Positions 1 to 64,000 of a stretch of 64,000 nucleotides of DNA are shown here, in pieces. Made by a program: the position numbers and the translations under genes. The stretch lies in NCBI RefSeq assembly GCF_014205215.1, contig NZ_JACHNC010000001.1:7498501-7562500 (forward strand), in the 5' to 3' direction. The notes under the pieces were generated by a model. That model searched no databases. It saw only the letters and a list, made by a program, of their open reading frames with translations, and was not told where the DNA came from. The stretch is from Actinoplanes lobatus (GTDB lineage: Bacteria > Actinomycetota > Actinomycetes > Mycobacteriales > Micromonosporaceae). Every line of letters starts with the position of its first letter. The first letter of the stretch is position 1.

Positions 1-654
1 CTTCTGGCCACCTGCGAGACCCTCTGGTTCCGCGACACCGCCTACTTCGAGGTGCCGTGGCGGGGCCGGTGGGAGACCGAGGGCGGCGGCCCGACCATGG
101 GCCACGGCATCCACCAGTTCGACCTGCTGCTGTCGGTGCTCGGCCCGTGGGAGCAGGTCACCGCGGTCGCCGCCCGCCGGGACCGGGACGTCGACACCGA
201 GGACGTGTCGATGGCGCTCGTCACGTTCGCCGACGGCACGGTCGCGTCGGTGGTCAACTCGGTGATCTCGCCGCGGCAGGTTTCCGCGCTGCGGTTCGAT
301 TTCAGCCACGCCACGCTCGAGTTGTCGCACCTCTACGGCTACACCGACGCCGACTGGACGATCACTCCCGCGCCCGGCCACACGGGCGTCGCCGCGCGCT
401 GGGCCGAATCGCCGTCGACCGTCGAGAGTGGCCACGGCGGTCAGTTGACCGCCGTTCTGGACGCGCTCGACGACGGCACCCCACCACCGGTCACGATCGA
501 GGAGACCCGCCGGACCATGGAATTCGTCGCCGCCATCTACGCCTCCGCCTTCACCGGCGCCCCGGTCCGTGCCGGCCAGATCGGCCCGGACAGCCCGTTC
601 GCCGCCCGCATGGACGGCGCCGGCGCTCCCTGGCAGGCGGTGCGCACCCGATGA
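1..654 (+). CDS. Gfo/Idh/MocA-family oxidoreductase, C-terminal part (5' end outside window)
   Basis: The frame is open from base 1 and ends in TGA at 652-654, so the N-terminal Rossmann NAD(P)-binding half lies outside the window. The visible 217 residues fit the C-terminal alpha/beta domain of Gfo/Idh/MocA sugar or inositol dehydrogenases: a segment reading GGGPTMGHGIHQFDLL is the typical substrate-side helix with its histidines, followed by beta strands that describe an open sheet. It is followed closely by a DUF6807 protein and a cupin on the same strand, a pairing usual in carbohydrate-catabolic operons. The substrate cannot be told. Family assignment is confident; activity is inferred. 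Confidence 0.85.
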   Translation, partial: LLATCETLWFRDTAYFEVPWRGRWETEGGGPTMGHGIHQFDLLLSVLGPWEQVTAVAARRDRDVDTEDVSMALVTFADGTVASVVNSVISPRQVSALRFDFSHATLELSHLYGYTDADWTITPAPGHTGVAARWAESPSTVESGHGGQLTAVLDALDDGTPPPVTIEETRRTMEFVAAIYASAFTGAPVRAGQIGPDSPFAARMDGAGAPWQAVRTR

Positions 655-704
655 GCGAGCTTGCGAGCGAATCATTCGGCACCGTTGAAAGGGCATGCGA
701 CGGC

Positions 705-1628
705 ATGACCATCTCCGTCGATCATGCGCTGGGCGTCTCGGTCACGGTTTCCGTTTCCGGCAAACCCCTTTTCTCGTACGTGTACGCGCCCGACACCCAG
801 CAGAGGGAATCCCCGAAGCCCTACCTGCACCCGATCCGCACCCTGGCCGGCGATCTGGTGTCGCTGTACCGCCCGCACGACCACGTCTGGCACAAGGGCA
901 TCGCCTGGTCGCTGCCACACGTCGGCGACCACAACTTCTGGGGCGGCCCCACCTACGTGCACGGCCGGTTCTACGTGCAGAAGGACAACAACGGCACGGC
1001 CGCGCACCGGGCCATGACCGAACTGTCCGCCACCGCCACCACCGCCACCCTGGTCCACGAACTGGACTGGACGTCCCAGCAGGGCGAACCGGTGATCAGC
1101 GAGCAGCGGGCGCTGATCGCCACGGTCGCCGACGACACGAACTGGGTGCTCGTCTTCGAGACCCGGATGACCAACGTGTCCGGCGGCCCCCTCGCCTTCG
1201 GGTCGCCGACCACCAAGGGCCGGGAGAACGCCGGCTACGGGGGACTGTTCTGGCGGGGGCCGCGCTCCTTCACCGGCGGCACCGTGCAGTCCCCGGACGG
1301 CATCGGCGCCGACGACCTGCGCGGCAAGCGGGCCGACTGGTTCGCGTTCCGCGGGAAGCACGACGAGTCCGGCCGGTCCTCGACCGTGCTGATGGTCGAC
1401 GACACCAGCAACCCGCAGCACCCGCCGCAATGGTTCACCCGCAGCGAGGAGTTCGCCTGCCTCAACCCGGCGCCGTTCTTCAGCGAGGAGGTCGACCTGC
1501 CCGACGGGAAGAGCCTCTCCTTCCGGTACGCGGTCGTCGTCTCCGCCGGTGATCATGGCGACGCGGGCACCCGTACCCTCGCCGAACTGGGCCGCGAAGC
1601 GCTCAGCGCGCCCCGAAAAACGGCCTGA
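705..1628 (+). CDS. DUF6807 (PmoA-like) family protein
   Basis: About 307 residues resembling the DUF6807/PmoA-like family (Pfam PF14100), which commonly accompanies Gfo/Idh/MocA dehydrogenases. Conserved-looking features are the HPIRTL segment, the RPHDHVWHKG histidine cluster and the ENAGYGG stretch. I chose ATG 705 because a purine-rich GAAAGGG lies about 11 nt upstream. An in-frame ATG at 651 overlaps the previous stop (ATGA), but the 18 extra codons come from a GAGCGAGC-type low-complexity stretch and look non-coding. Despite the legacy PmoA name nothing suggests methane oxidation. The stop overlaps the start of the cupin gene (TGATG), so the two are probably translationally coupled. Biochemical role unknown. 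Confidence 0.8.
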   Translation: MTISVDHALGVSVTVSVSGKPLFSYVYAPDTQQRESPKPYLHPIRTLAGDLVSLYRPHDHVWHKGIAWSLPHVGDHNFWGGPTYVHGRFYVQKDNNGTAAHRAMTELSATATTATLVHELDWTSQQGEPVISEQRALIATVADDTNWVLVFETRMTNVSGGPLAFGSPTTKGRENAGYGGLFWRGPRSFTGGTVQSPDGIGADDLRGKRADWFAFRGKHDESGRSSTVLMVDDTSNPQHPPQWFTRSEEFACLNPAPFFSEEVDLPDGKSLSFRYAVVVSAGDHGDAGTRTLAELGREALSAPRKTA

Positions 1629-2311
1629 TGGACGGGGTTTTCCCTGGTGGCACCTCGGTGACCCGCCTGTCGGTCTATCCGGGCGCGTGCGCCGCGGACG
1701 GGCTGGCCGGCGGCACCCCGCACATGCATCTCGCGTCGACCGAGGCGTATGTGGTGATCGGCGGGGCGGGGGAGCTGCACACCCTGAACACCGCCGGGCA
1801 CCGCGGGACGCCGCTGTCGACCGGGTCGGTGGTGTGGTTCACGCCCGGCGTGATCCACCGCGCGGTCAACCACGGTGACCTCCAGGTCGTCGTGGTGATG
1901 TCGAACGCGGGACTGCCGGAGGCCGGGGACGCGGTCATGACGTTCCCGCCCGACGTGGTCGCCGACGCTGATCGTTATCGGGCGGCGGTGGAGCTGCCGG
2001 TCGACGAGCGCCGCGACCTCGCCGTGCGGGGATTCCTGCGGCTGGTCGCGGATCCGGCGGCGCTGGAGGAGTTCTACGACCACGCGGTGGCTCTCGTGCG
2101 GCCGAAAGCCGGCGGCTGGCGGGACATCTGGGCGTCGACCGCCGAGGCGCAGACCCGCCGGACCGGCGAGGTGATCGACGCCCTCGCGCACGGCGACGGC
2201 CGTCATCTGCGGGAGTCTGAACTGATCACCACGCCGCAGAGCGAGACGGAACGGCTCGGCATGTGCGGGCGTCTACGAACCTATGACGTACGGAACGGGG
2301 TCACGCTGTGA
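1628..2311 (+). CDS. Cupin-domain protein
   Basis: A 227-residue protein whose first 115 residues form a cupin barrel: HMHLASTEAYVVIGG carries two histidines and a glutamate of cupin motif 1, and GSVVWFTPGVIHRAVN is motif 2 with its histidine. Such barrels bind a metal and often act as sugar isomerases, oxygenases or regulators. The C-terminal 110 residues are helical and not recognised. The ATG overlaps the preceding stop by one base, placing it as third gene of the dehydrogenase/DUF6807 operon, so a role in the same carbohydrate pathway is the simplest inference. Catalytic activity cannot be assigned from sequence. Confidence 0.75.
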   Translation: MDGVFPGGTSVTRLSVYPGACAADGLAGGTPHMHLASTEAYVVIGGAGELHTLNTAGHRGTPLSTGSVVWFTPGVIHRAVNHGDLQVVVVMSNAGLPEAGDAVMTFPPDVVADADRYRAAVELPVDERRDLAVRGFLRLVADPAALEEFYDHAVALVRPKAGGWRDIWASTAEAQTRRTGEVIDALAHGDGRHLRESELITTPQSETERLGMCGRLRTYDVRNGVTL

Positions 2312-2355
2312 CGCGCCGGTACGGCCGGTCCACTTCGTCCCGGACGGCCTCCGCC

Positions 2356-2397
2356 TTGGCATAGTCGAAATCGACTGTTAGATTTCGGCTATGCCAA
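2356..2397 (+). promoter_or_regulatory. PadR promoter embedded in a 17-bp inverted repeat (leaderless start)
   Basis: Arms TTGGCATAGTCGAAATC (2356-2372) and GATTTCGGCTATGCCAA (2381-2397) are inverted repeats with 16 of 17 matches and an 8-nt spacer. The same stretch reads as a promoter: TTGGCA at 2356-2361, 17 nt, TAGATT at 2379-2384, then 6 nt to the PadR ATG at 2391, so the transcript would begin at the start codon. The right arm covers the first codons. This fits an autoregulatory PadR operator; binding itself is inferred. Confidence 0.75.
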
Positions 2398-2981
2398 AGC
2401 GGGCGCTCGACAACCCTCTGGTGCTGGCCATCCTGGGACTGCTCCTGGAACGGCCGATGCACCCCTACGACGTCCTCGGCGAACTGCGCCGACGCAGCGA
2501 GACCCAGGCGGCGGTGATCACCCGCGGCTCCGTCTACGACATCGTCGCCGCGCTGAACACCGCCGGCTGGGTCGCCGAAACGGCACGACTGCGGCAGGGG
2601 AACCGGCCGGAACGCACCGTCTACGCACTGACCGACGCCGGCCGCGACGAACTCGTCCGCCGCCTCGACGAGCAGATCCGCAACCCACGACGCGACTTCA
2701 CCCCGTTCGTCGGCGCCGTGGCCTACCTCGGCGCGCTCGGGCCGGACGGCGCCGCCGACGCGCTGACCGAACGCGCCGAGCGCCTTCGCGAGCGAACCGC
2801 CGCCGACGAACAGAACCTGGCCGGCGTGCTCGATCAGGGCCTGCCGCGGCTGTACATGATCGAAGCCGAGTACGCGCTGCACCAGGCCCGCTCCGAACTG
2901 GCCTGGATCGACGCCACGATCGAGGAGATCCGCGCCGGCCGGCTGCCCTGGCCGGCCCCCGCGACGGAGGAGGGCCCGTGA
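2391..2981 (+). CDS. PadR-family transcriptional regulator
   Basis: A 196-residue regulator. The N-terminal 85 residues form the PadR winged helix (LVLAILGLLLERPMHPYDV opening, a GSVYDIVAAL recognition region, and the VYALTDAGRDEL wing). Residues 100-190 form the coiled-coil dimerisation region typical of longer PadR proteins. No Shine-Dalgarno is visible; the ATG lies 6 nt after a TAGATT box, so leaderless translation is likely. It sits inside a near-perfect inverted repeat, the probable autoregulatory operator. Its stop overlaps the GTG of the next gene (GTGA), making that gene its likely co-transcribed target. The ligand is unknown. Confidence 0.9.
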   Translation: MPKRALDNPLVLAILGLLLERPMHPYDVLGELRRRSETQAAVITRGSVYDIVAALNTAGWVAETARLRQGNRPERTVYALTDAGRDELVRRLDEQIRNPRRDFTPFVGAVAYLGALGPDGAADALTERAERLRERTAADEQNLAGVLDQGLPRLYMIEAEYALHQARSELAWIDATIEEIRAGRLPWPAPATEEGP

Positions 2982-3976
2982 AGTTCGGCATCTACCCGCG
3001 CGGCCGGGCCGCAACGACCTGCTCGCGCCCGGACGACCCGGCAGCCGTCGGTGCGCTCGTCGACGAACTCGCCGACGGCCGGCCGCTGGTGATCCGCGAA
3101 TACGTGCACTTCCTCGGCAGGGACCCCGACCCGGAAACCGTCGCGGCCATCGGCGCCGAGAAGGAACTCGACCGGCTGACCATGCCCGACCAGTGGTATG
3201 CGGAGAACGGCCGGGAACTGGACCTGGTGGCCAGCTACCTCCCGCCGGCCGCCGACCTGGACGGCTGGCTCGCCTTCCTCGACACCGTCATCGACCGCTA
3301 CGGCCACCTGACCCGGTATCTGCAGGTCACCCTCGAACCCAACTTCCCGATCCCGCTGATCGACGGCAGCTCGCCCGGGGTCCTCGACGCGCTCACACAG
3401 GGGATCCCGTACGCGCGGGCCGCTCTCGACCAGCGGGAACTGCACCACGTAGAGGTCGGGTTCTCGGTGGCCGAGCCGCCCGAGTGGCTCGGCGGTGACG
3501 GCGCCTTCTGGGACCACCTGGCCGCGACACCGGCCGCCGCGTTCGCCGACCATGTCGACTACGTCGGACTGGCCCTCTACCCCGACGCCTTCTCACCGGT
3601 CGCCCCGAAAGGCCGGCCGGGTGATGTCGCGTCACTCACCGCCCACGCCGTGCACCACCTGCGCGACGACTGCCTGCCGCGCGCCCACATCCCGGCCGGC
3701 GTCCCGATCCACATCGTCGAGAACGGTTCCCCCAGCGGGCCGTCGCGCGGCGAACAGGCGCAGAGCGAATCCCTCACCGAGATGATCCACACCATCCTGG
3801 ACCAGCGGACAACGGCCAACATCACCGTGTACGAGCTGTTCGGTCTCCGTGACGCCGACAGCGGCTCCACCGAACCCCTCGGCAGCCTGGGCCTGGTCAC
3901 CGACACCTACCGCCGCAAGGCCGCCTTCGAGACCTACCGCGACCTCATCCACCGATGCGGCAGGCCACCTCACTGA
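2978..3976 (+). CDS. Uncharacterised TIM-barrel-like protein coupled to PadR
   Basis: A 332-residue protein starting with GTG that overlaps the PadR stop by 4 bp, so it is translationally coupled. Alternating beta strands and helices with acidic residues at strand ends (QVTLEPNFPIP, HHVEVGFSV, VDYVGLALYPDAF, PIHIVENGSP) look like a glycoside-hydrolase-type (beta/alpha)8 barrel; the glutamates in LEPN and VENG occupy positions where such enzymes keep catalytic acids. I do not recognise a family. There is no signal peptide, so it is cytosolic. A PadR-controlled enzyme acting on a glycosylated or phenolic small molecule is a guess only. Confidence 0.65.
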   Translation: MKFGIYPRGRAATTCSRPDDPAAVGALVDELADGRPLVIREYVHFLGRDPDPETVAAIGAEKELDRLTMPDQWYAENGRELDLVASYLPPAADLDGWLAFLDTVIDRYGHLTRYLQVTLEPNFPIPLIDGSSPGVLDALTQGIPYARAALDQRELHHVEVGFSVAEPPEWLGGDGAFWDHLAATPAAAFADHVDYVGLALYPDAFSPVAPKGRPGDVASLTAHAVHHLRDDCLPRAHIPAGVPIHIVENGSPSGPSRGEQAQSESLTEMIHTILDQRTTANITVYELFGLRDADSGSTEPLGSLGLVTDTYRRKAAFETYRDLIHRCGRPPH

Positions 3977-4066
3977 ACGTGGCGGGGTGGCCGGAACCGG
4001 TCAGATCCCACACCCACAGACCCGCGTACGCGCCGGGGTGGTGGCCGGGCGGCACCGGGTTCCGGA

Positions 4067-4483
4067 TCATCGCTCCTCGTGCAGGGCGGCGTCGACCAGC
4101 TTCTCGAGGGTGCACCGGTCGGCGGGGGAGAGGTGCCCGAACATCTCCGGCAGCCGGGCGGCGACGTCGGCATAGAGCGCGTCGCCGATCTCCTTGCCCT
4201 CCGGCGTGCTGATCAGGGTGCAGAGGCGCCGGTCGTTGTTCTGGCTGGTGCGCTGGACCAGGCCGCGGCGCTCGGTGCGGTCGATCAGGCCGCTGAGCCC
4301 GGGTTTGGCCAGGCCGAGCAGCTGGGCCAGCTCGGTCATGCCGCGGGGCTGGTCCTTCACGAGGCAGAGCAGCTGGGCCTGCGCGGTGGTCAGGTCGTGC
4401 TCGGCGCAGATCTGCGCGTACCGCCGCTGGATCAGGGTGGACAGGCAGACCAGGTGGTTGCCGAAACCCGGGCTCGCTGTCAT
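4067..4483 (-). CDS. MarR-family transcriptional regulator
   Basis: A 138-residue winged-helix protein. The helix-turn-helix covers roughly residues 45-70 (MTELAQLLGLAKPGLSGLID), followed by the wing with the DRR motif (NNDRRLCTLI) typical of MarR proteins. ATG 4483 is preferred over ATG 4492 because AGGTAGG then lies 9 nt upstream, whereas it abuts the earlier ATG. It is divergent from an old-yellow-enzyme gene and the 81-bp spacer holds two copies of a palindrome, so it probably represses both genes and responds to an electrophile or phenolic ligand. That last point is inference from similar marR/ene-reductase pairs. Confidence 0.9.
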   Translation of the reverse strand: MTASPGFGNHLVCLSTLIQRRYAQICAEHDLTTAQAQLLCLVKDQPRGMTELAQLLGLAKPGLSGLIDRTERRGLVQRTSQNNDRRLCTLISTPEGKEIGDALYADVAARLPEMFGHLSPADRCTLEKLVDAALHEER

Positions 4484-4507
4484 AGGCGTCATCCTACCTT
4501 GCAAAAA

Positions 4508-4542
4508 TTCGCGCCGCGAACTAGTTTCGTTCGCGCCACGAA
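4508..4542. promoter_or_regulatory. Paired MarR operators between marR and the ene-reductase
   Basis: Two 13-bp elements in direct orientation: TTCGCGCCGCGAA (4508-4520), a perfect palindrome about its central base, and TTCGCGCCACGAA (4530-4542), with one arm mismatch. Their centres are 22 bp apart, about two helical turns, so two dimers could bind the same DNA face between the divergent starts at 4483 and 4565. Confidence 0.75.
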
Positions 4543-4564
4543 CTTTCTCCCGGAAGGCAGTCCC

Positions 4565-5635
4565 ATGACCGACGCATTCGACGCCTACGACCTCGCCGGC
4601 ACCAAGCTGGCCAACCGCATCGTGATGGCGCCGATGACCCGCAGCCGCGCCCACGGCCCGGGCAACTCCCCGACCGACCTGAACGCCACCTACTACGCCC
4701 AGCGCGCCACAGCCGGGCTCATCGTCAGCGAAGGCATCCAGCCGTCGGTCGTCGGCCAGGGCTACACCGACACGCCCGGCCTGCACAGCCAGGAGCAGGT
4801 CACCGCCTGGCGCACGGTCACCGGCGCCGTCCACGCCGAAGGCGGCGTGATCTTCGCGCAGCTCATGCACAGCGGCCGGATCGGCCATCCCAGCCTGCTT
4901 CCGGACGATCTGATCCCGGTGGCGCCGTCCGCCGTCCGGGCCGCCGGGCAACTGCACACCCACGACGGCATGCAGGACCTCGTCACCCCGCACGAGCTGA
5001 CCGAGGCGGAGATCGCCGGCACCATCGCCGACTTCGTCTCCGCCGCCCGCAACGCCATCGCCGCCGGCTTCGACGGGGTGGAGATCCACGGCGCCAACGG
5101 CTACCTGGTCCACCAGTTCCTGTCCGACAACGCGAACCAGCGCACCGATGGCTGGGGCGGCACCACCGAAGGCCGGATCCGGTTCGCCGTCGAGGTGGCC
5201 ACCGCGATCGCCGAGGCCATCGGCGCCGACAAGCTCGGCATCCGGCTGTCGCCGAACAACCCGTACAACGACATCACCGAGACCAGCACCGGCGAGATCT
5301 ACCCGGCCCTCGTCGGGCAGCTCGCGCCGCTCGGGCTCGCCTACCTGCACCTCGTCGAGAGCGGCGACCGCGAACTCACCCAGCGGCTGCGCGCGCAGTG
5401 GCCGGGCACGTTCATCCTCAACCCGGCCACCCTCCCGCGGTACACCGGACCGGAAGACCTCGCCCTCATCGAAGACGGCACCACCGACCTGCTCTCCTAC
5501 GGCGGGCTCTTCATCGCCAACCCGGACCTGCCGGCGCGGCTCGCGGCCGGCGGCCCCTACAACACCCCGGACTACAGCAAGGCCTTCGGCGGCGACCACA
5601 CCGGCTACATCGACTACCCGGCCCTGTCCGCTTGA
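4565..5635 (+). CDS. Old yellow enzyme-type alkene reductase (FMN)
   Basis: A 356-residue protein of normal OYE length, forming one FMN-binding TIM barrel. Visible family features are the N-terminal RIVMAPMTRSRA phosphate/FMN strand, an AQLMHSGRIGH segment, the core GVEIHGANGYLVHQFLS motif around residues 170-187, and the C-terminal DLLSYGGLFIANPDLP FMN-phosphate loop. It reduces activated C=C bonds of enals, enones or nitro compounds with NAD(P)H. A Shine-Dalgarno-like GGAAGG lies 5' of the ATG. It is divergent from marR across paired palindromes, consistent with inducible xenobiotic detoxification. The true substrate is unknown. Confidence 0.92.
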   Translation: MTDAFDAYDLAGTKLANRIVMAPMTRSRAHGPGNSPTDLNATYYAQRATAGLIVSEGIQPSVVGQGYTDTPGLHSQEQVTAWRTVTGAVHAEGGVIFAQLMHSGRIGHPSLLPDDLIPVAPSAVRAAGQLHTHDGMQDLVTPHELTEAEIAGTIADFVSAARNAIAAGFDGVEIHGANGYLVHQFLSDNANQRTDGWGGTTEGRIRFAVEVATAIAEAIGADKLGIRLSPNNPYNDITETSTGEIYPALVGQLAPLGLAYLHLVESGDRELTQRLRAQWPGTFILNPATLPRYTGPEDLALIEDGTTDLLSYGGLFIANPDLPARLAAGGPYNTPDYSKAFGGDHTGYIDYPALSA

Positions 5636-5645
5636 CCCCTCCTTC

Positions 5646-5679
5646 CCGCGGGGCGCCCTTTGCCGGGGGCACCCCGCGG
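5646..5679 (+). terminator. GC-rich hairpin terminator after the ene-reductase
   Basis: CCGCGGGG (5646-5653) pairs with CCCCGCGG (5672-5679), and the stem extends inward through GCCC/GGGC with a small bulge. It begins 10 nt after the stop codon. There is no clear T-tract, which is usual for actinobacterial terminators. Confidence 0.6.
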
Positions 5680-5785
5680 TGGTCCATCCGGCGACGACCG
5701 CCGCCGGCTTCGAGTCATCAGCCGGGGTACGCCCGAAGCGCCGCACACCTACCAGGGCAAAAGTGAGGGTCGCTAAGGTGACCCG

Positions 5786-6109
5786 ATGAGAGCCCTGCCC
5801 GAGTGGGAGCGGATCAGCGTCCTACGGGCTGAGGCCGAGTACGCGTCGGTGCGCAAAGACGCGCGCACGGCGTACCTCATCTGGGTCTTCTCGGGGATCT
5901 TCGGCGGTCACCGCTTCTACCTGGGCGACACCGGGCGGTCGATCGCGATGCTGTTCACCCTCGGTGGCCTCGGCGTGTGGACGCTGATCGACCTGTTGTT
6001 CATCCGCGGCCGGGTCCGCGCGGTGAACCGTACCCGCCGCGCCGCCATCATGGCCCGCCACGGAATCGTCGACGTCCCGATCGTGAGTGAACGCGCCCTC
6101 GGTGGGTAG
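5786..6109 (+). CDS. TM2-domain membrane protein
   Basis: A 107-residue protein with two predicted membrane segments (about residues 29-42 and 52-68) joined by the GGHRFYLGDTGRSIAM turn that defines the TM2 domain. A charged N-terminus and an arginine-rich tail lie on the cytosolic side. The function of bacterial TM2 proteins is unknown. The ATG is 6 nt after a TAAGGT -10 box (5774-5779) without a Shine-Dalgarno, so the mRNA may be leaderless. Confidence 0.85.
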   Translation: MRALPEWERISVLRAEAEYASVRKDARTAYLIWVFSGIFGGHRFYLGDTGRSIAMLFTLGGLGVWTLIDLLFIRGRVRAVNRTRRAAIMARHGIVDVPIVSERALGG

Positions 6110-6148
6110 ACGGTTGATCGCGTCCCACCGAGCGTCCCGGGAGGTGGG

Positions 6149-6713
6149 ATGACCGGGCATCGATCGCGTGACTCCGTGGTGCCGACCGACATCGCCGATC
6201 CGCCGCGGTCGAACGGCTGGCCTCATCGGCGGTGCGGCGGTACGGGCGCATCGACACCTGGATCGAGGCGGTGGCCGTCGGCATCGCCGGGCCACTGGGC
6301 TCGGAATCGGTGGACGAGATCCGGCGCCTCATCGACACGAACGTCCTCGATACCACGCTGTGCGCCCCACCTTCCAGGCCCAGGGCCACGGCACGTTGGT
6401 GATGGTCGGATCGCTGCTGTCACTGTTCCCGAACCCGATGGTGCCGCTCTACTCGATGAGCAAGTTCGCGATCCGGGGCCTGGCGCTCAACCTGCGGCAG
6501 GCGGTCGCCGGGAATCGCCGGATCCACGTGTGCCTCGTGCTGCCCGGGCCGATCGACACGCCGTTCTTCGTGCGGACCGCCAACCACACCGGCCGCCGGC
6601 TGCGGGCCATCCCACCGGCCTACGCCGGCGCGGCCGGCTACGCCGTCGCCTCGGCGAATGGCTGGGCAGCGCCCACCAGGTCACGGACGGGTGAGCGGCG
6701 CGCCGCACGGTGA
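6149..6713 (+). pseudogene. Decayed SDR oxidoreductase (frameshifted, 5'-truncated)
   Basis: Pieces of one short-chain dehydrogenase lie in three successive frames: VVPTDIADP (about 6176-6202), then AVERLASSAVRRYGRIDTW through RLIDTNVLDTTLCA (to about 6365), then QAQGHGTLVMVGSLLSLFPN, PLYSMSKFAIRGLALN and VLPGPIDTPFF (to about 6660). The order and content match the middle and end of an SDR, including the YxxxK catalytic motif (YSMSK), but at least two frameshifts are needed and the N-terminal glycine-rich cofactor loop is absent. I read it as a pseudogene; sequencing error could explain frameshifts but not the missing 5' end. Confidence 0.75.
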
Positions 6714-6932
6714 ACTTCACCATGCCGGCGCCAGCATCGAAGGTATTACAGGATCCTCCAGTTGTAGGCGCCGAACTTGGACTGTAGGTGTCTGTACTTC
6801 TCGGGCGCGATGGTGTTCTGTGTGGTCAGAGGGTGAGGAAGCAACATTTGGGTTCGCCCGCGACGGGGTGACGACCGACTGGTTCGTGATTTCGCCGCGC
6901 GCAGCACAGTGGAGTCTCCTGGAGGTGCTCGC

Positions 6933-7991
6933 GTGGCCGGCGACGACCCCGCCCGAGTCCTTGCTCAGCGCCTGCGTGACCTGCGCAGGTCCTGGTGGCC
7001 ACACGTCTCGGTCACCCAGGGGGAGCTGGCCGCCGCACTGAGCGCGCGGAAGCCGGCGAGCATTCAGTTGATCTCGTCGTGGGAGCGGGTCGGCAATCCC
7101 AGCCCACCACCTGAGGACCGGCTCAACGCCATCGTCACCTTCTTCTGCACGCGGCGATCGATCCAGCGACGGCCGTACCGATTGATCGCCGAGGATGAGC
7201 TGACCACGGAGGAAGCGGCGATCCGTGCGGATCTCGCTGCCGAACTGTTCGCGCTGCGGGCCGAAGCGGTCGGCGGCAGCCCCAGCGAGGTCAGGCGGCA
7301 GAGCATTGTCGGGCGAGGGCCGTGGCACTACGAGGCCGGGCCGATCGTCATCATCTGCGCCGACCCCGGCAGCGAGGACCGATCGGTTCCTGCCGACCCG
7401 GATCGCTCGAAACTCTCCCGCCTCGCCGATCTCGACTCTCTCTTCGAGCTGCACGGATATCTTCGCGCGGTGAATCCCGACCTCGACGTCCGGTACGTCA
7501 GCGCACGCGACGTGGTTGAGGACGACTGGACGGCGCATCTCGTCCTGCTCGGCGGCATCGATTGGAACGCTGCGACCAGTGATGCCATGCGCCTGACCGG
7601 GGTCCCGGTGAGTCAACACTCCGACGACAATGACCCCAGCAGGGGATACTTCGAGGTCAGTGGCGGTGATAAGTTCGTCCCGGAGTTCACCGAGCGGGGC
7701 GGATCCCGTTATTTGGTCCAAGACGTCGGGCATTTCTTCCGCGCGCCAAATCCGATGAACCGAGAACGGAGCATTACCGTATGTAATGGAATGTACGGTA
7801 GTGGAGTCTACGGCGCGGTTCGTTCCCTTACGCATGACGTATTCAGGGAGAAGAACGCCGACCTACTGGCACAGCGCTTCAGCGGCGACACGTTCAGCCT
7901 GCTGTTCCGGGTTCAGGTGCTCAACGGCGTCGCTGCCACCCCGGACTGGACGGCGCCCGGCACCGTCCTGCACACCTGGCCAGAGGACTGA
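6933..7991 (+). CDS. HTH-domain protein with uncharacterised C-terminal sensor-like domain
   Basis: A 352-residue protein. GTG 6933 is chosen because GGAGG (6921-6925) lies 7 nt upstream. Residues 5-75 form an XRE-type helix-turn-helix (VTQGELAAAL followed by ISSWERVG). After a helical linker, residues 135-350 form an alpha/beta domain with strands IVIICADPG, HLVLLGGIDWN and SITVCNGMYGSGVYGAV, suggesting a Rossmann-like nucleotide or ligand sensor. I have no family name; I recall similar unnamed HTH-plus-Rossmann proteins from actinomycetes, usually beside a glycosyltransferase-like gene, as here. The next gene starts 2 nt after the stop, so they are co-transcribed. Base composition is slightly lower in GC than the neighbours, suggesting acquisition. 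Confidence 0.7.
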   Translation: MAGDDPARVLAQRLRDLRRSWWPHVSVTQGELAAALSARKPASIQLISSWERVGNPSPPPEDRLNAIVTFFCTRRSIQRRPYRLIAEDELTTEEAAIRADLAAELFALRAEAVGGSPSEVRRQSIVGRGPWHYEAGPIVIICADPGSEDRSVPADPDRSKLSRLADLDSLFELHGYLRAVNPDLDVRYVSARDVVEDDWTAHLVLLGGIDWNAATSDAMRLTGVPVSQHSDDNDPSRGYFEVSGGDKFVPEFTERGGSRYLVQDVGHFFRAPNPMNRERSITVCNGMYGSGVYGAVRSLTHDVFREKNADLLAQRFSGDTFSLLFRVQVLNGVAATPDWTAPGTVLHTWPED

Positions 7992-7993
7992 CC

Positions 7994-9124
7994 TTGACCA
8001 ACCTCCCCGATCTCCCTGACATCGGGGAGCTGCACCACCCGTCGCACGCCAACCTGCTCGACGACGAGGAGATCCCAGACGACCCGCCCGCCGGTGGGCT
8101 GGACGCCATCATTGTGCCGACCGTCTCGAAGAGCGACGCGTTACAGCACGTCATCCAGGTGGGCCGGAAGATCGATTGTCCGGTCGTCGTCCTGTGCAGC
8201 CGGGACGCCTCCGCCGAACAGGCGTGGCGGATCGCCCAGCACGAGGGCGCCGCGCTCATGGCGATGGACGTCGACCCTACATTCGCCAAAAGGTTGCCGA
8301 CCTTCGCCACCGACCGCCACCTGCGGGTCGGCGGGTTCGCCAGTACCAGCGATCTGAGCCTCAAACGCAACCTCGGGCTGGTGCTCGCCCGCGGATCGAG
8401 CTGGCGGCGGGTTCTCTTCCTCGACGACGACATCCACATCGACGAGCCGAGACAACTGCACCGGGTCGCCGGGCTGGTCGACCGGTATCGCGCCGTAGGG
8501 CTGGCCAACCACGGGTTCGCCGACAACTCGGTGGTCTGCCACGCCTACCGGGCAATCGGCGGCGAGCAGGACACTTTCATCGGCGGGGGAGCGATGATCG
8601 TCGACCCCGCCCGTACCAGATCGTTCTTTCCCAACATCTACAACGAGGACTGGTTCTTCCTGCTCGGCGACGGGGTGCGGTTCACCGCCGCCCGCGCCGG
8701 AACGATGCGGCAGCGCACCTACGACCCGTTCAGCAACCCCGCCCGCGCCGTCTCCGAGGAACTCGGCGACACCCTCGCCGAAGGGTTGTTCTACCTGCTC
8801 GACGGCGCCGATCGCTTCGACGTCGAGGGCAACGCCTTCTGGGGTTACGCCCTATTCCGCCGGCGCATGTTCATCGATCTGATCATCAACAGGACCGGAC
8901 CGGACGGCGCCCGGATGCGCCGTTCCCTGCTGGCCGCGCGCGGGCGCAGCGCCGAGATCACCGATGGGTTCTGCCGCGATTTCGTCAAGCTTTGGCGGGC
9001 CGACCTGCGGGAATGGCGGGATTATCTGGATTGGGTGCCTATTGTGTCAGGGCCAGAGAAGTTCCTGCACGATATCGGTATGTCGCATCACGTGTTGTTC
9101 TCGAGTGCCTTCACCGAGCGGTAG
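7994..9124 (+). CDS. GT-A-like glycosyltransferase paired with the HTH sensor protein
   Basis: A 376-residue protein, TTG start, 2 nt after the upstream stop. Features of a GT-A (family-2-like) fold are the opening strand DAIIVPTVSKSD, the nucleotide region, the metal-binding triad in VLFLDDDIHID (residues 144-146), the FIGGGAMIV acceptor strand and an NEDWFFLLGDG motif where family 2 enzymes keep the ED catalytic base. There is no transmembrane segment, so it acts in the cytosol. Donor and acceptor are unknown. Coupling to a DNA-binding sensor suggests a regulated or conflict-related modification rather than cell-wall synthesis; this is inference from context only. Confidence 0.7.
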   Translation: MTNLPDLPDIGELHHPSHANLLDDEEIPDDPPAGGLDAIIVPTVSKSDALQHVIQVGRKIDCPVVVLCSRDASAEQAWRIAQHEGAALMAMDVDPTFAKRLPTFATDRHLRVGGFASTSDLSLKRNLGLVLARGSSWRRVLFLDDDIHIDEPRQLHRVAGLVDRYRAVGLANHGFADNSVVCHAYRAIGGEQDTFIGGGAMIVDPARTRSFFPNIYNEDWFFLLGDGVRFTAARAGTMRQRTYDPFSNPARAVSEELGDTLAEGLFYLLDGADRFDVEGNAFWGYALFRRRMFIDLIINRTGPDGARMRRSLLAARGRSAEITDGFCRDFVKLWRADLREWRDYLDWVPIVSGPEKFLHDIGMSHHVLFSSAFTER

Positions 9125-9159
9125 CCTGTCAGGGTCGTTTGACGATCAGATTGGCGAAC

Positions 9160-9678
9160 ATGTTGCACGTCATGACCGCGAATGTCGATCTGGCCTTGGC
9201 CGAACCGTCAGATCTTGACGCCATCATCAAGGTGTTCGGCCATCGGCAGTACTTCGCCGAGCAGTTGGCCGATCCGGATCCTCAGGGCAACGAGGTGTTC
9301 CTGGCCAGGAGAGGTGAGGACTTCCTCGGCACGGTGACGATCGGTCCGGTCGGCGTCGATGAGGCGCGGTTGCGCGCGGGTTTCCCACCCGATTATGCTC
9401 GTCTGCTCACCCACCTCGAAGTGCCCGAGCAATTACGCAACCACGGAATCGGAACGTGGATCATCCGGGAGATCGAGCATAGGGTCGCGCAGGACGGCTT
9501 TCGGCAGATCGTTCTCGGAGTCGACCTCGGCAATGCCGGCGCCGCACGTCTCTACCAGCGGCTTGGTTACCGCTCCTGGCGGTGTGGCTCGGTCCCGACC
9601 ATCAAGGTTCACTACCGGGAGGACGGGAGTTCGTGGTCCGAGCCGGACCGTTGCCTGATCTTCTTCAAGGATCTATGA
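9160..9678 (+). CDS. GNAT-family N-acetyltransferase
   Basis: A 172-residue protein; an in-frame ATG at 9172 is an equally possible start. The acetyl-CoA-binding motif A is visible as RNHGIGTWIIREIEHRV (an R/Q-x-x-G-x-G/A type loop), followed by motif B, GNAGAARLYQRLGYRSW. The N-terminal ANVDLALAEPSDLDAI strand-helix is typical. The substrate cannot be inferred; small molecule, antibiotic or protein N-terminus are all possible. It follows the HTH/glycosyltransferase pair by 35 nt on the same strand and may be its third member. Confidence 0.85.
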   Translation: MLHVMTANVDLALAEPSDLDAIIKVFGHRQYFAEQLADPDPQGNEVFLARRGEDFLGTVTIGPVGVDEARLRAGFPPDYARLLTHLEVPEQLRNHGIGTWIIREIEHRVAQDGFRQIVLGVDLGNAGAARLYQRLGYRSWRCGSVPTIKVHYREDGSSWSEPDRCLIFFKDL

Positions 9679-9960
9679 GGTCATCAAGATCTCCGGATTT
9701 TCACCGAGGGCGGCTGTAATTCCAGTAGAAATGGTTGGAGGCCGCCTTGGTCGAGGAGTTTCGGGTATGTGATGTGGAAGATGATTGATGACGTCATGAA
9801 ATGTGTTTGATTGTCGTCGGTCACGGGTGAAGTCTGCTGGAAGTCGTGTGATGCGACTGGATATTCCTGCCGCAATTCCAATCTTTCGCCTATCGGTCAC
9901 CCAATGGCATTCTCAACGCGAAGCAGCATCACGGGCTGCCTCCTGGGGAGAGGGCGGAAC

Positions 9961-10212
9961 ATGGGAACTCTGGGCGCTGTTCCAACACTGTCGGCACTGA
10001 CTCCGGCCGGGCAGGCGGCCTATTCCGCCGAGTTCCTGGCAGCGCTGCTCGCCGCCGCCACGCTGCTGTTTATGATCTTCATGGTTGTCATGGTCCTGAA
10101 AGCCGTCTACCGGATTATGGCGAAGGCGTTCCTGATCAGTTCCGGGGTGGCCGCCAATCTCACGTTCGCCGTCGCTGCGGCGGTTCTGGCCATCGGGTAT
10201 CTCAATCGGTGA
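9961..10212 (+). CDS. Small two-helix membrane protein
   Basis: An 83-residue protein. ATG 9961 is chosen because GGGGAGAGGGCGG directly precedes it, whereas an upstream ATG at 9811 would add a stretch with atypical composition. Two hydrophobic segments (about residues 23-45, rich in A/L/F/M, and 59-80, ANLTFAVAAAVLAIGYL) are joined by a basic loop. No family recognised. The 280 bp upstream (9679-9960) is relatively AT-rich, holds no convincing gene and presumably carries the promoter. Confidence 0.65.
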   Translation: MGTLGAVPTLSALTPAGQAAYSAEFLAALLAAATLLFMIFMVVMVLKAVYRIMAKAFLISSGVAANLTFAVAAAVLAIGYLNR

Positions 10213-10224
10213 GCGCGATCGGAT

Positions 10225-11046
10225 TCATCCCACGTTGCGGCTGACCGTCAAGTGGGACGGGGCGGGGCGGCCCGCCGGCACCAGCACGGTGAAGACCTGG
10301 CCCGGATGGTCCAGCACGAAACGCCAGATGCCGGACTCGGTGCGTTCCTCGGCGCGGACGATCGGCGGCGGTGCAGGTTCGGCCAGTTCCGGCCACTCGG
10401 TGTCGATCAGGGTGACCGCCATGGCCAGCGCCTCGCGCCGGGACAGCGGCGGGGGCGGCTGCTCGGCTGCCGGCCTGTCCCGCTTCCAGAAGCTGAACAC
10501 CGAGGCCTTGAGCATTTCGTACGCGGCGTTCCCAGCGATTCCGCCACCGAGGATTTCGGCGGCCGCCAACCCGACGTCCATGACCGGCGATCCGTAGGAT
10601 CCCGGCTGCGGCGGCGCAGGCTCCCGATAGACGATCCCGCCCTCCACGGGGTGCAGGTTCGCCAGCGCGTCGTGGCCGGGCACCGCGTCGAGCCGGGTGA
10701 GCAGGCCGGTGCCCCGGGCCGCATCGCGCAGCCACCGGTAGAGGGTGAGCACCTCACGTTCATCGGCCGCGCCGGTCAGCAGGCGGTCGGTCTCGGCGAT
10801 CAGACGGCGCACGCTGTCGTCGGTGGCTTCACCGGGATCGGCCAGCCAGGCGGCTGTCGCCTCGTGGGTCCGGGCGGCGACGGCGTGCAGAAAAGGACCG
10901 ATCCAGCCGGGCTCGCCCGACATCGGGTACGAGCTGTCCGCGCTCAGTTCCTGTCCGCATCCGACGCAGACCATCGTGAAACCGTGCCCCTGTCGCGCCG
11001 GCGGGCGGGGCGAACACCGGTGCCGGGTGGCTTCGTCGGTTTCCAT
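10225..11046 (-). CDS. Hypothetical protein with N-terminal cysteine pair
   Basis: A 273-residue cytosolic protein. It begins with a short zinc-ribbon-like segment (a lone Cys near residue 10, then VCVGCG), followed by a helical domain (residues 45-130), a glycine-rich amphipathic segment around GLAAAEILGGGIAGNAAYEM, a basic KRDRPAAEQPPPPLSRR linker and a beta-rich C-terminus. No family recognised. The frame remains open upstream of the chosen ATG, so the start is uncertain. It is convergent with the small membrane protein gene and divergent from the inositol-phosphate-synthase-like gene. Confidence 0.55.
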   Translation of the reverse strand: METDEATRHRCSPRPPARQGHGFTMVCVGCGQELSADSSYPMSGEPGWIGPFLHAVAARTHEATAAWLADPGEATDDSVRRLIAETDRLLTGAADEREVLTLYRWLRDAARGTGLLTRLDAVPGHDALANLHPVEGGIVYREPAPPQPGSYGSPVMDVGLAAAEILGGGIAGNAAYEMLKASVFSFWKRDRPAAEQPPPPLSRREALAMAVTLIDTEWPELAEPAPPPIVRAEERTESGIWRFVLDHPGQVFTVLVPAGRPAPSHLTVSRNVG

Positions 11047-11131
11047 GCGGCACTCCCGTGTGGACGGAACAGGACCGGGACAGGCTACTTGATCAAGACC
11101 TTGGTCGATGGGCGTGTGTACCGTCGCGTCC

Positions 11132-12073
11132 ATGATCGAGAACATCAGACTGGCCGTCGTCGGGGTCGGGAACAACACGTCGGCGCTCGTGCAGGGGATC
11201 AGCCTGCACCGGCATACCGGGACACTGGTCGGAGTCCGGCAGCCGGAGATCGGCGGCTTCGGCGTCGGTGACATCGACATCGTCGCGGCCTTCGCGATGT
11301 CGGAGGCGAAGGTGGGCCGCGACCTGCATGAGGCGATCTTCCTGCCGCCCAACAACTTCGGGCCGCTGGAGGCGGGTCTCGCTCCGTCCGGAGTGGCGGT
11401 GCGGCGAGGACTGGACGGCGCGGCCGGGATCGGGGACGTCGCCGCGGCCCTCGACGGGGTCGAGGTGGTGCTCTACTCGGCGCCCAGTGGACGGCCCGGG
11501 ACGGCGCTCGCCTACGCCGAGGCCGCGCTGCGGGCGGGTGCCGCGTTCATCAACACCACCGCTGACCCGGTCGCGCGGGATCCGGAGCTGCTCGGGCGGT
11601 TCGAGGCGGCCGGGCTTCCGCTGATCGGGGACGACCTGGCCAGCCAGTTCGGGTCATCGGTGGTGCACCGGGCGTTGCTGCGGCTGCTGGAGGAGCGCGG
11701 GCTCACCCTGATCAGCTCCTATCAGGTCAACCTCGGCGGTACGGAGGACTTCCGCAACCTCGTCGAGAACCCCACCACGAAGAAGCAGTCGAAACTCAAC
11801 GCCCTCGGATCGGACCGGGTGGAGATGGCGCCGCTGGGCTACCTGCCGCACCTCGGGTCCCAGAAGGTTGCTCACATCAACATTGAGGCGCAAGGGTGGG
11901 GCGAGGCTTCCGTCAATCTGGACGTACATCTGAAAGTGCATGACCCGAGTGGAGCCGCCGGCGTCAACATTGATCTGGTACGTCTTGCCGTGTCCGCGAA
12001 GCGGGCCGGTCGTGGCGGTTACCCGCCCGAGGTGGCGTCGTTGCTGAAATCGCCGCCCGGAACCGCGGTCTGA
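11132..12073 (+). CDS. Inositol-3-phosphate synthase family protein
   Basis: A 313-residue protein. The N-terminal RLAVVGVGNNTSALVQGI loop is the NAD-binding signature of myo-inositol-1-phosphate synthase; further family features are FLPPNN, the INTTADPVA segment, GDDLASQFGSSVVHRALL and the lysine-rich KKQSKLNALGS region near the active site. The family converts glucose-6-phosphate to inositol-3-phosphate, feeding phosphatidylinositol and mycothiol in actinobacteria. It is somewhat shorter than canonical actinobacterial Ino1, so it may be a secondary paralogue. An alternative start at 11108 adds 8 codons; neither has a clear ribosome site. Confidence 0.85.
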   Translation: MIENIRLAVVGVGNNTSALVQGISLHRHTGTLVGVRQPEIGGFGVGDIDIVAAFAMSEAKVGRDLHEAIFLPPNNFGPLEAGLAPSGVAVRRGLDGAAGIGDVAAALDGVEVVLYSAPSGRPGTALAYAEAALRAGAAFINTTADPVARDPELLGRFEAAGLPLIGDDLASQFGSSVVHRALLRLLEERGLTLISSYQVNLGGTEDFRNLVENPTTKKQSKLNALGSDRVEMAPLGYLPHLGSQKVAHINIEAQGWGEASVNLDVHLKVHDPSGAAGVNIDLVRLAVSAKRAGRGGYPPEVASLLKSPPGTAV

Positions 12074-12121
12074 GTGGACCGCGTCGTCCCCCGGAACTCC
12101 GGCGGTGTCTGATGCTCCTAT

Positions 12122-12193
12122 ATGAGAGCACTGCTCTTGACAGTGAGCGAGTGTCTGCCGTTCACTGTTCTCAGGAGAGAGCAGTGCTCTCAT
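12122..12193. promoter_or_regulatory. Perfect 16-bp inverted repeat made of two palindromic operators around TTGACA
   Basis: ATGAGAGCACTGCTCT (12122-12137) and AGAGCAGTGCTCTCAT (12178-12193) are exact reverse complements. Each contains its own palindrome (AGAGCA-S-TGCTCT; 12125-12137 and 12178-12190), with centres 53 bp apart, about five helical turns. A consensus -35 TTGACA starts at the last base of the left copy (12137-12142). The style is that of a TetR-type operator pair capable of looping, controlling the reductase gene at 12210. No candidate regulator gene is adjacent. Confidence 0.75.
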
Positions 12194-12209
12194 GGATCCG
12201 GGAGGCGTC

Positions 12210-12647
12210 ATGCGATACCTGGCAGCCAACAGCGCCAGCAACCTGTTCAACGACCTCGCCAAGTGGCTCACCGCCCGGGGGATCAGCCTGCTCGGCAGCC
12301 GCGTCCTGGCCGTCCGGGGCCGCAAGAGCGGCGAGGTTCGCACGACGGTGGTCAACCTCTTCACCCACGAGGGCGAGCGCTATCTGCTCGCGCCGCGAGG
12401 ACACACCCAATGGGTACGCAACCTGCGCGCCGCCGGAGAAGGTGAGCTCCGCCTCGGCCGCCGCACCGAAGCGTTCACCGCGGTCGAGGTCGAGGATGCC
12501 GCCAAGCCGCCGCTGATCCGCCTCTACCTGCGCAAGTGGGCGTGGGAGACGGGCGCCTTCTTCGACGGTCTGAAAGCCGACTCACCCGAGGCCGACATCG
12601 CGGCCGCCGCCCCCGGCTTCCCGGTCTTCCGCATCGTCACCCGCTGA
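12210..12647 (+). CDS. Nitroreductase/F420-type deazaflavin-dependent oxidoreductase
   Basis: A 145-residue single-domain split-barrel protein of the Ddn (deazaflavin-dependent nitroreductase) family. Typical features are LAVRGRKSGEVRTTVVNLF (the GRKSG cofactor-binding turn), LLAPRGHTQWVRNL and the C-terminal PVFRI strand. Such enzymes use F420H2 to reduce quinones or nitro compounds. ATG 12210 is chosen for its GGGAGG (12200-12205) ribosome site; an in-frame ATG at 12192 lies inside the operator. It sits directly behind the paired palindromes at 12122-12193 and is presumably induced by the ligand of an unknown repressor. Confidence 0.85.
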   Translation: MRYLAANSASNLFNDLAKWLTARGISLLGSRVLAVRGRKSGEVRTTVVNLFTHEGERYLLAPRGHTQWVRNLRAAGEGELRLGRRTEAFTAVEVEDAAKPPLIRLYLRKWAWETGAFFDGLKADSPEADIAAAAPGFPVFRIVTR

Positions 12648-12856
12648 CCGCCCGGCACCGCCGTCTCCCGCGGCCGCGCCGGATGCCCCGCCTCCCGATG
12701 TACCTCCGGCAGCCGCGGCACAACAGGCGAGATCCGGGCGGCTGGAGGCACGAGCATGGGCGGCTCGCCACCCGAATCGGGGGGAAAGCGTCCAAGATCG
12801 CCAGGTTCCGATCACGGGTCAGCGGGGGACGGGGGGTTCGGGTAAGTTGCCGGGTC

Positions 12857-13900
12857 GTGGCCGTTGTACGGGTGTTCGAACAGGATGACTACCTGCCGGA
12901 GTACAGCCTTCTCGTGCTGCGCGACACCAGCATCGAGTGGAGCGACGAGGAACCGGACCTTCCGCAGCACCGGGATCGGGGCGACGAGCCGGCCGGCACC
13001 CTCGCCGGCGCCGGGGGCGGCTGGCTCACCGGGCAGGCCTCCGGCGACGGGGTCCACCGCGTGGTCCTCGAACTGCACGACACCGCCCCACCCCAGGACC
13101 ACGCCGACTGGGCGGACGCCATGGAGACGCCCTACCGGTCCAGCTCCGGTGGGCTGTCGCTGACCACCCTGACCGGCGGCGTCGGGCCCGTCGACTTCGA
13201 GATCGGGTACGAGGAGTGGTTCCGCGTCCGGGTGCGCCGCCGGCCCGCCCACACCGCCGGCGAGCACCGGTACGACTGGCGGATCGGGTTCTGGCCGGAC
13301 AAGAACGTCGAACCCCCGGTCTGGCTGGCCCGCAGCACCCCGGCGATCGGGCCCCGCAACAGCGGCTGGCACGCCATGCTGCCGTACGACGTGATGTCCG
13401 TGGTCTATGTCGTGATCAACGCGGCCGAGGCGCACGGCGGGCCGGTCACCGCCGAGCAGGTGCAGGCCTGGCACGTGGTGCCGCACCTGTTCCCACCGGG
13501 CTGGATGGACGACCCGCTGCCCGCCGGCGCGAAGATCGACGCCTACGCCGCCCAGCTCGGCGTGCCGCCGGTGCGCCGGAAGCGGGACGTGCTCCCGTTC
13601 ATGCGGGCCGCCGGCATCCTGGTCCGCGAGGACGGTGACCGCTACCGGGCCGGCCGGTTCGGGCCCATCGACACGATCCTGTCGCTACCGCCTGCCGAGG
13701 TCGACGCCGTTCGGCAGATGGACGCCACCAGCCGCTGGCAGTGCGCCGGCGATGACCTCGCATCGGTGTGGCGCTGGAGCCGCGCACAACCCCTGGAGAC
13801 GACCGGCGCCGAGCTCGCCGCCCGGCTGCTGATCGGCGAACCCGACCTGGCCGATGTCGTCAACCATCTCGGGTCCGGCATTCACCTGATATTGAGGTGA
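12857..13900 (+). CDS. Hypothetical protein
   Basis: A 347-residue cytosolic protein that I do not recognise. GTG 12857 follows a TAAGTT box by 8 nt, with no Shine-Dalgarno, so the message may be near-leaderless. The N-terminal 130 residues are beta-rich and acidic (VVRVFEQDDYLPEYSLLVLRD opening). The middle contains a conserved-looking WHAMLPYDVMSVVYVVINAAEA helix, and the C-terminal 150 residues are helical with a possible winged-helix portion around AGILVREDGDRYRAGRFGP. It lies between an F420-type reductase and the sensor-kinase cluster without obvious linkage to either. Confidence 0.6.
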   Translation: MAVVRVFEQDDYLPEYSLLVLRDTSIEWSDEEPDLPQHRDRGDEPAGTLAGAGGGWLTGQASGDGVHRVVLELHDTAPPQDHADWADAMETPYRSSSGGLSLTTLTGGVGPVDFEIGYEEWFRVRVRRRPAHTAGEHRYDWRIGFWPDKNVEPPVWLARSTPAIGPRNSGWHAMLPYDVMSVVYVVINAAEAHGGPVTAEQVQAWHVVPHLFPPGWMDDPLPAGAKIDAYAAQLGVPPVRRKRDVLPFMRAAGILVREDGDRYRAGRFGPIDTILSLPPAEVDAVRQMDATSRWQCAGDDLASVWRWSRAQPLETTGAELAARLLIGEPDLADVVNHLGSGIHLILR

Positions 13901-14036
13901 TCTTGGCGGAGCTTGTGCCGATGAAAGCTGGAGGACTAGCGTATTCGCCGAGAATTGTCGGTTAACTCAGCGGAAGGTGTTGTTGCATGGTCATTCCACC
14001 GGCCCTGCCACGAGAACGCCTCTGGCGGATTCCTTT

Positions 14037-14693
14037 ATGACCACTCCCGACGAAGATTTCGGCCGGCCCGCGGGCCGGGAAAAGCCGGTCGACGAAGAGG
14101 ACGTCCGACTCGCGGATATCGTGCGTTCGTCGCACGATGCGATTGTCGGCGGGACGCTCGACGGTGTGGTGACCGCCTGGAACCGGGCGGCCGAACGGCT
14201 CTACGGCTACCACGCCGAAGAGATCATCGGCAGGCGTGCCGAGAAGCTCTATCCGCGCTGGTGCTGGGCCCGCGAGGCGGCGGTTCTCCGCCAGGTCGCC
14301 GGCGGCGAGCAGCTCGACCAGTACGTGACCGAGCGGATCCACCGCGACGGAAGCACCGTCACCGTCCGTCTGAGTGTCTCGCCCATCGCCGACGACACCG
14401 GCAGGATCGTCGGTGTCGCCGCCATCTCCCGTGACGTTCGAGGGGCTCGCCGGCTGTCCGTGCCGCCCGCCGAGCCGGAGAAGGCGAACCACACCCGGGT
14501 CCTGCTGCCCGCCGGCACCAGCCACGAGCTGCGTACCCCCTTGCAGGCCGTCATCGGCTTCACCGGAACGCTGCTGCTGCGCCTGCCCGGACCGCTCAAC
14601 GACGAACAGGAACGCCAGCTCGAACTCGTGCAGCAGAGCGCCCGGCAGCTGCTGGACCTGATCAACGCCCTGTCCCGCCCGGTGGAGACCTGA
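14037..14693 (+). CDS. PAS-HisKA protein lacking the ATPase domain
   Basis: A 218-residue protein with a PAS fold at about residues 25-135 (SSHDAIVGGTLDGVVTAWN start, GYHAEEIIGR centre, PAC-like end) and a HisKA dimerisation helix with a complete H-box, SHELRTPLQAVIGF, with the phospho-accepting histidine at residue 163. The protein ends shortly after the second HisKA helix; no N, G1 or G2 boxes follow. It can therefore dimerise and perhaps be phosphorylated in trans, but cannot use ATP itself. It precedes a full hybrid kinase by 106 bp, suggesting a shared phosphorelay or a regulatory decoy. Truncation by mutation is an alternative. Confidence 0.8.
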   Translation: MTTPDEDFGRPAGREKPVDEEDVRLADIVRSSHDAIVGGTLDGVVTAWNRAAERLYGYHAEEIIGRRAEKLYPRWCWAREAAVLRQVAGGEQLDQYVTERIHRDGSTVTVRLSVSPIADDTGRIVGVAAISRDVRGARRLSVPPAEPEKANHTRVLLPAGTSHELRTPLQAVIGFTGTLLLRLPGPLNDEQERQLELVQQSARQLLDLINALSRPVET

Positions 14694-14799
14694 CGATCGC
14701 CGGAGACGGGCGTACCCCGATCGAGCGATAGCCGGTCGCGCTCGCCTGTGGATATGGTTTGGCCTTGGCCGATCGACGTGGCCGGATGGTGTGTGAACC

Positions 14800-16695
14800 G
14801 TGGAGCCCTGGCAACTGGCCGCTTTGGCCAACGCGATTATTCTCGTGGCCTATCTGGCGATCTCCCTTGCTATCGGGCGAGGATTGTGGCGCGCACGGCA
14901 ATGGCGCAGAAATCCGCTCGGCCTGGCGACCGCGGCGATCTTCTTCAGCTGTGCCGTGCACCACGGCTCACATACGGTGCACCTCGTGCTTCCCTATTTC
15001 GGCTGGGGAATGCATTCGGGGATCGCCATGCGCCATGCGTTCGGATCGAGTTTCAACGTCGGCTGGGACCTCGCGACCGCCGCGGTCGCGGTGTGGTACT
15101 GGACGTTGCGCGGCCGGTTCCCGGCGCTGGTGCGCGGCGCCGCCGTGTTCGAGGACCTACGGCTGCGGCAGGCCACGGAGGCGACGCTGCGTGCCAGCGA
15201 GGAGCGCTACCGCGGCATCGTGGAGACCACCAGCGAAGGTGTGCTGCTTCTCGACGGCGACGGACGGATCGGGTACGCCAACAGCCGGTTCGCCGAGATG
15301 CTGGGCCGGCCGGCCGCCGGGCTGCCGGGAACGACGGTGCTGGAGCTGGTGGCCGAGGCGGACCGGCAGGTTGCCGAGCGGGAGCTGGCCGGGGCCCTGG
15401 AAGGCGGAACCCGCCGGCTCGAGGTCGGGCTGCTCCGCGACGGCGGCCGGGTGATGTGGGCGCAGATCGCGTTGACCGCGCGGGCCGGCGACCACGGTGT
15501 CCTCGCCATGGTCGCTGACGTGACCGAGCAGAAGAACGTCGAGGCACAGCTGCGCCAGGCGCAGAAGCTGGACGCGGTGGGCCAGCTCGCCGGCGGGGTG
15601 GCGCACGACTTCAACAACCTGCTGACCGTCATCGACGGCTACGCGGCCCTGCTGATGGCCCGGGCCGACGAGGCGTCCTCCCGCGACCTCACCATGATCC
15701 GGGAGGCGGCGACCCGGGCCGGGGCGCTGACCCGGCAGTTGCTGGCCTTCTCCCAGACCCAGGCCACCGAGGTACGGGTGGTGAACGTGGTGGGCCTGGT
15801 CACCGGCCTCGAGGAGATGTTGCACCGGCTCATCCGCGAGGACATCGAGCTGGTGGTGACGACCGCGGTGCCGTCGTTGCCGGTACGAGCCGATCCCGGT
15901 CAGCTGGAGCAGGTGATCGTCAACCTGGCCGTCAACGCCCGTGACGCGATGCCGGGCGGCGGTATCCTGACCATCGCCACCGACCACGTCGACGTCGGTC
16001 ACGAGCTGGCCATCCAGCTGGGCGGGCAACCCGGGGACTACGCTCTGATCACCGTCGCCGACACCGGTGACGGCATGTCCGCCGAGGTGGCCGCCCGGAT
16101 CTTCGAACCGTTCTTCACCACCAAGGAGCAGGGCAAAGGCACGGGCCTGGGAATGTCCACCGTGTACGGCATAGTGGCCCAGGCCGACGGGCACATCCGG
16201 GTCGACTCGGCACCGGGACGGGGCACCGTCGTCGAGGTGCACCTGCCGATCACCACGGCGCCGCCCGTCGACATCCCCGCCCAGCCAATGCCGCAGGAGC
16301 TGGCGACCGGGACCGAGACGATCCTGTTCATCGAGGACGATCCCGCCGTACGGATGCTCACCGAACGGATTCTGCGGACCGCGGGATATCACGTCCTGTC
16401 CGGCGCCGACGGCCGTCAGGCCCTCAAGATCGTTCGCGGGAACCCGGACATCAGCCTGCTGGTCACCGACGTCATCATGCCGGGCATGAACGGCCGGCAA
16501 CTGGCCGACCGGATCACCGCCATGCGGCCGGGCCTACCAGTGATCTTCACGTCCGCGCACACCCGCGGCGTGCTCGTCCTCAACCAGGACGACCCGACCG
16601 TCGCCTTCCTGGAAAAGCCCTACACGGCCACCGGGATCACCCAGAAGGTCCGCGCCGTGCTGGACGCCCGTACCACTTCGACCACCACGAATTGA
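14800..16695 (+). CDS. Membrane PAS hybrid histidine kinase with C-terminal receiver
   Basis: A 631-residue protein, GTG start. Residues 5-27, 42-65 and about 83-103 are hydrophobic membrane segments; the second contains a histidine cluster ([10 protein letters not shown]) that could bind metal or heme. A PAS domain follows (about 130-250), then HisKA with [17 protein letters not shown] (His 269), HATPase with [20 protein letters not shown] and [14 protein letters not shown], and a receiver domain (about 505-625) with Asp 557 in [10 protein letters not shown] and Lys 606. The HDFNN-type H-box and fused receiver define a hybrid kinase passing phosphate internally. Followed by a stand-alone receiver 8 nt later. 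Confidence 0.92.
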
Positions 16696-16703
16696 GGTGT
16701 CCG

Positions 16704-17123
16704 GTGTCAGCCGACCAGCCCCAGAGTGCCGAGGCCGCCACGGTGGCGGGAACCGTGCTCTACATCGAGGACAGCGCCATCAACACCATCCTCGTCGAAC
16801 GCATCCTCAGCAGCCGCCCGGACGTGGTGTTCGACTCCGCGCCGGACGGCCGGTCCGGACTCGACAGCGCCGCCCGGCTTCACCCGGACCTGGTGCTGCT
16901 CGACCTCACCCTGCCCGACATCAGCGGGGAACAGGTGCTCACCCAGCTCCGGGCCGAACCGGCCACCCGGGCCATTCCGGTGATCGTGGTCAGCGGCGAG
17001 ACCGACGACGCCGTCCACGAACGGGTCCTGGCCCAGGGCGCGCTGTGCTGCCTGACCAAGCCGTACGACATCGAGGACCTGCTCCGGCTCGTGGATCACT
17101 CGCTCGGAGCGGGCCGGCGCTGA
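16704..17123 (+). CDS. Single-domain response regulator
   Basis: A 139-residue CheY-like receiver with nothing attached. The acidic pair is in LYIEDSAIN, the phospho-acceptor Asp 67 in LVLLDLTLPDISG, the Thr/Ser in VIVVSGETDD and the Lys in CLTKPYD. GTG 16704 is preferred to a TTG overlapping the upstream stop because GAGG sits 6 nt before it. Coming directly after the hybrid kinase, it is the likely next station in the relay, perhaps shuttling phosphate or tuning the convergent phosphatase gene product at 17140-18798. Confidence 0.9.
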   Translation: MSADQPQSAEAATVAGTVLYIEDSAINTILVERILSSRPDVVFDSAPDGRSGLDSAARLHPDLVLLDLTLPDISGEQVLTQLRAEPATRAIPVIVVSGETDDAVHERVLAQGALCCLTKPYDIEDLLRLVDHSLGAGRR

Positions 17124-17139
17124 CCTGTCGCCCGGCGGC

Positions 17140-18798
17140 CTAAGCGGACACCCAGAGGACGGCGAGGCAGACGTCGTCGTCGGGGGAGTCGCCCTCGAGC
17201 ATCTCCCGGACGATCCGCTCGGCCAGCTCCTGGGCGTCCGGCAGCTGCCGCGAGTGGTCGGCCTCCAGTTCACCGAACGCCTGCGCGGCGACCTGCGGCA
17301 GCCGTCGCGCATCGGACGCCTGCGGACCGCCGGGACGGTCGATCAAACCGTCGGTGTAGGCGCACAGCACCGCACCCGTAGGCATGGCCAGGTACTGGCC
17401 GGAGAACTCGGCGTCCGGAAAGACGCCCAGCGCCGGGTCTTCCCGCCGCAGCGGGACAACCCCCGGATCACCGGCTCCGCCGGGCAGAAGCAGCAGGGGT
17501 ACGGGGTGACCGGCGTTCGCCAGACACAGACAGCCGGTTTCGGGATCGTAGATCGCGACGACGGCGGTGGCGAACGTGTCGCCCGGAAGGCTGGCGGTCA
17601 GCAGCCGGTTGAGCCGGGTCAGCACGCGGCCCGGATCGGGATCCTCGTGGGAGTACGCCCGCAGCGCCGCCAGAATCGAGGCGATCGCCGCCGCGGCCGG
17701 CTGGTCGTGGCCGGCCACCTCACCGACCGACAGCAGGATCCGGCCGCCGTGAACCTGCTGGACGTCGTACCAGCCGGTGCCGATGTCCAGCCGTTCGGGG
17801 GCGGCCAGATAGATCGCCCCCACCTCCACACCTGTCACCGTGGGCAGTTCCCTGGGCAACACGGCCCGGTGGAACGAGTCGGCGGCGCGGCGCTCCGCAT
17901 GCCACTGCGTCTGCGCCTGCTGGCTGGCACGCTGAGCATGGCGGATCTGGGTGACATCCTGGGCGACTCCCCGCATGGTCCGCGGCGCCTGTCCGGCCCG
18001 CCGCCCCGGCGTCGTCGCCCGGCACGACACGATCAGTTCATGGACGACGCCGTCCATGGCCGCGACGCGTATCTCGGTCCGGTCGGGTTCACCCGTACGC
18101 CACACCTTCCCGGCGACGGTCAGCAGCCTGGCCAGATCGTCCGGATGCACACGCTGCCGCAACTGTTCGAGGCGCACCCCGGCGGACGGAAGCCGGAGCA
18201 GGTCGCACAACCCGGTGGACAGCACGATCATGCCGGAATCCAGGTCGAGGTCCCACAGGCCGGAACGGGTGAGCTGATGAGTCTCGGCCAATCGGTCGGC
18301 GCAGTCCGTGGCCAGGTTCAGCCACAGGTCCATCAGGTCGTCGGCCGGGAGCACGGGTTGCCGGCCCAGCGGCACGCCCGCGGCCGCATCGACCGATCCG
18401 GCGAGCCCGACCGTCTGCTCCGCGACGCTCCCGGAACCCAGGAGGGCATCGATCGTGGCCAGGACCATGCCCGGTTGCGCCGGTTTGAAGATGACATCCC
18501 GAACCCCGCAGGCACGGGCCATCGGCTCGATCTCGTCGTGGCCGTAGTGCGCGGTGCTGAAAACGATCGGAATGTGCCGGGTCGCCGGCTGGATGCGCAG
18601 CAGGCGAGCCAGTTCGTAGCCGTCGAGATGCGGCATCATGACATCGGTGATCACCGCATCCGGTGGGCGCCGGCGTGCCAGCGACAACGCGGTGCCGCCG
18701 TCAGCGGCCTCACAGGTCTCATGCCCCCGGTAACCCAGCAAGGTGCGCAGGAAGTCCCGGCAGGTCGGGTCGTCATCGACAACCATCACCGTCGACAT
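17140..18798 (-). CDS. Receiver-PAS-SpoIIE/PP2C phosphatase
   Basis: A 552-residue protein: receiver at residues 1-120 (VMVVDDDP acidic pair, Asp 52 in ITDVMMPHLDGYE, Lys in VIFKPAQ), a PAS domain at about 185-295 ending in MRGVAQDVT, and a PP2C-like SpoIIE phosphatase from about 315 to the end (VEVGAIYLAAPE, LSVGEVAGHDQPAAAA, LANAGHPVPLLL, LCAYTDGLID, DDDVCLAVL metal-binding motifs). Such proteins dephosphorylate anti-sigma antagonists in the general stress pathway, so the relay may feed into sigma-B-type partner switching; no antagonist gene is in view. ATG 18798 has GGGAG upstream. The tail is convergent with the receiver gene, 16 bp apart. Confidence 0.92.
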   Translation of the reverse strand: MSTVMVVDDDPTCRDFLRTLLGYRGHETCEAADGGTALSLARRRPPDAVITDVMMPHLDGYELARLLRIQPATRHIPIVFSTAHYGHDEIEPMARACGVRDVIFKPAQPGMVLATIDALLGSGSVAEQTVGLAGSVDAAAGVPLGRQPVLPADDLMDLWLNLATDCADRLAETHQLTRSGLWDLDLDSGMIVLSTGLCDLLRLPSAGVRLEQLRQRVHPDDLARLLTVAGKVWRTGEPDRTEIRVAAMDGVVHELIVSCRATTPGRRAGQAPRTMRGVAQDVTQIRHAQRASQQAQTQWHAERRAADSFHRAVLPRELPTVTGVEVGAIYLAAPERLDIGTGWYDVQQVHGGRILLSVGEVAGHDQPAAAAIASILAALRAYSHEDPDPGRVLTRLNRLLTASLPGDTFATAVVAIYDPETGCLCLANAGHPVPLLLLPGGAGDPGVVPLRREDPALGVFPDAEFSGQYLAMPTGAVLCAYTDGLIDRPGGPQASDARRLPQVAAQAFGELEADHSRQLPDAQELAERIVREMLEGDSPDDDVCLAVLWVSA

Positions 18799-18924
18799 CG
18801 ATCTCCCATCACGAGAAGTCCATCTGCGGCCAATTTCAACGGACATCGAACAGAATGAGGCATCCCCGGCCGGGAAATCGCACCGGCCGTCCGTCTCCCA
18901 CCTGCGAGGTAGCGGCCGCCGGAA

Positions 18925-19386
18925 TTACGAAGGACTGATGGAGAGATAGATGACGCGTGCTCCCTGGGTCCAGCATCGGTGCAGGTCCTCGGCGTTCGGA
19001 GTGCCGTCCGCCGCGTACCCGATGTTGTTGAAGCCGGCGAAGTTCCGGTTGTCCCGGGCGATCACCTCGTATGCGGCGACCACCTCGGACTCACCGGTCT
19101 CCACCCGGACGTCGGCGGTCCGGCGCCGGCCCAGGTAGCGGACGTCGACCGGTGAGCCGGTCCGTAGATTGCGCGCCCACGCGAACGGCGTGCCGATCAG
19201 GATCTCGTTCCCATGCCACGTGTAGGCGACCGGAACCGTGTACCGCTTACCCGACCGGCGGCCGACCACATACAGCGTGATCAGCCGCCGGCCGATGCCG
19301 CGGGACACCAGCGGGAGCCGCAGCAGGCCGCGGACCAGCAGGTTCACCGCGCCCTGGAACCTCAGAGTCTGAGTTTGCTCTGCCAT
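18925..19386 (-). CDS. Nitroreductase/F420-type deazaflavin-dependent oxidoreductase
   Basis: A 153-residue Ddn-family split-barrel protein. The cofactor turn is LYVVGRRSGKRYTVPVAYT, followed by ILIGTPFAWARNLRTG and a C-terminal region ending in RVIYLSIS. It is the second of three such paralogues in the window (others at 12210 and 43007), each in an unrelated context, consistent with the large F420 enzyme sets of actinomycetes. The substrate is unknown. It lies 18 bp downstream of sdaA on the same strand and could be the last gene of the glycine/serine operon or independently expressed. Confidence 0.85.
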   Translation of the reverse strand: MAEQTQTLRFQGAVNLLVRGLLRLPLVSRGIGRRLITLYVVGRRSGKRYTVPVAYTWHGNEILIGTPFAWARNLRTGSPVDVRYLGRRRTADVRVETGESEVVAAYEVIARDNRNFAGFNNIGYAADGTPNAEDLHRCWTQGARVIYLSISPS

Positions 19387-19404
19387 GAAAGGCGATCCTA
19401 CGGC

Positions 19405-20742
19405 TCAGCACTCGATGACGTTGACGGCCAGACCGCCGCGGGCCGTCTCCTTGTACTTGATCTTCATGTCGGCGCCGGTCTCCTTCATGGTCTTGATGAC
19501 CTTGTCGAGGGAGACGTGGTGGCGGCCGTCGCCGCGCAGCGCCATCCTGGCGGCGGTGACCGCCTTGACCGCGGCCATGCCGTTGCGCTCGATGCACGGG
19601 ATCTGCACGAGGCCGCCGACCGGGTCGCAGGTGAGGCCCAGGTTGTGTTCCATGCCGATCTCGGCGGCGTTCTCCACCTGCTCCGGGGTGCCGCCGAGCA
19701 CCTCGGCCAGGCCGGCCGCGGCCATCGCGCACGCCGAGCCCACCTCGCCCTGACAGCCCACCTCGGCGCCCGAGATCGACGCGTTCTCCTTGAACAGCAG
19801 GCCGATCGCACCCGCCGTCAACAGGAACCGCACCACGTCATCGCCCTGCGCACCCGAGTAGTGCAGCACCGCCGGAATGATCCCGGCCGCACCGTTCGTC
19901 GGCGCGGTCACCACCCGGCCGCCGGCCGCGTTCTCCTCGTTCACCGCCATCGCGTAGACGGTCAGCCACTCCATCGCCAGCTCGTCACGGTGACCCGACG
20001 CCCGTAGCTGCCGGGCGATCCCGGCCGCCCGGCGGCGCACCTTCAAACTGCCCGGCAGCACACCCTCGGCGTCCAGGCCGGCCGCCACACATTCGCGCAT
20101 CACCTGCCAGATGCTCAGCAGCCCGGCGCGGACCTCGGCCTCCGGCCGCGCGACGGCCTCGTTCGCCAGCATCAACCGGGCGATCGACAAACCGGTGGCC
20201 CGGGTGAGCGACAACAGTTCCGCACCCGACGAGAAGGGGTACGGGACTTCCGCGTACGCCGCACGCGCGCGCGTCTCCCGTACGCCGGCAGGGTTTTGCG
20301 GGATCACGAAGCCGCCGCCGACCGAGAAATAGGTCTTGGCCAGCAGCTCCGTGCCGTCGGCGCCGAAGGCGGCGAACGTCATCCCGTTGGGATGCTCCGG
20401 CAGCGTCCGCCGCCGGTGCAGCACCAGATCCACCTCCACCGCCGGACCGTGCGGCAGCGGCAGCCGCCCCTCGGCGTGGATGCGGGCGGCCCGCTCGTCG
20501 GCGGTCGTCACGTCGACCGTCTCCGGATCGGCGCCGGTGAGCCCCAGCAGCACCGCCTTCGGCGTGCCGTGCCCGTGACCGGTGGCGCCCAGCGAGCCGA
20601 ACAGCTCGGCCCGCACCCGCGTCACGTGGTCGACACCGGCCAGATGTGCGGCGAACATGCGCGCCGCCCGCATCGGCCCGACCGTGTGCGAACTGGACGG
20701 GCCGATCCCGACGGAGAACAGGTCGAAGACCGAGACCGTCAT
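19405..20742 (-). CDS. sdaA: L-serine ammonia-lyase (serine deaminase, fused alpha-beta type)
   Basis: A 445-residue iron-sulfur L-serine dehydratase converting serine to pyruvate and ammonia. The beta-domain signature lies at the N-terminus ([20 protein letters not shown]), and the alpha domain with its cluster-binding cysteines is at the C-terminus ([32 protein letters not shown], and a terminal Cys in NVIEC). The ATG overlaps the gcvH stop by 4 bp (ATGA), so it is translationally coupled. Together the operon turns glycine into one-carbon units and serine into pyruvate. Length is normal for the family. Confidence 0.95.
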
Positions 20743-21101
20743 GACACCAGGGCGGTGTAGCCGGCCGCGTCCAGCAGGTCCGCATCGCCGGTCACGCGGA
20801 GCTTGAAGAGCCAGCCCGCGCCGTACGGATCGGTGTTGATCAAGCCTGGCTCGTCGCTCAGGGTGACGTTGACCTCGACGATCTCACCGTCGGCGGGGGC
20901 GTAGACCTCGCTCACCGACTTCGTCGACTCGATCTCACCGCACGGGTCACCGGCCTTGACCAGCGTGCCCGGCTCCGGAAGCTCCACGAACACGACATCG
21001 CCGAGCGCATCGGCGGCGAACGCCGTCACACCGACCGTCGCCGGCGAGCCCTCGGTCAGCCACTCGTGGTCACGGCTGTAGCGCAGGTTCTCGGGGATCA
21101 T
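20739..21101 (-). CDS. gcvH: Glycine cleavage system H protein
   Basis: A 120-residue lipoyl carrier of the glycine cleavage complex, shuttling the aminomethyl group between P, T and L proteins. The YSRDHEWL N-terminus, [12 protein letters not shown] and the lipoylation site [12 protein letters not shown] (Lys 61) are canonical. The ATG at 21101 has no good ribosome site: upstream is the IscB element. If the element (21102-22823) is removed, the gcvT stop is followed by GGAGCCGACC and then this ATG, an ideal native ribosome site, so the insertion has probably separated gcvH from its own translation signal. It overlaps sdaA by 4 bp. Confidence 0.95.
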
Positions 21102-21171
21102 CGCGTCATTAGGGCGGAAACCCGGTCCTTCCAGACCAGGAGAAGGCCCGGTACGGCCCGGCGGGTTTATG

Positions 21172-22479
21172 TCAGGCATGGGTTGGTTGTCCTTCGGGTT
21201 GGCGGGTGTAGGCCCAGCCGTCAGCGCGTTGCAGTAGCCGGATGTGCCGGTGGTGGATTCCTTGGACCAGTCTGGTTGTGGTGCGGATGTTGAACTTGCC
21301 GGTGGTGCGTACGGCGACCCGGCCGGTGTGCGTGCCCCGTTTGACACCGGTCGGGACGACGGCGTGGACGAGGTCGCCGGTGGCGAAGCCGTGGACCTGT
21401 TTCTTCCTGGGTAGGTGTAGGCGGGGGAAGCCGTACCTGTTGCTGCGGGTGCGGGCGTAGCTGCCCCGGCCCGTTGACGTCGCGACCAGCGTCGTGTTCG
21501 GCCAGCGGACGACGGTGTCGAGCGCGCCGGTGTGCAGGGCGTCGAGGGTGTGGGTTTTCGGTGCGCCGGTGCGGTGCCGGTTCCATTTCGTGCGGCCGCC
21601 GGTAGCAACCTGCACCGGCAGGCCGGTGCCGGTCAGCGCCCGCCACAACGCCCACCGGGTCGAACTCGCCGCGGCGGCGTCGCGCAGCGGTGTCTTCGCC
21701 TGGCGCAGGATCCGGGCGAGCACGGCGGGCCGGTCGGTGAGGAACACGTCCACCGGTGTGGAGCCTTTGGCCTGGTTGCAGGGGACGCATGCCAGGGTGA
21801 GGTTCGCGATCCGGTCGGAGCCGCCTCGCGCTCTGGGGTGGATGTGGTCGATGTTGAGCGGTATCCCCGTGGCGTTGCAGTAGGCGCAGCGGCGTTTCCA
21901 TTTCTCGAGCAGGTACTCGCGGACCTCGTACCCGGCGAGTTCGCCGGCCTGATATTCCGTACTTTGAATGGTGGGGTTCTGCAGCAGCTGGGTGTCGAAC
22001 GCAACCGTCTCGACGTGCACCTGTGTGACCGGCGTCCACCGGCGCAGCCGGTCAACCCACGACATCGTGGTGTCGACCCGGTGCCGCAGCGACGGGGCGA
22101 GCCAGCCTTGCGGCCGGGCGCGGTTGTTGAACCGTGGTGCCCGGTAGCGCAGGTTGCGTGACCGGCGGCCGCGGCGCAGCGCGGCCCGGGCGGTCAGCTT
22201 GTCGCGGATCTGCCCGCCCCGGTGCCGGATTTCGATGGCGAGCAGCCCGGTACGGGCGCCGGCCCGCGTGGTGAACACGGCGACGCCGGTCGCCTTCGAC
22301 CCCGGGTCCACACCGACCTCGACCCCCTGGATCTCAGAGTCTTGCACGGTGCGGTCTTTGAGGCGGATGACGAACGGGGTGTGCCGGTGCACGACGGCGC
22401 GGCCGGCGGCGAGCAGTTTGCGGGCACGGGCGGGGGTGCACGGTTGTAGTGGCCGGCCGTGCTTGTCGAGGACGAGCAC
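21172..22479 (-). CDS. iscB: IscB RNA-guided HNH/RuvC nuclease, copy A
   Basis: 435 residues from GTG 22479. Domain order: N-terminal PLMP-type segment (VLVLDKHGRPLQPC), RuvC-I with GVDPGSKATG, an arginine-rich bridge helix (RAALRRGRRSRNLRYR), RuvC-II around HVETVAFDTQLL, an inserted HNH with two CxxC pairs (CAYC and CVPC) around IDHIHPRARGGSDRIANL, RuvC-III at THTLDALH, then a basic C-terminus. This is the layout of IscB, the ancestor-type relative of Cas9. All catalytic residues appear intact. The frame stays open upstream to 22743 through the presumed omega-RNA, so a longer product is possible. It would be co-transcribed with the riboswitch-controlled gcv operon. Confidence 0.9.
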   Translation of the reverse strand: MLVLDKHGRPLQPCTPARARKLLAAGRAVVHRHTPFVIRLKDRTVQDSEIQGVEVGVDPGSKATGVAVFTTRAGARTGLLAIEIRHRGGQIRDKLTARAALRRGRRSRNLRYRAPRFNNRARPQGWLAPSLRHRVDTTMSWVDRLRRWTPVTQVHVETVAFDTQLLQNPTIQSTEYQAGELAGYEVREYLLEKWKRRCAYCNATGIPLNIDHIHPRARGGSDRIANLTLACVPCNQAKGSTPVDVFLTDRPAVLARILRQAKTPLRDAAAASSTRWALWRALTGTGLPVQVATGGRTKWNRHRTGAPKTHTLDALHTGALDTVVRWPNTTLVATSTGRGSYARTRSNRYGFPRLHLPRKKQVHGFATGDLVHAVVPTGVKRGTHTGRVAVRTTGKFNIRTTTRLVQGIHHRHIRLLQRADGWAYTRQPEGQPTHA

Positions 22480-22823
22480 GACCGGATGATGGGTTGGTGG
22501 GGTCTCACGGCCCCGGCCTCCGGACGGTTGCCCGCCCGGGTGACGCCACTGCCCCGCATGCGGGGCAGTGGTCTCCCCTCGCCCATGTCGCACACCAGGT
22601 ACCGCGACAGGGTCGCGGTGTCCGTGTCCCGTTTCGTGCGCTCTCGTCGGCTTGTCTGCTGACACGGATTCCAGAGTCCGGCGCTGAGGAAGCACGCCGG
22701 AGTGGGTCGACTGTCTCATGTGCAACGTAGTCACCTCCTTCAAGGTGTCTCGGGCTGGTCAGCCGTCCCCTCCACACCGAACTCGCTGACGCGAGCTCGG
22801 TCCTTCAGGGCCGAGAAGCTGAC
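22480..22823 (-). ncRNA. Putative omega-RNA (guide RNA scaffold) of IscB copy A
   Basis: The 344 bp upstream of iscB are conserved with copy B and rich in paired segments. GTCAGC at the 5' edge can pair with GCTGAC about 65 nt later; ACCGAGCTCGC pairs with GCGAGTTCGGT; and CCACTGCCCCGCA/TGCGGGGCAGTGG (22546-22571) is a perfect 13-bp hairpin. Copy B keeps these stems through G-U or loop-only changes. In the IscB family the guide is the sequence immediately 5' of the scaffold, here CGCTGAGGAGCCGACC (minus strand of 22824-22839), which spans the gcvT stop codon. Exact RNA ends are unknown. Confidence 0.7.
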
Positions 22824-22833
22824 GGTCGGCTCC

Positions 22834-23883
22834 TCAGCGGGTACGACGGTAGAAGGGCAGGGCGACGACCTCGGCGTCCACCCGGGTGCCGCGGATGTCG
22901 ACGGCGAGTTTCGTTCCCGGTACGGCCAGAGCGGCCGCCACCTGGGCCATCGCCACCGGATGGCCGAGCGTGGGGGAGAGGGCGCCACTGGTCACCACAC
23001 CCACATCCGTGCCCTCGTGCAGCACCCGGTAACCGGCCCGGGGCGCCCGGCGGCCCTCCGTCACCAGCCCGGCGAGCAGCGTCCCCGGACCCGCGGCGGC
23101 CACCGACCGCAACGCCGCGGCGCCCACGAAGTCCGTCTTGTCCAGGGCCACCACCCGGCCCAGCCCGGCATGGAACGGGGTCGAGCGCACCGACAGCTCG
23201 TGGCCGTACAGGGGCATCCCGGCCTCCAGGCGCAACGTGTCCCGGCAGGCCAGCCCACAAGGACGGGCACCACGCGCGGCCGCCCACTCCCAGATCGCCG
23301 GGGCGTCGCCGGCCGAGCAGTAGATCTCGAAACCGTCCTCGCCGGTGTAGCCGGTACGGGCCAGCAGCACCTCCCGGCCGTCCAGCCGGTCCGGGCGGAT
23401 GCCGTAGTAGGGCAGGTCAGCGCCGGTGCCGAGCACGTCCAGCGACATCGGGCCCTGCACCGCGATCAGGACGCCGGGCTGTTCGTCGACGCGTACGTCG
23501 TACCCGTTGGCATGCTCGCCCAGCATGGCCCGCACCACCGCGGCGTTGGCGGCGTTCGCCACCACCAGGAACTCCCGCTCGGCCAGCCGGTAGACCACCA
23601 GATCGTCGAGAACCCCGCCGTTGGTGTGGCACAGCATCGTGTACTTGGCGCGACCCACCTTCACCGCCGACATCCGGCCGACCAGAGCCCAGTCCAGGAA
23701 GGCGGGATCGCCGGACACCCGGATCCGGCCCATGTGGCTCAGATCGAACAGGCCCGCGCCGTCCCGGACCGTGTGATGCTCGGCCAGATCACTGCCGTAG
23801 CGCAGCGGCATCGACCAGCCGGCGAAATCGGTGAAGGACGCGCCCAGGCGGGAATGGACGTCGAACAGCGCGGTGCGTCTCAC
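22834..23883 (-). CDS. gcvT: Glycine cleavage system T protein (aminomethyltransferase)
   Basis: A 349-residue tetrahydrofolate-dependent aminomethyltransferase, slightly short but complete. Visible family features: FAGWSMPLRYG, GAGLFDLSHMGR, the QGP segment, ARTGYTGEDGFEIY (folate and glycine-cleavage signature) and PCGLACRDTLRLEAGMPLYGHEL. The GTG start at 23883 has AGGAG 8 nt upstream. A tandem glycine riboswitch occupies the leader. It transfers the methylene group from lipoylated GcvH to THF, releasing ammonia. Downstream on the same strand come iscB, gcvH and sdaA; gcvP is not in the window. Confidence 0.95.
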   Translation of the reverse strand: MRRTALFDVHSRLGASFTDFAGWSMPLRYGSDLAEHHTVRDGAGLFDLSHMGRIRVSGDPAFLDWALVGRMSAVKVGRAKYTMLCHTNGGVLDDLVVYRLAEREFLVVANAANAAVVRAMLGEHANGYDVRVDEQPGVLIAVQGPMSLDVLGTGADLPYYGIRPDRLDGREVLLARTGYTGEDGFEIYCSAGDAPAIWEWAAARGARPCGLACRDTLRLEAGMPLYGHELSVRSTPFHAGLGRVVALDKTDFVGAAALRSVAAAGPGTLLAGLVTEGRRAPRAGYRVLHEGTDVGVVTSGALSPTLGHPVAMAQVAAALAVPGTKLAVDIRGTRVDAEVVALPFYRRTR

Positions 23884-23910
23884 GAAGGAGGCTCCTGTGG
23901 TAGCGGGTGG

Positions 23911-24103
23911 GCCTCCCTCGCTCTGTCATGGGGCCTGAGAGGTTCACCGCCGAGGCGGTTTGCACCGTGGGCGCGGACCGCTGGCGGCGGACCGACTTTC
24001 CAGAGTCGCCTGACCGGTCGCGGTACCTGAGCCTGAGAGATTCTGAGGGAGAAGTTGCTCCTTCGGCGCCCCGCCACCAGGGTGGGGACTCTCCCGCGAC
24101 GGT
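23911..24103 (-). promoter_or_regulatory. Tandem glycine riboswitch upstream of gcvT
   Basis: Read on the minus strand, aptamer 1 contains GCGGGAGAG, GGCGCCGAAGGAGCAAC, AATCTCTCAGGCTCAGG and ends CTCTGGAAAG; aptamer 2 ends AACCTCTCAGGCCCCATGACAGAGC. These are the conserved glycine-aptamer core elements in their normal order. It begins about 220 nt before the gcvT start. In other bacteria this RNA switches gcvT operons on when glycine is abundant. Because iscB lies between gcvT and gcvH, its transcription is likely glycine-dependent too. Confidence 0.9.
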
Positions 24104-24170
24104 TGCAGCGGCGAAGTTTTCGGTTGTCTCGCGAACCTATCCGGCCCCGAACACGACGGTCAACCCGGGG

Positions 24171-24635
24171 TCAGAGATCGGTGACGTGGCCGTGGTCGGC
24201 GAACGCCTCCACCGCCACCACCAGCCGGTCCAGGAAATACGCCAGGTCGTCGCCCACTCGTTCGGCGCCGACGTCGTTCGAGACAAAAACCCCATCGATG
24301 TACGCGAGACCCTGCAGCCGGAGGACGCGGCCGTCGGCGAGGGTGCGGACGTACTGGTCGCCGCCGCCGTTGCTGCCGAAGACGACGATCTCCGCGTCGT
24401 CGAGCCGGTCCGGCCGGTCGACGGGCGTCGGCGGGTAGAGGAAGTAGCCGTTGCCGATGTCCGGCAGGGAGATCGGGCCGACCTCGCGGAAGAGGGTGAT
24501 CAGATCGTCCGGCATCCACGGCATGGTCCGGTCGAGGTCCGGCGCCGGTGGGCCGACCTGCTGCTCGTCGACCTCGTACGGGAAGGTCGCTCGGCTCGTC
24601 GCGTTCTTCAGCCGAGCCGCCCAGTCGCCATTCAT
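24171..24635 (-). CDS. SMI1/KNR4-like protein
   Basis: A 154-residue protein matching the SMI1/KNR4 (SUKH) pattern: a helical N-terminus, then LITLFREVGPISLPDIGNGYFLYP (the LPxxY-like core), AEIVVFGSNGGGDQYVRTLADG with the characteristic FGSNGGGD strand-turn, and a C-terminal helix DDLAYFLDRLVVAVE. SUKH proteins often act as immunity proteins against polymorphic toxins or as regulatory adaptors. No toxin gene is adjacent, so its role here is open. It is followed by the gcv riboswitch on the same strand and is divergent from the M48 peptidase gene. Confidence 0.75.
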   Translation of the reverse strand: MNGDWAARLKNATSRATFPYEVDEQQVGPPAPDLDRTMPWMPDDLITLFREVGPISLPDIGNGYFLYPPTPVDRPDRLDDAEIVVFGSNGGGDQYVRTLADGRVLRLQGLAYIDGVFVSNDVGAERVGDDLAYFLDRLVVAVEAFADHGHVTDL

Positions 24636-24749
24636 CAGCGTTAACCTAGCGCGTGAGTTTTGATCTCTACGTGTGGCACGACCCTCCCAGCGGGCCGGGG
24701 CGCCGGACGGCTTGATCAACAAGCCCATGATCAGGCAAGATCCACGGCC

Positions 24750-26015
24750 GTGACAGCGACCCCCGCCATCCCGTCCTCCGCCTGCCCGCGATGCACGGAA
24801 GCCACCGTCACCATCGGTCTGCGCCAGCCGTGGTGCCCGGCCTGTGACTGGAACCTGGACCAGGAGACGCCGGTCCTGTTCGGCTGGCGATGGGTCGACC
24901 GCCGGTTGCACCGGGTGGCGAGCCGCCTGACCGAAGCACAGTTCGCCGGCATCGCCGACGGGCCGCTGTCGCCCCGGACGATGACGGTGGCCCGGGCGAC
25001 CACCCTGACGGCGGCGGTCGTGCTGCTCCTCGGCGTGTTCGCCCTCGGGGCACTCGGCCTCTGGATGCTCTTCGCCGACTTCTTCGGGCTGCTCACGGTG
25101 CTTGGCGTCGTCCTGCTCGGCGTGGCCTACCTGCTGCGGCCGCGCCTGGGGCGGCTGTCCGCCCTGGCCGGCCAGGGCGTCATCGTGGAGCCCGGCCAGG
25201 CGCCGCACCTGTACGAACTGGTCGAACGCGTCGCCGTCGCGGTCGGGGCGCCGAAACCGCAGGTGCTGATGATCGGATCAGACCTGAACGCGTTCACCAC
25301 CGCGGTCGGCGTACGCCGCACCCGGGTGCTCTGCCTCGGACTGCCGCTGTGGGCGACCCTCGAACCGCAGGAACGGGTGGCGCTGCTCGGCCACGAACTG
25401 GGTCACTTCGTGAACGGTGACATCCGGCGCGGCCCGCTGACACAGGTCGCCGAGTCGACCCTGGGCGAGATCGCCCGGCTCTTCGAGCCTGTCGCGGCGC
25501 CGAACAACGGCGGGTTCATCGAATACGTGGCCTCGATCCTCGCCTGGGTGTTCGGCAAGATCGTCTCCGGTGTGGCCCGGGCGCTGCAGTTGCTGCTCGT
25601 GTGGACGAGCCAGCGGGACTCGCAACGCGCGGAATACCTGGCCGACGAGATGGCCGCACGGGCAGGCGGCACGGACGCGGCGCTCGGCCTGGCGAACCAC
25701 CTGGTGGCACTGGTGCCGATCGACACCGTGGTGCGCCGCGAAGCCCGCGCCGGCAACGGCATGGCGGCCTGGTACGACGCGACGCGCGCCGCGAGGGCGA
25801 ACCTCCGGGAGAGTCTGCCGTTGCTGCGCCGGATCTCGTGCCACAGGGAGGTCTCGTTGTTCGCCTCGCACCCGCCCAGCGGGTTCCGCGTCGCGATGCT
25901 CGAACGGCGCCCCCGGCAGAGCGCCGCGGTGACACTCACCGACGGCGACGCCGCCCGCATCGACGCCGAACTCGCCGTGCACGAGAAGACGGTCCGGCGC
26001 GAGCTCACCTACTGA
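24750..26015 (+). CDS. M48-family membrane metallopeptidase (HtpX-like)
   Basis: A 421-residue protein. Residues 12-35 form a small zinc ribbon (CPRC and CPAC pairs), residues 84-130 two membrane segments, and the M48 catalytic motif HELGH spans residues 215-219, with the third zinc ligand expected in the QRAEYLADEMAA helix. Two further hydrophobic segments near YVASILAWVFGKIV and ALQLLLVW anchor the middle. The family degrades misfolded membrane proteins. GTG 24750 follows a TTGATC-N18-CAAGAT promoter by 8 nt. The 3' end overlaps the convergent VOC gene by 11 bp. The N-terminal zinc ribbon is an unusual addition. Confidence 0.85.
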   Translation: MTATPAIPSSACPRCTEATVTIGLRQPWCPACDWNLDQETPVLFGWRWVDRRLHRVASRLTEAQFAGIADGPLSPRTMTVARATTLTAAVVLLLGVFALGALGLWMLFADFFGLLTVLGVVLLGVAYLLRPRLGRLSALAGQGVIVEPGQAPHLYELVERVAVAVGAPKPQVLMIGSDLNAFTTAVGVRRTRVLCLGLPLWATLEPQERVALLGHELGHFVNGDIRRGPLTQVAESTLGEIARLFEPVAAPNNGGFIEYVASILAWVFGKIVSGVARALQLLLVWTSQRDSQRAEYLADEMAARAGGTDAALGLANHLVALVPIDTVVRREARAGNGMAAWYDATRAARANLRESLPLLRRISCHREVSLFASHPPSGFRVAMLERRPRQSAAVTLTDGDAARIDAELAVHEKTVRRELTY

Positions 26016-26403
26016 TCAGCGGGGCGCTCACGCAGAACCGGTTGCCCTCCGGGTCGGCCAGGACCACGTACGGCGGCTCGGACGGGTGCCGTTCGCCCGG
26101 CGCCGGATAGTACGGCCAGTCGACCCGCCGCGCTCCCAGCGACAGCAGCCGGTCGACCTCGGCGCCGAGATCACCCTGGTCGGCCTCGACGTCGAAGTGG
26201 ATCCGCGGCTGCTCCTGCACCGGCGTCCCACTGACGTCCATCGCGATCGGGGCTCCCGGCACACCGGGCGGCGGCTCGATCACAATCCAGTCGTCGCCGT
26301 CCCAGCGGGGCGGGCGGCGAACGTACCCGAGCGCCCGCATCCAGAATGTGCCGGCCCGTTCACCGTCTTCTACCCCGAGAGAGATCTGCGCGATGACCGC
26401 CAT
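26005..26403 (-). CDS. VOC-family (glyoxalase-like) protein
   Basis: A 132-residue protein with the two beta-alpha-beta-beta-beta repeats of the vicinal oxygen chelate fold: VIAQISLGVEDGERAGTFW starts the first, and RIHFDVEADQGDLGAEVDRL the second, ending in PPYVVLADPEGNRFCV. This resembles glyoxalase-like or bleomycin-resistance-like proteins. The start lies 18 bp from the double GCAAC palindrome shared with the divergent methyltransferase, so both genes may be co-regulated. A similar VOC protein is at 36558. The ligand is unknown. Confidence 0.8.
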   Translation of the reverse strand: MAVIAQISLGVEDGERAGTFWMRALGYVRRPPRWDGDDWIVIEPPPGVPGAPIAMDVSGTPVQEQPRIHFDVEADQGDLGAEVDRLLSLGARRVDWPYYPAPGERHPSEPPYVVLADPEGNRFCVSAPLISR

Positions 26404-26420
26404 GCACCCGATCCTAGTGG

Positions 26421-26462
26421 GCAACGATTGTTGCTTCTGGCCTGAGAGGCAACGTATGTTGC
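26421..26462. promoter_or_regulatory. Two GCAAC-N4-GTTGC operators over a leaderless promoter
   Basis: GCAACGATTGTTGC (26421-26434) and GCAACGTATGTTGC (26449-26462) are two copies of a 14-bp palindromic element, 28 bp apart. The second overlaps TATGTT (26455-26460), a -10 box 6 nt before the ATG at 26467. They lie between divergent genes at 26403 and 26467. The natural candidate regulator is the HTH domain fused to the methyltransferase. Confidence 0.75.
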
Positions 26463-26466
26463 GTCC

Positions 26467-27351
26467 ATGCTGGATGAACTACGACGCCTCACCGAGTCGA
26501 TCACCGAGGCGGAGGCCCGCCGCACCCAGATCATCAACCGGCTCCGGCGCGAACACGCCGCCAGCTGGGACGAGATCGGCAAAGCCTGCGGCATGACCCG
26601 GCAGGGCGCCACCCGCCGCTGGTCCAGGACACTGCACGCCGGATCCTTCGGCAGCGCCGCCGACGCCTACCACCGCGGCCGCCCGCCCTACCCGCGCTCC
26701 GCCGTCGAATGGTCCGTCCCCCGCCCGGCCCGCCGCGTCCTCGACCTGGGCGCCGGCACCGGAAAACTCACCCAGCTGCTGATCGAGGCCGGCCTCGACG
26801 TGGTCGCCGTCGAACCGTCCGCCGAGATGCGCGACCAGCTCGCCGCCGTCGCCCCCAAGGCCGCGATCTTCGACGGCGCCGCCGAACAGATCCCGCTTCC
26901 CGACGCCGACGTGGACGCCATCGTCGCCGCCCAGGCCTGGCACTGGGTCGACCCGGCCCGCGCCGTCCCCGAGGCGGCCCGCGTGCTGCGCCCCGGCGGC
27001 ACGCTCAGCCTCATCTGGAACATCCGCGACCACACCGAGGAGTGGGTCGCCCTCCTCGACAACATCCTCCACCAGCACAGCCGCCAGGAGATCGACACCA
27101 ACCCCGTCATCGGTACGCCGTTCGCCGGCCTCGAACGCACCGAGATCCGCTGGCGGCACACCCTGAACCGGCAGGCGCTGCTGGACATGGTCGCCTCCCG
27201 CAGCTACGTGATCGTCCTGTCCGAACCGGAACGCCGCGACCTGCTGGCCGGCGTGGAGGACCTCCTCGACACCCACCCGAGCACCCGCGGCCGTGACGAG
27301 ATCACCATGCCGTACGTGACCCGCTGCACCCGAGCACACCTCCAGCCCTGA
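26467..27351 (+). CDS. Class I SAM methyltransferase fused to an N-terminal HTH
   Basis: A 294-residue protein. Residues 10-55 form a compact helix-turn-helix (SWDEIGKACGMTRQGATRRW) such as found in short actinobacterial DNA-binding proteins; residues 60-294 form a class I methyltransferase with motif I VLDLGAGTGKL, motif II acid in VVAVEPSAEM and the AQAWHWVDPARAV segment typical of YcgJ/UbiE-like enzymes. The ATG is leaderless (TATGTT 6 nt upstream). The promoter carries two palindromes that the HTH could bind, giving an enzyme that regulates its own gene. The methyl acceptor is unknown. The fusion is the unusual feature. Confidence 0.8.
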   Translation: MLDELRRLTESITEAEARRTQIINRLRREHAASWDEIGKACGMTRQGATRRWSRTLHAGSFGSAADAYHRGRPPYPRSAVEWSVPRPARRVLDLGAGTGKLTQLLIEAGLDVVAVEPSAEMRDQLAAVAPKAAIFDGAAEQIPLPDADVDAIVAAQAWHWVDPARAVPEAARVLRPGGTLSLIWNIRDHTEEWVALLDNILHQHSRQEIDTNPVIGTPFAGLERTEIRWRHTLNRQALLDMVASRSYVIVLSEPERRDLLAGVEDLLDTHPSTRGRDEITMPYVTRCTRAHLQP

Positions 27352-27370
27352 ACCGGCTCCGGAACTCACC

Positions 27371-27769
27371 GTGAAGCAGTACCGCGGCATCGACGACCCG
27401 CTCGACGGCGCCGCCGTCGTGGTCGCCGGTCTGTTCTCGGCCAGGGACAAGCGCTACCAGGAACGACTCGACGAACTCGCCGCCCTGGCCGAGTCCCGCG
27501 GCAGTCGCGTGGTGGGCCGGTTCGTGCAGCGGCGCGGCGCCTCCGACCGCTGGAACGAACGCCCCGGCGGCGCGGCCCGCATGTCCGAGCCCTTCTCCCG
27601 CCGCACGCTGATGACCCACGGCAAGATCCGCGAGATCGCCGAGGCCTGCCGGACGGCGGACGTGGCCGCCGCGATCTTCGTGAATCCCCTGACGCCCATC
27701 CAGCGAACCGTCCTGACCCGCCTCCTCGGCTGCCAGGTCCTCACCGCCGACGACCTGAGGCTCGCCTGA
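27371..27769 (+). CDS. Stand-alone HflX N-terminal-domain-like protein
   Basis: A 132-residue protein resembling only the N-terminal domain of the ribosome-rescue GTPase HflX: RLDELAALAESRGSRVVGRF matches the first helix-strand unit, and HGKIREIAEACRTADVAAAIF followed by NPLTPIQRTVLTRLLGCQVL matches the region before the HflX GTPase. The G domain is absent and the frame ends normally. In HflX this domain contacts the ribosome, so a ribosome-binding or inhibitory role is conceivable. A GTG start 19 bp after the methyltransferase stop suggests co-transcription. Confidence 0.7.
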   Translation: MKQYRGIDDPLDGAAVVVAGLFSARDKRYQERLDELAALAESRGSRVVGRFVQRRGASDRWNERPGGAARMSEPFSRRTLMTHGKIREIAEACRTADVAAAIFVNPLTPIQRTVLTRLLGCQVLTADDLRLA

Positions 27770-27782
27770 CAGGACAGGGCGG

Positions 27783-28505
27783 TCACCAGGCGGTCACGCC
27801 CTTGCCGACGGTGGCGAGCCCACCCGCGAGGGCCAGCAGCAGAACCAGACGGCGTGCCCGCCGCTCCGGAACCCGCCCGGCCAGCATCGCGCCGACTAGG
27901 ACGCCGGCCGCCATCGCCGTGCCGGCCAGCAGCCACACCGGGGCCGCCAGGGTGGGCGGGCCCTTCGCGGCGATCGAGAGGACGTTCACGATCAGGCCGT
28001 AGAACTGGGCGTTCGGCACGAACTCGCGGACGGTCCAGCCGGCGTTCACGGCGTACAGGGAGACGGCGGGGCCACCCACCCCGGCCGCCGAGTTCATGAA
28101 ACCGGACACGGTGCCCGCCGCCACCGCCCCGCGCCTGCCGCGCAGGGCGGGCGCGCGGGCCCCGGCCATCACCGTCAGCACGGCCCCCGTCACCAGGACG
28201 CCCATGATGGTCAGCAGCACCGGCTCGGGAAGCTCGGCGGCCAGCCAGGCGCCGACCGGTACGGTGCAGGCGGCGGCGACGACCAGCGGGACCATCGACG
28301 CCACCCGGACCCGCCGCCAGCCGCCCACCAGGCCGATCAGGCTGATCGCCGCGGCCGCGCAGTTGGCGAGCCCCACCCCGTCACCCGGGCCCAGCAGCAG
28401 CACCAGCGCCGGCGCGGCCACCAGGGCGAAACCCATTCCGCTGAGCCGCTGCACCGACGATCCCGCCAGGACGATCCCGCACAGGACGGCGACCGACGGA
28501 CTCAC
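27783..28505 (-). CDS. Sulfite exporter TauE/SafE-family membrane protein
   Basis: A 240-residue protein with about eight hydrophobic segments. The first carries the family motif SGMGFALVAAPALVLLLGP and the second half repeats it as GFMNSAAGVGGPAVSLYAV, the internal duplication typical of TauE/SafE permeases that export sulfite, sulfoacetate or related anions. The GTG at 28505 overlaps the upstream gene's stop (GTGA), so the two are coupled. The substrate cannot be assigned. Confidence 0.85.
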   Translation of the reverse strand: MSPSVAVLCGIVLAGSSVQRLSGMGFALVAAPALVLLLGPGDGVGLANCAAAAISLIGLVGGWRRVRVASMVPLVVAAACTVPVGAWLAAELPEPVLLTIMGVLVTGAVLTVMAGARAPALRGRRGAVAAGTVSGFMNSAAGVGGPAVSLYAVNAGWTVREFVPNAQFYGLIVNVLSIAAKGPPTLAAPVWLLAGTAMAAGVLVGAMLAGRVPERRARRLVLLLALAGGLATVGKGVTAW

Positions 28506-29014
28506 CGGCGACGAGAAGAGCCGTACAGGCTGACGCGATGGTCGACGTCGTGATCGACCGGGCCGTGCCGGAAACGGGCGGGATCCACCGGGCCGTTGCT
28601 GATGTGGACGGTCCAGCTCTCGTAGTACCAGCTCGGATTGCAGGGGCAGGTGGTGACCAGGAGACGGAAGTTGGCCCGGTACCGGCCGACCTCGCCCGGC
28701 GCCAGCGTGAACAGGCGCGACGCCGGCATCCGGCGTGGGTAGGCGACCGACCCGCCGGCCGCCCGCGAGACGATCAGCCGCCCGTCGCGGAGCATCAGCC
28801 GCACGCCCGGGTCCCGTTCGCTGTCCGCCAGCACCTCGTCGCGCGGACGGTAGCCGTTCGCCTCGTCGAACAGCACCTCGTGCGCGACCACCTCGCCGGG
28901 CGGCAGCGGATCGGGCAGAAACACCGGACGGTCCAGGCCGCGGCGGGTGTTCGCCCGTGCCGCGCCACGGGACGCGGGGCCCCAGCGCACCCGTACCCGC
29001 TGAACGGTCACCAT
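28502..29014 (-). CDS. Hypothetical beta-rich protein coupled to TauE
   Basis: A 170-residue cytosolic protein, not recognised. It has a basic N-terminus (VTVQRVRVRWG), a central beta-rich part (LMLRDGRLIVSRAAGGSVAY, FTLAPGEVGRYRANFRLLVT) and a CPCNPSWYYESWTVHI segment with two close cysteines. The final 25 residues are His/Asp-rich. It overlaps the TauE/SafE gene by 4 bp, so it probably serves the same function. No secretion signal is apparent. Confidence 0.6.
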   Translation of the reverse strand: MVTVQRVRVRWGPASRGAARANTRRGLDRPVFLPDPLPPGEVVAHEVLFDEANGYRPRDEVLADSERDPGVRLMLRDGRLIVSRAAGGSVAYPRRMPASRLFTLAPGEVGRYRANFRLLVTTCPCNPSWYYESWTVHISNGPVDPARFRHGPVDHDVDHRVSLYGSSRRR

Positions 29015-29074
29015 CCGCCCACCCTGGCAGTCGGCACCCCCGTACCGCCAAGGGTTTTTTGAGATCATCGCGGG

Positions 29075-29581
29075 GTGAGTGTGGAGAGATTCTGGAACCT
29101 GGTGGAAGCGGCCCGCGCCTCGGTGGAGGAGCCGTCGGACGGCGACCAGGTGGGTGAGCGGGCGCGGCAGCTGCTCGATGAGCTGCCGCTGGAGGAGGTG
29201 GCCGAGCTGGCGCGGGCCGAGTGGGAGCTGCGGGCGCGGTCCTACCGGGTGGATCTGTGGGGTGCCGCCTACCTGATCAACGGCGGATGCTCGGACGACG
29301 GATTCGAGTACTTCCGCGGCTGGCTGATGTCGCAGGGCCGGGAGGTCTTCGAACGGGCCGTCGCCGATCCGGACACCCTCGCCGACGTGCCGGCCGTCCA
29401 GGCAGGGCAGGATCTCGAGTCGGAGGAGATGTTCGGCGTCGCCAACCTCGTCTACTGGGAGCACACCGGCGAGGCGCTGCCGGATCGGGCGGACTATCCG
29501 GCGCTGCCCGAATTCTGGGACTTCGACGACGATGACGAGGTGCGCCGCCGCTTCCCGCGCCTGAACGTCATCGTGGACTGA
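29075..29581 (+). CDS. DUF4240-domain protein
   Basis: A 168-residue acidic protein with the DUF4240 pattern: FWNLVEAAR opening, a helix with LPLEEVAELARAEWELRARSY, the LWGAAYLINGGCSDDGFEYFR core and RGWLMSQGREVFERAVADPDTLAD. DUF4240 is widespread in actinomycetes and of unknown function; it occurs near SMI1/KNR4-like and WGR proteins. GTG start. The C-terminus is very acidic (FWDFDDDDEV). It is divergent from the TauE-linked hypothetical gene. Confidence 0.85.
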   Translation: MSVERFWNLVEAARASVEEPSDGDQVGERARQLLDELPLEEVAELARAEWELRARSYRVDLWGAAYLINGGCSDDGFEYFRGWLMSQGREVFERAVADPDTLADVPAVQAGQDLESEEMFGVANLVYWEHTGEALPDRADYPALPEFWDFDDDDEVRRRFPRLNVIVD

Positions 29582-29644
29582 AGATCCAGCGCAAGACATC
29601 GATAAGCGTGGACATGTGCGGTCCGGCGGGGAAGAGTGGGGCGC

Positions 29645-30994
29645 ATGTCCACGAGACGTACGATCCTGGTGGCGGGTGCGGCGACAGCCGCCGGCGTCGC
29701 CGTTCCCGGCCCGGCCGCGGCCTCCGCCCCCGACCGTGAGCTGCAACGGATCCTCCGCGAGATCGACCACCGGCGGATCGAGGCGGTCGTCCGCAGACTG
29801 GTTTCCTTCGGCACCCGGCACACCCTGTCCGTGCAGGACGACCCGAACCGCGGCATCGGCGCCGCCCGCGACTGGATCTTCGCCGAGTTGCAGGGGTATG
29901 CCGCGGCCAGCGGCGGCCGGATGACCGTCGAACAGCAGTCGTTCATTCAGCCGATCTCACCCCGGGTCCCGGCGCCGACCCGGATCACCAACGTCATCGC
30001 CACCCTGCGCGGCAGCGTCACCCCGGAACGGATCTACGTCGTCACCGGCCACTACGACTCCCGGGTCACCGACGTCATGGACGCGGTCAAGGACGCCCCG
30101 GGCGCCGACGACGACGCCTCCGGCGTGGCGGTGATCATGGAACTGGCCCGGGTGCTCGCCACCCGGCAACCGGAGGCGACGCTGGTGTTCGCGGCGGTCG
30201 CCGGTGAGGAACAGGGACTCTACGGCTCCGACCACATGGCCCAGCAGTTCAAGGACGCCGGCGCCGACATCCAGGGCATGTTCAGCAACGACATCGTCGG
30301 CACCGGTGACGCCCACGACGGCACCCGCAACGACCCGCGTACCGTCCGGCTCTTCGTCGAAGGCGTACCCACCTCGGAGACCGCCGCCGAAGCCAACGTC
30401 CGCCGCAGCGTCGGCGGCGAGAACGACGGCCCGTCCCGCCAGCTCGGCCGCTTCGTCAAGGGCGCCGAACCCGACGGCATGAACGTCCGCGTCATCTGGC
30501 GCCGCGACCGCTACCTGCGCGGCAGCGACCACATCTCCTTCCTGCTGCGCGGCTATCCCGCCGCCCGCTTCACCGAGCCACGAGAAAACTTCAACCACGA
30601 ACACCAGGACGTACGGGTGGAGAACGGCATCCAGTACGGCGACCTGCCCGAGTTCTGCGACTTCGCCTACATCGCCCGCGTGGCCCGGGTCAACGCCGCC
30701 GCCCTCTGGTCGCTCGCCCAGGCGCCCGGCACCCCGAAGGGTGTCGTCATCGACACCACCCGGCTCACCAACGACACCACCCTGCGCTGGCAGCCCGGCA
30801 CCGAACCGGATCTGGCCGGGTACGAACTGGTGTGGCGCGAGACGACCGCCTCCGACTGGCAGCACACCCTGCCGGTCGGCAAGGTCGACACGGTCACCGT
30901 CGACCTGTCCAAGGACAACGTCTTCTTCGGCGTACGGGCGGTCGACACGGCCGGCCACCGCAGCCCCGTCGCCGCCCCGAAACCGTCCTCCTGA
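29645..30994 (+). CDS. Secreted M28-family metallopeptidase with Tat signal
   Basis: A 449-residue precursor. It opens with a twin-arginine signal (MSTRRTILVAGAATAAGVA, cleavage expected near ASA at about residue 28), so it is exported folded. The M28 catalytic domain holds zinc ligands in VVTGHYDSR, APGADDDASGV and the GEEQGLYGS motif with its catalytic Glu; later HISFLLRGYPAARFTE fits the C-terminal His ligand. The last 90 residues form a fibronectin-III-like beta domain. ATG 29645 is preferred to GTG 29636 because GGGAAGAG precedes it. Likely an extracellular aminopeptidase. Confidence 0.88.
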   Translation: MSTRRTILVAGAATAAGVAVPGPAAASAPDRELQRILREIDHRRIEAVVRRLVSFGTRHTLSVQDDPNRGIGAARDWIFAELQGYAAASGGRMTVEQQSFIQPISPRVPAPTRITNVIATLRGSVTPERIYVVTGHYDSRVTDVMDAVKDAPGADDDASGVAVIMELARVLATRQPEATLVFAAVAGEEQGLYGSDHMAQQFKDAGADIQGMFSNDIVGTGDAHDGTRNDPRTVRLFVEGVPTSETAAEANVRRSVGGENDGPSRQLGRFVKGAEPDGMNVRVIWRRDRYLRGSDHISFLLRGYPAARFTEPRENFNHEHQDVRVENGIQYGDLPEFCDFAYIARVARVNAAALWSLAQAPGTPKGVVIDTTRLTNDTTLRWQPGTEPDLAGYELVWRETTASDWQHTLPVGKVDTVTVDLSKDNVFFGVRAVDTAGHRSPVAAPKPSS

Positions 30995-31163
30995 CCCCCG
31001 TCGCGGGCGTTTCCTTGATAGCGTCCCGGGTGCGGGCCGAGAGGCGCTGCGACGGATGGACATCCGCCACGCTCGGCTCGCGCCTGGTCGTAAGGGCGCC
31101 TCCCACCGGGAGGTCGCCCGCGCCGTGGGTCCCCGGTGGATGACACGCACGGGGACGGACACC

Positions 31164-32192
31164 ATGGCACCGAACTTGACCGACTTCATCGCCGACCTGC
31201 CCAAGGTGGAACTGCACGTCCACCACGTCGGCTCCGCCTCGCCGCAGACCGTGGCCCGCCTGGCCGAACGGCACGCCGGCAAGACGTCGGTGCCGGCCGA
31301 CCCGGCGCGGCTGGCCGAATACTTCACGTTCACCGACTTCCCGCACTTCATCGAGGTGTACCTGTCGGTGGTGGACCTGATCCGCGACGCCGAGGACGTC
31401 GCGACGCTCACTTACGACATCGGCGCGGGCCTGGCCGCCCAATCGGTCCGGTACGCCGAGGTCACCCTCAGCCCCTACTCGTCCCTCGAACGCGGCATCC
31501 CGGCCGAGGCCTACTGCGAAGCGGTGGAGGACGCCCGCCGACGGGCCGCCCGCGACCACGGCATCGAACTGCGCTGGTGCTTCGACATTCCCGGGCCGCC
31601 GTGGGACCGGGCCGCCGACGTGACGCTCGAACTCGCCCTCAAGCACCGCCCGGAGGGCCTGATCAGCTTCGGGCTGGGCGGCCCGGAAGCGGGAGTGTCC
31701 CGCGCCCGGTTCGCCGAACACTTCGCCGCCGCCCGGGCCGCCGGACTGCACAGCGTGCCGCACGCCGGCGAGTCGACCGGCCCACAGAGCATCTGGGAGG
31801 CGGTCCGGGACCTCGGCGCGGAACGCGTCGGCCACGGCATCGCCGCCGCCCAGGATCCGGAGCTGATGGCCTACCTGGCCGACCACGACATCGCGCTGGA
31901 GGTGTGCCCGACCTCCAACGTCTGCACCCGGTCGGTGCCGTCGCTCGCCGAGCACCCGCTGCCGGCGCTGGTGGCCGCCGGCGTGCCGGTGACCATCAAC
32001 TCCGACGACCCGCCGATGTTCTCCACCACCCTCAACCGCGAGTACCAGGTGGCCGCCGACCTGCTCGGCCTCGACGAACACGGCGTCGCCGACCTGGCCC
32101 GGCAGGCGGTCCGCCACTCCTTCCTCGACGCCCCCGGCAAGACCGCCCTCCTGACCGAGATCGACACCTACGCCGCCCACCGGAAGCCGTAA
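31164..32192 (+). CDS. Adenosine deaminase family protein
   Basis: A 342-residue amidohydrolase of the adenosine/AMP/aminodeoxyfutalosine deaminase group. Metal and substrate residues are visible in order: HVH at 18-20 (LPKVELHVHHVGS), the HAGES segment with the proton-relay Glu, ERVGHGIAA, and NSDDPPMFSTTL (Asp 281-282). The usual HLDG/HLEG after HxH is here HHVG. It hydrolyses an adenine or related base to its inosine form and may belong to purine salvage or futalosine-type menaquinone synthesis. ATG 31164 has GGGGAC upstream; ATG 31140 is an alternative start. Confidence 0.9.
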   Translation: MAPNLTDFIADLPKVELHVHHVGSASPQTVARLAERHAGKTSVPADPARLAEYFTFTDFPHFIEVYLSVVDLIRDAEDVATLTYDIGAGLAAQSVRYAEVTLSPYSSLERGIPAEAYCEAVEDARRRAARDHGIELRWCFDIPGPPWDRAADVTLELALKHRPEGLISFGLGGPEAGVSRARFAEHFAAARAAGLHSVPHAGESTGPQSIWEAVRDLGAERVGHGIAAAQDPELMAYLADHDIALEVCPTSNVCTRSVPSLAEHPLPALVAAGVPVTINSDDPPMFSTTLNREYQVAADLLGLDEHGVADLARQAVRHSFLDAPGKTALLTEIDTYAAHRKP

Positions 32193-32223
32193 CGATCGTC
32201 GATGTTCGGGCAGAATTGGCCGG

Positions 32224-35200
32224 GTGCGGTTCGGGATCCTCGGGGCGACGGCGGCATGGCGCGACGACGGCACAGCGGTGGCCGTCGGCGGGCCGGCGTC
32301 GCGGGCCCTGCTCGCCCTCCTGCTCGCCCGCCCCGGCCAGGTCGTCACCACGCACACCCTGATCGACGACCTCTACGGTGACCGCGCGCCCGGCGACGCC
32401 GGACATGCGTTGCAGTCGCGCATCTCGCGGCTGCGGCGGGCCCTCGCGCCGGTGACCATCGACATGGTCCCGTCCGGCTACCGGCTGTCCGCCGACGCGG
32501 ACGACATCGACGCCGGCCGGTTCGAGCGACTCGCGGACGCGGGCCGGCGGGCACTGGCCGATGGGCAGGCAGAGGACTCGGCCGCCGTCCTGGCCGACGC
32601 GCTGGCGCTGTGGCGCGGGGACGTGCTCGCCGACGTGCCCGACGCGCCGTCCGTGCGGGCGCTCGCGCACCGGCTGGAGGAGCGGCGCCTCGGGGCCGTC
32701 GAGGATCTGCTGGAGGCGCGCCTGCGCCTCGGTGGGCAGCACACCCTGGTGGCCGACCTGCGCGAACTGGTGGCGGGCCGGCCGTTGCGGGAACGGCCGC
32801 AGGGCCTGCTGCTGCGCGCGCTGGCCGCCGCCGGGGAGCCGGCCCAGGCGCTGGCCGCGTATGCCGAGTACCGGCGGCACCTGGCCGACGAGCTCGGGGC
32901 CGACCCGTCGGCCGAGCTCGAGGCGATCCATCTGAGTCTGCTGACCGGCCCCGTGACGGCCGCGAGCCCGGCGCCGGCCCGGCTCACCAGCTTCGTCGGA
33001 CGGGACGAGGACCTCCACCGGGTCGGCGAGCTGCTGGGCGCGCACCGCCTGGTGACCCTGTACGGCCCGGGCGGGGTCGGTAAGACCCGGCTGGCCGCCG
33101 AGGTCGCCGCCGCCCGGCCGGACGTGTGTTTCGTCGCGCTCGATCCGCTGCACGGCGGCCCGGAACTGGCGGCCGCGATCCTGGCCGCGCTGGGCCTGCG
33201 CGAGAGCGGACCGCACGCCCCTCCGGTGGCCCGGCTGATCGCCGCCCTGGCCGCCGGGCCGACACTGCTGGTCCTCGACAACTGCGAGCATCTCGTGCAG
33301 GCCGTGGCCGAGCTGGCCGAGCAGATCCTGACCCACTGTCCACGCACGAAGGTGCTGGCCACGAGCCGGGAGCCGCTGCGGATCACGGGCGAGCACCTGT
33401 GGCCGGTCCCGACGCTCGACGAGGCCGCGGCCGTGCGGCTGTTCGCCGACCGGGCGGCCGCCGTGCATCCCGGGTTCACGCTGGACCGGCGTACCGCCGG
33501 CGCGGTGGGCGAGATCTGCCGGCGGCTCGACGGGCTGCCGCTGGCCATCGAGCTGGCGGCCGCACGGGTACGGACGGTGGACGTCGCCGACATCGCCGTG
33601 CGGCTGTCGGACCGGTTCGCCCTGCTCTCGCGTGGCAGCCGTACGGCACCGGCCCGCCACCGGACGCTGCGGGCGGCCGTGGCCTGGAGCTGGGACCTGC
33701 TCACCGACACCGAGCGCACGGCCCTGCGCCGGCTGTCCGTCTTCGCGGGAGGGGCCGACCCGGCCGCCGCCGCCCGGATCTGCGCGGTGCCCGACATCGC
33801 CGAGGTACTCGAGTCGCTCGTGGACAAGTCTCTGCTGCGGGTGGCCGGCAACCGGTACCTGATGTTGGACACCGTCACCGCGTACGCCGACGAACGGCTG
33901 GCCGAGGCCGACGAGTCGATCGTGACCCGGGACGCCCACGCCGGGTACTTCCTGGCCCTCGCCACCTCGGCGGACCCGCACCTGCGCGGCCCGCAACAGC
34001 TGACGTGGCTGCGCATCCTCGGCGCGGAGCACGAGAACCTGCACGCCGCCCTCCGGTGGTCGGTGACCGCCGGCGACATCGGGACCGCGCTGCGACTGCT
34101 GGCGGCGCTGGCCACGTACCTCTGGATGCGCGGCACCCGGACCGTCGCGGGCGACCTGGCGAACGCGGTCCTGGACGAGATCACCGACGGCCCGCCGCCC
34201 GGGCTGGAGAACGAGTACGTCCTGTGCGTTCTCGCCGCGGCGGCCAGCAGCACCGGCCGGGCGGCATACGAGCGGCACATCGCGGCCGCCCGGTCCATCG
34301 CCGTCTCGTCACCCCGGCCGCTGCACCCGGTCACCACGTTCCTGCGGTCGATGGTCGGCTGGGGCACCGATCCCGAGGTGCACACCGTGCTGGTGCGGCG
34401 CGGGCTGACCAGCACCGACCCGTGGGAGGCGGCCGCCGCCCACCTCGTCCGGGGATACCAGCGGCTCTTCACCGGCGCGGACCCGGTGGCGGCGCAGCGG
34501 GAGTTCGTCATGGCCGCCGAGGGCTTCCGTACGCTCGGCGAACGGTGGGGGCAGGCCCTGGCGCTGGGCTCGCTGGCCGGGCTGGCCGACATCCGGGCGG
34601 ACCACGGGCGGGCGGTCGCGTACGCCGACGAGGCCCTGGTGCTCCTGCGCGAGCTCGGCGCGGTCGAGGAGCTGTGCGACCTGTACTGCGATCGGGGCCA
34701 GTACCGGGTGCGGCTGGCGGTCGCGACGGGCGCCGATCCGTCGGCCGCCCGGGCCGATTTCGAGGCGGCGGAGCGGATGGCCCAGCGGGCCGGACTCCCC
34801 GGGTACGTGGCGATCGCGTCGCGTGGCCTCGCCGATGTCGCCTACCTGGCCGGCGACCTCGGGCCGGCCCGGCGCCACTACGAGCGGGCCCTCGCCGACG
34901 GTGATGTGCGGTGGATCGCGGGCGCCACCAACCGGGTCGAGGCGATGGTGGGCCTGGCCCGTGTCGCCGTGACCGAAGGAGAGCTGGACCGGGCCCGGGC
35001 CGACGGCCTCCGGGCGGCGGAACTCGCGGTCATGACGGGCATGCCGCCACTGTACGTGCGGGCGGTCGACGTGCTCACGGACGTCGCGCTGGCCGGCGGA
35101 GACGCCGCACGGGCGGCGTCGCTGCTCGGTGCGGCCGCGGCACTGCGCGGTCCGGCCGAAGCCGGGCCCGGCACGGCCCGGCAGGAGCGGGTGGCACGAC

Positions 35201-35343
35201 TCGCCCTGGGCGACGAGGCATTCGAACGGTTCCATGCCGGTGCCGCCCGGCTCGACCAGGGCGCGGCGCTGCGGCTGGTCGGCGTGGCGCCCGAGGTCAT
35301 CGCCGGCTCACCGGCTGTCACCGGTCGGGTGAGCGTCCGGTGA
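32224..35343 (+). CDS. AfsR/SARP-type regulator with NB-ARC ATPase and TPRs
   Basis: A 1,039-residue STAND regulator. Residues 1-90 form the OmpR-type winged helix (VRFGILGATAAW, GHALQSRISRLRRAL), residues 95-245 the BTAD dimerisation domain (ERPQGLLLRALAAAGEPAQA), residues about 260-530 an NB-ARC-like NTPase with Walker A GPGGVGKTRLA (K near 287) and Walker B LLVLDNCEH, and the rest helical TPR-like repeats ending in SLLGAAAALRG. It resembles AfsR-class activators of secondary metabolism. It starts with GTG 7 nt after a CAGAAT box, so it is probably leaderless. No biosynthetic cluster adjoins it apart from the FAD monooxygenase downstream. Confidence 0.9.
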   Translation: MRFGILGATAAWRDDGTAVAVGGPASRALLALLLARPGQVVTTHTLIDDLYGDRAPGDAGHALQSRISRLRRALAPVTIDMVPSGYRLSADADDIDAGRFERLADAGRRALADGQAEDSAAVLADALALWRGDVLADVPDAPSVRALAHRLEERRLGAVEDLLEARLRLGGQHTLVADLRELVAGRPLRERPQGLLLRALAAAGEPAQALAAYAEYRRHLADELGADPSAELEAIHLSLLTGPVTAASPAPARLTSFVGRDEDLHRVGELLGAHRLVTLYGPGGVGKTRLAAEVAAARPDVCFVALDPLHGGPELAAAILAALGLRESGPHAPPVARLIAALAAGPTLLVLDNCEHLVQAVAELAEQILTHCPRTKVLATSREPLRITGEHLWPVPTLDEAAAVRLFADRAAAVHPGFTLDRRTAGAVGEICRRLDGLPLAIELAAARVRTVDVADIAVRLSDRFALLSRGSRTAPARHRTLRAAVAWSWDLLTDTERTALRRLSVFAGGADPAAAARICAVPDIAEVLESLVDKSLLRVAGNRYLMLDTVTAYADERLAEADESIVTRDAHAGYFLALATSADPHLRGPQQLTWLRILGAEHENLHAALRWSVTAGDIGTALRLLAALATYLWMRGTRTVAGDLANAVLDEITDGPPPGLENEYVLCVLAAAASSTGRAAYERHIAAARSIAVSSPRPLHPVTTFLRSMVGWGTDPEVHTVLVRRGLTSTDPWEAAAAHLVRGYQRLFTGADPVAAQREFVMAAEGFRTLGERWGQALALGSLAGLADIRADHGRAVAYADEALVLLRELGAVEELCDLYCDRGQYRVRLAVATGADPSAARADFEAAERMAQRAGLPGYVAIASRGLADVAYLAGDLGPARRHYERALADGDVRWIAGATNRVEAMVGLARVAVTEGELDRARADGLRAAELAVMTGMPPLYVRAVDVLTDVALAGGDAARAASLLGAAAALRGPAEAGPGTARQERVARLALGDEAFERFHAGAARLDQGAALRLVGVAPEVIAGSPAVTGRVSVR

Positions 35344-35367
35344 GCGGCGCCGGCCACGCTGGCCGGC

Positions 35368-36570
35368 ATGACTGTCACGCCTCGAACAGCGCGAACGATC
35401 CTGATCTCCGGTGCCGGTATCGCCGGCCCGGCCCTCGCGTACTGGCTGCGCCGGTACGGATTCACCCCGACGGTGGTCGAACGGGCGCCGTCGATCCGCG
35501 ACGGCGGTTATGCCGTCGACTTCCGCGGCCCCGTCCACCTCGCGACGCTGGAGCGGATGGCCCTGCTCGACGTCGTCGAAGGCCTCCGCACCGGTACCGG
35601 CGACCTGTGGTACGTGGACGCCCGGGGCCGGCGCCTCTTCCGGATGCCCGCCGAGCAGACCGGTGGCGACATCGAGGTGCTCCGCGGCGACCTCGCCCGA
35701 GTGCTGTTCGAACGGACCCGGGACGGCACCGAATACCTCTTCGGCGACTCGATCGCCTCGATCACCGACGACGCCGACGGCGCACACGTGACGTTCGAGC
35801 GGAGCGCGCCCCGGACGTTCGACCTCGTCATCGGCGCCGACGGCCTGCACTCCAGGGTGCGCGCGCTGACGTTCGGCCCCGAGCAGGGGTACCTCAAACA
35901 CCTCGGCCTGTACTGCGCGATCTTCACCACGCCCAACATCCTGGACCTCGACCACACCGGCCTGATCTACGGCGAGCTCAACCGGCTGGCCGTCGTCCAC
36001 AGCGCCCGCGGCAACACCGAGGCCAAGGTGATGCTGTACTTCGCCTCACCTCCGCTCACCTACGATCGCGACAACCTCGACGAGCAGCGGGCCGTCGTCG
36101 ACCGGGCGTTCGCCGGGGGCGGCTGGCAGACGCCGCGGCTGCTGGAGCTGCTGGCCACGGCGCCGGACCTCTACCTCGACTCGGTCAGCCAGGTCAGGAT
36201 GGACACCTGGACGCGGGGCCGGGTGGCCCTGCTCGGCGACGCCGGATACGGCGCGTCACCGCTGTCCGGAATGGGCAGCGGGCTGGCGATGGTCGCGGCC
36301 CACGTGCTCGCCGGCGAACTGGCCATGGCACAGGGCGACCATCGGATCGCGTTCGAGCGCTACGAGAGCACCCTGCGGGCGTACGTCCACGGCTGCCAGA
36401 AACTCGCCGACGGCATCGCCCCGTTCATGGTGCCGAACAGCCGGACCGCCGCCCGTCTCGTCCGGCTGAACCAGCGGATGCTGCGGTTCCTGCCCTTCCT
36501 CGCGGACATGCCCGCGAAGATGGCCCGTAGGACGGCGAGCGCCCTGACGCTGCCGGCCTACCCGGACTGA
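35368..36570 (+). CDS. FAD-dependent monooxygenase (PHBH-type)
   Basis: A 400-residue flavoprotein. The ADP-binding GxGxxG is ILISGAGIAGPALAYWL near the N-terminus, the DG motif is FDLVIGADGLHSRVR (about 150), and the second FAD motif is GRVALLGDAGYGASPLSGMGS (about 285-303). This is the aromatic hydroxylase / tetracycline-inactivating-like class, using NAD(P)H and O2 to hydroxylate a small molecule. It lies 24 bp after the AfsR-like regulator on the same strand and may be its target. Its end overlaps the convergent VOC gene by 13 bp. Confidence 0.9.
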   Translation: MTVTPRTARTILISGAGIAGPALAYWLRRYGFTPTVVERAPSIRDGGYAVDFRGPVHLATLERMALLDVVEGLRTGTGDLWYVDARGRRLFRMPAEQTGGDIEVLRGDLARVLFERTRDGTEYLFGDSIASITDDADGAHVTFERSAPRTFDLVIGADGLHSRVRALTFGPEQGYLKHLGLYCAIFTTPNILDLDHTGLIYGELNRLAVVHSARGNTEAKVMLYFASPPLTYDRDNLDEQRAVVDRAFAGGGWQTPRLLELLATAPDLYLDSVSQVRMDTWTRGRVALLGDAGYGASPLSGMGSGLAMVAAHVLAGELAMAQGDHRIAFERYESTLRAYVHGCQKLADGIAPFMVPNSRTAARLVRLNQRMLRFLPFLADMPAKMARRTASALTLPAYPD

Positions 36571-36953
36571 CCGCGCAGTTCGGCCTCGCTGCGCAGGATG
36601 CAGAACTCGTTGCCCTCCGGGTCGGCCAGGAGCACCCAGCCGCCGCCGTCGGGTTTGCGCAGGTCGGCGACCTGGGTGGCGCCGAGTTCGAGGAGGCGGG
36701 CCAGCTCGGTCTCGCGGGAGTCCTCGGTGGGGCGCAGGTCGAAGTGGACCCGGTTCTTCACCAGCTTCTCGTCGGGGACCTCGATGAACAGCAGCCTGTG
36801 GCGGCCGTCCCGGGAGAAGATCATGCACTCCACGTGGCCGGGCAGGTTGGGATCCTCGGGGTCCTCGACGTAGTCGAGAACCTCTTGCCACCAGCGGGAC
36901 TGTGTGTACGCGTTGTGGGAGTCCACGGTGGTGTGCGAGATGAAGGCGGTCAT
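36558..36953 (-). CDS. VOC-family (glyoxalase-like) protein
   Basis: A 131-residue vicinal-oxygen-chelate fold protein, similar in style to that at 26005. It contains the paired beta-alpha-beta units HTTVDSHNAYTQSRWWQEVL and RVHFDLRPTEDSRETELARL and ends in GGWVLLADPEGNEFCIL. Possible metal ligands are the His and Glu at strand starts. Convergent overlap of 13 bp with the FAD monooxygenase and divergent from the repeat protein at 36988. Function unknown; detoxification or resistance is usual for the family. Confidence 0.82.
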   Translation of the reverse strand: MTAFISHTTVDSHNAYTQSRWWQEVLDYVEDPEDPNLPGHVECMIFSRDGRHRLLFIEVPDEKLVKNRVHFDLRPTEDSRETELARLLELGATQVADLRKPDGGGWVLLADPEGNEFCILRSEAELRGQSG

Positions 36954-36987
36954 AACAGTGATCTTCGCAGATCCTAGGATCGACTGC

Positions 36988-38457
36988 GTGATCGTGGATG
37001 CGGTGGTGGCCGGACTGGCCGAGAACCCGGCCGCGCCGGCGGACGTGCTGCTGCGCCGGTGGCCGGAGACGGCGGCCTACGGACTCCGGCGCCGGGAGAC
37101 CCTGCCCATGGCGGTGCAGGAGGCGATGGCGGCGCATCCGTTGCGGGAGGTCCGGTCGGTGCTCGCGCACCACCGGGACGTCGATCCCGGGATCCGGGCG
37201 CGGCTGCTCGATGACGCCGACTGGGGGATCCGCCATGCGGCGCTGGGCCGCCCCGGGCAGCGGCCGCTCGCCGACCCGGACCGGACCCGGATGATGAGCG
37301 AGCTGTGTGAACCCCCGGCTGACGACCGGCGGCCGACCCCGGAGGAGCTGTTCGAGGACCTCGCCATGGCGGATCCGGAGAACATCCTCTTCGCCGCGCG
37401 ACACCCCGATCATCGGGTCCGGCGGATCGCCGCCCTGCGCACCTGGTGGCGCGACGAGATGCGGGTCCTGCTGACCGACCCGGATCCGGAGGTCGCCGCC
37501 GTGGCGGCGGAGTCGATCGCCGAGCATGAGCGGATCATGCGGCCGGCGGACCTGCCCGACCAGCATTGTCACGCGTTCTGGCGCACCCTGCACCGGCCGC
37601 TGTCGCGGGAACTCGCCGAGCAGGTGCTCACCTCCGGCGACCGGGAGGCGATCCTCTCGATGTCGCGGAACCCGAGCCTGCCACCGGATCTCGTCAATCT
37701 TCTCGCCGGGCACACGGACCCGGAGATCCGTGTGCACGCCGCGTACCGGGAGGGGTTGACCGGCTCGCAGATCGCGCAGCTGGTCGCGGACGCGGAGGCC
37801 GAGGTTCGTGCCGCGATCGGCGCTCACGCCGGGCTGGCCGCCGAGCATGTGGCGCGACTGGCCGCCGACCCCGACGACGGTGTCCGCGCGGCCGTCGCGA
37901 CCCACGCTCACCTGAACGCGGCCGAACGGGCCATGCTCGACGGCCCGATCACCGACGTGGCGCTCGCGGCGCGGTCGGCGCATCCGGTGCTACGCCGCCG
38001 GGCGGCGGGACGCCCTGACCTGCCACTGGATCTGGTCGCAGCGCTCGCCCATGATCCCGTCGACGGGGTACGCCTGGAGCTGGCCCGCCATCATCCGCAC
38101 GCCCCGGCCGAGCTGTTGCTGCGCTGCTACCTGGAGAATCCTCGTCAGAGCGACCTGCCGTCGCGGCCCGGGTTCCCGCTCACCGGGCTGGCCCGGTTCG
38201 CCGACCACGCCGATCCCCGGATCCGGCGGCTCGTCGCCCTGGATCCGCAAGCAGACCCCTCGGTCCTGATCGCCCTGACCGAGGACCCGGACGCCGGGGT
38301 GCGCCAGACGATGGCACGCTGCCCACACCTGCCCGCCGATCGGATCATCGCTCTGCTCAACCACCCGGAACTGGCCCGGCACGCCGCCGCCAACCCCGCG
38401 ATCGACGTGGTGGCCGTGCTGGCTCAGCTGCCGCCGCCCGAAGCGCCGGCACCATAG
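36988..38457 (+). CDS. HEAT/leucine-rich-variant repeat protein
   Basis: A 489-residue all-helical protein built of repeats of about 22-40 residues with motifs such as NPSLPPDLVNLLAGHTDPEI and ADPDDGVRAAVATHAHL: the variant leucine-rich/HEAT pattern common in actinomycetes, in which each unit ends with a D-P-D-x-x-V-R turn. No enzymatic domain. Such solenoids are scaffolds for protein binding. The GTG lies 7 nt after TAGGAT (36975-36980), so it is a leaderless candidate. Partners are unknown. Confidence 0.8.
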   Translation: MIVDAVVAGLAENPAAPADVLLRRWPETAAYGLRRRETLPMAVQEAMAAHPLREVRSVLAHHRDVDPGIRARLLDDADWGIRHAALGRPGQRPLADPDRTRMMSELCEPPADDRRPTPEELFEDLAMADPENILFAARHPDHRVRRIAALRTWWRDEMRVLLTDPDPEVAAVAAESIAEHERIMRPADLPDQHCHAFWRTLHRPLSRELAEQVLTSGDREAILSMSRNPSLPPDLVNLLAGHTDPEIRVHAAYREGLTGSQIAQLVADAEAEVRAAIGAHAGLAAEHVARLAADPDDGVRAAVATHAHLNAAERAMLDGPITDVALAARSAHPVLRRRAAGRPDLPLDLVAALAHDPVDGVRLELARHHPHAPAELLLRCYLENPRQSDLPSRPGFPLTGLARFADHADPRIRRLVALDPQADPSVLIALTEDPDAGVRQTMARCPHLPADRIIALLNHPELARHAAANPAIDVVAVLAQLPPPEAPAP

Positions 38458-38505
38458 TCGCCGGGGGACCGACGGCCGCCCGCGGAGGGTTCGTCCTGTC
38501 CCGGA

Positions 38506-38623
38506 TCCGGCTCCAGGAGCCTGGCAGGCATCCGGTAAGCGTCACTCCGGCTCCAGGAGCCTGGCAGGCATCGGTAAGCGTCACTCCGGCTTCAGGAGCC
38601 GGCAGGCATCGGTAAAGCGTCAC
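38506..38623. repeat. Three tandem 39-40-bp repeats in a convergent 3' region
   Basis: Units start at 38506, 38546 and 38585 and share TCCGGCTCCAGGAGCC, GGCAGGCATC and GGTAAGCGTCAC with few changes. Each contains the palindrome GGCTCCAGGAGCC (damaged in unit 3). They fill the gap between the repeat-protein stop and the hxlR-type gene, whose last four bases lie in unit 3. They may act as a bidirectional terminator that has duplicated. They are directly abutting, without spacers. Confidence 0.85.
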
Positions 38624-38985
38624 TGCGGCGAGCGTTGCTGCCGGGCCGCCTCGATCTGCGGGGCGTGCTCGACAGCCCACTCGCCGATCGCCACGATCAG
38701 CGGCAGCAGCGAACGACCGAGATCGGTCAGGGCATATTCCACCCGGTCACCGGCCCGCCGCCGGCTGATCAGCCCGTCACCCTCCAGAGCCCGCAGCGTA
38801 CGGGTGAGGATGCGCCTGCTCAGCCCCTCGACCGTACGATCGAGCTGGTTGAAACTGCGCGGCCCGTGCTGGAGCACCGCCAGCAGCAGCACACTCCACT
38901 TCTCGCCCACCCGTCGCAGGATGTCGGTCGCCACACAGAGTTCACGATCGGCCGAGGTCACGGGTAGGGGCAGGACCGGTGACAT
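38620..38985 (-). CDS. HxlR-family transcriptional regulator
   Basis: A 121-residue winged helix. Family features: LCVATDILRRVGEKWSVLLL (opening with Cys and the GEKW helix), GPRSFNQLDRTVEGLSRRIL recognition region, and RVEYALTDLGRSLLPLI wing and helix. HxlR proteins respond to aldehydes, quinones or thiol stress, in part through that conserved Cys. It is divergent (47 bp) from an SDR-like gene, its likely target. AAAGAAGG serves as ribosome site. The 3' end abuts the tandem repeats. Confidence 0.9.
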   Translation of the reverse strand: MSPVLPLPVTSADRELCVATDILRRVGEKWSVLLLAVLQHGPRSFNQLDRTVEGLSRRILTRTLRALEGDGLISRRRAGDRVEYALTDLGRSLLPLIVAIGEWAVEHAPQIEAARQQRSPQ

Positions 38986-39032
38986 GAATGTGCCTTCTTT
39001 CCGGCCGAGTCCGGGCGGCCGACGATGCCAGT

Positions 39033-39779
39033 ATGCGCACAGCGGTCATCGCGGGTGGGACCCGCGGCATCGGAAAGGCCCTCGCCGACCGGCTCGCCAC
39101 CGGCTGGAACGTGATCAGTATCGGTAGCGCCGACGCCGATCTCACCTCGGTCAAGGAGACCCGCGACCTGATCGGAAGGCTGCCGTCACGCGTCGACGCC
39201 CTGGTGCTGTCGGCCGGACGGTTCTCCCCGCGCCGGATCGTCACCGCCGACGGTTTCGAGCAGTCGTTCGCGATCAACGTGCTGGCCCGTCACCTGCTCG
39301 CCGACGGGCTCCGGCCGGCCCTGGAACGGGCGGAGCAGCCGGTGATCCTCAACCTGTGCGGTGTCGGCGGCATCCCCGGCGGCCACATCCACTGGGACGA
39401 CCCGCACCTCACCGACGGCTACCGGATGTTCCGCGCGATCCGCCAGGGTGCACGGGCCAACGACCTGCTCGGCGCCGGCTTCGCCGACCACTACCCGGAC
39501 ACCCCGATCCGGTACGTCCTCTACAACCCGCTGTTCGTCGACAGCGGCATGCACCGGCACCTGGACCAGCCGGCGCGCGCCCTGCTCGGGGTGACGGCGG
39601 CACTGTTCGCACAGAAGACGACCGCGGCCGCCGTACCCCTGGAAAGGCTGCTGAACGATCCACCCACCGCGACCCTGACCGCGTTGCGCAAGAACGTCCC
39701 GATCCCGCTGCCGGGAGCCGACGGCGCGGCCCGCCTCTACGCCCTGCTCGCGGACATGGGCTCAGAGACGGCGACGTAG
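39033..39779 (+). CDS. SDR-family oxidoreductase divergent from HxlR
   Basis: A 248-residue short-chain dehydrogenase-like protein. The nucleotide-binding loop is VIAGGTRGIGKALADRL, followed by LVLSAGRF in place of NNAG, and FEQSFAINVLARHLLADGL. The usual catalytic YxxxK is not obvious: around the expected place the sequence reads GYRMFRAIRQGARANDLL, with a tyrosine but no lysine four residues later. It may be atypical or NAD(P)-binding without classic catalysis. It is probably controlled by the adjacent HxlR regulator. Confidence 0.8.
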   Translation: MRTAVIAGGTRGIGKALADRLATGWNVISIGSADADLTSVKETRDLIGRLPSRVDALVLSAGRFSPRRIVTADGFEQSFAINVLARHLLADGLRPALERAEQPVILNLCGVGGIPGGHIHWDDPHLTDGYRMFRAIRQGARANDLLGAGFADHYPDTPIRYVLYNPLFVDSGMHRHLDQPARALLGVTAALFAQKTTAAAVPLERLLNDPPTATLTALRKNVPIPLPGADGAARLYALLADMGSETAT

Positions 39780-39887
39780 CGACGGCAGCGCGCCTCGAAT
39801 GATCCAGGGGGACGACGCGACGGTGGCAGCGCGCCTCGAAAGATCTAGGGGAGGACGACGCAGCGGCGGCAGCGCGCCTCGTAGGTG
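39779..39887. repeat. Imperfect tandem copies of the tdk 3' end
   Basis: Two units, 39779-39816 and 39817-39859, share GGCAGCGCGCCTCGAA, a GATC-(C/T)AGGGG core and GACGAC; a third partial match (39860-39887) is the coding end of tdk itself. The tdk stop (CTA on the plus strand at 39845) lies within the second unit. This looks like serial duplication of the last codons of tdk into its downstream region. Confidence 0.8.
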
Positions 39888-40396
39888 TAGGTGCCGTCGT
39901 CCGGCAGCGCCGTCGACGGGGCCAGTTCGCGGATCATCGGCTTGCCGTGCTCCAGCACCTGCGTGTGCGTGGCGTCCAGCGACCGGCACACGTCACACAC
40001 CGCCCGCCGGTAGATCACCTCGGCCGGCGCCAGCTCGAACAACGCCCGCACCGGCGCGAACAGTTGACCGCGGTGATCCAGGTCGATCCCGGCGACGACC
40101 ACCTTGATCCCGTTGCGGACGGCGGCCCCCAACACATTGATGTCGTCAACAGTGAACATGTGGATCTCGTCAACACCGATCACCTCAACGCCACCGTCAG
40201 CAGCACCGGCCAACGTGTGTACCTTGACCGTCTGCAGGCTGCCACCGGAACGTGACGTCACCGCCGTGTCCCGGCCATGACGTACCGACTGGTAGACGCG
40301 GTGCGGGATGCCGGCGTACTGCAACGGGGACAGCAGGCTGATCATCTCCAGCGACTTGCCGCCCTTCATCGGGCCGAGGATCACGGTCAGGTCCAT
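39845..40396 (-). CDS. tdk: Thymidine kinase (type II)
   Basis: A 183-residue enzyme phosphorylating thymidine with ATP in pyrimidine salvage. Walker A is LGPMKGGKSLEM (residues 7-18), Walker B VIGVDEIHMF, and the lid zinc site uses CDVC (about 134-137) and CRRC near the C-terminus. RRAVCDVC and the THTQV region are typical. The length is normal for type II TK. Its last codons have been duplicated downstream in tandem copies. It stands alone between an SDR and a hydrolase gene. Confidence 0.93.
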   Translation of the reverse strand: MDLTVILGPMKGGKSLEMISLLSPLQYAGIPHRVYQSVRHGRDTAVTSRSGGSLQTVKVHTLAGAADGGVEVIGVDEIHMFTVDDINVLGAAVRNGIKVVVAGIDLDHRGQLFAPVRALFELAPAEVIYRRAVCDVCRSLDATHTQVLEHGKPMIRELAPSTALPDDGTYTYEARCRRCVVLP

Positions 40397-40458
40397 GCCC
40401 TAGACCGTCCCATGATCCTCGCCGTCGAAGGACAAGCACCGGCCCCGGACGACCGCCG

Positions 40459-41244
40459 TCAGACCTGGGCTAGGATCCGGGCCAGCTCGGCCGGGCGGGT
40501 CAGCATCGGCCAGTGCCCCGAGTCGATGTCCACCAGCTCGACGTGCTTCGCGCGGGCCACCTCGGGCGCGTCACCGCCGTCGATCCAGCCGCGCGCCTGC
40601 TCCGGGGAGAACTCGGGACAGACCACCACGATCGGGACGTCGAACCGGCGGTCGTCGCCCAGCCGCACCGTCCCGCCGGTCACGCCTTCGGGCACCGGGA
40701 TCGCCGCCGCGGCGAAGGCGGCCCGGGTGTCCGCGTCGATGTCGGCCGAGTCCGGCCCCTCGAACGCCTCCCAGCCGGGGAACCGCACCGCACCGTCGGC
40801 CGGCGGGATGAACGGAAAGTACTGCTGACCGTCCGCCCACGGGAAACCGCCGATCAGCACCACCGTCGCCACCTTCTCCGGCCGGGCGTCGGCCGCCATC
40901 CACGCCAGCGAACACGCCGCCGAATGACCCACCACCACGACCGGCCCCGCCTCCGCGTCGACGGCCGCCAGCACTGCCGCCACCTGGTCATCCAGCGTCG
41001 CCGCCGCGTTCCCGTCACCCTGCCCCGGCAACGTCACCGCCACCGCGTCCCGCGGAGTCGTATCGTCACCGTCCCGCGCCACCGCGTTCCCGTCACCCTG
41101 TCCAGGCAGCGCCGCCGCGTCCCGCCCTGGCGTGTCCCCGCCGCCCTGCCCGGGTGGCGCGTCCTTCAGGCTCGCGAGGACGCCGTCCCACGCCGACGCG
41201 TCGAGCCACAAACCACCGAGGAGAAGAATCCGATTCGTTGTCAC
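40459..41244 (-). CDS. Alpha/beta hydrolase with repeat-expanded insertion
   Basis: A 261-residue hydrolase. The first strand is ILLLGGLWLDASAW, the nucleophile elbow VVVVGHSAAC and the C-terminal catalytic His lies in IDSGHWPMLTRPAEL, as in esterase/haloperoxidase-like enzymes. Between strand 1 and the nucleophile is an abnormal insertion of about 50 residues in which LPGQGDGNA occurs twice with degenerate relatives (PPGQGGGDTPG); the related plain form would contain it once. The DNA shows tandem units of about 75-78 bp. The enzyme may still fold, since this loop is at the surface. Substrate unknown. Confidence 0.82.
   Translation of the reverse strand: MTTNRILLLGGLWLDASAWDGVLASLKDAPPGQGGGDTPGRDAAALPGQGDGNAVARDGDDTTPRDAVAVTLPGQGDGNAAATLDDQVAAVLAAVDAEAGPVVVVGHSAACSLAWMAADARPEKVATVVLIGGFPWADGQQYFPFIPPADGAVRFPGWEAFEGPDSADIDADTRAAFAAAAIPVPEGVTGGTVRLGDDRRFDVPIVVVCPEFSPEQARGWIDGGDAPEVARAKHVELVDIDSGHWPMLTRPAELARILAQV
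41000..41150. repeat. Intragenic tandem duplication in the hydrolase gene
   Basis: Units beginning at 41000 and 41078 share GCGTTCCCGTCACCCTG, then CCGGCAACGTCACC or its close variant, and CGCGTCCCGC. The period is 78 bp, a multiple of three, so the frame is kept. A shorter degenerate copy (CCGCCCTGCCCGGG) follows near 41141. Confidence 0.8.
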
Positions 41245-41288
41245 GACCCCAACCTAGGAGGGATTCCGGACGATCAACGTCCTGTTAT

Positions 41289-41765
41289 TCAGTCGAAGTC
41301 GTAGACCGTCGTCGGGATGTCGCGTTCACACAGTGACGCGACGACCATCGGCTCGATCCGCTCCCACTTCCCGCCGGACAGGCCGCACCCGATCCGCGGC
41401 ATGTGCACCGAAGCGCCCAGCTCCAGGGCGTGCGCGGCGACGGTCTCCAGGCACTTCCCGATCGCCTCATAGCGCACCGGCGGCCCACCGCTGCCCGCCT
41501 TCAGACCGTGCTGGCCGACCATGTTCGCCACCCACAGATCCGGCTGGACCTGCACCAACTGCGTCGCCCCGAGCCCGAAATCGTTACCGGCCCGCTCCCG
41601 ATGCCAGCGCCGGAACGCGCGTTCCGGCTCCGACCACCGCTTCGACAACGCCAGCACGAACCCCTTGCCCCACCCGCCGAGATCATTGCTCACATGCGCG
41701 ATGATCTTCGGGCCCTTCGCCTGTGGGCTGGTGGCGTCACCCTTGATGATCCGCAATTCCAACAT
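41289..41765 (-). CDS. Macro-domain protein (ADP-ribose-binding)
   Basis: A 158-residue stand-alone macro domain. Characteristic elements are IIKGDATSP (adenine-binding start), IIAHVSNDLGGWGKGFVLAL with the VSND-G motif, VANMVGQHG, and the phosphate-binding loop HMPRIGCGLSGGKWERI. It resembles the Poa1p / ADP-ribose-1''-phosphatase group, which removes phosphate or ADP-ribose adducts. The ATG at 41765 is weakly preceded by GAAGATC. Just upstream lies a relic of a CPBP protease gene. Confidence 0.88.
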   Translation of the reverse strand: MLELRIIKGDATSPQAKGPKIIAHVSNDLGGWGKGFVLALSKRWSEPERAFRRWHRERAGNDFGLGATQLVQVQPDLWVANMVGQHGLKAGSGGPPVRYEAIGKCLETVAAHALELGASVHMPRIGCGLSGGKWERIEPMVVASLCERDIPTTVYDFD

Positions 41766-41767
41766 CA

Positions 41768-42000
41768 ACAGATCTTCGCGTACGGGTGGCGAGCACCGCG
41801 ATCGGAATAGCCCCGATCAGCAATCCCTGCCAGCTGCTGAGCCCCGTCGACCACCCGTCGATCCGCGGTTCCGCCGCCTGGCCGCGATGCCACACCGCGC
41901 AGATCACCCCGATCGTGATCAGCGCCGGCCACGTCCCGATCCGTTCCCGCAGCCGGGGCAGCAGACAGCCGCGCCAACCCCATCCCTCACGAGGAAGACC
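41768..42000 (-). pseudogene. Remnant of a CPBP-family intramembrane protease
   Basis: On the minus strand an open stretch without start codon encodes EGWGWRGCLLPRLRERIG, then PALITIGVICAVWHRGQ and SWQGLLIGAIPIAVLATR. This resembles the core of CPBP (CAAX-protease-like) membrane proteins: the E-x-W-R-G-x-L-x-P-x-L motif and the following W-H helix. The usual EE pair is reduced, the 5' half is missing and the frame runs into the macro-domain gene. I read it as a truncated relic. Confidence 0.55.
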
Positions 42001-42046
42001 CGTTCCTCAGCTGTCACAACCGGTCCGCCCGTACCGTCCAGTCGAC

Positions 42047-42394
42047 ATGTCCACTGCCTACATCGTCGTCACCGCCATCGCCGCCCTGTTCAACGGCAGC
42101 GCTGCCACGTTCTACCTGATCGGCCACGAGTACCCGAAGGCACAGGCCGACATGAAGCGGATCCCACGCACCTACGTGCCGGTGCTGGGTTCCCTGCTCG
42201 CGGCGGGAACGGCCGGGCTTCTCACCGGCTTCGCCGTACCGGTGATCGGTCTTCTCGCGGCCGTCGGCCTGGTGCTCTATTTCAGCGGCGCGCTGATCGC
42301 CCACCTCCGCGTCGGATCCCGCAACCTGATCGGCTGGGCCGTCTTCTTCGTCACCAACGTCGCGACCCTGGTCGTTACAGTGATCCACCTATGA
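42047..42394 (+). CDS. Small four-helix membrane protein (DoxX-like)
   Basis: A 115-residue protein with about four hydrophobic segments (residues 3-24, 47-63, 66-88, 94-113) and a short polar loop HEYPKAQADMKRIP. Size and layout are like DoxX-type membrane proteins, but no decisive motif is seen. The ATG follows TACCGT by 9 nt without Shine-Dalgarno. Its stop overlaps the next gene's ATG (ATGA), so the phosphatase-family gene is coupled to it. Confidence 0.65.
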   Translation: MSTAYIVVTAIAALFNGSAATFYLIGHEYPKAQADMKRIPRTYVPVLGSLLAAGTAGLLTGFAVPVIGLLAAVGLVLYFSGALIAHLRVGSRNLIGWAVFFVTNVATLVVTVIHL

Positions 42395-42957
42395 CGATCA
42401 CCGACCTCTATCTGGTCCGGCACGGTCTCGCCGACGGCGACGGCGACCTGTCCCCGCTCGGCCGCGAACAGGCCGACCGTGCCGGCCGGCGCCTCAGCAC
42501 CGTCACCTTCGACGCGATCCACCACAGCGCACTGCCCCGGGCCGCCGCCACAGCGGAGGTCATCGCCGGACACGTTCGCGCACCCCGGCACGCCTGCGAC
42601 CACATGATGGACCGGACGCCGTACCCCTCGGACCGGGCGAGCTATCCGGAGCGCTGGCATGCCTGGCTCGACGGGGTGCCCGCCGGGGAGCGCGATCCGG
42701 ACGCGGTCCGGCTGCGGGCCGCCGTCGCGCATCTCGGCGTCGTCGGCGACACCGACCGGCGGGAACTGCTGATCACCCACAACTTCGTGATCGGCTGGTT
42801 CGTCCGGCATGTGATGGACGCCCCGGAATGGCGATGGATGAGCCTCTACCAGGAGAACTGCGCCGTCACCGTGCTGCGCTGGTCCAGCGACCGGCCACCC
42901 GCCATGATCAGCTTCAATCAGGAGAGCGAGGAGTCGCGGCCGTTCACGGCCTCGTGA
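42391..42957 (+). CDS. Histidine phosphatase family protein
   Basis: A 188-residue protein with the RHG signature YLVRHGLADG (phospho-accepting His 11), a further active-site Arg in HHSALPRAAATAEVI, and the second catalytic His in LLITHNFVIGWFVRH. It is a phosphoglycerate-mutase-like phosphatase; the substrate may be a sugar phosphate, nucleotide or other metabolite. It is coupled to the upstream membrane protein by a 4-bp overlap. Confidence 0.88.
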   Translation: MTITDLYLVRHGLADGDGDLSPLGREQADRAGRRLSTVTFDAIHHSALPRAAATAEVIAGHVRAPRHACDHMMDRTPYPSDRASYPERWHAWLDGVPAGERDPDAVRLRAAVAHLGVVGDTDRRELLITHNFVIGWFVRHVMDAPEWRWMSLYQENCAVTVLRWSSDRPPAMISFNQESEESRPFTAS

Positions 42958-43006
42958 CTGGATACCGGGTTATAGCATCGGCGACAGTCGAATCGCGGAG
43001 GCGACC

Positions 43007-43453
43007 ATGCGCAGACTCCCGCCACGATGGTTCATTCGAACGGCCTGGTCGATTCACCGGGCCCTCTATCGGTTCGGTGGGGCGCGGTTCAGCCTCAACC
43101 AGCCCAAAGCACAGAGCTACGGCCACTTCCGGCTGACGACCATCGGCCGCCGCAGCGGGGAGCCACGCTCCGTCATCCTGGGATATTTCGAGGACGGCGA
43201 CAACCTCGTCACCCTGGCCATGAACGGGTGGGGCGCGCCCGAGCCCGCCTGGTGGCTCAACCTCCAGGCACATCCGGACGCCGAGGTCGAACTGTCCGAC
43301 GGCCCCCGCCCGGTTCACGGCCGCGCCGCCGTCGGCGACGAACGGGACCGGCTCTGGGACCGCTGGCGTCAACTCGACGACAGCCTCGACGAGCACGCGG
43401 CCCGGCGCCCCACCCCGACCGCGGTGGTCGTTCTGGAACGGCGGACCGCCTGA
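43007..43453 (+). CDS. Nitroreductase/F420-type deazaflavin-dependent oxidoreductase
   Basis: A 148-residue Ddn-family protein, third in the window. The cofactor region is FRLTTIGRRSGEPRSVILGYF, followed by NLVTLAMNGWGAPEPAWWLNL and AEVELSDGPRPVHGRAA. The AMNGWG...WWLNL sequence is close to the family consensus. It probably reduces quinones or xenobiotics with F420H2 or a similar cofactor. The C-terminal VVVLERR completes the barrel. It stands alone, 49 bp after the phosphatase gene. Confidence 0.87.
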   Translation: MRRLPPRWFIRTAWSIHRALYRFGGARFSLNQPKAQSYGHFRLTTIGRRSGEPRSVILGYFEDGDNLVTLAMNGWGAPEPAWWLNLQAHPDAEVELSDGPRPVHGRAAVGDERDRLWDRWRQLDDSLDEHAARRPTPTAVVVLERRTA

Positions 43454-43607
43454 GACGCAGCTTGCCGTTCAACCTCCAGCTCCGACCCGGCGTCGCTGCG
43501 GACCAAGCCCGCTGCGTCATCACGGCAACTACAGCGCGCGCCGGGGCGAGGGCGGAGGCGGACCAAGCGCACCTTCTCTGCGGCGGATCCGGACGTGAAC
43601 AACGGTC

Positions 43608-44516
43608 TCAGTGCAGGGTTTCGGCGGGTCGGGGATAGGAGATGCCGGTCGCCTCCTGGGAGATTGTCCACAACTGGCGCCGCTGGGCCGAGTCGTAGGC
43701 GCGCCGGGGTGCCCGTTGCACCGTGGGGGCGCCTCTGAACTGTCCAGGTCCGCCCGGGCCGTAGTACTCGCCGCCGCGAGCGTGCGGGTCGGTTGCCGCG
43801 CGCAGGACGGACAGCGCACCCTCTCGGGCCGATTGGGTGAACAGCCACCCGATCGTCGCGTTGGCGATCCGGAAGCCCGGCGAGGCGTCCCGGAACAGGT
43901 CGGTGCGTGCTCCGCCCGGGTGTGCGGCGAGGCTGATCGCCGGGGAGCCGATCGCGGCGAGCCGATCGTTCAGTTCGAAGGCGAACAGTAGATTGGCAAG
44001 CTTGGATGCGTTGTAGGCCTTGGCTGGACGGTATCGATCAAGGCTCTTGGGGTCGAGGTTCATGACGGACCCCGCGCCGGCCGCTTTGCTGCTGACCGTG
44101 ACGACCCGCCCGGCCGGCGATCGCATGATGAGGTCGAGGAGCAGACCGGTCAGTGCGAAGTGGCCGAGGTGGTTGACACCCATCTGCGATTCGAAGCCGT
44201 CGGCAGTGTGTCGGGCCGGCTGCCACCAGAGGCCGGCGTTGTTGATCAGAATGTCCAATCGGTCGAGGCGTTCACGCAGGGCGGCGCAGGCGCTCCGTAC
44301 GGAGCCGAGATCGGCCAGGTCGAGCGCGAGAACGCTACCGTCGCCCGGTAGCTGTGCGACGGCGTCGGCGCCACGCGCCTGGTCGCGGGCGCCCAGCACG
44401 ACGTGCGCCCCTCGTGCGCTGAGCGCTTTGGCTGTCTCCAGGCCTATGCCGGCGGTAGCTCCGGTCACCAACGCGATCCGGCCATCCAGCCGGGGTGCAT
44501 CACTGAGTTGCCACAT
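43608..44516 (-). CDS. SDR-family oxidoreductase divergent from TetR
   Basis: A 302-residue short-chain dehydrogenase of the retinol-dehydrogenase/WW-oxidoreductase type. The cofactor loop is IALVTGATAGIGLETAKAL, the NNAG motif ILINNAGLWW, the catalytic Ser in VVTVSSKAAG, the YxxxK motif in AYNASKLANLLF, and a PGGARTDL loop follows. NADP(H) use is likely. ATG 44516 has AGGAG 5' of it. It is divergent from a TetR gene with two operator copies between them, so expression is probably ligand-inducible. Confidence 0.92.
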   Translation of the reverse strand: MWQLSDAPRLDGRIALVTGATAGIGLETAKALSARGAHVVLGARDQARGADAVAQLPGDGSVLALDLADLGSVRSACAALRERLDRLDILINNAGLWWQPARHTADGFESQMGVNHLGHFALTGLLLDLIMRSPAGRVVTVSSKAAGAGSVMNLDPKSLDRYRPAKAYNASKLANLLFAFELNDRLAAIGSPAISLAAHPGGARTDLFRDASPGFRIANATIGWLFTQSAREGALSVLRAATDPHARGGEYYGPGGPGQFRGAPTVQRAPRRAYDSAQRRQLWTISQEATGISYPRPAETLH

Positions 44517-44531
44517 CACGTCTCCTATAAT

Positions 44532-44572
44532 CGGAACGATCGCCCCGGTTACGATACGGAACGATCGCCCCG
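44532..44572. promoter_or_regulatory. Two direct copies of a TetR operator
   Basis: CGGAACGATCGCCCCG occurs exactly at 44532-44547 and again at 44557-44572, 25 bp apart. Each is a partial palindrome, CGG-NN-CGATCG-NN-CCG. They occupy the 82-bp gap between the SDR start (44516) and the TetR start (44599); TATAAT (44526-44531) and TACGAT (44550-44555) are nearby -10-like boxes. Confidence 0.8.
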
Positions 44573-44598
44573 CTTGGCTACACCCACTGGAGGACCTC

Positions 44599-45099
44599 GT
44601 GCGCGCAGACGCCCGCCGCAACCGCCAACGCGTTCTGGACGCTGCCTACGAAGTCCTCGCCACAGACGGCGCCGGCATTCCGATCGACGAGATCGCTCGC
44701 CGTGCCGGCGTCGGCGCGGGCACTGTCTACCGCCACTTCCCGACCAAGGAGGCGCTCGTCGAAGCCGTGGTGCTCGACCGGATCGAGGCGCTCACCGCCA
44801 AAGCCCGTTCCGGAGTCGAGTTCACCGATTTCTTCCACTTCATGGTGGAAACCGGCCTTGCCAACCGCGCCGTCGCCGATGCTCTGGCCACTGCCGGCCA
44901 CCAGATTCCCGCTCACGCCGAAGCATCCCTGAACGCCGCCTTCGCGGAACTTCTCCACGAGGCGCAGCAACGCGGAACCGTTCGCTCAGACATCACGATC
45001 GCAGATCTTCAAGCCCTGATCGTCGGCTGCGTGGCAACCGCACGACACCGCGGCGCCACCGACCTCACCCGAGTCGTCGTCACCGGCCTGCGGCCTTGA
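44599..45099 (+). CDS. TetR/AcrR-family transcriptional regulator
   Basis: A 166-residue regulator, a little short for the family. The DNA-binding domain covers residues 5-50: RQRVLDAAYEVLATDG, IDEIARRAGVGAGTVYRHFPTKEALVEAVV. The C-terminal ligand domain is helical with no recognisable pocket motif. GTG 44599 has GGAGG 5 nt upstream. It shares a promoter region with the divergent SDR; the duplicated CGATCG-centred operators are its probable sites, implying autoregulation. Confidence 0.9.
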   Translation: MRADARRNRQRVLDAAYEVLATDGAGIPIDEIARRAGVGAGTVYRHFPTKEALVEAVVLDRIEALTAKARSGVEFTDFFHFMVETGLANRAVADALATAGHQIPAHAEASLNAAFAELLHEAQQRGTVRSDITIADLQALIVGCVATARHRGATDLTRVVVTGLRP

Positions 45100-45121
45100 C
45101 CGACCCGCAATGTCACGGGCT

Positions 45122-45907
45122 TCAGAGCTCGATGTGGCCCTCCAGGTAGAACGCGCATGAGCCATGCAGTTGCACCCGGTCGCCGACGAGCCGGCAGGCC
45201 AGCTCACCGCCACGCCGCGACGCCTGATACGCGAAGAAGGTGTCCTTGCCGGTCCGCGCCGCCCAGAACGGTACGAGCGCACAATGGGCTCCGCCGGTCA
45301 CCGGGTCCTCGGGGATGCCCTTCGCCGGTGCGAAGTACCGACTGACGAAGTCGTACGTGCCGTCACCGGCGGCAGTCACCACGACCCCGGTCCGGTCCAG
45401 GCGGGCGATCGCGGCGAGATCCGGCTGGAGGGACCGGACGTCATCGGCCCCGGGGAGCACGGCGAGGTAGTTGTTCCCGTCGACCATCGTCTCGACCGGT
45501 GTGACGCCGAGCGCGGCCGACAACGCCGGCGGCAACGGCACGGCCCGCACTGTGCGAGCCGGCAGTTCCATCCGATAGGCGGTGCCCTCGCGGTCGACCG
45601 TCAGCGGCCCGCTCGCGGTGTCGAACACGACGCTGTCGCGGCCGGGTTCCAGCCGCTCGACCACGACGGCGCCCGCCGCGAGCGTCCCGTGCCCGCACAA
45701 TGGCACCTCCACCATCGGCGTGAACCAGCGCAGCCGGTACCGACCCTCGGACGGTACGACGAACGCCGTCTCGGCGAGGTTGTTCTCGGCGGCCACGGCC
45801 TGCAGCAGGGCGTCATCGAGGAACCTGTCCAGCACCACCACGGCGGCCGGGTTGCCGGCGAAGCGCCGAGTGGTGAAGGCGTCGACTTGGAAGATCGGGA
45901 CCCGCAT
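45122..45907 (-). CDS. PhzF-family isomerase-like protein
   Basis: A 261-residue protein of the PhzF/DapF-like two-lobed fold. Family features: FQVDAFTTRRFAGNPAAVV at the N-terminus, catalytic Glu 46 in ENNLAETAFV, RWFTPMVEVPLCGHGTLAA (substrate loop), and EDPVTGGAHCALVPFW in the second lobe. No phenazine genes are adjacent, so it is probably a generic family member. ATG 45907 lies 6 nt after a TACGCT box and may be leaderless; an upstream in-frame extension to 45964 is less likely. Confidence 0.88.
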   Translation of the reverse strand: MRVPIFQVDAFTTRRFAGNPAAVVVLDRFLDDALLQAVAAENNLAETAFVVPSEGRYRLRWFTPMVEVPLCGHGTLAAGAVVVERLEPGRDSVVFDTASGPLTVDREGTAYRMELPARTVRAVPLPPALSAALGVTPVETMVDGNNYLAVLPGADDVRSLQPDLAAIARLDRTGVVVTAAGDGTYDFVSRYFAPAKGIPEDPVTGGAHCALVPFWAARTGKDTFFAYQASRRGGELACRLVGDRVQLHGSCAFYLEGHIEL

Positions 45908-46016
45908 GGCCTCAGCGTAGGGGGCGACATCCGCACCGGCCGCGCAGGTCACCAGCTCAGCCATGCGGCCCGGCGTCCCCTCCGGTGGTGATGTGGAACG
46001 CCGGACCGCCTGAGAC

Positions 46017-46763
46017 TCAGCGGCGCTTCAGGGCGAAGACACCCCAGCCCAGGTAGCGACGCTGGTAGCGGACGTAGTTCAGCGGCGCCGTGTCCAGCTC
46101 CGCGCGGAACTCGGCGGCCAGTTCGTCGTCCGGGTTCTCGTCCAGCCATGCGCGGACCGTGAACCACTGGGCGGCCACATACCGGTCCCAGCTGTCCTCA
46201 TCGGCCAGCACCATCTCCACAAGATCCCAGCCGTGCTCCCGGAACGATTCGACCAGGCCCGCCAGATCCCGGAAATCCTCCCGCGACCCGGCGCCGCTGC
46301 CCTCGACCGCGATCTGATCCGGCGGCTCCTCCCGCCAGAACGGCTCGCCGACCAGCAGCAGGCCGCCCGGCCTCACACTGCGCTCCAACAGCGACAGGGT
46401 GCCCTCGACACCGCCGCCGATCCAGGTCGCCCCGACACAGCAGGCCACATCGACCGGCTCGGCGGCGACGAAACCGGAGGCGTCACCGTGGGCGAACGTC
46501 AACCCGTCCTCGACACCGAGTTCGGCGGCGCGCGCCACGGCCTTGGCGATGAAGGCGGTGCTGATGTCCACACCCGTACCCGTGATGTGGTGATCTTTGG
46601 CCCAGGTGCACAGCATCTCGCCGCTGCCGCAGGCCAGATCCAGGACCGACATCCCCGGCCGCAGCCGGATCGCCTCCCCGAGAACGGCCAGCTTGGCCGG
46701 TGTGAACGGGTCGTGAATGCGGTGGTCCCGCTCCCGGACGACGAAACTACGTGGCAGATCCAC
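46017..46763 (-). CDS. Class I SAM-dependent methyltransferase
   Basis: A 248-residue methyltransferase. Motif I is MSVLDLACGSGEMLCTWA, motif II acid in TGTGVDISTAF, motif IV VDVACCVGATWIGG and motif VI LERSVRPGGLLLVGEPFW. The substrate is not evident; the C-terminal half is acidic and helical, ending in VRYQRRYLGWGVFALKRR. It is monocistronic and divergent from the YfbM-like gene. Confidence 0.87.
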   Translation of the reverse strand: MDLPRSFVVRERDHRIHDPFTPAKLAVLGEAIRLRPGMSVLDLACGSGEMLCTWAKDHHITGTGVDISTAFIAKAVARAAELGVEDGLTFAHGDASGFVAAEPVDVACCVGATWIGGGVEGTLSLLERSVRPGGLLLVGEPFWREEPPDQIAVEGSGAGSREDFRDLAGLVESFREHGWDLVEMVLADEDSWDRYVAAQWFTVRAWLDENPDDELAAEFRAELDTAPLNYVRYQRRYLGWGVFALKRR

Positions 46764-46892
46764 TTCTACGATTCCTCACGTCGAACTCAACGATGACCTG
46801 AACGGAACCGACGCGAACACGCATAGTAGCCACCCCCGGAAGTCGTAGAAGGCCCACAACCTACCCCGCTCGATCGGTCCTATGATCGCGAC

Positions 46893-47363
46893 ATGCTGGG
46901 TGTGCATTTCGCGATCACCGCGGATCAGGAGCAGGCGCTGCTCGACGCGGACGGCGACGACGACGCGGTCGGTGACCTGCTCGGGGACATCGAGGAGAAC
47001 TGGGACGACGACCAGCTCAAGGTCGACACCGACAAGGCCTGGGACGAGATCCACCGCTGCCTCACCGACGGCAGTCTCGACCCGGACGCCGGCGACTACC
47101 CGCTGTCACACGCGATTCTCGGCGGTCGCGACATGCACGACGAGTACTACGTCATCTACGTCGACGCCGGCCAGGTCCGCGACGTGGCCGGCGCGCTGCG
47201 CGACATCGACCGGGCCGGGCTGCGGCAACGGTTCGACACCCTGCTGCCGGTCGGCGAGCGCGACTACGACTTCGACCTCCTCTGGACGGATTATGTCGAG
47301 GTCGTCAACTTCTACCAGCGTGCCGCCGCCGCGGGACGCGCCGTCCTCTTCACCGCGACCTGA
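46893..47363 (+). CDS. YfbM-like (DUF1877) protein
   Basis: A 156-residue acidic protein of the DUF1877/YfbM type: an opening that starts LGVHFAITADQ, a DKAWDEIHRCLTDGSLDPD core, HAILGGRDMHDEYYVIYVD and VREV-like helices near GALRDIDRAGLRQRFDTLL. Function unknown across bacteria. The ATG is 6 nt after TATGAT (46881-46886) without ribosome site, so it is likely leaderless. The IscB copy B element starts 32 bp after its stop. Confidence 0.82.
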   Translation: MLGVHFAITADQEQALLDADGDDDAVGDLLGDIEENWDDDQLKVDTDKAWDEIHRCLTDGSLDPDAGDYPLSHAILGGRDMHDEYYVIYVDAGQVRDVAGALRDIDRAGLRQRFDTLLPVGERDYDFDLLWTDYVEVVNFYQRAAAAGRAVLFTAT

Positions 47364-47394
47364 GCACCCGGGAGTCACTGTGGCGAGTTGGCAG

Positions 47395-47738
47395 GTCAGC
47401 TTCTCGGCCCTGAAGGACCGTGCTCGCGTCAGCGGGTTCGGTGTGGAGGGGACGGTTGACCAGCCCGAGGCACCTTGAAGGAGGTGACTACGTTGCATAC
47501 GAGACAGTCGACCCACTCCGGCGTGCTTCCTCAGCGCCGGACTCTGGAATCCGTGTCAGCAGACAAGCCGACGAGAGCGCACGAAACGGGACACGGATAC
47601 CGCGACCCTGTTGCGGTACCTGGTGTGCGACATGGGCGAGGGGAGACCACTGCCCCGATTCCGGGGCAGTGGCGTCACCCGGACGGGCAGCCGTCCGGAG
47701 ACCGGGGCCGTAAGGCCCCACCAACCCATCATCCGGTC
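47395..47738 (+). ncRNA. Putative omega-RNA of IscB copy B
   Basis: 344 bp, the same length as copy A's scaffold. The 5' stem GTCAGC now pairs with GTTGAC (a G-U in place of G-C). The large hairpin is CCACTGCCCCG/CGGGGCAGTGG (47647-47672) with loop ATTC, where copy A has GCATGC-type bases: arms conserved, tip changed. A perfect Shine-Dalgarno AAGGAGGTGA (47478-47487) precedes an in-frame TTG (47493). The predicted guide is the 16 nt just upstream of 47395. RNA ends are unknown. Confidence 0.7.
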
Positions 47739-49046
47739 GTGTTCGTCCTGGACAAACACGGCCGGCCACTGCAACCGTGCACACCCGCCCGTGCCCGTAA
47801 ACTGCTCACCGCCGGCCGCGCGGTCGTGCACCGGCACACCCCGTTCGTCGTCCGCCTCAAAGACCGCACCGTGCAAGACTCTGAGATCCAGGGGGTCGAG
47901 GTCGGTGTGGACCCGGGGTCGAAGGCGACCGGCGTCGCCGCGTTCACCACCCAGACTGGCGCCCGGACCGGGCTACTCGCCATCGAGGTCCGGCATCGGG
48001 GCGGGCAGATCCGCGACAAGCTGACCGCCCGGGCCGCGCTGCGCCGCGGCCGCCGGTCACGCAACCTGCGCTACCGGGCACCCCGGTTCCGCAACCGTGC
48101 CCGGCCGAAAGGCTGGCTCGCCCCGTCGCTACAACACCGGGTCGACACCACCATGTCCTGGATTGAGCGGCTACGCCGATGGGCACCAGTCATACAGCTA
48201 CACGTCGAACGGGTCGCGTTCGACACCCAGCTGCTGCAGAACCCCACCATTCAGGGCGCGGAGTATCAGGCTGGGGAACTCGCCGGGTACGAGGTCCGCG
48301 AGTACCTGCTCGAGAAGTGGAAACGCCGCTGCGCCTACTGCGGCGCCTCGGGGGTGCCGCTCAACATCGACCACATCCACCCGAAAGCGCGAGGCGGCTC
48401 CGACCGGATCGCGAACCTCACCCTGGCATGCGTCCCGTGCAACCAGGCGAAAGGCTCCACACCGGTGGAGGTGTTCCTGACCGGCCGGCCGGTCGTGCTC
48501 GCCCGGATTCTGCGTCAGGTGAAGACACCGCTGCGTGACGCGGCGGCGGCGAGTTCGACCCGGTGGGCGTTGTGGCGGGCGCTGACCGGCACCGGCCTAC
48601 AGGTGGCGGTTGCAACCGGCGGCCGCACGAAATGGAACCGCGCGCGGACCGGCGCACCGAAAACCCACACCCTCGACGCGCTACACGTCGGCGTACTCGA
48701 CACCGTCACCCGCTGGCCGGGCACGACGCTGGTCGCGACGTCGACGGGCCGGGGCAGCTATGCCCGCACCCGCAGCGACCGGTACGGCTTCCCCCGGCTG
48801 CGCCTACCCAGGATCAAACAGGTGTGGGGCTTCGCCACCGGTGACCTCGTCCACGCCGTCGTCCCTTCCGGTGTCAAACGGGGCACGCACACCGGCCGGG
48901 TCGCCGTACGCAGCACCGGCAGCTTCAACATCCGCACCAAAACCGGGCTGGTCCAAGGAATCCACCACCGCCACATCCGGCTCCTGCAACGCGCCGACGG
49001 CTGGGCCTACACCCACCAACCCGAAGGACAACCAACCGATGCCTGA
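47739..49046 (+). CDS. iscB: IscB RNA-guided HNH/RuvC nuclease, copy B
   Basis: 435 residues from GTG 47739, the same length as copy A with scattered substitutions and no indel. Active-site residues by position: Asp 58 in GVDPGSKATG (RuvC-I), Glu 157 in LHVERVAFDTQ (RuvC-II), Cys 198/201 and the IDHIHPKARGGSD loop (His 212) of the HNH, and His 310/Asp 313 in THTLDAL (RuvC-III). The bridge helix RRGRRSRNLRYR is intact. All catalytic motifs are present, so both copies look functional. The frame is also open from 47475, giving a possible N-terminal extension. Transcription may come from the YfbM-like gene or an internal promoter. Confidence 0.9.
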   Translation: MFVLDKHGRPLQPCTPARARKLLTAGRAVVHRHTPFVVRLKDRTVQDSEIQGVEVGVDPGSKATGVAAFTTQTGARTGLLAIEVRHRGGQIRDKLTARAALRRGRRSRNLRYRAPRFRNRARPKGWLAPSLQHRVDTTMSWIERLRRWAPVIQLHVERVAFDTQLLQNPTIQGAEYQAGELAGYEVREYLLEKWKRRCAYCGASGVPLNIDHIHPKARGGSDRIANLTLACVPCNQAKGSTPVEVFLTGRPVVLARILRQVKTPLRDAAAASSTRWALWRALTGTGLQVAVATGGRTKWNRARTGAPKTHTLDALHVGVLDTVTRWPGTTLVATSTGRGSYARTRSDRYGFPRLRLPRIKQVWGFATGDLVHAVVPSGVKRGTHTGRVAVRSTGSFNIRTKTGLVQGIHHRHIRLLQRADGWAYTHQPEGQPTDA

Positions 49047-49080
49047 CACGAAACGTCCGGGACGTACCGGGCTCCTCCCG

Positions 49081-49959
49081 ATGAGTGTGGTGGCGGCCTT
49101 CACCCGGCTCGCTTACCAGCGGAAATTCATCAGCGAAGAGGCCGGGCTGCGGACGCTCGCGCGCCCGAAGGGACCTTCCAAGCCGCCTTCGGCGATCATG
49201 CGACGGTACGAGGTGAGCACCTCCCAGGAGCACGGCTTCGACCTACACCGGGTCCGCCCGTCCGGCCCGGACACCGGGGTGACCGTCATCTACCTGCACG
49301 GCGGCGCCTACACGAGCGAGATCGTCAGCCAGCACTGGTCGTTGATCGGGCACATCGCCGCGCGTACCGGGCATGAGGTGGCCGTGCCCATCTACGGCCT
49401 CGCGCCGGACCACCAGGGTCTCGCCGCCCTGTCGTTCGTCACCGCCGTGATCGCCGACCTGGTGGCCGAGGGCCGCCGCTGCTACCTGGCCGGCGACTCG
49501 GCCGGCGGAGGCCTGGCCCTGCTCGCCGCGCAGGCCGTCTCGGGCGAGGCCGGGGGAGTGGTCGGCGTGACCGCGATCGCCCCGTGGCTCGACCTGTCGA
49601 TCAGCAACCCCGAGGTCGACCTGATCGAGCCCCACGATCCCTGGTTGCGCCGTCCGGGCCTGCGCCCGCTGGCCGCCGCGTGGGCGGGTTCGCTGCCTCT
49701 ACGGGATCCGCGCCTGAGCCCGCTCTTCGGCGACCTGTCCTGCCTGCCGCCGTTGCAGATCCTGGTCGGGACCCGGGACATCACCCTGGCCGACTGCCGC
49801 CTGCTCCGCGACCGCCTGCCGTCCGCGGTCCCGCTCACCTACCACGAGGAGCCGGGCGCCCTGCACGTCTACCCGCTGCTTCCGGTCCCCGAGGCCGGCC
49901 CCGGCCGCGAAGCCGTCGTCACCCACATCCGGTCGACGACCCGCCTGACCCACCCCTGA
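49081..49959 (+). CDS. Alpha/beta hydrolase (HSL/steryl-esterase-like)
   Basis: A 292-residue hydrolase of the hormone-sensitive-lipase group. The oxyanion-hole motif is VIYLHGGAYTSE, the nucleophile elbow YLAGDSAGGGLALL, the Asp region VGTRDITLAD, and the catalytic His is in GALHVYPLLP. The ATGA of its start coincides with the right edge of IscB copy B, so the element has probably replaced its native leader; no strong ribosome site now precedes it except the element's own sequence. Substrate: a short acyl ester, unspecified. Confidence 0.87.
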   Translation: MSVVAAFTRLAYQRKFISEEAGLRTLARPKGPSKPPSAIMRRYEVSTSQEHGFDLHRVRPSGPDTGVTVIYLHGGAYTSEIVSQHWSLIGHIAARTGHEVAVPIYGLAPDHQGLAALSFVTAVIADLVAEGRRCYLAGDSAGGGLALLAAQAVSGEAGGVVGVTAIAPWLDLSISNPEVDLIEPHDPWLRRPGLRPLAAAWAGSLPLRDPRLSPLFGDLSCLPPLQILVGTRDITLADCRLLRDRLPSAVPLTYHEEPGALHVYPLLPVPEAGPGREAVVTHIRSTTRLTHP

Positions 49960-50065
49960 CCGCCGTCCGCCGCCCCCTTCCGCCTGCACCGGGTCAAAGG
50001 GGCGCTCTGGCCCGCGCGAGGCGACTCTCGCGCGCCGGGGCGGGACCGGCTAAAGTACCGACGCT

Positions 50066-50959
50066 GTGACCGAACCGGCCCTGCGCCTGCTGGTTTCCCT
50101 CCTGCAGACCCGCCCCGCCCGCCGCGCCGACCTGCCCGCCCTCGGCCTCGACGACGGCCCGCTCGACGAGCTGATCCGGGCCGGGTTCGTCGCGCAGACG
50201 GGCGACCGGCTCAGCTACGACGATCCCGCCGCGGTGCTCGCCCGGCAGGCGCGCGCGACCGCCGGCCTGATCGCGGTGCTGCCCGCCCTGACCCGGGAGT
50301 GGCAGAACCACCCGCGCACCACCGTCGGCGTCGAGCTCGTGCACGGCCACGAGGAGCAGTGGCGGGCCTGGGCCCGGCACGCCGCGCTGACCCCGCCGCG
50401 CGCCCCGATCAACCTCTACCCGTCGCTGGACGTCCTGCGCGACGTCATCGCCCCCAGCCTCGCCGATGTCGTCGGCCCGTACCCCGAGGGCATGCGGCAC
50501 GCCCGCGCCGTGCTGCCCGCCGCGGCCGTGGTCACCGACGACGACCGGGCCGTGATCGACGTGCTGATCCGGGCGGGCCTGCGGGTCCGGCTGGCCCGCC
50601 GGGTGGAGAGCTGGCTCTACTCCGACCCCGAGGTGCTGTGCGCGCTGCCGCTGACCTGGGGCGAGCACCCGCCGCCCAGCATCATGATCGTCCACGATCC
50701 GGCGATCCGGGCGCTCACCGCCGCGTACTGCGAGACGGTCTGGCAGGCCGCCGCGCAGTACCGGACGCCGAAGCCGGAGTTCCACGAGGTGCTGCGCATG
50801 CTCGCGCTCGGCATGTCCGACCGGGCGATCGCCACCGCGCAGTGCACCTCGCAGCGCACCGTCGAGCGCAGGATCGCCGAGGCGATGGCCCACTACGACG
50901 TGGGCACCCGCTTCGAGCTCGGCATGGCCTGGTCAGCGGAACAGGTAGACGAAGGGTGA
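50066..50959 (+). CDS. LuxR-type HTH regulator with TrmB-like N-terminus
   Basis: A 297-residue protein. Residues 1-60 resemble a winged helix used in TrmB-type regulators; residues 90-220 resemble the phospholipase-D-like sensor part of such proteins (TVGVELVHGHEEQWRAW, VVTDDDRAVIDVLIRAG); residues 235-290 form the LuxR-type HTH, EVLRMLALGMSDRAIATAQC with TVERRIAEAM. GTG start 9 nt after TAAAGT (50051-50056). A GC hairpin (50013-50020 with 50027-50034) just upstream probably terminates the hydrolase transcript. Its 3' end overlaps the convergent lipoprotein gene by 27 bp. Confidence 0.82.
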   Translation: MTEPALRLLVSLLQTRPARRADLPALGLDDGPLDELIRAGFVAQTGDRLSYDDPAAVLARQARATAGLIAVLPALTREWQNHPRTTVGVELVHGHEEQWRAWARHAALTPPRAPINLYPSLDVLRDVIAPSLADVVGPYPEGMRHARAVLPAAAVVTDDDRAVIDVLIRAGLRVRLARRVESWLYSDPEVLCALPLTWGEHPPPSIMIVHDPAIRALTAAYCETVWQAAAQYRTPKPEFHEVLRMLALGMSDRAIATAQCTSQRTVERRIAEAMAHYDVGTRFELGMAWSAEQVDEG

Positions 50960-51556
50960 TCCCTGCGCCTGCAGATTGAGGACGCCGTCCACGCACGTGT
51001 ACGTCATCGGGACGTCGCCCAGCGAGTTCTCCGGCACCGGGATCGGCGCGTTCGCCGAACGCCCGTTGATCGTGACCTTGTTGTCAATCTTGATGCCGCC
51101 GGTCCACGCGCCCTGCGGGGTGAGCGTGTTCCCGTCGACCTGCCACCCGCCGGACGCGGTCCCGGTGTGCTTCTGGGTGACCCTCATGGTCATCCCGCCG
51201 CTCAGGTCCGCCGTGATCGTCGTGGTGATGCCGTTGGTGAAGGTCGCCTTGAGCGCCGGTGTCACCGTCAGGGTCTGATCGCCGGTCATGTGCACGCCGG
51301 TCACGTCGATCCCGCGCATCACGCCCTGCAGCTGGGTCTCCAGGTCCGTTTTGGACACGTGCCACGGGCTGCCCTCGATCAGGCACCGCAACTCGGCCGA
51401 ACCCGTCAGCTCCGGGCTCGGCGCCGCCTCCGTCCCCCCGGCCGCCTCGGCCGCCCCGGCCGCTTCGGGGCCTCCGGCCGCGGCCGGCTCATCGTTGCGG
51501 CACCCGCCCAGGACCACCGTCGCCAGCCCCGCCATCACCATGATCGCTCGCTTCAC
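50933..51556 (-). CDS. Putative lipoprotein
   Basis: A 207-residue precursor with a lipoprotein signal: MKRAIMVMAGLATVVLGGC, lipobox LGGC at the end. An Ala/Gly/Pro/Glu-rich linker follows, then a domain of beta strands (VTGVHMTGDQTLTVTPALK, ITTTITADLSGGMTMRVTQK) like small lipocalin-type or META-like barrels, and a C-terminal part with a paired Cys (TYTCVDG). Function unknown; exported and membrane-anchored. Convergent overlap with the LuxR-type gene. Confidence 0.75.
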   Translation of the reverse strand: MKRAIMVMAGLATVVLGGCRNDEPAAAGGPEAAGAAEAAGGTEAAPSPELTGSAELRCLIEGSPWHVSKTDLETQLQGVMRGIDVTGVHMTGDQTLTVTPALKATFTNGITTTITADLSGGMTMRVTQKHTGTASGGWQVDGNTLTPQGAWTGGIKIDNKVTINGRSANAPIPVPENSLGDVPMTYTCVDGVLNLQAQGSPFVYLFR

Positions 51557-51651
51557 AGCCGCACCCTAAGGCCGCGGACCTGCCGGGCAGCGCGGGTTCG
51601 CGCGGCGGACCACCGACGTGGCGGAGATCCGCCGCCCCTCGCCCGGTTCCG

Positions 51652-52215
51652 TCAGCGGCGGCGGGTGGCGACGGTGAAGCCGGAGCCGGCCGGCAGCTGG
51701 ACCGACACCAGGTCCGGGTGGTTGGCCAGGGCCTCCTCCACCCGGGTGACGGCGGCCCGGTGCTCCGGCTCCGGGTAGCGTGCCAGGTCCATGTCGTCGA
51801 CGATCAGGACACCGCCGGGGGACAGGGCGGCCAGGGTCAGGTCGAGGCCCTCCCACTTGCCGGCCAGCGCGTCCGCGAAGATCAGGTCGAAGGTGCCCAG
51901 TGTGGGCAGCAGGGCGCCGGCGTCGCCGGTTAGGATCTCCACGAACGGCGGCCAGTCCCCGGCCCGGACCGCGGCGGCCAGGCCGGCGTCCAGCTCCACC
52001 GTGGTCACGGTGGCGTCGGTTCGGCCGGTCAGGCCGCTGACCAGCCAGGACGTGCCTACGCCGGCGCCGGTGCCCAGCTCCAGGACCCGGCCGCCGGGCG
52101 GGACGGCGGCGGCGAGGGTGGCCAGCAGCGGGCCGGCCGGGTCCTCACAGGACATCGGGAAGTCCAGTTCGGCGGCACGGCGCCAGGCCTTCTCCACCAG
52201 GGCGGGCACGGGCAC
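51652..52215 (-). CDS. O-methyltransferase-like SAM enzyme
   Basis: A 187-residue class I methyltransferase of the catechol/caffeoyl-CoA O-methyltransferase type. Motif I is RVLELGTGAGVGTSWLV, then VTTVELDAGLAAAV and DLIFADALAGKWEG, ending in GVLIVDDMDLARYPEPEHRA. GTG 52215 has AAAGGAG 5 nt upstream, overlapping the palindrome at 52226-52239. It is divergent from the CHAT-protease gene. Confidence 0.87.
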   Translation of the reverse strand: MPVPALVEKAWRRAAELDFPMSCEDPAGPLLATLAAAVPPGGRVLELGTGAGVGTSWLVSGLTGRTDATVTTVELDAGLAAAVRAGDWPPFVEILTGDAGALLPTLGTFDLIFADALAGKWEGLDLTLAALSPGGVLIVDDMDLARYPEPEHRAAVTRVEEALANHPDLVSVQLPAGSGFTVATRRR

Positions 52216-52225
52216 GGCGACTCCT

Positions 52226-52239
52226 TTACAGCGCTGCAA
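52226..52239. promoter_or_regulatory. Palindrome TTACAGCGCTGCAA at the methyltransferase leader
   Basis: A 14-bp near-perfect palindrome (one mismatched pair) centred on CAGCGCTG. It covers the Shine-Dalgarno of the methyltransferase gene at 51652-52215 and is 85 bp from the CHAT start. A repressor could block translation initiation or transcription here. The regulator is unknown. Confidence 0.5.
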
Positions 52240-52285
52240 TGATCATCGGGAGGCTACCGTAAACCTCATTGCGTCCGCCGTCTTG

Positions 52286-52301
52286 TTAAGTGTCTGGTAA
52301 G
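52286..52301 (+). promoter_or_regulatory. Shared 16-bp element upstream of the CHAT gene
   Basis: TTAAGTGTCTGGTAAG. The same element with two differences (TTAAGAGCCTGGTAAG) lies at 57288-57303 upstream of the small beta-rich gene. Both contain two TAAG boxes with an 11-bp period, the geometry used by SARP activators. It is 23 nt before the CHAT start codon. Confidence 0.6.
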
Positions 52302-52324
52302 GCAGAGAGCGGCGGGAGTCCACA

Positions 52325-54919
52325 GTGCGGGAACGCGATCTGGAAGACGAGGCCGGCACCGCCATGCGGCTGGTCCCCACCGACCCCTGGCAGGCGCGGG
52401 CCACCGCGCTGCGGGTCCGGGCTGCCGCGCGCCGGGCCGGGGATCCCGCGGCCGAGTCGGCCGCCGAGCGGGTGCTCGGCCTGGCCGGGCGGGAGTCCCA
52501 CAGCGTGCGCTCGGCCGCCCGGCACCTGCGGCGGGCGGTCGCCGTCGCCGACGGCGCCGGCCTTGCGGTGCACGCGGCCCGGGCCCGGATGACGCTCGCC
52601 CTGGTGCGGGCCGATCAGGGCGACATCCATGAAGCGGTACGCCTCGGCGAGGCCGCCGCCGCGCACCTGGAAGGACTGGAAGCGGCCCGGCTACGGCATC
52701 AGCTGGCCGTCGTCGCCCAGCGGCAGGGCCTGCTGGAGGCCGCGCTGCGCCAGTACGGCGGCGCCCTGACCGTCTTCCGGCGCGAGGGCGACCTGCTGTG
52801 GGAGGCGAAACTGCTGAACAACCGGGGTGTGCTCCAGGCGTACCGGGGAAGGCCGGACGCCGCCGAGGCCGACCTGGTCCGCGCCGAGCAGCTCTACCGG
52901 CAGCTGGAGCAGGACCTGGCGGTCGCCGACGTGCGCTGGAACCGGGGCTTCGCGGCCGGGCGGGCCGGCCGGATCGTCACCGCCCTCACCCACCTGGACG
53001 CGGCCGAGGAGCATTACACCGCCCACCACCTGTCCCCGGCAATGATCATGATGGACCGGTGTGACGTGCTGCTCTCGGCCGGCCTGCACGACGAGGCGCG
53101 GGACGTGGCGGCCGCCGCCGTCGCCGAGCTCAGCCGCCGCCGGATGACCGCCGACCTGGCCGAGGCCCGCCTGCTGCTCGCCGCCGCCGCGCTGGCCTGC
53201 GGCGACCTGGAGTCCGCCCGGCACGCCGCCCGCCTGGCCGGCCGCTCCTTCGACCAGCAGGCCCGGCCCGGCTGGGCGGCGGTGGCCCACTACACGCTGC
53301 TGCGCACCGACTGGGCGGACGGCCAGCGCGGGCCGGCCGTGCTGCGGGCCGCGCTGGCCGCCGCCGCCGAACTGCGGACCGCCGGATGGGCTGCCCCGGC
53401 CGCCGACGCCACCCTGATCGCCGCCCGCTGCGCGCTCGCCGCCGGCCGCACCGCGCAGGCCACCGAACTGCTGCGGCAGGCCGGGCGCGCCCGGTCCGGC
53501 GGGCCGGCCGCCCAGCGGGTCAGCGCCTGGCACGCCGAGGCGCTGCTGCGGATCGCCGCCGGTGACCGCGGTGGCGCCCAGGCGGCGCTGCGGGCCGGGC
53601 TGCGGGCGCTCGACGAGCACCGGCTCACCCTCGGCGCCACCGAACTGCGGGTGCGGGCCGCCGAACACGGCCTCGACCTGGTCGCCACCGCCCTGTCGCT
53701 GGCGGTGGCGGACGGGTCGGCGCGGGACATGCTCACCTGGGCCGAACGCGGCCGGGCCGCCGCCCAGCAACTGCGCCCCGCCCGGCCGCCCACCGATCCA
53801 CGGCTGGCCGCCGAGATCGCCGAACTGCGGGCGGTCGCCGCCGAACGGGAACAGGCGCTCGCCGAAGGACGCGACGCGCGCCGGCAGAGTCAGCGCCAGA
53901 CCCAGCTGGAACGGTCGATCCGCGAGCGCGTACGGCGTACCCGGCCCGAAAGAAGCCTGGCGCACGCGGCCGGAACCGGCCCCGCCGCCCTGACCACCCA
54001 CCTGGCCGGCCGGGTCCTGATCGAACTGATCAGCGTGGCCGGCACGCTGCACGCCGTGGTGCTGGCCGGCGGGCGGCTGAGCCGGCACGAACTGGGGCCG
54101 GTCGAGCAGATCAACGCCGAGGTACGGGCACTGCGGTTCGCCCTGCACCGGATGGCGGTGCGTGACCTGCCGGTGCGGTCCGGGGCGAAACGCCTGGACC
54201 GGATGCTGTTCGGCCCGCTGCGGGCGCGGATCGGTGACGCCGATCTGGTGATCGTGCCGTCCGGGCGGCTGCACGGGGTGCCGTGGCGGATGCTGCCCGG
54301 CTGCCAGGACCGTGCCGTGGCCATCGCGCCCAGCGCGGCGGCCTGGCTGCGGGCCGTCGCCGCCGTTCCGGCCGGTGACCGGACCGTGCTGGTCGCCGGG
54401 CCGGGCCTGCCGGGCGCCGCCGACGAGATCGGGTCGCTGTCCGCCAGCTATCCGGGGACTCCGGCGCTGACCGGCCCGGACGCCGCGGTGACCCGGGTGC
54501 TGCGGGCCATCGACGGCGCCGGGCGGGTGCACATCGCCGCGCACGGCACCTTCCGCGCCGACAATCCGCAGTTCTCGGCGATACGGCTGGGCGACGGGCC
54601 GCTCACCGCCTACGACCTGGAGACGCTGCGCCGCCCGCCCGGCCTGGTGGTGCTGTCCGCCTGCGACTCCGGCCTGTCCACCGTGCACCGCGGCGACGAG
54701 GTGATGGGGTTCGCGGCGGCGCTGCTCGCGATGGGCGCCCGGTCGGTGATCGCCACGGTCGCGCCGGTCCGCGACGGCGCCACCCTCGAGGTGATGCTCC
54801 ACCTGCACGAGCAACTCCGGGCCGGGCGGGGGCCGGCGGCCGCGCTGGCCGCCGCACAGGACGCCGCCGCGGTCGACGATCCGGCCGCGGCGGCATTCGT
54901 GTGTTACGGAGCGGGTTAG
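52325..54919 (+). CDS. TPR-CHAT caspase-like protease
   Basis: An 864-residue protein. Residues 1-480 are tandem TPR-like helical repeats (ARMTLALVRADQGDIHEAV, WEAKLLNNRGVLQAYRGRPD), about 480-560 a coiled-coil linker, and 560-864 a CHAT domain: LIVIP-like VIVPSGRLHGVPWRML, VHIAAHGTFRADNP with catalytic His 740, and VVLSACDSGLS with catalytic Cys 780. Both dyad residues are intact. CHAT proteases are separase/caspase relatives used in bacterial conflict and immune systems. GTG start. It faces a cytosolic subtilase (4-bp convergent overlap) in what looks like one functional locus. Trigger and target are unknown. Confidence 0.9.
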   Translation: MRERDLEDEAGTAMRLVPTDPWQARATALRVRAAARRAGDPAAESAAERVLGLAGRESHSVRSAARHLRRAVAVADGAGLAVHAARARMTLALVRADQGDIHEAVRLGEAAAAHLEGLEAARLRHQLAVVAQRQGLLEAALRQYGGALTVFRREGDLLWEAKLLNNRGVLQAYRGRPDAAEADLVRAEQLYRQLEQDLAVADVRWNRGFAAGRAGRIVTALTHLDAAEEHYTAHHLSPAMIMMDRCDVLLSAGLHDEARDVAAAAVAELSRRRMTADLAEARLLLAAAALACGDLESARHAARLAGRSFDQQARPGWAAVAHYTLLRTDWADGQRGPAVLRAALAAAAELRTAGWAAPAADATLIAARCALAAGRTAQATELLRQAGRARSGGPAAQRVSAWHAEALLRIAAGDRGGAQAALRAGLRALDEHRLTLGATELRVRAAEHGLDLVATALSLAVADGSARDMLTWAERGRAAAQQLRPARPPTDPRLAAEIAELRAVAAEREQALAEGRDARRQSQRQTQLERSIRERVRRTRPERSLAHAAGTGPAALTTHLAGRVLIELISVAGTLHAVVLAGGRLSRHELGPVEQINAEVRALRFALHRMAVRDLPVRSGAKRLDRMLFGPLRARIGDADLVIVPSGRLHGVPWRMLPGCQDRAVAIAPSAAAWLRAVAAVPAGDRTVLVAGPGLPGAADEIGSLSASYPGTPALTGPDAAVTRVLRAIDGAGRVHIAAHGTFRADNPQFSAIRLGDGPLTAYDLETLRRPPGLVVLSACDSGLSTVHRGDEVMGFAAALLAMGARSVIATVAPVRDGATLEVMLHLHEQLRAGRGPAAALAAAQDAAAVDDPAAAAFVCYGAG

Positions 54920-56145
54920 GGCGCCAGGAAGTCCGGCGGCGCGTCCAGGAAGCCGCCGTACCGCCGGAACCCGCCGGTCAGGCCGGCCTTCAGCTTCTCC
55001 GCGGCGTCCGCGGCCGTCCCGTTCTCCATGGTGCCGGCCGCGATCCGGGCCGCCAGATAGGGCGCCGAGAACGAGGTGCCGCTCCAGGCGATGTAGCCGG
55101 TCGAGACGACCGGCACCCCGCTGGCCGTGTAGTTCCAGGTGCCGGCCGGGTACGCGCAGTGCACCCCCACGCCGGGCGCGCACGCCGTGATCCAGTCCCC
55201 GGAGTTGCTGAACGACGCCGGAACCTTCTGCCCGCCGGTGGTGTCGATGGCGGCCACCGAGGTCACCCGGGTGGCCCGGGCCGGGAAGTAGTCCTCGATC
55301 TCCGCCTCGGTGTTGCCGGCCGAGGCGACCAGCACCGTCCCCGGCGGCAGGACGTCGAACATGGTGGCGAGCTCGTCGACGCTCTCCTCGGGCAGCAGCG
55401 CGCCGCCCAGCGACATGACGATGATCTCGGCGCCGGCCGCCGCGGCCCGCCCGATCGCGGCGGTGAGGTTCAGCTCGTCGGTGATACCGAACTGGCTCAG
55501 CACCTGGATCGACGTCAGCACGGCGTTGGGCGCGTACCGGGCCACGATCCCGGCCACCGCGGTCCCGTGCCCGCCCATCAGGCTGATCGCCTGCGTGGCC
55601 GGGTTCTCGTAGACGGTGTCCAGCTCGTGCGTGCCGTGCAACGGGTGCTGGGCGAAGATCGGCAGCGCCAGCGACGCCGGATCCATGCCGGTGTCCAGGA
55701 TCGCCACCTTCACCGGACGGCTGCCCTCCACCGGGGCCTGCGGAGCGGGAAGCGGGTAGGGGGTGGGCCGCGGGTCCGTGCCGGCGCCACCGTGCAGTTT
55801 CGGCTGGCCGGTGAAGATCCCGTTGCCGGCGAAGACGTGGTTCAGGCCGACCCGGGGACGGTCCGGACGGTTCCGCAGCCGCCGGACGATCGCCGGCGCG
55901 TCCAGCGTGGAACGACGTGCACGGCCGTCGCCGGCGCCGGGCAGGACGAAGCGGGTCACCCGGGACATGCCGCGGCCCGCCACCCCCGGGCGACGGGCTC
56001 CCAGCTCGTTCTCCAGTTCACCTTGGACCACCCCCACGTCGGGGGTCGCGACGAGAACCTCGTCGGCCATGTAGTAGACGTTGCCGCTCTGTCGGATACG
56101 TGGATCGAATTGCCACGGATTCGGGAATTCGGTCGGCTCGGGCAT
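54916..56145 (-). CDS. S8-family serine peptidase, apparently cytosolic
   Basis: A 409-residue subtilase without signal peptide or membrane anchor. The catalytic triad is intact: Asp 151 (VAILDTGMD), His 193 (GGHGTAVAGI) and Ser 358 (SGTSFSAPYLA), with the oxyanion Asn in VASAGNTEAE. The N-terminal 120 residues are an unusual pro-like region (VYYMADEVLVATPDVGVV). It is third gene after the sigma factor and its small partner and ends overlapping the CHAT gene by 4 bp. Intracellular subtilases in such loci may process a partner or self-activate; this is inference. Confidence 0.9.
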   Translation of the reverse strand: MPEPTEFPNPWQFDPRIRQSGNVYYMADEVLVATPDVGVVQGELENELGARRPGVAGRGMSRVTRFVLPGAGDGRARRSTLDAPAIVRRLRNRPDRPRVGLNHVFAGNGIFTGQPKLHGGAGTDPRPTPYPLPAPQAPVEGSRPVKVAILDTGMDPASLALPIFAQHPLHGTHELDTVYENPATQAISLMGGHGTAVAGIVARYAPNAVLTSIQVLSQFGITDELNLTAAIGRAAAAGAEIIVMSLGGALLPEESVDELATMFDVLPPGTVLVASAGNTEAEIEDYFPARATRVTSVAAIDTTGGQKVPASFSNSGDWITACAPGVGVHCAYPAGTWNYTASGVPVVSTGYIAWSGTSFSAPYLAARIAAGTMENGTAADAAEKLKAGLTGGFRRYGGFLDAPPDFLAP

Positions 56146-56166
56146 TGTTCTCTCGCTCTCTCGGCG

Positions 56167-56619
56167 TCAGCCGATCGCCACCCACCCGGTGACGATCGGT
56201 GTGGCGGCGCCCCGCAGCCGTACCCGGAACGACCTCACCGCGGGCAGGTCCGCATCGAACCTGCCCGCGCTGTCGATCGGCCGGCGCACGGTGCCCCCGT
56301 GATGAAGCAGTTCGGCCTCGGTGTGACCGGCCGGCTCGACCGACCCGTCCAGTTCGAACCCGCCCGCGGTGCGGGTCACCCCCAGATGAATGCAGACACC
56401 GTCCGGGCCGGCCGGGCCGAACACCAGCATCCTGGTGTCGTCCGGGCCCCGGGTCAGCGCCTCGGTGTCGATCAACGAGTCCCACTCCAGATCGGCGAAG
56501 TCCTCGTCGGCCGTACGGAACGCGAACGCCGCGAGCGCGTACCGCTCCACCGCTTCGGGCATCGGATCCGCCCGGGCGATCAGCCCCCGTAGCACGGTTT
56601 CGAGTTCCATGTCATTCAT
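56167..56619 (-). CDS. Small protein co-operonic with sigma factor (candidate regulator)
   Basis: A 150-residue protein without membrane segment. The N-terminal 55 residues are helical (LETVLRGLIARADPMPEAVE, LAAFAFRTADEDFADLEWDSL); the remainder forms a beta-sandwich-like domain (DTRMLVFGPAGPDGVCIHLG, RSFRVRLRGAATPIVT). I recall similar proteins next to actinobacterial ECF-like sigma factors and protease genes; none has a known function. It overlaps the sigma gene by 8 bp, so it is translated from the same transcript and is a candidate soluble anti-sigma factor. No zinc-binding HxxxCxxC motif is present. Confidence 0.6.
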   Translation of the reverse strand: MNDMELETVLRGLIARADPMPEAVERYALAAFAFRTADEDFADLEWDSLIDTEALTRGPDDTRMLVFGPAGPDGVCIHLGVTRTAGGFELDGSVEPAGHTEAELLHHGGTVRRPIDSAGRFDADLPAVRSFRVRLRGAATPIVTGWVAIG

Positions 56620-57193
56620 GAGCACGCCCCCGAGCCTCTGATACATCCACGAGCCGGCGAAGTTTCTCCAGACAGCGGCGACGGGTCGGGCCCAGCGAGC
56701 CGATCGGCATGTCCAGGGCGGCGGCGGCCTCCACGTACGACGGCGGCGGCTCGGCCATCAACACCCGCAACAACCGTTGGCAGGCGTCACCGAGCCGGTC
56801 CAGCGCCCGCCACACCCGGCCGGCCAGCTCCGCCCGGCGCACCTCCTCGTCCCCGGCGACCACCACGTCCTCGGCCGCCGGCGACATCCCGGTCCACGCC
56901 AGATCCCCGGTCGGTGTCACCCGGTTGCGGGCGGTCAGCACCCGCAGCGACTCCCGCCGCGCCGTCGTCGCCAGCCAGGCGCCCGCGTGCTCCGGCTCCT
57001 TGAGCGTGTCCAGCGACCGGGCGAACCGCTCCCACGTCGTCTGCGCCACGTCCTCGGCGTCGGCGGAACCGAGCCGGTGCGCCCGCGCGACCGACCAGAC
57101 CAGCCCGGCGTACGCCCTGACCAGCGCCTCCCAGGCGCGACTGTCACCGGCGGCCGCCCGGTGCACCAGCACGGCCGTCTCGTTCGGCTCCAT
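56612..57193 (-). CDS. ECF-like RNA polymerase sigma factor
   Basis: A 193-residue sigma-70-family protein with region 2 (AWEALVRAYAGLVWSVARAH, AEDVAQTTWERFARSLD, GAWLATTARRESLRVL) and region 4 (DACQRLLRVLMAEPPPSYVEAAAALDMPIGSLGPTRRRCLEKL split by a short linker). It lacks region 3, as ECF factors do. ATG 57193 has AAGGAG 7 nt upstream. Downstream on the same transcript come the small partner and the S8 peptidase; divergent is the beta-rich gene whose leader holds the shared element. It probably directs part of this locus. Confidence 0.9.
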   Translation of the reverse strand: MEPNETAVLVHRAAAGDSRAWEALVRAYAGLVWSVARAHRLGSADAEDVAQTTWERFARSLDTLKEPEHAGAWLATTARRESLRVLTARNRVTPTGDLAWTGMSPAAEDVVVAGDEEVRRAELAGRVWRALDRLGDACQRLLRVLMAEPPPSYVEAAAALDMPIGSLGPTRRRCLEKLRRLVDVSEARGRAHE

Positions 57194-57287
57194 CGGAGTC
57201 TCCTTCGGTCGCCTCTGCGTAACCGGCCCCGAGGGGCCCGCACCAGGGACTGTCGCCCAACCGACACGCCAGGGGGTGACACGCAGA

Positions 57288-57303
57288 TTAAGAGCCTGGT
57301 AAG
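57288..57303 (+). promoter_or_regulatory. Shared 16-bp element upstream of the small beta-rich gene
   Basis: TTAAGAGCCTGGTAAG, 14 of 16 identical to 52286-52301. It lies 60 nt before the ATG at 57363 and about 95 nt from the divergent sigma start (57193), so it could serve either direction. Confidence 0.6.
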
Positions 57304-57362
57304 TGCCGGCGGGTGTGGTCTGCCGGTCAGCCACACACCATATGAGAACGAGGAGAAGAACA

Positions 57363-57764
57363 ATGGCCGCCGCTCCCAACGCCTTCGATGCCCAGATCAA
57401 CTCGCTGTACCCGGTCCGCAAGAACACCGACTTCACCATCTCGGTACTCGACGCGACCAAGCCGTTCGACGTCCTCGCCGACGTCGAGATCGGCGAGGGC
57501 CTCAACGAGTTCGTCATGAAGCACCTGCTCCAGGTGTCGGTCATCAACCGCAGCACCGCGACCAGGGTCGCCTTCGCGGATCTGGCGGAAGACCTCAAGG
57601 CCGAGGACAACACGCCACGCACCGCACGGCTGCGTGTGCCGTTCGGGCCCCTGCTCAACGTGAACTCCGGCGACGTCATGGAACTCGTGGCGACCTACAC
57701 GGTCACCGCCGGCGTGAACACCAGCGTCTCCAACGAGATCAGCGACACCTTCACCATCCAGTGA
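57363..57764 (+). CDS. Small beta-rich protein of the CHAT/S8/sigma locus
   Basis: A 133-residue protein, not recognised. GAGGAGA precedes the ATG. It has no signal peptide or membrane segment. The sequence alternates short beta strands (FTISVLDATKPFDVLADVEI, LLQVSVINRSTATRVAFADL, ARLRVPFGPLLNVNSGDVM, LVATYTVTAGVNTSVSN), suggesting an Ig-like or jelly-roll sandwich. Its leader shares the regulatory element with the CHAT gene. It could be the effector or substrate of the proteases; nothing in the sequence proves this. Confidence 0.7.
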   Translation: MAAAPNAFDAQINSLYPVRKNTDFTISVLDATKPFDVLADVEIGEGLNEFVMKHLLQVSVINRSTATRVAFADLAEDLKAEDNTPRTARLRVPFGPLLNVNSGDVMELVATYTVTAGVNTSVSNEISDTFTIQ

Positions 57765-57770
57765 CGGTGG

Positions 57771-57804
57771 ACGAGCGGCTACGCCGGCTGGCGTAGCCGC
57801 TCGT
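57771..57804. terminator. Bidirectional hairpin between convergent genes
   Basis: Arms ACGAGCGGCTACGCC (57771-57785) and GGCGTAGCCGCTCGT (57790-57804) are perfect complements with loop GGCT. The hairpin begins 6 nt after the beta-rich gene stop and includes the last codons of the convergent SARP gene. Confidence 0.8.
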
Positions 57805-58522
57805 ACAGTTCGGTCGTCTCACCCGCCGGCCGCACCCGCAGGTCGTCCCAGAGCGTCACGACCAACTGCCGGTACTGCAACAGCGCCAGATGCCGCAGCC
57901 CGGTCCGCGCGTAACACAGCATCAGCCCACGATGCACGTCCTCGTTGCACGGATCGTCGGCGAGGACCCGCCGGGCCAGCGTCGCGGCCGGGCCGTGGTC
58001 ACCACGATCGGTGTACAGCACCACGAGCCGGCTCTGCGCCTCCAGCGCCAGCGCCCGCAACGCCTCGCGCCGGTCGGCCGCCCACTCCGCGTACGGCTGA
58101 TCCGCCAGGAACCCACCCCGGAACAGCAGGCCCGCCGCCTCCAGACAGTGCGCCGCCTCCGCCGGATCCACCGCCCGCCGGCCCTCCCGGCAGCACCGTT
58201 CGAACTCCTCGGCGTCCGTCCACACCAGCGCCGACCGGACGATCCGGTAACCCTCCCCGCACCGCTCGATCAACTCGGCCGGCCGCAGCATCCGCCGCGC
58301 CCCGGTCAGCGCCACATGCAGACTGTTGCGCGCCGCCGCCGGCCGCGCACGCGGCCAGAACGTCTCGGTCAGCACGTCCCGCGGCGCCGCCGACTCACGA
58401 TGCGTGAGCAGATAGGCGATCAGATCCCGGCTGCGACGGCTCGCCCGGGTGTCGATCAGCCGGCCGTTCACCACCAACCGGAACTCGCCGAGCAGATACG
58501 CCCGGACCCGTACATCACCCAT
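57779..58522 (-). CDS. SARP-type regulator with BTAD domain
   Basis: A 247-residue stand-alone SARP. Residues 1-90 form the OmpR-like winged helix (VRVRAYLLGEFRLVVNG opening, RRSRDLIAYLLTHRESAAPR, SLHVALTGARRML) and 95-245 the BTAD (EFERCCREGRRAVDPAEAAH, DPCNEDVHRGLMLCYARTGLRHLALLQYRQL). No ATPase follows, unlike the AfsR-like proteins at 32224 and 61670. SARPs activate genes by binding direct repeats with an 11-bp period; the elements at 52286 and 57288 have that period. GAAGGG precedes the ATG. Confidence 0.88.
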   Translation of the reverse strand: MGDVRVRAYLLGEFRLVVNGRLIDTRASRRSRDLIAYLLTHRESAAPRDVLTETFWPRARPAAARNSLHVALTGARRMLRPAELIERCGEGYRIVRSALVWTDAEEFERCCREGRRAVDPAEAAHCLEAAGLLFRGGFLADQPYAEWAADRREALRALALEAQSRLVVLYTDRGDHGPAATLARRVLADDPCNEDVHRGLMLCYARTGLRHLALLQYRQLVVTLWDDLRVRPAGETTELYERLRQPA

Positions 58523-59721
58523 GCCCTTCAGAGCCGCGCGATTCCCGGCAGATACCCGCCGCGTCGTCCGGCATCCCCGTCCGTGGCCAGGACCTCAGAA
58601 ACGGCCCCTTCAAACCCGTTTTTCGGTACGCGTGACGCCGTCCTCGTCTCATCAGGGCCGTTCCGTCCGGTCGGCGCGATCTCGCTGCCCCCTCCGGCCC
58701 GTGCCGCGCCCGCCGGGCGTAGATCGGTCGGACACTCCCGCATGTGCCGCCGGTCGCGCTGGGTGGGTGGTTGGGGTGGTGATCGCCAGGCATGCGGGGT
58801 GCTGCTCGCGGCCGTCATGCCGGTCGCGCCATGAGGGTGCCCGTCGGGAGTCACTCACCGTGACTGTGGCGGTGAGTGAGTGGAGGCGCGTGGTACATCG
58901 GTGCTGTTCCGGCAAGCTCGATCTTCCACAAGGGCCGGTGAACGGGGTCCCTCGCTTACACGGCGTGTCGGCCAGTCGGGTTTGTGGGGTGAGCGGGCAC
59001 GAAAGTCGTCGGGTGGGCGGCCGTCACGGCGATGGGCGGGGTGGGCGCACACGCTGGTGATGTCGTGGTCGCCTACCTGCCCTATATCGGTGGTGGCCGC
59101 GCACGCGGCAACTTGCGTGTGCGGCCACCACCGCTTCGGCAACTCGACCGTGTGCACCCGCCCGTGCCGAAGCCGGACCGTGTGCACCCACCCGCCGGGC
59201 GGGTGGCCGTGTTCGGCCGCCGGGCCTGGCGGGACCGCGGATGACGATTGCCGTGACCGGCGCTACGGTCGAGAGCGGTAACCCGGCTGCCCGGCCAGCT
59301 ACACCGTGACCACCCGCCCACGGCGACCGGCGCAACGGTCGAGAGTGGGCACCCCGGGTGCCTGGCGATCACCACCGCGACCACCCGCCCAGGGCGAGCC
59401 GGTCCGCCGAGGGCGAGAGCCGGCGCCCCGGCCGTGACCGGCGGCAACGAGAGGGACGCGGCACGCCGGACGGCCTGCCCGGCCACCGAACTACGCCCGG
59501 TGGGCGCGGCAAAGGGCGGAGCGGGCAGCGAGATCGCGCCGACTGAACGGGACAGCCCTGATGAGGCGGGACGAGGACACGCGTACCGGAAAAGGAGCTG
59601 GAAGCGAAACGCGGACCTCGCCCACGAAGGATCTCCAGCCTGACCGTGCGGCTGGCGCCGCACGGGCCCCCGGGTCCAGCCCGATTCAGGGCCGCGTAGC
59701 GCTAACGCGGACCTGGAGCAC
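58523..59721. repeat. 1.2-kb gene-free region with nested inverted and direct repeats
   Basis: No convincing gene. A long imperfect inverted repeat pairs about 58624-58803 with 59349-59588: for example CGGTACGCGT with ACGCGTACCG, CGGCGCGATCTCGCTGCC with GGCAGCGAGATCGCGCC, and GGTGGTGATCGCCAGGCAT with TGCCTGGCGATCACCACC. Within the right side 59253-59322 and 59323-59392 are a direct repeat of period 70 (GACCGGCG-(C/T/A)-ACGGTCGAGAG, then CACCCGCCCA). The centre (58850-59250) holds further GTGTGCACCC-type short repeats. It could be a relic of a transposable repeat or a large RNA hairpin. Confidence 0.7.
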
Positions 59722-60234
59722 TTACTGGCCCTGCGGCTGTGCGGGCCAGGCGGCGCGGCGGCGGCGCGACGCGGCGACGGCGGCCAGAACCAGCCCCACC
59801 GCGGTCAGCAGCGCCGCCGCCAGCAGGGCGAACATCCGCGTGGCCGTGTCGCGGATCAGGGGCGCCTCGGTGGCGGCCAGGGACGTCTCGCTCGACGTGC
59901 AGGTGAGCGTGTAATCGCCGGGTGGGGAAGCCGTCAGCAGCATGGCGGCGTACCAGGTTCGGCCGTCCGCCCGTACCGAAAGGCTTTGATCCGGAAGCAT
60001 CATCGTGGACGGGCCCTCCGGCGGAGCGCCCACGATCTCGCAACTGACCCGGCCGCCCTCGGTCGTCACCCACAGCATCGCCCCGCGTTCCGGCAAGGTC
60101 ACCGTGACCGGTTGGCCGAGCGGGATCTGCCGGAGCGGGCCGCCGTCGAGGGGGACACCGAACCAGACCGCGGTGCCGAGCGCCAGGCCGGTGGTGGCTA
60201 CGAGCCCGGCGAGGAGGAGCCAGACGCGGCGCAT
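59722..60234 (-). CDS. Hypothetical membrane-anchored protein
   Basis: A 170-residue protein with an N-terminal membrane segment or uncleaved signal (residues 4-27, VWLLLAGLVATTGLALGTAVWF) and a C-terminal segment (about 130-152, ALLAAALLTAVGLVLAAVAA) followed by an arginine-rich tail. The exported middle of about 100 residues is beta-rich with two Cys (SCEIVG, LTCTSS) that could form a disulfide. The ATG overlaps the stop of the DUF2625 gene by one base (TGATG), so they are coupled. No family recognised. Confidence 0.65.
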   Translation of the reverse strand: MRRVWLLLAGLVATTGLALGTAVWFGVPLDGGPLRQIPLGQPVTVTLPERGAMLWVTTEGGRVSCEIVGAPPEGPSTMMLPDQSLSVRADGRTWYAAMLLTASPPGDYTLTCTSSETSLAATEAPLIRDTATRMFALLAAALLTAVGLVLAAVAASRRRRAAWPAQPQGQ

Positions 60235-60851
60235 CAGAGGACCTGGAGGGACAGGGCCTCGGCCATCGGGACCGGGTGGCGGGAGACGGTGTTCAGGTTC
60301 TTGCCCTCGACGGTCCACGGTGGCGGGAACAGGGAGATCGCCTGGTCCAGGCCACACGCGGCGACCTCCTCGGCCCAGCCGTCCCAGCGCAGGTCCGCGT
60401 AGAACTGTGCCGTCGCGCCGCCGAGCATAGCGGCCAGCCACTGCCCGTACCCGATCTCCAGGTCCGCCCAGCGCAGGCTGTCCGGCGCGAAATAGCGGAT
60501 CGACGGCGTGCCGCCGTCGGCGGCCCAGGCGAACCGGCCACCCAGCACGTCCACGCCGACCAGCAGCGGGCCGTCGGTGGGGTTCATCTCGCCGAGCGAC
60601 GCCAGCCGGTCGCCGGCGCTGCCGGAACCGAACACGCGCAGCCAGCCGTGGTCGATCACCAGCCCACCGGTACGGTGCACGACCGCGCCCAGCCACGACC
60701 GGGTGGTCACCTGCACCCGCTCCAGTTCCGCGTCGGCCCGGCCCTGGTCGGCGGGGAGGACCGTCACCGGGCAGGGTGCGGCCGCGACGGCGTCCAGGAT
60801 CTCCGGCCAGGCGGAATCCTCGGTGTCGATCAGATCGGCGAGCGCGCGCAT
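60234..60851 (-). CDS. DUF2625-family protein
   Basis: A 205-residue protein with the DUF2625 pattern: RALADLIDTEDSAWPEILDA opening, PVTVLPADQGRADAELERVQ, TGGLVIDHGWLRVFGSGS, and SLRWADLEIGYGQWLAAML. The function of the family is unknown. ATG 60851 is the first in-frame start with typical homologue context. It overlaps the membrane protein gene by one base and lies 33 bp from the upstream hypothetical on the same strand. Confidence 0.85.
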   Translation of the reverse strand: MRALADLIDTEDSAWPEILDAVAAAPCPVTVLPADQGRADAELERVQVTTRSWLGAVVHRTGGLVIDHGWLRVFGSGSAGDRLASLGEMNPTDGPLLVGVDVLGGRFAWAADGGTPSIRYFAPDSLRWADLEIGYGQWLAAMLGGATAQFYADLRWDGWAEEVAACGLDQAISLFPPPWTVEGKNLNTVSRHPVPMAEALSLQVL

Positions 60852-60884
60852 GGCGGGCACTCTACCGCTGTTGATCAAGCAGCG

Positions 60885-61622
60885 TCAGCGTGTGCAGGTC
60901 CGGCCCGGTTCGATCGGCCGGTGGCACAGGGTGCACAGAACCTCGGGGACCGTCTCGTGGACGGTCGCCGCGTAGATGGTGGGATTCGCCTCGGCGGCCT
61001 GTAGCGGGGTGCGGGCGAAGTAGCGGATCGTCCACCTGTCCCGGCCCGGGGGCCATCCCCTCAGCGTGGCCTGGACCGCGACGTCCCCGGAACACCACCA
61101 CCACTCGGCCGGGCCGCTGGCCTCGGGCACCGGTGGCGGCAGCACGCTCTCATCGATCACCGGCGGGACGTGCGCGGGGGTTCGGCACTCGAAGGTGCGA
61201 TGGCACCAGCCGCGCACCTCGACCATCAGGGCATGCCGCTCCAGGCGCTGATCGACGGACCGGTCGATGACCCGGAACGGCCATCGACCGGCTCCCATGG
61301 CGGTACGGCCGTCGGCGAGGACGCTCAGACCCCAGGTCCAGTCGCCGTCCAGGATCCCGTGGAAGGCCGGGCCCAACGGCGTGGCATGCACCGACGGGGG
61401 GCCGTCCAGCCCGTACTCCATGTTGTTGCCGCCCAGGACGGGATAGGTCAGGCCGCCGTAACGCTCCTCGAACCGGACCATCGCGTCGGCGAGGTCGCCG
61501 GCCGGGAGCGCGGACCGGATCGCCGATGCGGTCGTTCGTGGACCGCGACGCGAGCGCGCCCGCAGGAAGCGCCGGAGACGAGCAGAGATGTTCGGGTCAT
61601 CCGCGATGTGTATGCCGGCCAC
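60885..61622 (-). CDS. Hypothetical protein with C-terminal cysteine knuckle
   Basis: A 245-residue protein, not recognised. GTG start. A basic helical N-terminus (RLRRFLRARSRRGPR) is followed by a mixed domain containing YPVLGGNNMEYGLDG and WTWGLSVLADGRTAMGAG. It ends in LCTLCHRPIEPGRTC, a likely zinc knuckle. It is probably first gene of a three-gene operon with the DUF2625 and membrane proteins, and is divergent from the AfsR-like gene. Confidence 0.6.
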   Translation of the reverse strand: MAGIHIADDPNISARLRRFLRARSRRGPRTTASAIRSALPAGDLADAMVRFEERYGGLTYPVLGGNNMEYGLDGPPSVHATPLGPAFHGILDGDWTWGLSVLADGRTAMGAGRWPFRVIDRSVDQRLERHALMVEVRGWCHRTFECRTPAHVPPVIDESVLPPPVPEASGPAEWWWCSGDVAVQATLRGWPPGRDRWTIRYFARTPLQAAEANPTIYAATVHETVPEVLCTLCHRPIEPGRTCTR

Positions 61623-61669
61623 CCTACGCGGTCGACAGGCGTCTATATGGTGTGGTCGTGGACCGCGGC

Positions 61670-64000
61670 ATGGAGTTCCGGGTGCTGGGGGCGGTCGAGG
61701 TCCGGGCCGGGGGACGGGCGGTGCCGGCCGGGGAGCCGCGTCAGCGTGCCGTGCTCGCGGTGCTGCTGCTCGAGGCCGGACGTCCGGTCGCCCTGGAGAC
61801 GCTGATCGGGCGGGTGTGGGGTGAGACGGCGCCGCCGGGGGCCCGCCGGTCGGTCTACGCCTACGTGGCCCGCCTGCGCCGCGTGCTCGGGGACGCCGCC
61901 GACCAGCCGCTGATCCGTACCTCCGGAGGCTATCTGCTCGACGCCGACCCGCAGCAGGTCGACGTGCTGTGGTTCCGGGCCCTGCTGGCGCGCGGCGAGG
62001 CCCGCGCCGCCCTCGACCTCTGGCGGGGCGAGCCCCTGACCGGCGTCGGCGGCGTGTGGGCCGACCGGATCCGCGAGACGCTGCGCGACGAGCACGCGGA
62101 CGCGGTCGTCGCCTGGGCGCACACCGAGATCCGCGACGGCCGGGCCGAGACGGTGCTGGCGCCGCTGACCGAGCTGGCCGAGCAGCGGCCCTTGTTCGAA
62201 CCGGCCACCGAGGCGCTGATCCGGGCCCTGCACACGGCCGGCCGGCCCGCCGACGCGCTGATCCGCTACGACCGGATCCGCCGCCTGCTCCGCGACGAGC
62301 TCGGCGCCGACCCGGGACCGGCTCTCCAGGCCGCCCACCGGGTGGTGCTGCGCAACGAGCCGGCCGCGGTCACGGTCCGGCCGGTGCCCGCGCAACTGCC
62401 CGCCGACGTGCCCGCGTTCACCGGCCGGGCCGCCGAACTGGCCGAACTCGACCGGACCGGAACCCCGCCGGTCGTCTGTCTCACCGGCACACCGGGCGCC
62501 GGCAAGACCGCCCTGGCCGTGCACTGGGCGCACCGGGCCCGCGACCGGTTCCCCGACGGCCAGCTGTACGTCAACCTGCGCGGCTTCGACCCGGAACTAC
62601 CGGTGACGCCCCTGGAGGCGCTCGGCACCCTGCTCGCCGCGGTCCTGCCGCACGGCCGGGCGGCGCCGGCCGGGCTGGACGAACGCGCGGCCCAGTACCG
62701 CACCGAACTGGCCTGCCGCCGCATGCTCGTGGTGCTCGACAACGCGGCCACCGTCGAGCAGGTCCGGCACCTGCTGCCCGGCGCACCCACCTGCGCGGTC
62801 CTGGTCACCAGCCGTGACTCGCTGGCCGGCCTGGTGTCGGTGCACGGCGCCCACCGGATCGCCCTGGACGTGCTGCCGGCTCCCGACGCGGCCGCGCTGC
62901 TGCGCGAACTCGTCGGCGACCGGGTCGGCCGGGAGCCGGACGCGGCCGCGACGCTGGTCGAGCAGTGCGCCCGCCTGCCGCTGGCGTTGCGGATCGCCGC
63001 CGAACTCGCCGCGTCCCGGCCGGGCGCCACCCTCCGCGCCCTCACCACCGAACTGGCCGGGCAGCGCCGTCTCGACCTGCTCAGCGACGGCGGTGATCCA
63101 CGGGCCGCGGTCCGGGCCGTCTTCTCCTGGTCGCTGCGGCACCTGCCGGCCGCGGCCGTGGACCTGTTCGCGCTGCTCGGGCTGCATCCCGGCCCGTGGA
63201 TCGACGCGCTCGCCGCCGCCGCGCTGTCCGGCCGTCCGGTGGGCGAGACGCTCCCCGTGCTGACCCGGGCGCACCTGATCCACCGGGTCGCCGACGACCG
63301 GTACGGGCTGCACGACCTGCTGCGCGCGTACGCCGCCGAACGGGCCGCCGACGGTCCGGCCGCACTCGCCCGCCTGTACGACCACTACCTGGGCGCGGCC
63401 TCGGCGGCGATGCAGGTGCTCTACCCCGGCGAGGCGGGCCGGCGGCCACCGGTGACGGAGCGCGGGCCGCTGCCGGACATCGCCGCACCGGAGACGGCAC
63501 GCGACTGGCTGCACACCGAGCTGCCGAACCTCACCGCCGTCGCCGTGCACGCCGCCGCCCACGGGGCACCGGCCGTGACCGTGCGACTCGCCGCGATCCT
63601 GTACCGCTACCTCGACGGCGACCAGCACAGCGCCGCCGTGGTCGTCTTCGAGACGGCCCGCGCCGCGTCCCGGGATCTCGGCGACGAACCCGGCGAGGCG
63701 TACGCGCTGAACGCGCTCGCCTACACGTACGCGCAGGAGGGCCGGCACCCGGTCGCGATCGAGCGCCTGGAGGAGGCGCTGCGGCTCTCGTCACGGGCCG
63801 GCGACGAGGTGGGCGAGGCCCGGGCGCTCGGCAACCTCGCGATGATCGAGGAACAACTCGGCCGGTACGAGAATGCCGCGCAGCGGTTCGAACAGGCGCT
63901 GCACCGTTTCCGGCGGCTCGGCGACCGCACCGGCGAGGCGCACGTGCGCACCCGGCTCGCCTCGGTCGAGGCGCGCCTCGGCCACGTCGGCACGGCTCGC
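61670..64000 (+). CDS. AfsR/SARP-type STAND regulator (3' end outside window)
   Basis: The frame is open from 61670 to the window end (777 codons visible). Residues 1-90: winged helix (MEFRVLGAVEVRAGGRAV, RRSVYAYVARLRRVLG). Residues 95-240: BTAD (EQRPLFEPATEALIRALHTA). About 255-520: NB-ARC-like ATPase with Walker A GTPGAGKTALA (from residue 273) and RMLVVLDNAA. From about 570: TPR repeats (YALNALAYTYAQEGRHPVAI). A GTG at 61658, 9 nt after a TATATG box, could give a leaderless start four codons earlier. It is of the same class as the protein at 32224 but diverged. Confidence 0.9.
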   Translation, partial: MEFRVLGAVEVRAGGRAVPAGEPRQRAVLAVLLLEAGRPVALETLIGRVWGETAPPGARRSVYAYVARLRRVLGDAADQPLIRTSGGYLLDADPQQVDVLWFRALLARGEARAALDLWRGEPLTGVGGVWADRIRETLRDEHADAVVAWAHTEIRDGRAETVLAPLTELAEQRPLFEPATEALIRALHTAGRPADALIRYDRIRRLLRDELGADPGPALQAAHRVVLRNEPAAVTVRPVPAQLPADVPAFTGRAAELAELDRTGTPPVVCLTGTPGAGKTALAVHWAHRARDRFPDGQLYVNLRGFDPELPVTPLEALGTLLAAVLPHGRAAPAGLDERAAQYRTELACRRMLVVLDNAATVEQVRHLLPGAPTCAVLVTSRDSLAGLVSVHGAHRIALDVLPAPDAAALLRELVGDRVGREPDAAATLVEQCARLPLALRIAAELAASRPGATLRALTTELAGQRRLDLLSDGGDPRAAVRAVFSWSLRHLPAAAVDLFALLGLHPGPWIDALAAAALSGRPVGETLPVLTRAHLIHRVADDRYGLHDLLRAYAAERAADGPAALARLYDHYLGAASAAMQVLYPGEAGRRPPVTERGPLPDIAAPETARDWLHTELPNLTAVAVHAAAHGAPAVTVRLAAILYRYLDGDQHSAAVVVFETARAASRDLGDEPGEAYALNALAYTYAQEGRHPVAIERLEEALRLSSRAGDEVGEARALGNLAMIEEQLGRYENAAQRFEQALHRFRRLGDRTGEAHVRTRLASVEARLGHVGTAR

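Follow-up and report, generated by a model that had tools for sequence, protein, structure and literature searches.

IscB elements without a transposase in Actinoplanes lobatus are inserted directly 5' of ATGA start codons, and translation of iscB probably starts within the omega-RNA

The stretch of Actinoplanes lobatus DNA analysed here (64,000 nucleotides, hereafter the window) contains two copies of an element that encodes IscB, the ancestor type of Cas9. Comparison of these copies with their relatives and with empty sites in congeners suggests that they are HEARO/IscB elements without a transposase, which are inserted 5' of ATGA start codons, and in which iscB is probably started within the omega-RNA. 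A probability of roughly 0.75 is given to this reading. The positions of the features are shown in Table 1.

Table 1. Features of IscB copies A and B and of the adjacent host genes (positions in the window)
Feature	Position	Strand	Basis
Copy A, complete element (IscB with HEARO) of 1686 bp	47395..49080	+	Both flanks joined in L082 and L083 of a congener; 1-nt G ambiguity
Copy B, complete element (IscB with HEARO) of 1722 bp, located between gcvT and gcvH	21102..22823	-	Both flanks joined in L052 of a congener
Copy A, canonical IscB region, 435 aa, GTG start	47739..49046	+	NF040563, PF14239, PF01844
Copy B, canonical IscB region, 435 aa, GTG start	21172..22479	-	NCBIfam guided_IscB, Pfam RRXRR and HNH
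Copy A, omega-RNA (HEARO) scaffold	47395..47650	+	RF02033, 75.2 bits, E 7.6e-15
Copy B, omega-RNA (HEARO) scaffold	22568..22823	-	RF02033, 76.8 bits, E 3e-15
Copy A, predicted 16-nt guide, from host DNA outside the element	47379..47394	+	Analogy; same 16 nt before ATGA in empty site
Copy B, predicted 16-nt guide, containing host Shine-Dalgarno GAGGAG	22824..22839	-	Sequence; analogy
Copy A, Shine-Dalgarno AAGGAGGTG inside omega-RNA	47478..47486	+	Sequence; fold; conserved
Copy B, Shine-Dalgarno inside omega-RNA	22732..22740	-	Sequence
Copy A, probable full iscB frame from TTG 47493, 517 aa, 82 codons in leader	47493..49046	+	Open frame; clade-wide conservation
Copy B, probable full iscB frame from TTG 22725	21172..22725	-	Open frame; clade comparison
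Copy B, right end with hairpin-like GGTCTGGAAGGACC, missing in copy A	21102..21171	-	Comparison of the copies' sequences
Alpha/beta hydrolase gene, start ATGA right after copy A	49081..49959	+	NCBIfam lipase-like matches, below cut-offs; empty site
gcvH, start ATGA right after copy B	20739..21101	-	NF002270 above cut-off, residues 2-119 to model 4-126; empty site
gcvT, upstream of copy B	22834..23883	-	ORF; glycine riboswitch upstream; name from operon context and sequence

The NCBIfam model guided_IscB matches copies A and B with scores of 433.3 and 436 bits respectively (cut-off, 175 bits), and the Pfam models RRXRR and HNH match both copies above their cut-offs. The canonical IscB regions of the two copies, 435 codons each, are 90% identical. 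The RuvC-I, RuvC-II, HNH and RuvC-III motifs and both CxxC pairs are present in both copies, in agreement with the claim of an earlier, sequence-only reading that all RuvC and HNH catalytic residues are present. Both copies align in part with solved IscB chains. The sequence-only reading described two intact orphan IscB proteins of 435 residues with matching putative omega-RNAs. The matches to guided_IscB and HEARO support the assignment as orphan IscB with omega-RNA, and the length of 435 residues holds for the canonical regions, but the protein is longer if it is started at the probable site inside the omega-RNA. The two copies are real, but the genome search finds five, of which three are closely similar and lie within 64 kb, the other two being diverged. 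The word intact fits the open frames and the motifs, but not in every respect, because the hairpin-like right-end sequence of copy A is gone, the right end of copy 3 is broken, and no transposase is located in cis. The dN/dS values among the three close copies are 0.27-0.32, and purifying selection on the iscB core of these copies is supported by their sequences. When 150 genomes of the family were searched, a full-length IscB match was found in two (A. lobatus and G148), weak matches were found in 144 (no E-value better than 3e-10; the matches listed fall in the HNH part), and no match was found in four.

The closest congener, G166, has empty sites for four of the five copies (A, B, 4 and 5). 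An empty site of copy 3 was not found in the congeners searched. The unit boundaries of copies A and B proposed earlier agree with the empty sites to within one base. Copies A, B, 4 and 5 are clean insertions without target duplication, located directly 5' of ATGA, and the ATG of this ATGA opens a downstream host frame on the same strand in all of these four testable copies. Insertion without duplication beside a fixed short sequence, a trait of IS200/IS605-type elements, is likewise seen in 4/4 testable copies. Copy 4 is inserted upstream of an oxidoreductase-like gene, and copy 5 upstream of a gene read as VWA-type, both genes being named from their sequences. In the empty site of copy 4, the Shine-Dalgarno-like sequence GGAAGGA precedes the ATGA. 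In that of copy B, GAGGAG is located right before the gcvH start, indicating that copy B has parted gcvH from its ribosome-binding site.

Six matches to Y1 transposase are present in the genome. None of them lies in the window, consistent with the earlier statement that no transposase is nearby, and none lies in or near any of the IscB copies. No TnpA is found in the flanks of the relatives' elements when the two TnpA of A. lobatus alone are used as queries. When the TnpA loci of the genome were matched to the ends of the IscB elements, the best E-value (0.003) was unconvincing. Judging from the sequences, the copies are filed as non-autonomous (transposase-less) IscB elements, no TnpA of the IS200/IS605 type being found with them. 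They are alike in this respect to the HEARO nucleases in general, near which TnpA is seldom located according to PMC9755519.

The right end of copy A is shorter than that of copy B by approximately 36 nt (34 versus 70 nt after the iscB stop). Subterminal hairpins at both ends would be expected of an IS200/IS605-type element. As judged by eye, the candidate sequence GGCCCTGAAGGACC is present at both ends of copy 3, a similar sequence at the right end of copy B, and none at that of copy A. The right end of copy 3 (L016:3150-3210) stops after a hairpin-like repeat, RTGA is not directly next to it, and this end looks rearranged. The three close copies (L016, which is G000:C1:7482186-7486872, A and B) lie together in the small fraction of the 10.4-Mb chromosome given above, and local hopping is possible.

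The leaders of both copies are 344 nt long and conserved, as previously read, and each carries a full-length match to HEARO RF02033 that begins exactly where the element begins. Both matches score below 83 bits, the gathering score of RF02033 in Rfam, which is a curator's threshold, and therefore a default Rfam scan of the window lists two riboswitches and no HEARO. The predicted fold of the leader at 47395-47738 has a z value of -4.6, and 52 of the 78 predicted omega-RNA pairs show compensatory changes across relatives. The position and length of the 16-nt guide in copies A and B are taken by us to be as in known omega-RNAs. The 16 nt outside the left end are identical in the empty allele of the congener for copies A, B and 5, and the congener allele would therefore be a target. 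A promoter scan of positions 47000-49500 detects no sigma-70-like site.

The frame of copy A is open from 47475 across the leader into IscB. AAGGAGGTG is the only strong ribosome-binding site and is located six bases before TTG 47493; no Shine-Dalgarno sequence is found before the canonical GTG 47739 of this copy. In the predicted fold, the GAGGTG of the Shine-Dalgarno sequence and the TTG are both paired. The leader frame was compared among 25 loci of the clade in which the left end and the motif were found, with exclusion of the broken L156 and of the G148 copy, the start of which was not located. Counted from a conserved ACG in the omega-RNA, the first IscB codon lies at a distance divisible by three in all of these loci, although 12 different lengths, from 225 to 294, occur. 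The leader is open in the iscB frame in all 25 loci, whereas the other two frames are open in 13 (+1) and 3 loci, and 7.6 open leaders are expected from composition. A Shine-Dalgarno-like core and a start codon are present inside the omega-RNA in 23 loci. The two loci without a clear pair of these signals, L174 and L178, are AT-richer, and the other frames of their leaders are interrupted by three to five stops, the iscB frame by none. In a comparison set of 15 loci, none of the 14 leaders from outside the clade is open, and their distances leave mixed remainders on division by three; the sole open member of this set, L179, is a second copy of the element of L178. Ten further loci, three of which (L175, L176 and L180) had been glimpsed earlier, are all open for at least 80 codons. 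In a quick maximum-likelihood tree of 92 proteins, in which open means at least 70 codons, the leader is open in 35/35 members of the clade (SH-aLRT 99) versus 8/57 outside it; this tree omits L156, L176, L181, L188, L203, L212, L213, the plasmid copies L271 and L275, and proteins of less than 380 residues. The in-frame clade consists of Actinomycetota and one Dormiibacterota. The broken actinobacterial copy L156 has a closed leader.

At the position of the canonical IscB start, six copies from Streptomyces carry GTC or GTT. Two of them (L164 and L203) contain no in-frame ATG, GTG or TTG in the last 75 leader codons, and the other four contain one or two in-frame starts, located 8-58 codons ahead of the core, all of which lack a Shine-Dalgarno core. 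The missing canonical start codon was rejected as a stand-alone proof, since GTG is likewise absent at this position in relatives outside the clade, whose annotated starts are a few codons upstream. Fourteen database proteins of 473-538 aa carry the extension wholly or partly (one of them is listed without a source, like the window's own proteins), indicating that gene callers often pick a leader start. The PGAP start of the S. canus plasmid copy is at the core, not in the leader. Taken as comparative evidence, these observations strongly support that iscB translation in the clade would begin inside the omega-RNA, at a Shine-Dalgarno sequence that is partly held in a hairpin.

Alternatively, translation may begin at the canonical GTG (47739 in copy A and 22479 in copy B), and the omega-RNA may look open merely because it is GC-rich and structurally constrained. 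The differences between the close copies at codon positions 1, 2 and 3 are 0.111, 0.101 and 0.095 in the leader, and 0.109, 0.086 and 0.291 in the core, where the third position is in excess. This third-position coding signal, tested among the close copies, is absent in the leader. The equal change of the leader codon positions favours a canonical GTG start and means that the amino acids of the tail are not visibly selected, such that the case for an in-frame leader is built on the frame, its phase, the start signals and the phylogeny. The core start given by PGAP in one plasmid record and the frequent openness of GC-rich sequences, of which the +1 frame is an example, also speak for the canonical GTG. 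However, GC content does not readily account for the difference between the clade and its relatives in the tree, for the 12 leader lengths that are all multiples of three, or for the AT-richer L174 and L178, and a start at the canonical position is difficult to reconcile with the six Streptomyces copies without a start codon there, particularly L164 and L203, and with the lack of a Shine-Dalgarno sequence ahead of the copy A GTG. It is therefore unlikely that the canonical GTG is the start. The strong conservation of the RNA structure, together with phase and openness, indicates that the frame must pass through the leader, the tail residues being dictated by the RNA. AlphaFold predicts the 523-residue frame with a mean pLDDT of 49 and a pTM of 0.30. 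Residues 1-89 all have a pLDDT below 50 and no secondary structure, but many later residues are also below 50, so that the model hints at most weakly that the leader-encoded tail may be disordered.

The start-codon pattern was analysed in 80 related loci, from which the truncated L192, L211, L216 and L219 were left out, together with the five A. lobatus copies (81 in total). The left end, placed by the HEARO 5' stem alone, is found in 65 loci. Sixty of these were used for the Shine-Dalgarno test, L181, L198, L212 and L220 being dropped for a doubtful left end and L196 for too short a flank, and 57 remained after removal of three loci with similar flanks. In 35 of the 57 non-redundant loci, the window that runs from 18 to 4 nt outside the left end contains a Shine-Dalgarno core, as compared with 5-11 of 57 in the neighbouring 15-nt windows and 16% in random windows (binomial p 6e-15). 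At the right end, a long frame opened by RTGA (70 codons or more, or no fewer than 40 where the frame runs off the contig) is present within 135 nt in 50/78 loci and absent in 28/78; 3/81 are unreadable. When 28 RTGA-started downstream genes were scanned, 14 began at the canonical N-terminus of their family by a loose reading (match beginning no later than residue 10 and model position 14; L170, a weak further case, is uncounted), which is not an unbiased rate because these genes were picked for their RTGA-opened long frames. The 14 include the genes for HutH, HisB, UppS, MenD, XseB, YbeY, RuvA, peptide deformylase and thioredoxin, and GcvH downstream of copy B also begins at its canonical N-terminus.

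In a test fixed beforehand on 20 annotated plasmid records, the next gene is RTGA-started at the element end in 6/20 (p 0.046), and in 8/20 when the distance limit is relaxed afterwards (p 0.003), the baseline being 20 starts among 146 RTGA sites outside genes (13.7%). A left-end Shine-Dalgarno core is present in 6 of the 16 placed left ends of plasmid copies. As far as these sequences tell, the habit of sitting at start codons is genuine without being universal, because 28/78 loci lack the RTGA frame and the plasmid test is weaker. The iscB stop overlaps RTGA in 15/78 loci, of which L176, L188 and c4 are unreliable in the assignment of stop or frame, suggesting that the target itself may supply the iscB stop. 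A Shine-Dalgarno sequence supplied by the element was rejected as a general rule, since it is seen in only 10/78 loci. Neither this sequence nor the stop/start overlap is present in 25/78 loci, including copies A and B. The plasmid copies L273 (Deinococcus) and L276 (Trichormus) are located between parA and parB, directly before the annotated parB start codon.

The origin of the start-codon pattern, rather than its existence, is at issue when it is proposed that insertion occurs at any RTGA and persists only where genes are spared. The occurrence of elements without a right-end start codon favours such survivorship, as does the location of 541 of the 687 RTGA sites of the annotated plasmid stretches inside genes, where an insertion would often harm. 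The low frequency of starts among non-genic RTGA sites, as against 4/4 testable copies in A. lobatus, and the sharp Shine-Dalgarno peak argue in the opposite direction, and the odds of survivorship are about even. It is far less probable that the copies are decaying relics. The damaged right ends of copies A and 3 and the lack of a transposase in cis would fit decay, but open frames, the full set of motifs, full-length HEARO matches and the dN/dS values of the close copies do not. Slightly less probable still is that the copies have been domesticated as operon parts that are kept to regulate gcvH and the hydrolase gene. Their orientation, which is that of the host genes, the purifying selection, the position of copy B downstream of a glycine riboswitch and the loss of the hairpin-like right-end sequence of copy A are compatible with domestication. 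However, all 14 congeners in the family sample have at most an HNH-type match, and the empty sites of the close congener indicate that the copies lack conservation at their present positions.

For elements that are inserted before start codons and start iscB within the omega-RNA, the following mechanism may be envisaged. Comparison with the empty sites shows insertion directly before the host ATGA, by which the host ribosome-binding region became the outer left flank of the element. From the known biology of these nucleases, this flank would supply the guide, and ATGA would be the target-adjacent motif. The complex of IscB and omega-RNA would then cut the empty site, and repair from the filled copy would restore or spread the element. 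A single stretch of RNA would be both the guide scaffold and the coding sequence of the N-terminal tail. Guide use and translation would be mutually exclusive for each RNA molecule, because a translating ribosome would open up the scaffold, and the ribosome-binding site would be covered when the scaffold is folded or bound by IscB; this may provide feedback on IscB. The wider proposal, that in one large IscB clade iscB has no independent start and its RNA is either guide or message, and that the elements are adapted to land between the Shine-Dalgarno sequence and the start codon of a host gene, some of them restoring translation with their own Shine-Dalgarno sequence or taking the stop codon of iscB from the host ATGA, may equally prove right or wrong.

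The present elements resemble the known HEARO RF02033/IscB system (OMEGA nuclease) in that an HNH/RuvC nuclease has an omega-RNA directly upstream, and in that the element starts with GUCA and is flanked on the right by ATGA. Weinberg reportedly described ATGA/GTGA as the HEARO integration site in 2009. The present elements differ from this system by the common frame of leader and iscB in their clade and by insertion at start codons. In the omega-RNA of IsrB, a Shine-Dalgarno sequence is also located in a hairpin and has been suggested to regulate expression, but this is the terminal hairpin immediately before the gene (PMC9581776), whereas here it is an early hairpin, approximately 250 nt in frame before the canonical start. 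The reRNA of TnpB (ISDra2) also overlaps the nuclease gene, at the 3' end of tnpB according to PMC8612924, but the nuclease is different, the gene end is the opposite one, and the guide is at the 3' end of the RNA. IscB, HEARO, the rarity of TnpA, the hairpin Shine-Dalgarno sequence of IsrB and the 3' overlap of reRNA and the TnpB gene are already known. In the open-access literature searched, no omega-RNA in frame with its IscB and no IscB elements at start codons were found. If the arrangement is true clade-wide, the guide RNA would be the start of the message, and production of the nuclease or its arming would be chosen by a simple switch within the RNA itself; annotations that place the start of actinobacterial IscB at the core would then be in error. 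Insertion before start codons would account for the presence of such elements within operons, and allows guide and TAM to be predicted, and the prediction to be tested, in many genomes.

Several minor features accompany these elements. In the Streptomyces loci L164, L165, L166, L172, L203 and L218, iscB is followed by a conserved stretch, mostly with its own GGAGGTG, and by a GC-rich repeat. Copy B is located inside an apparent glycine operon (19405-24106) that consists of a riboswitch, gcvT, iscB, gcvH and an L-serine dehydratase-like gene, the last being named from its sequence. The glycine riboswitch (24011-24106, minus strand) heads this operon, and the mobile nuclease may therefore be under riboswitch control. 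A match to the SAH riboswitch is present at 31033-31108, with a score just at the gathering score (37.3 versus 37 bits).
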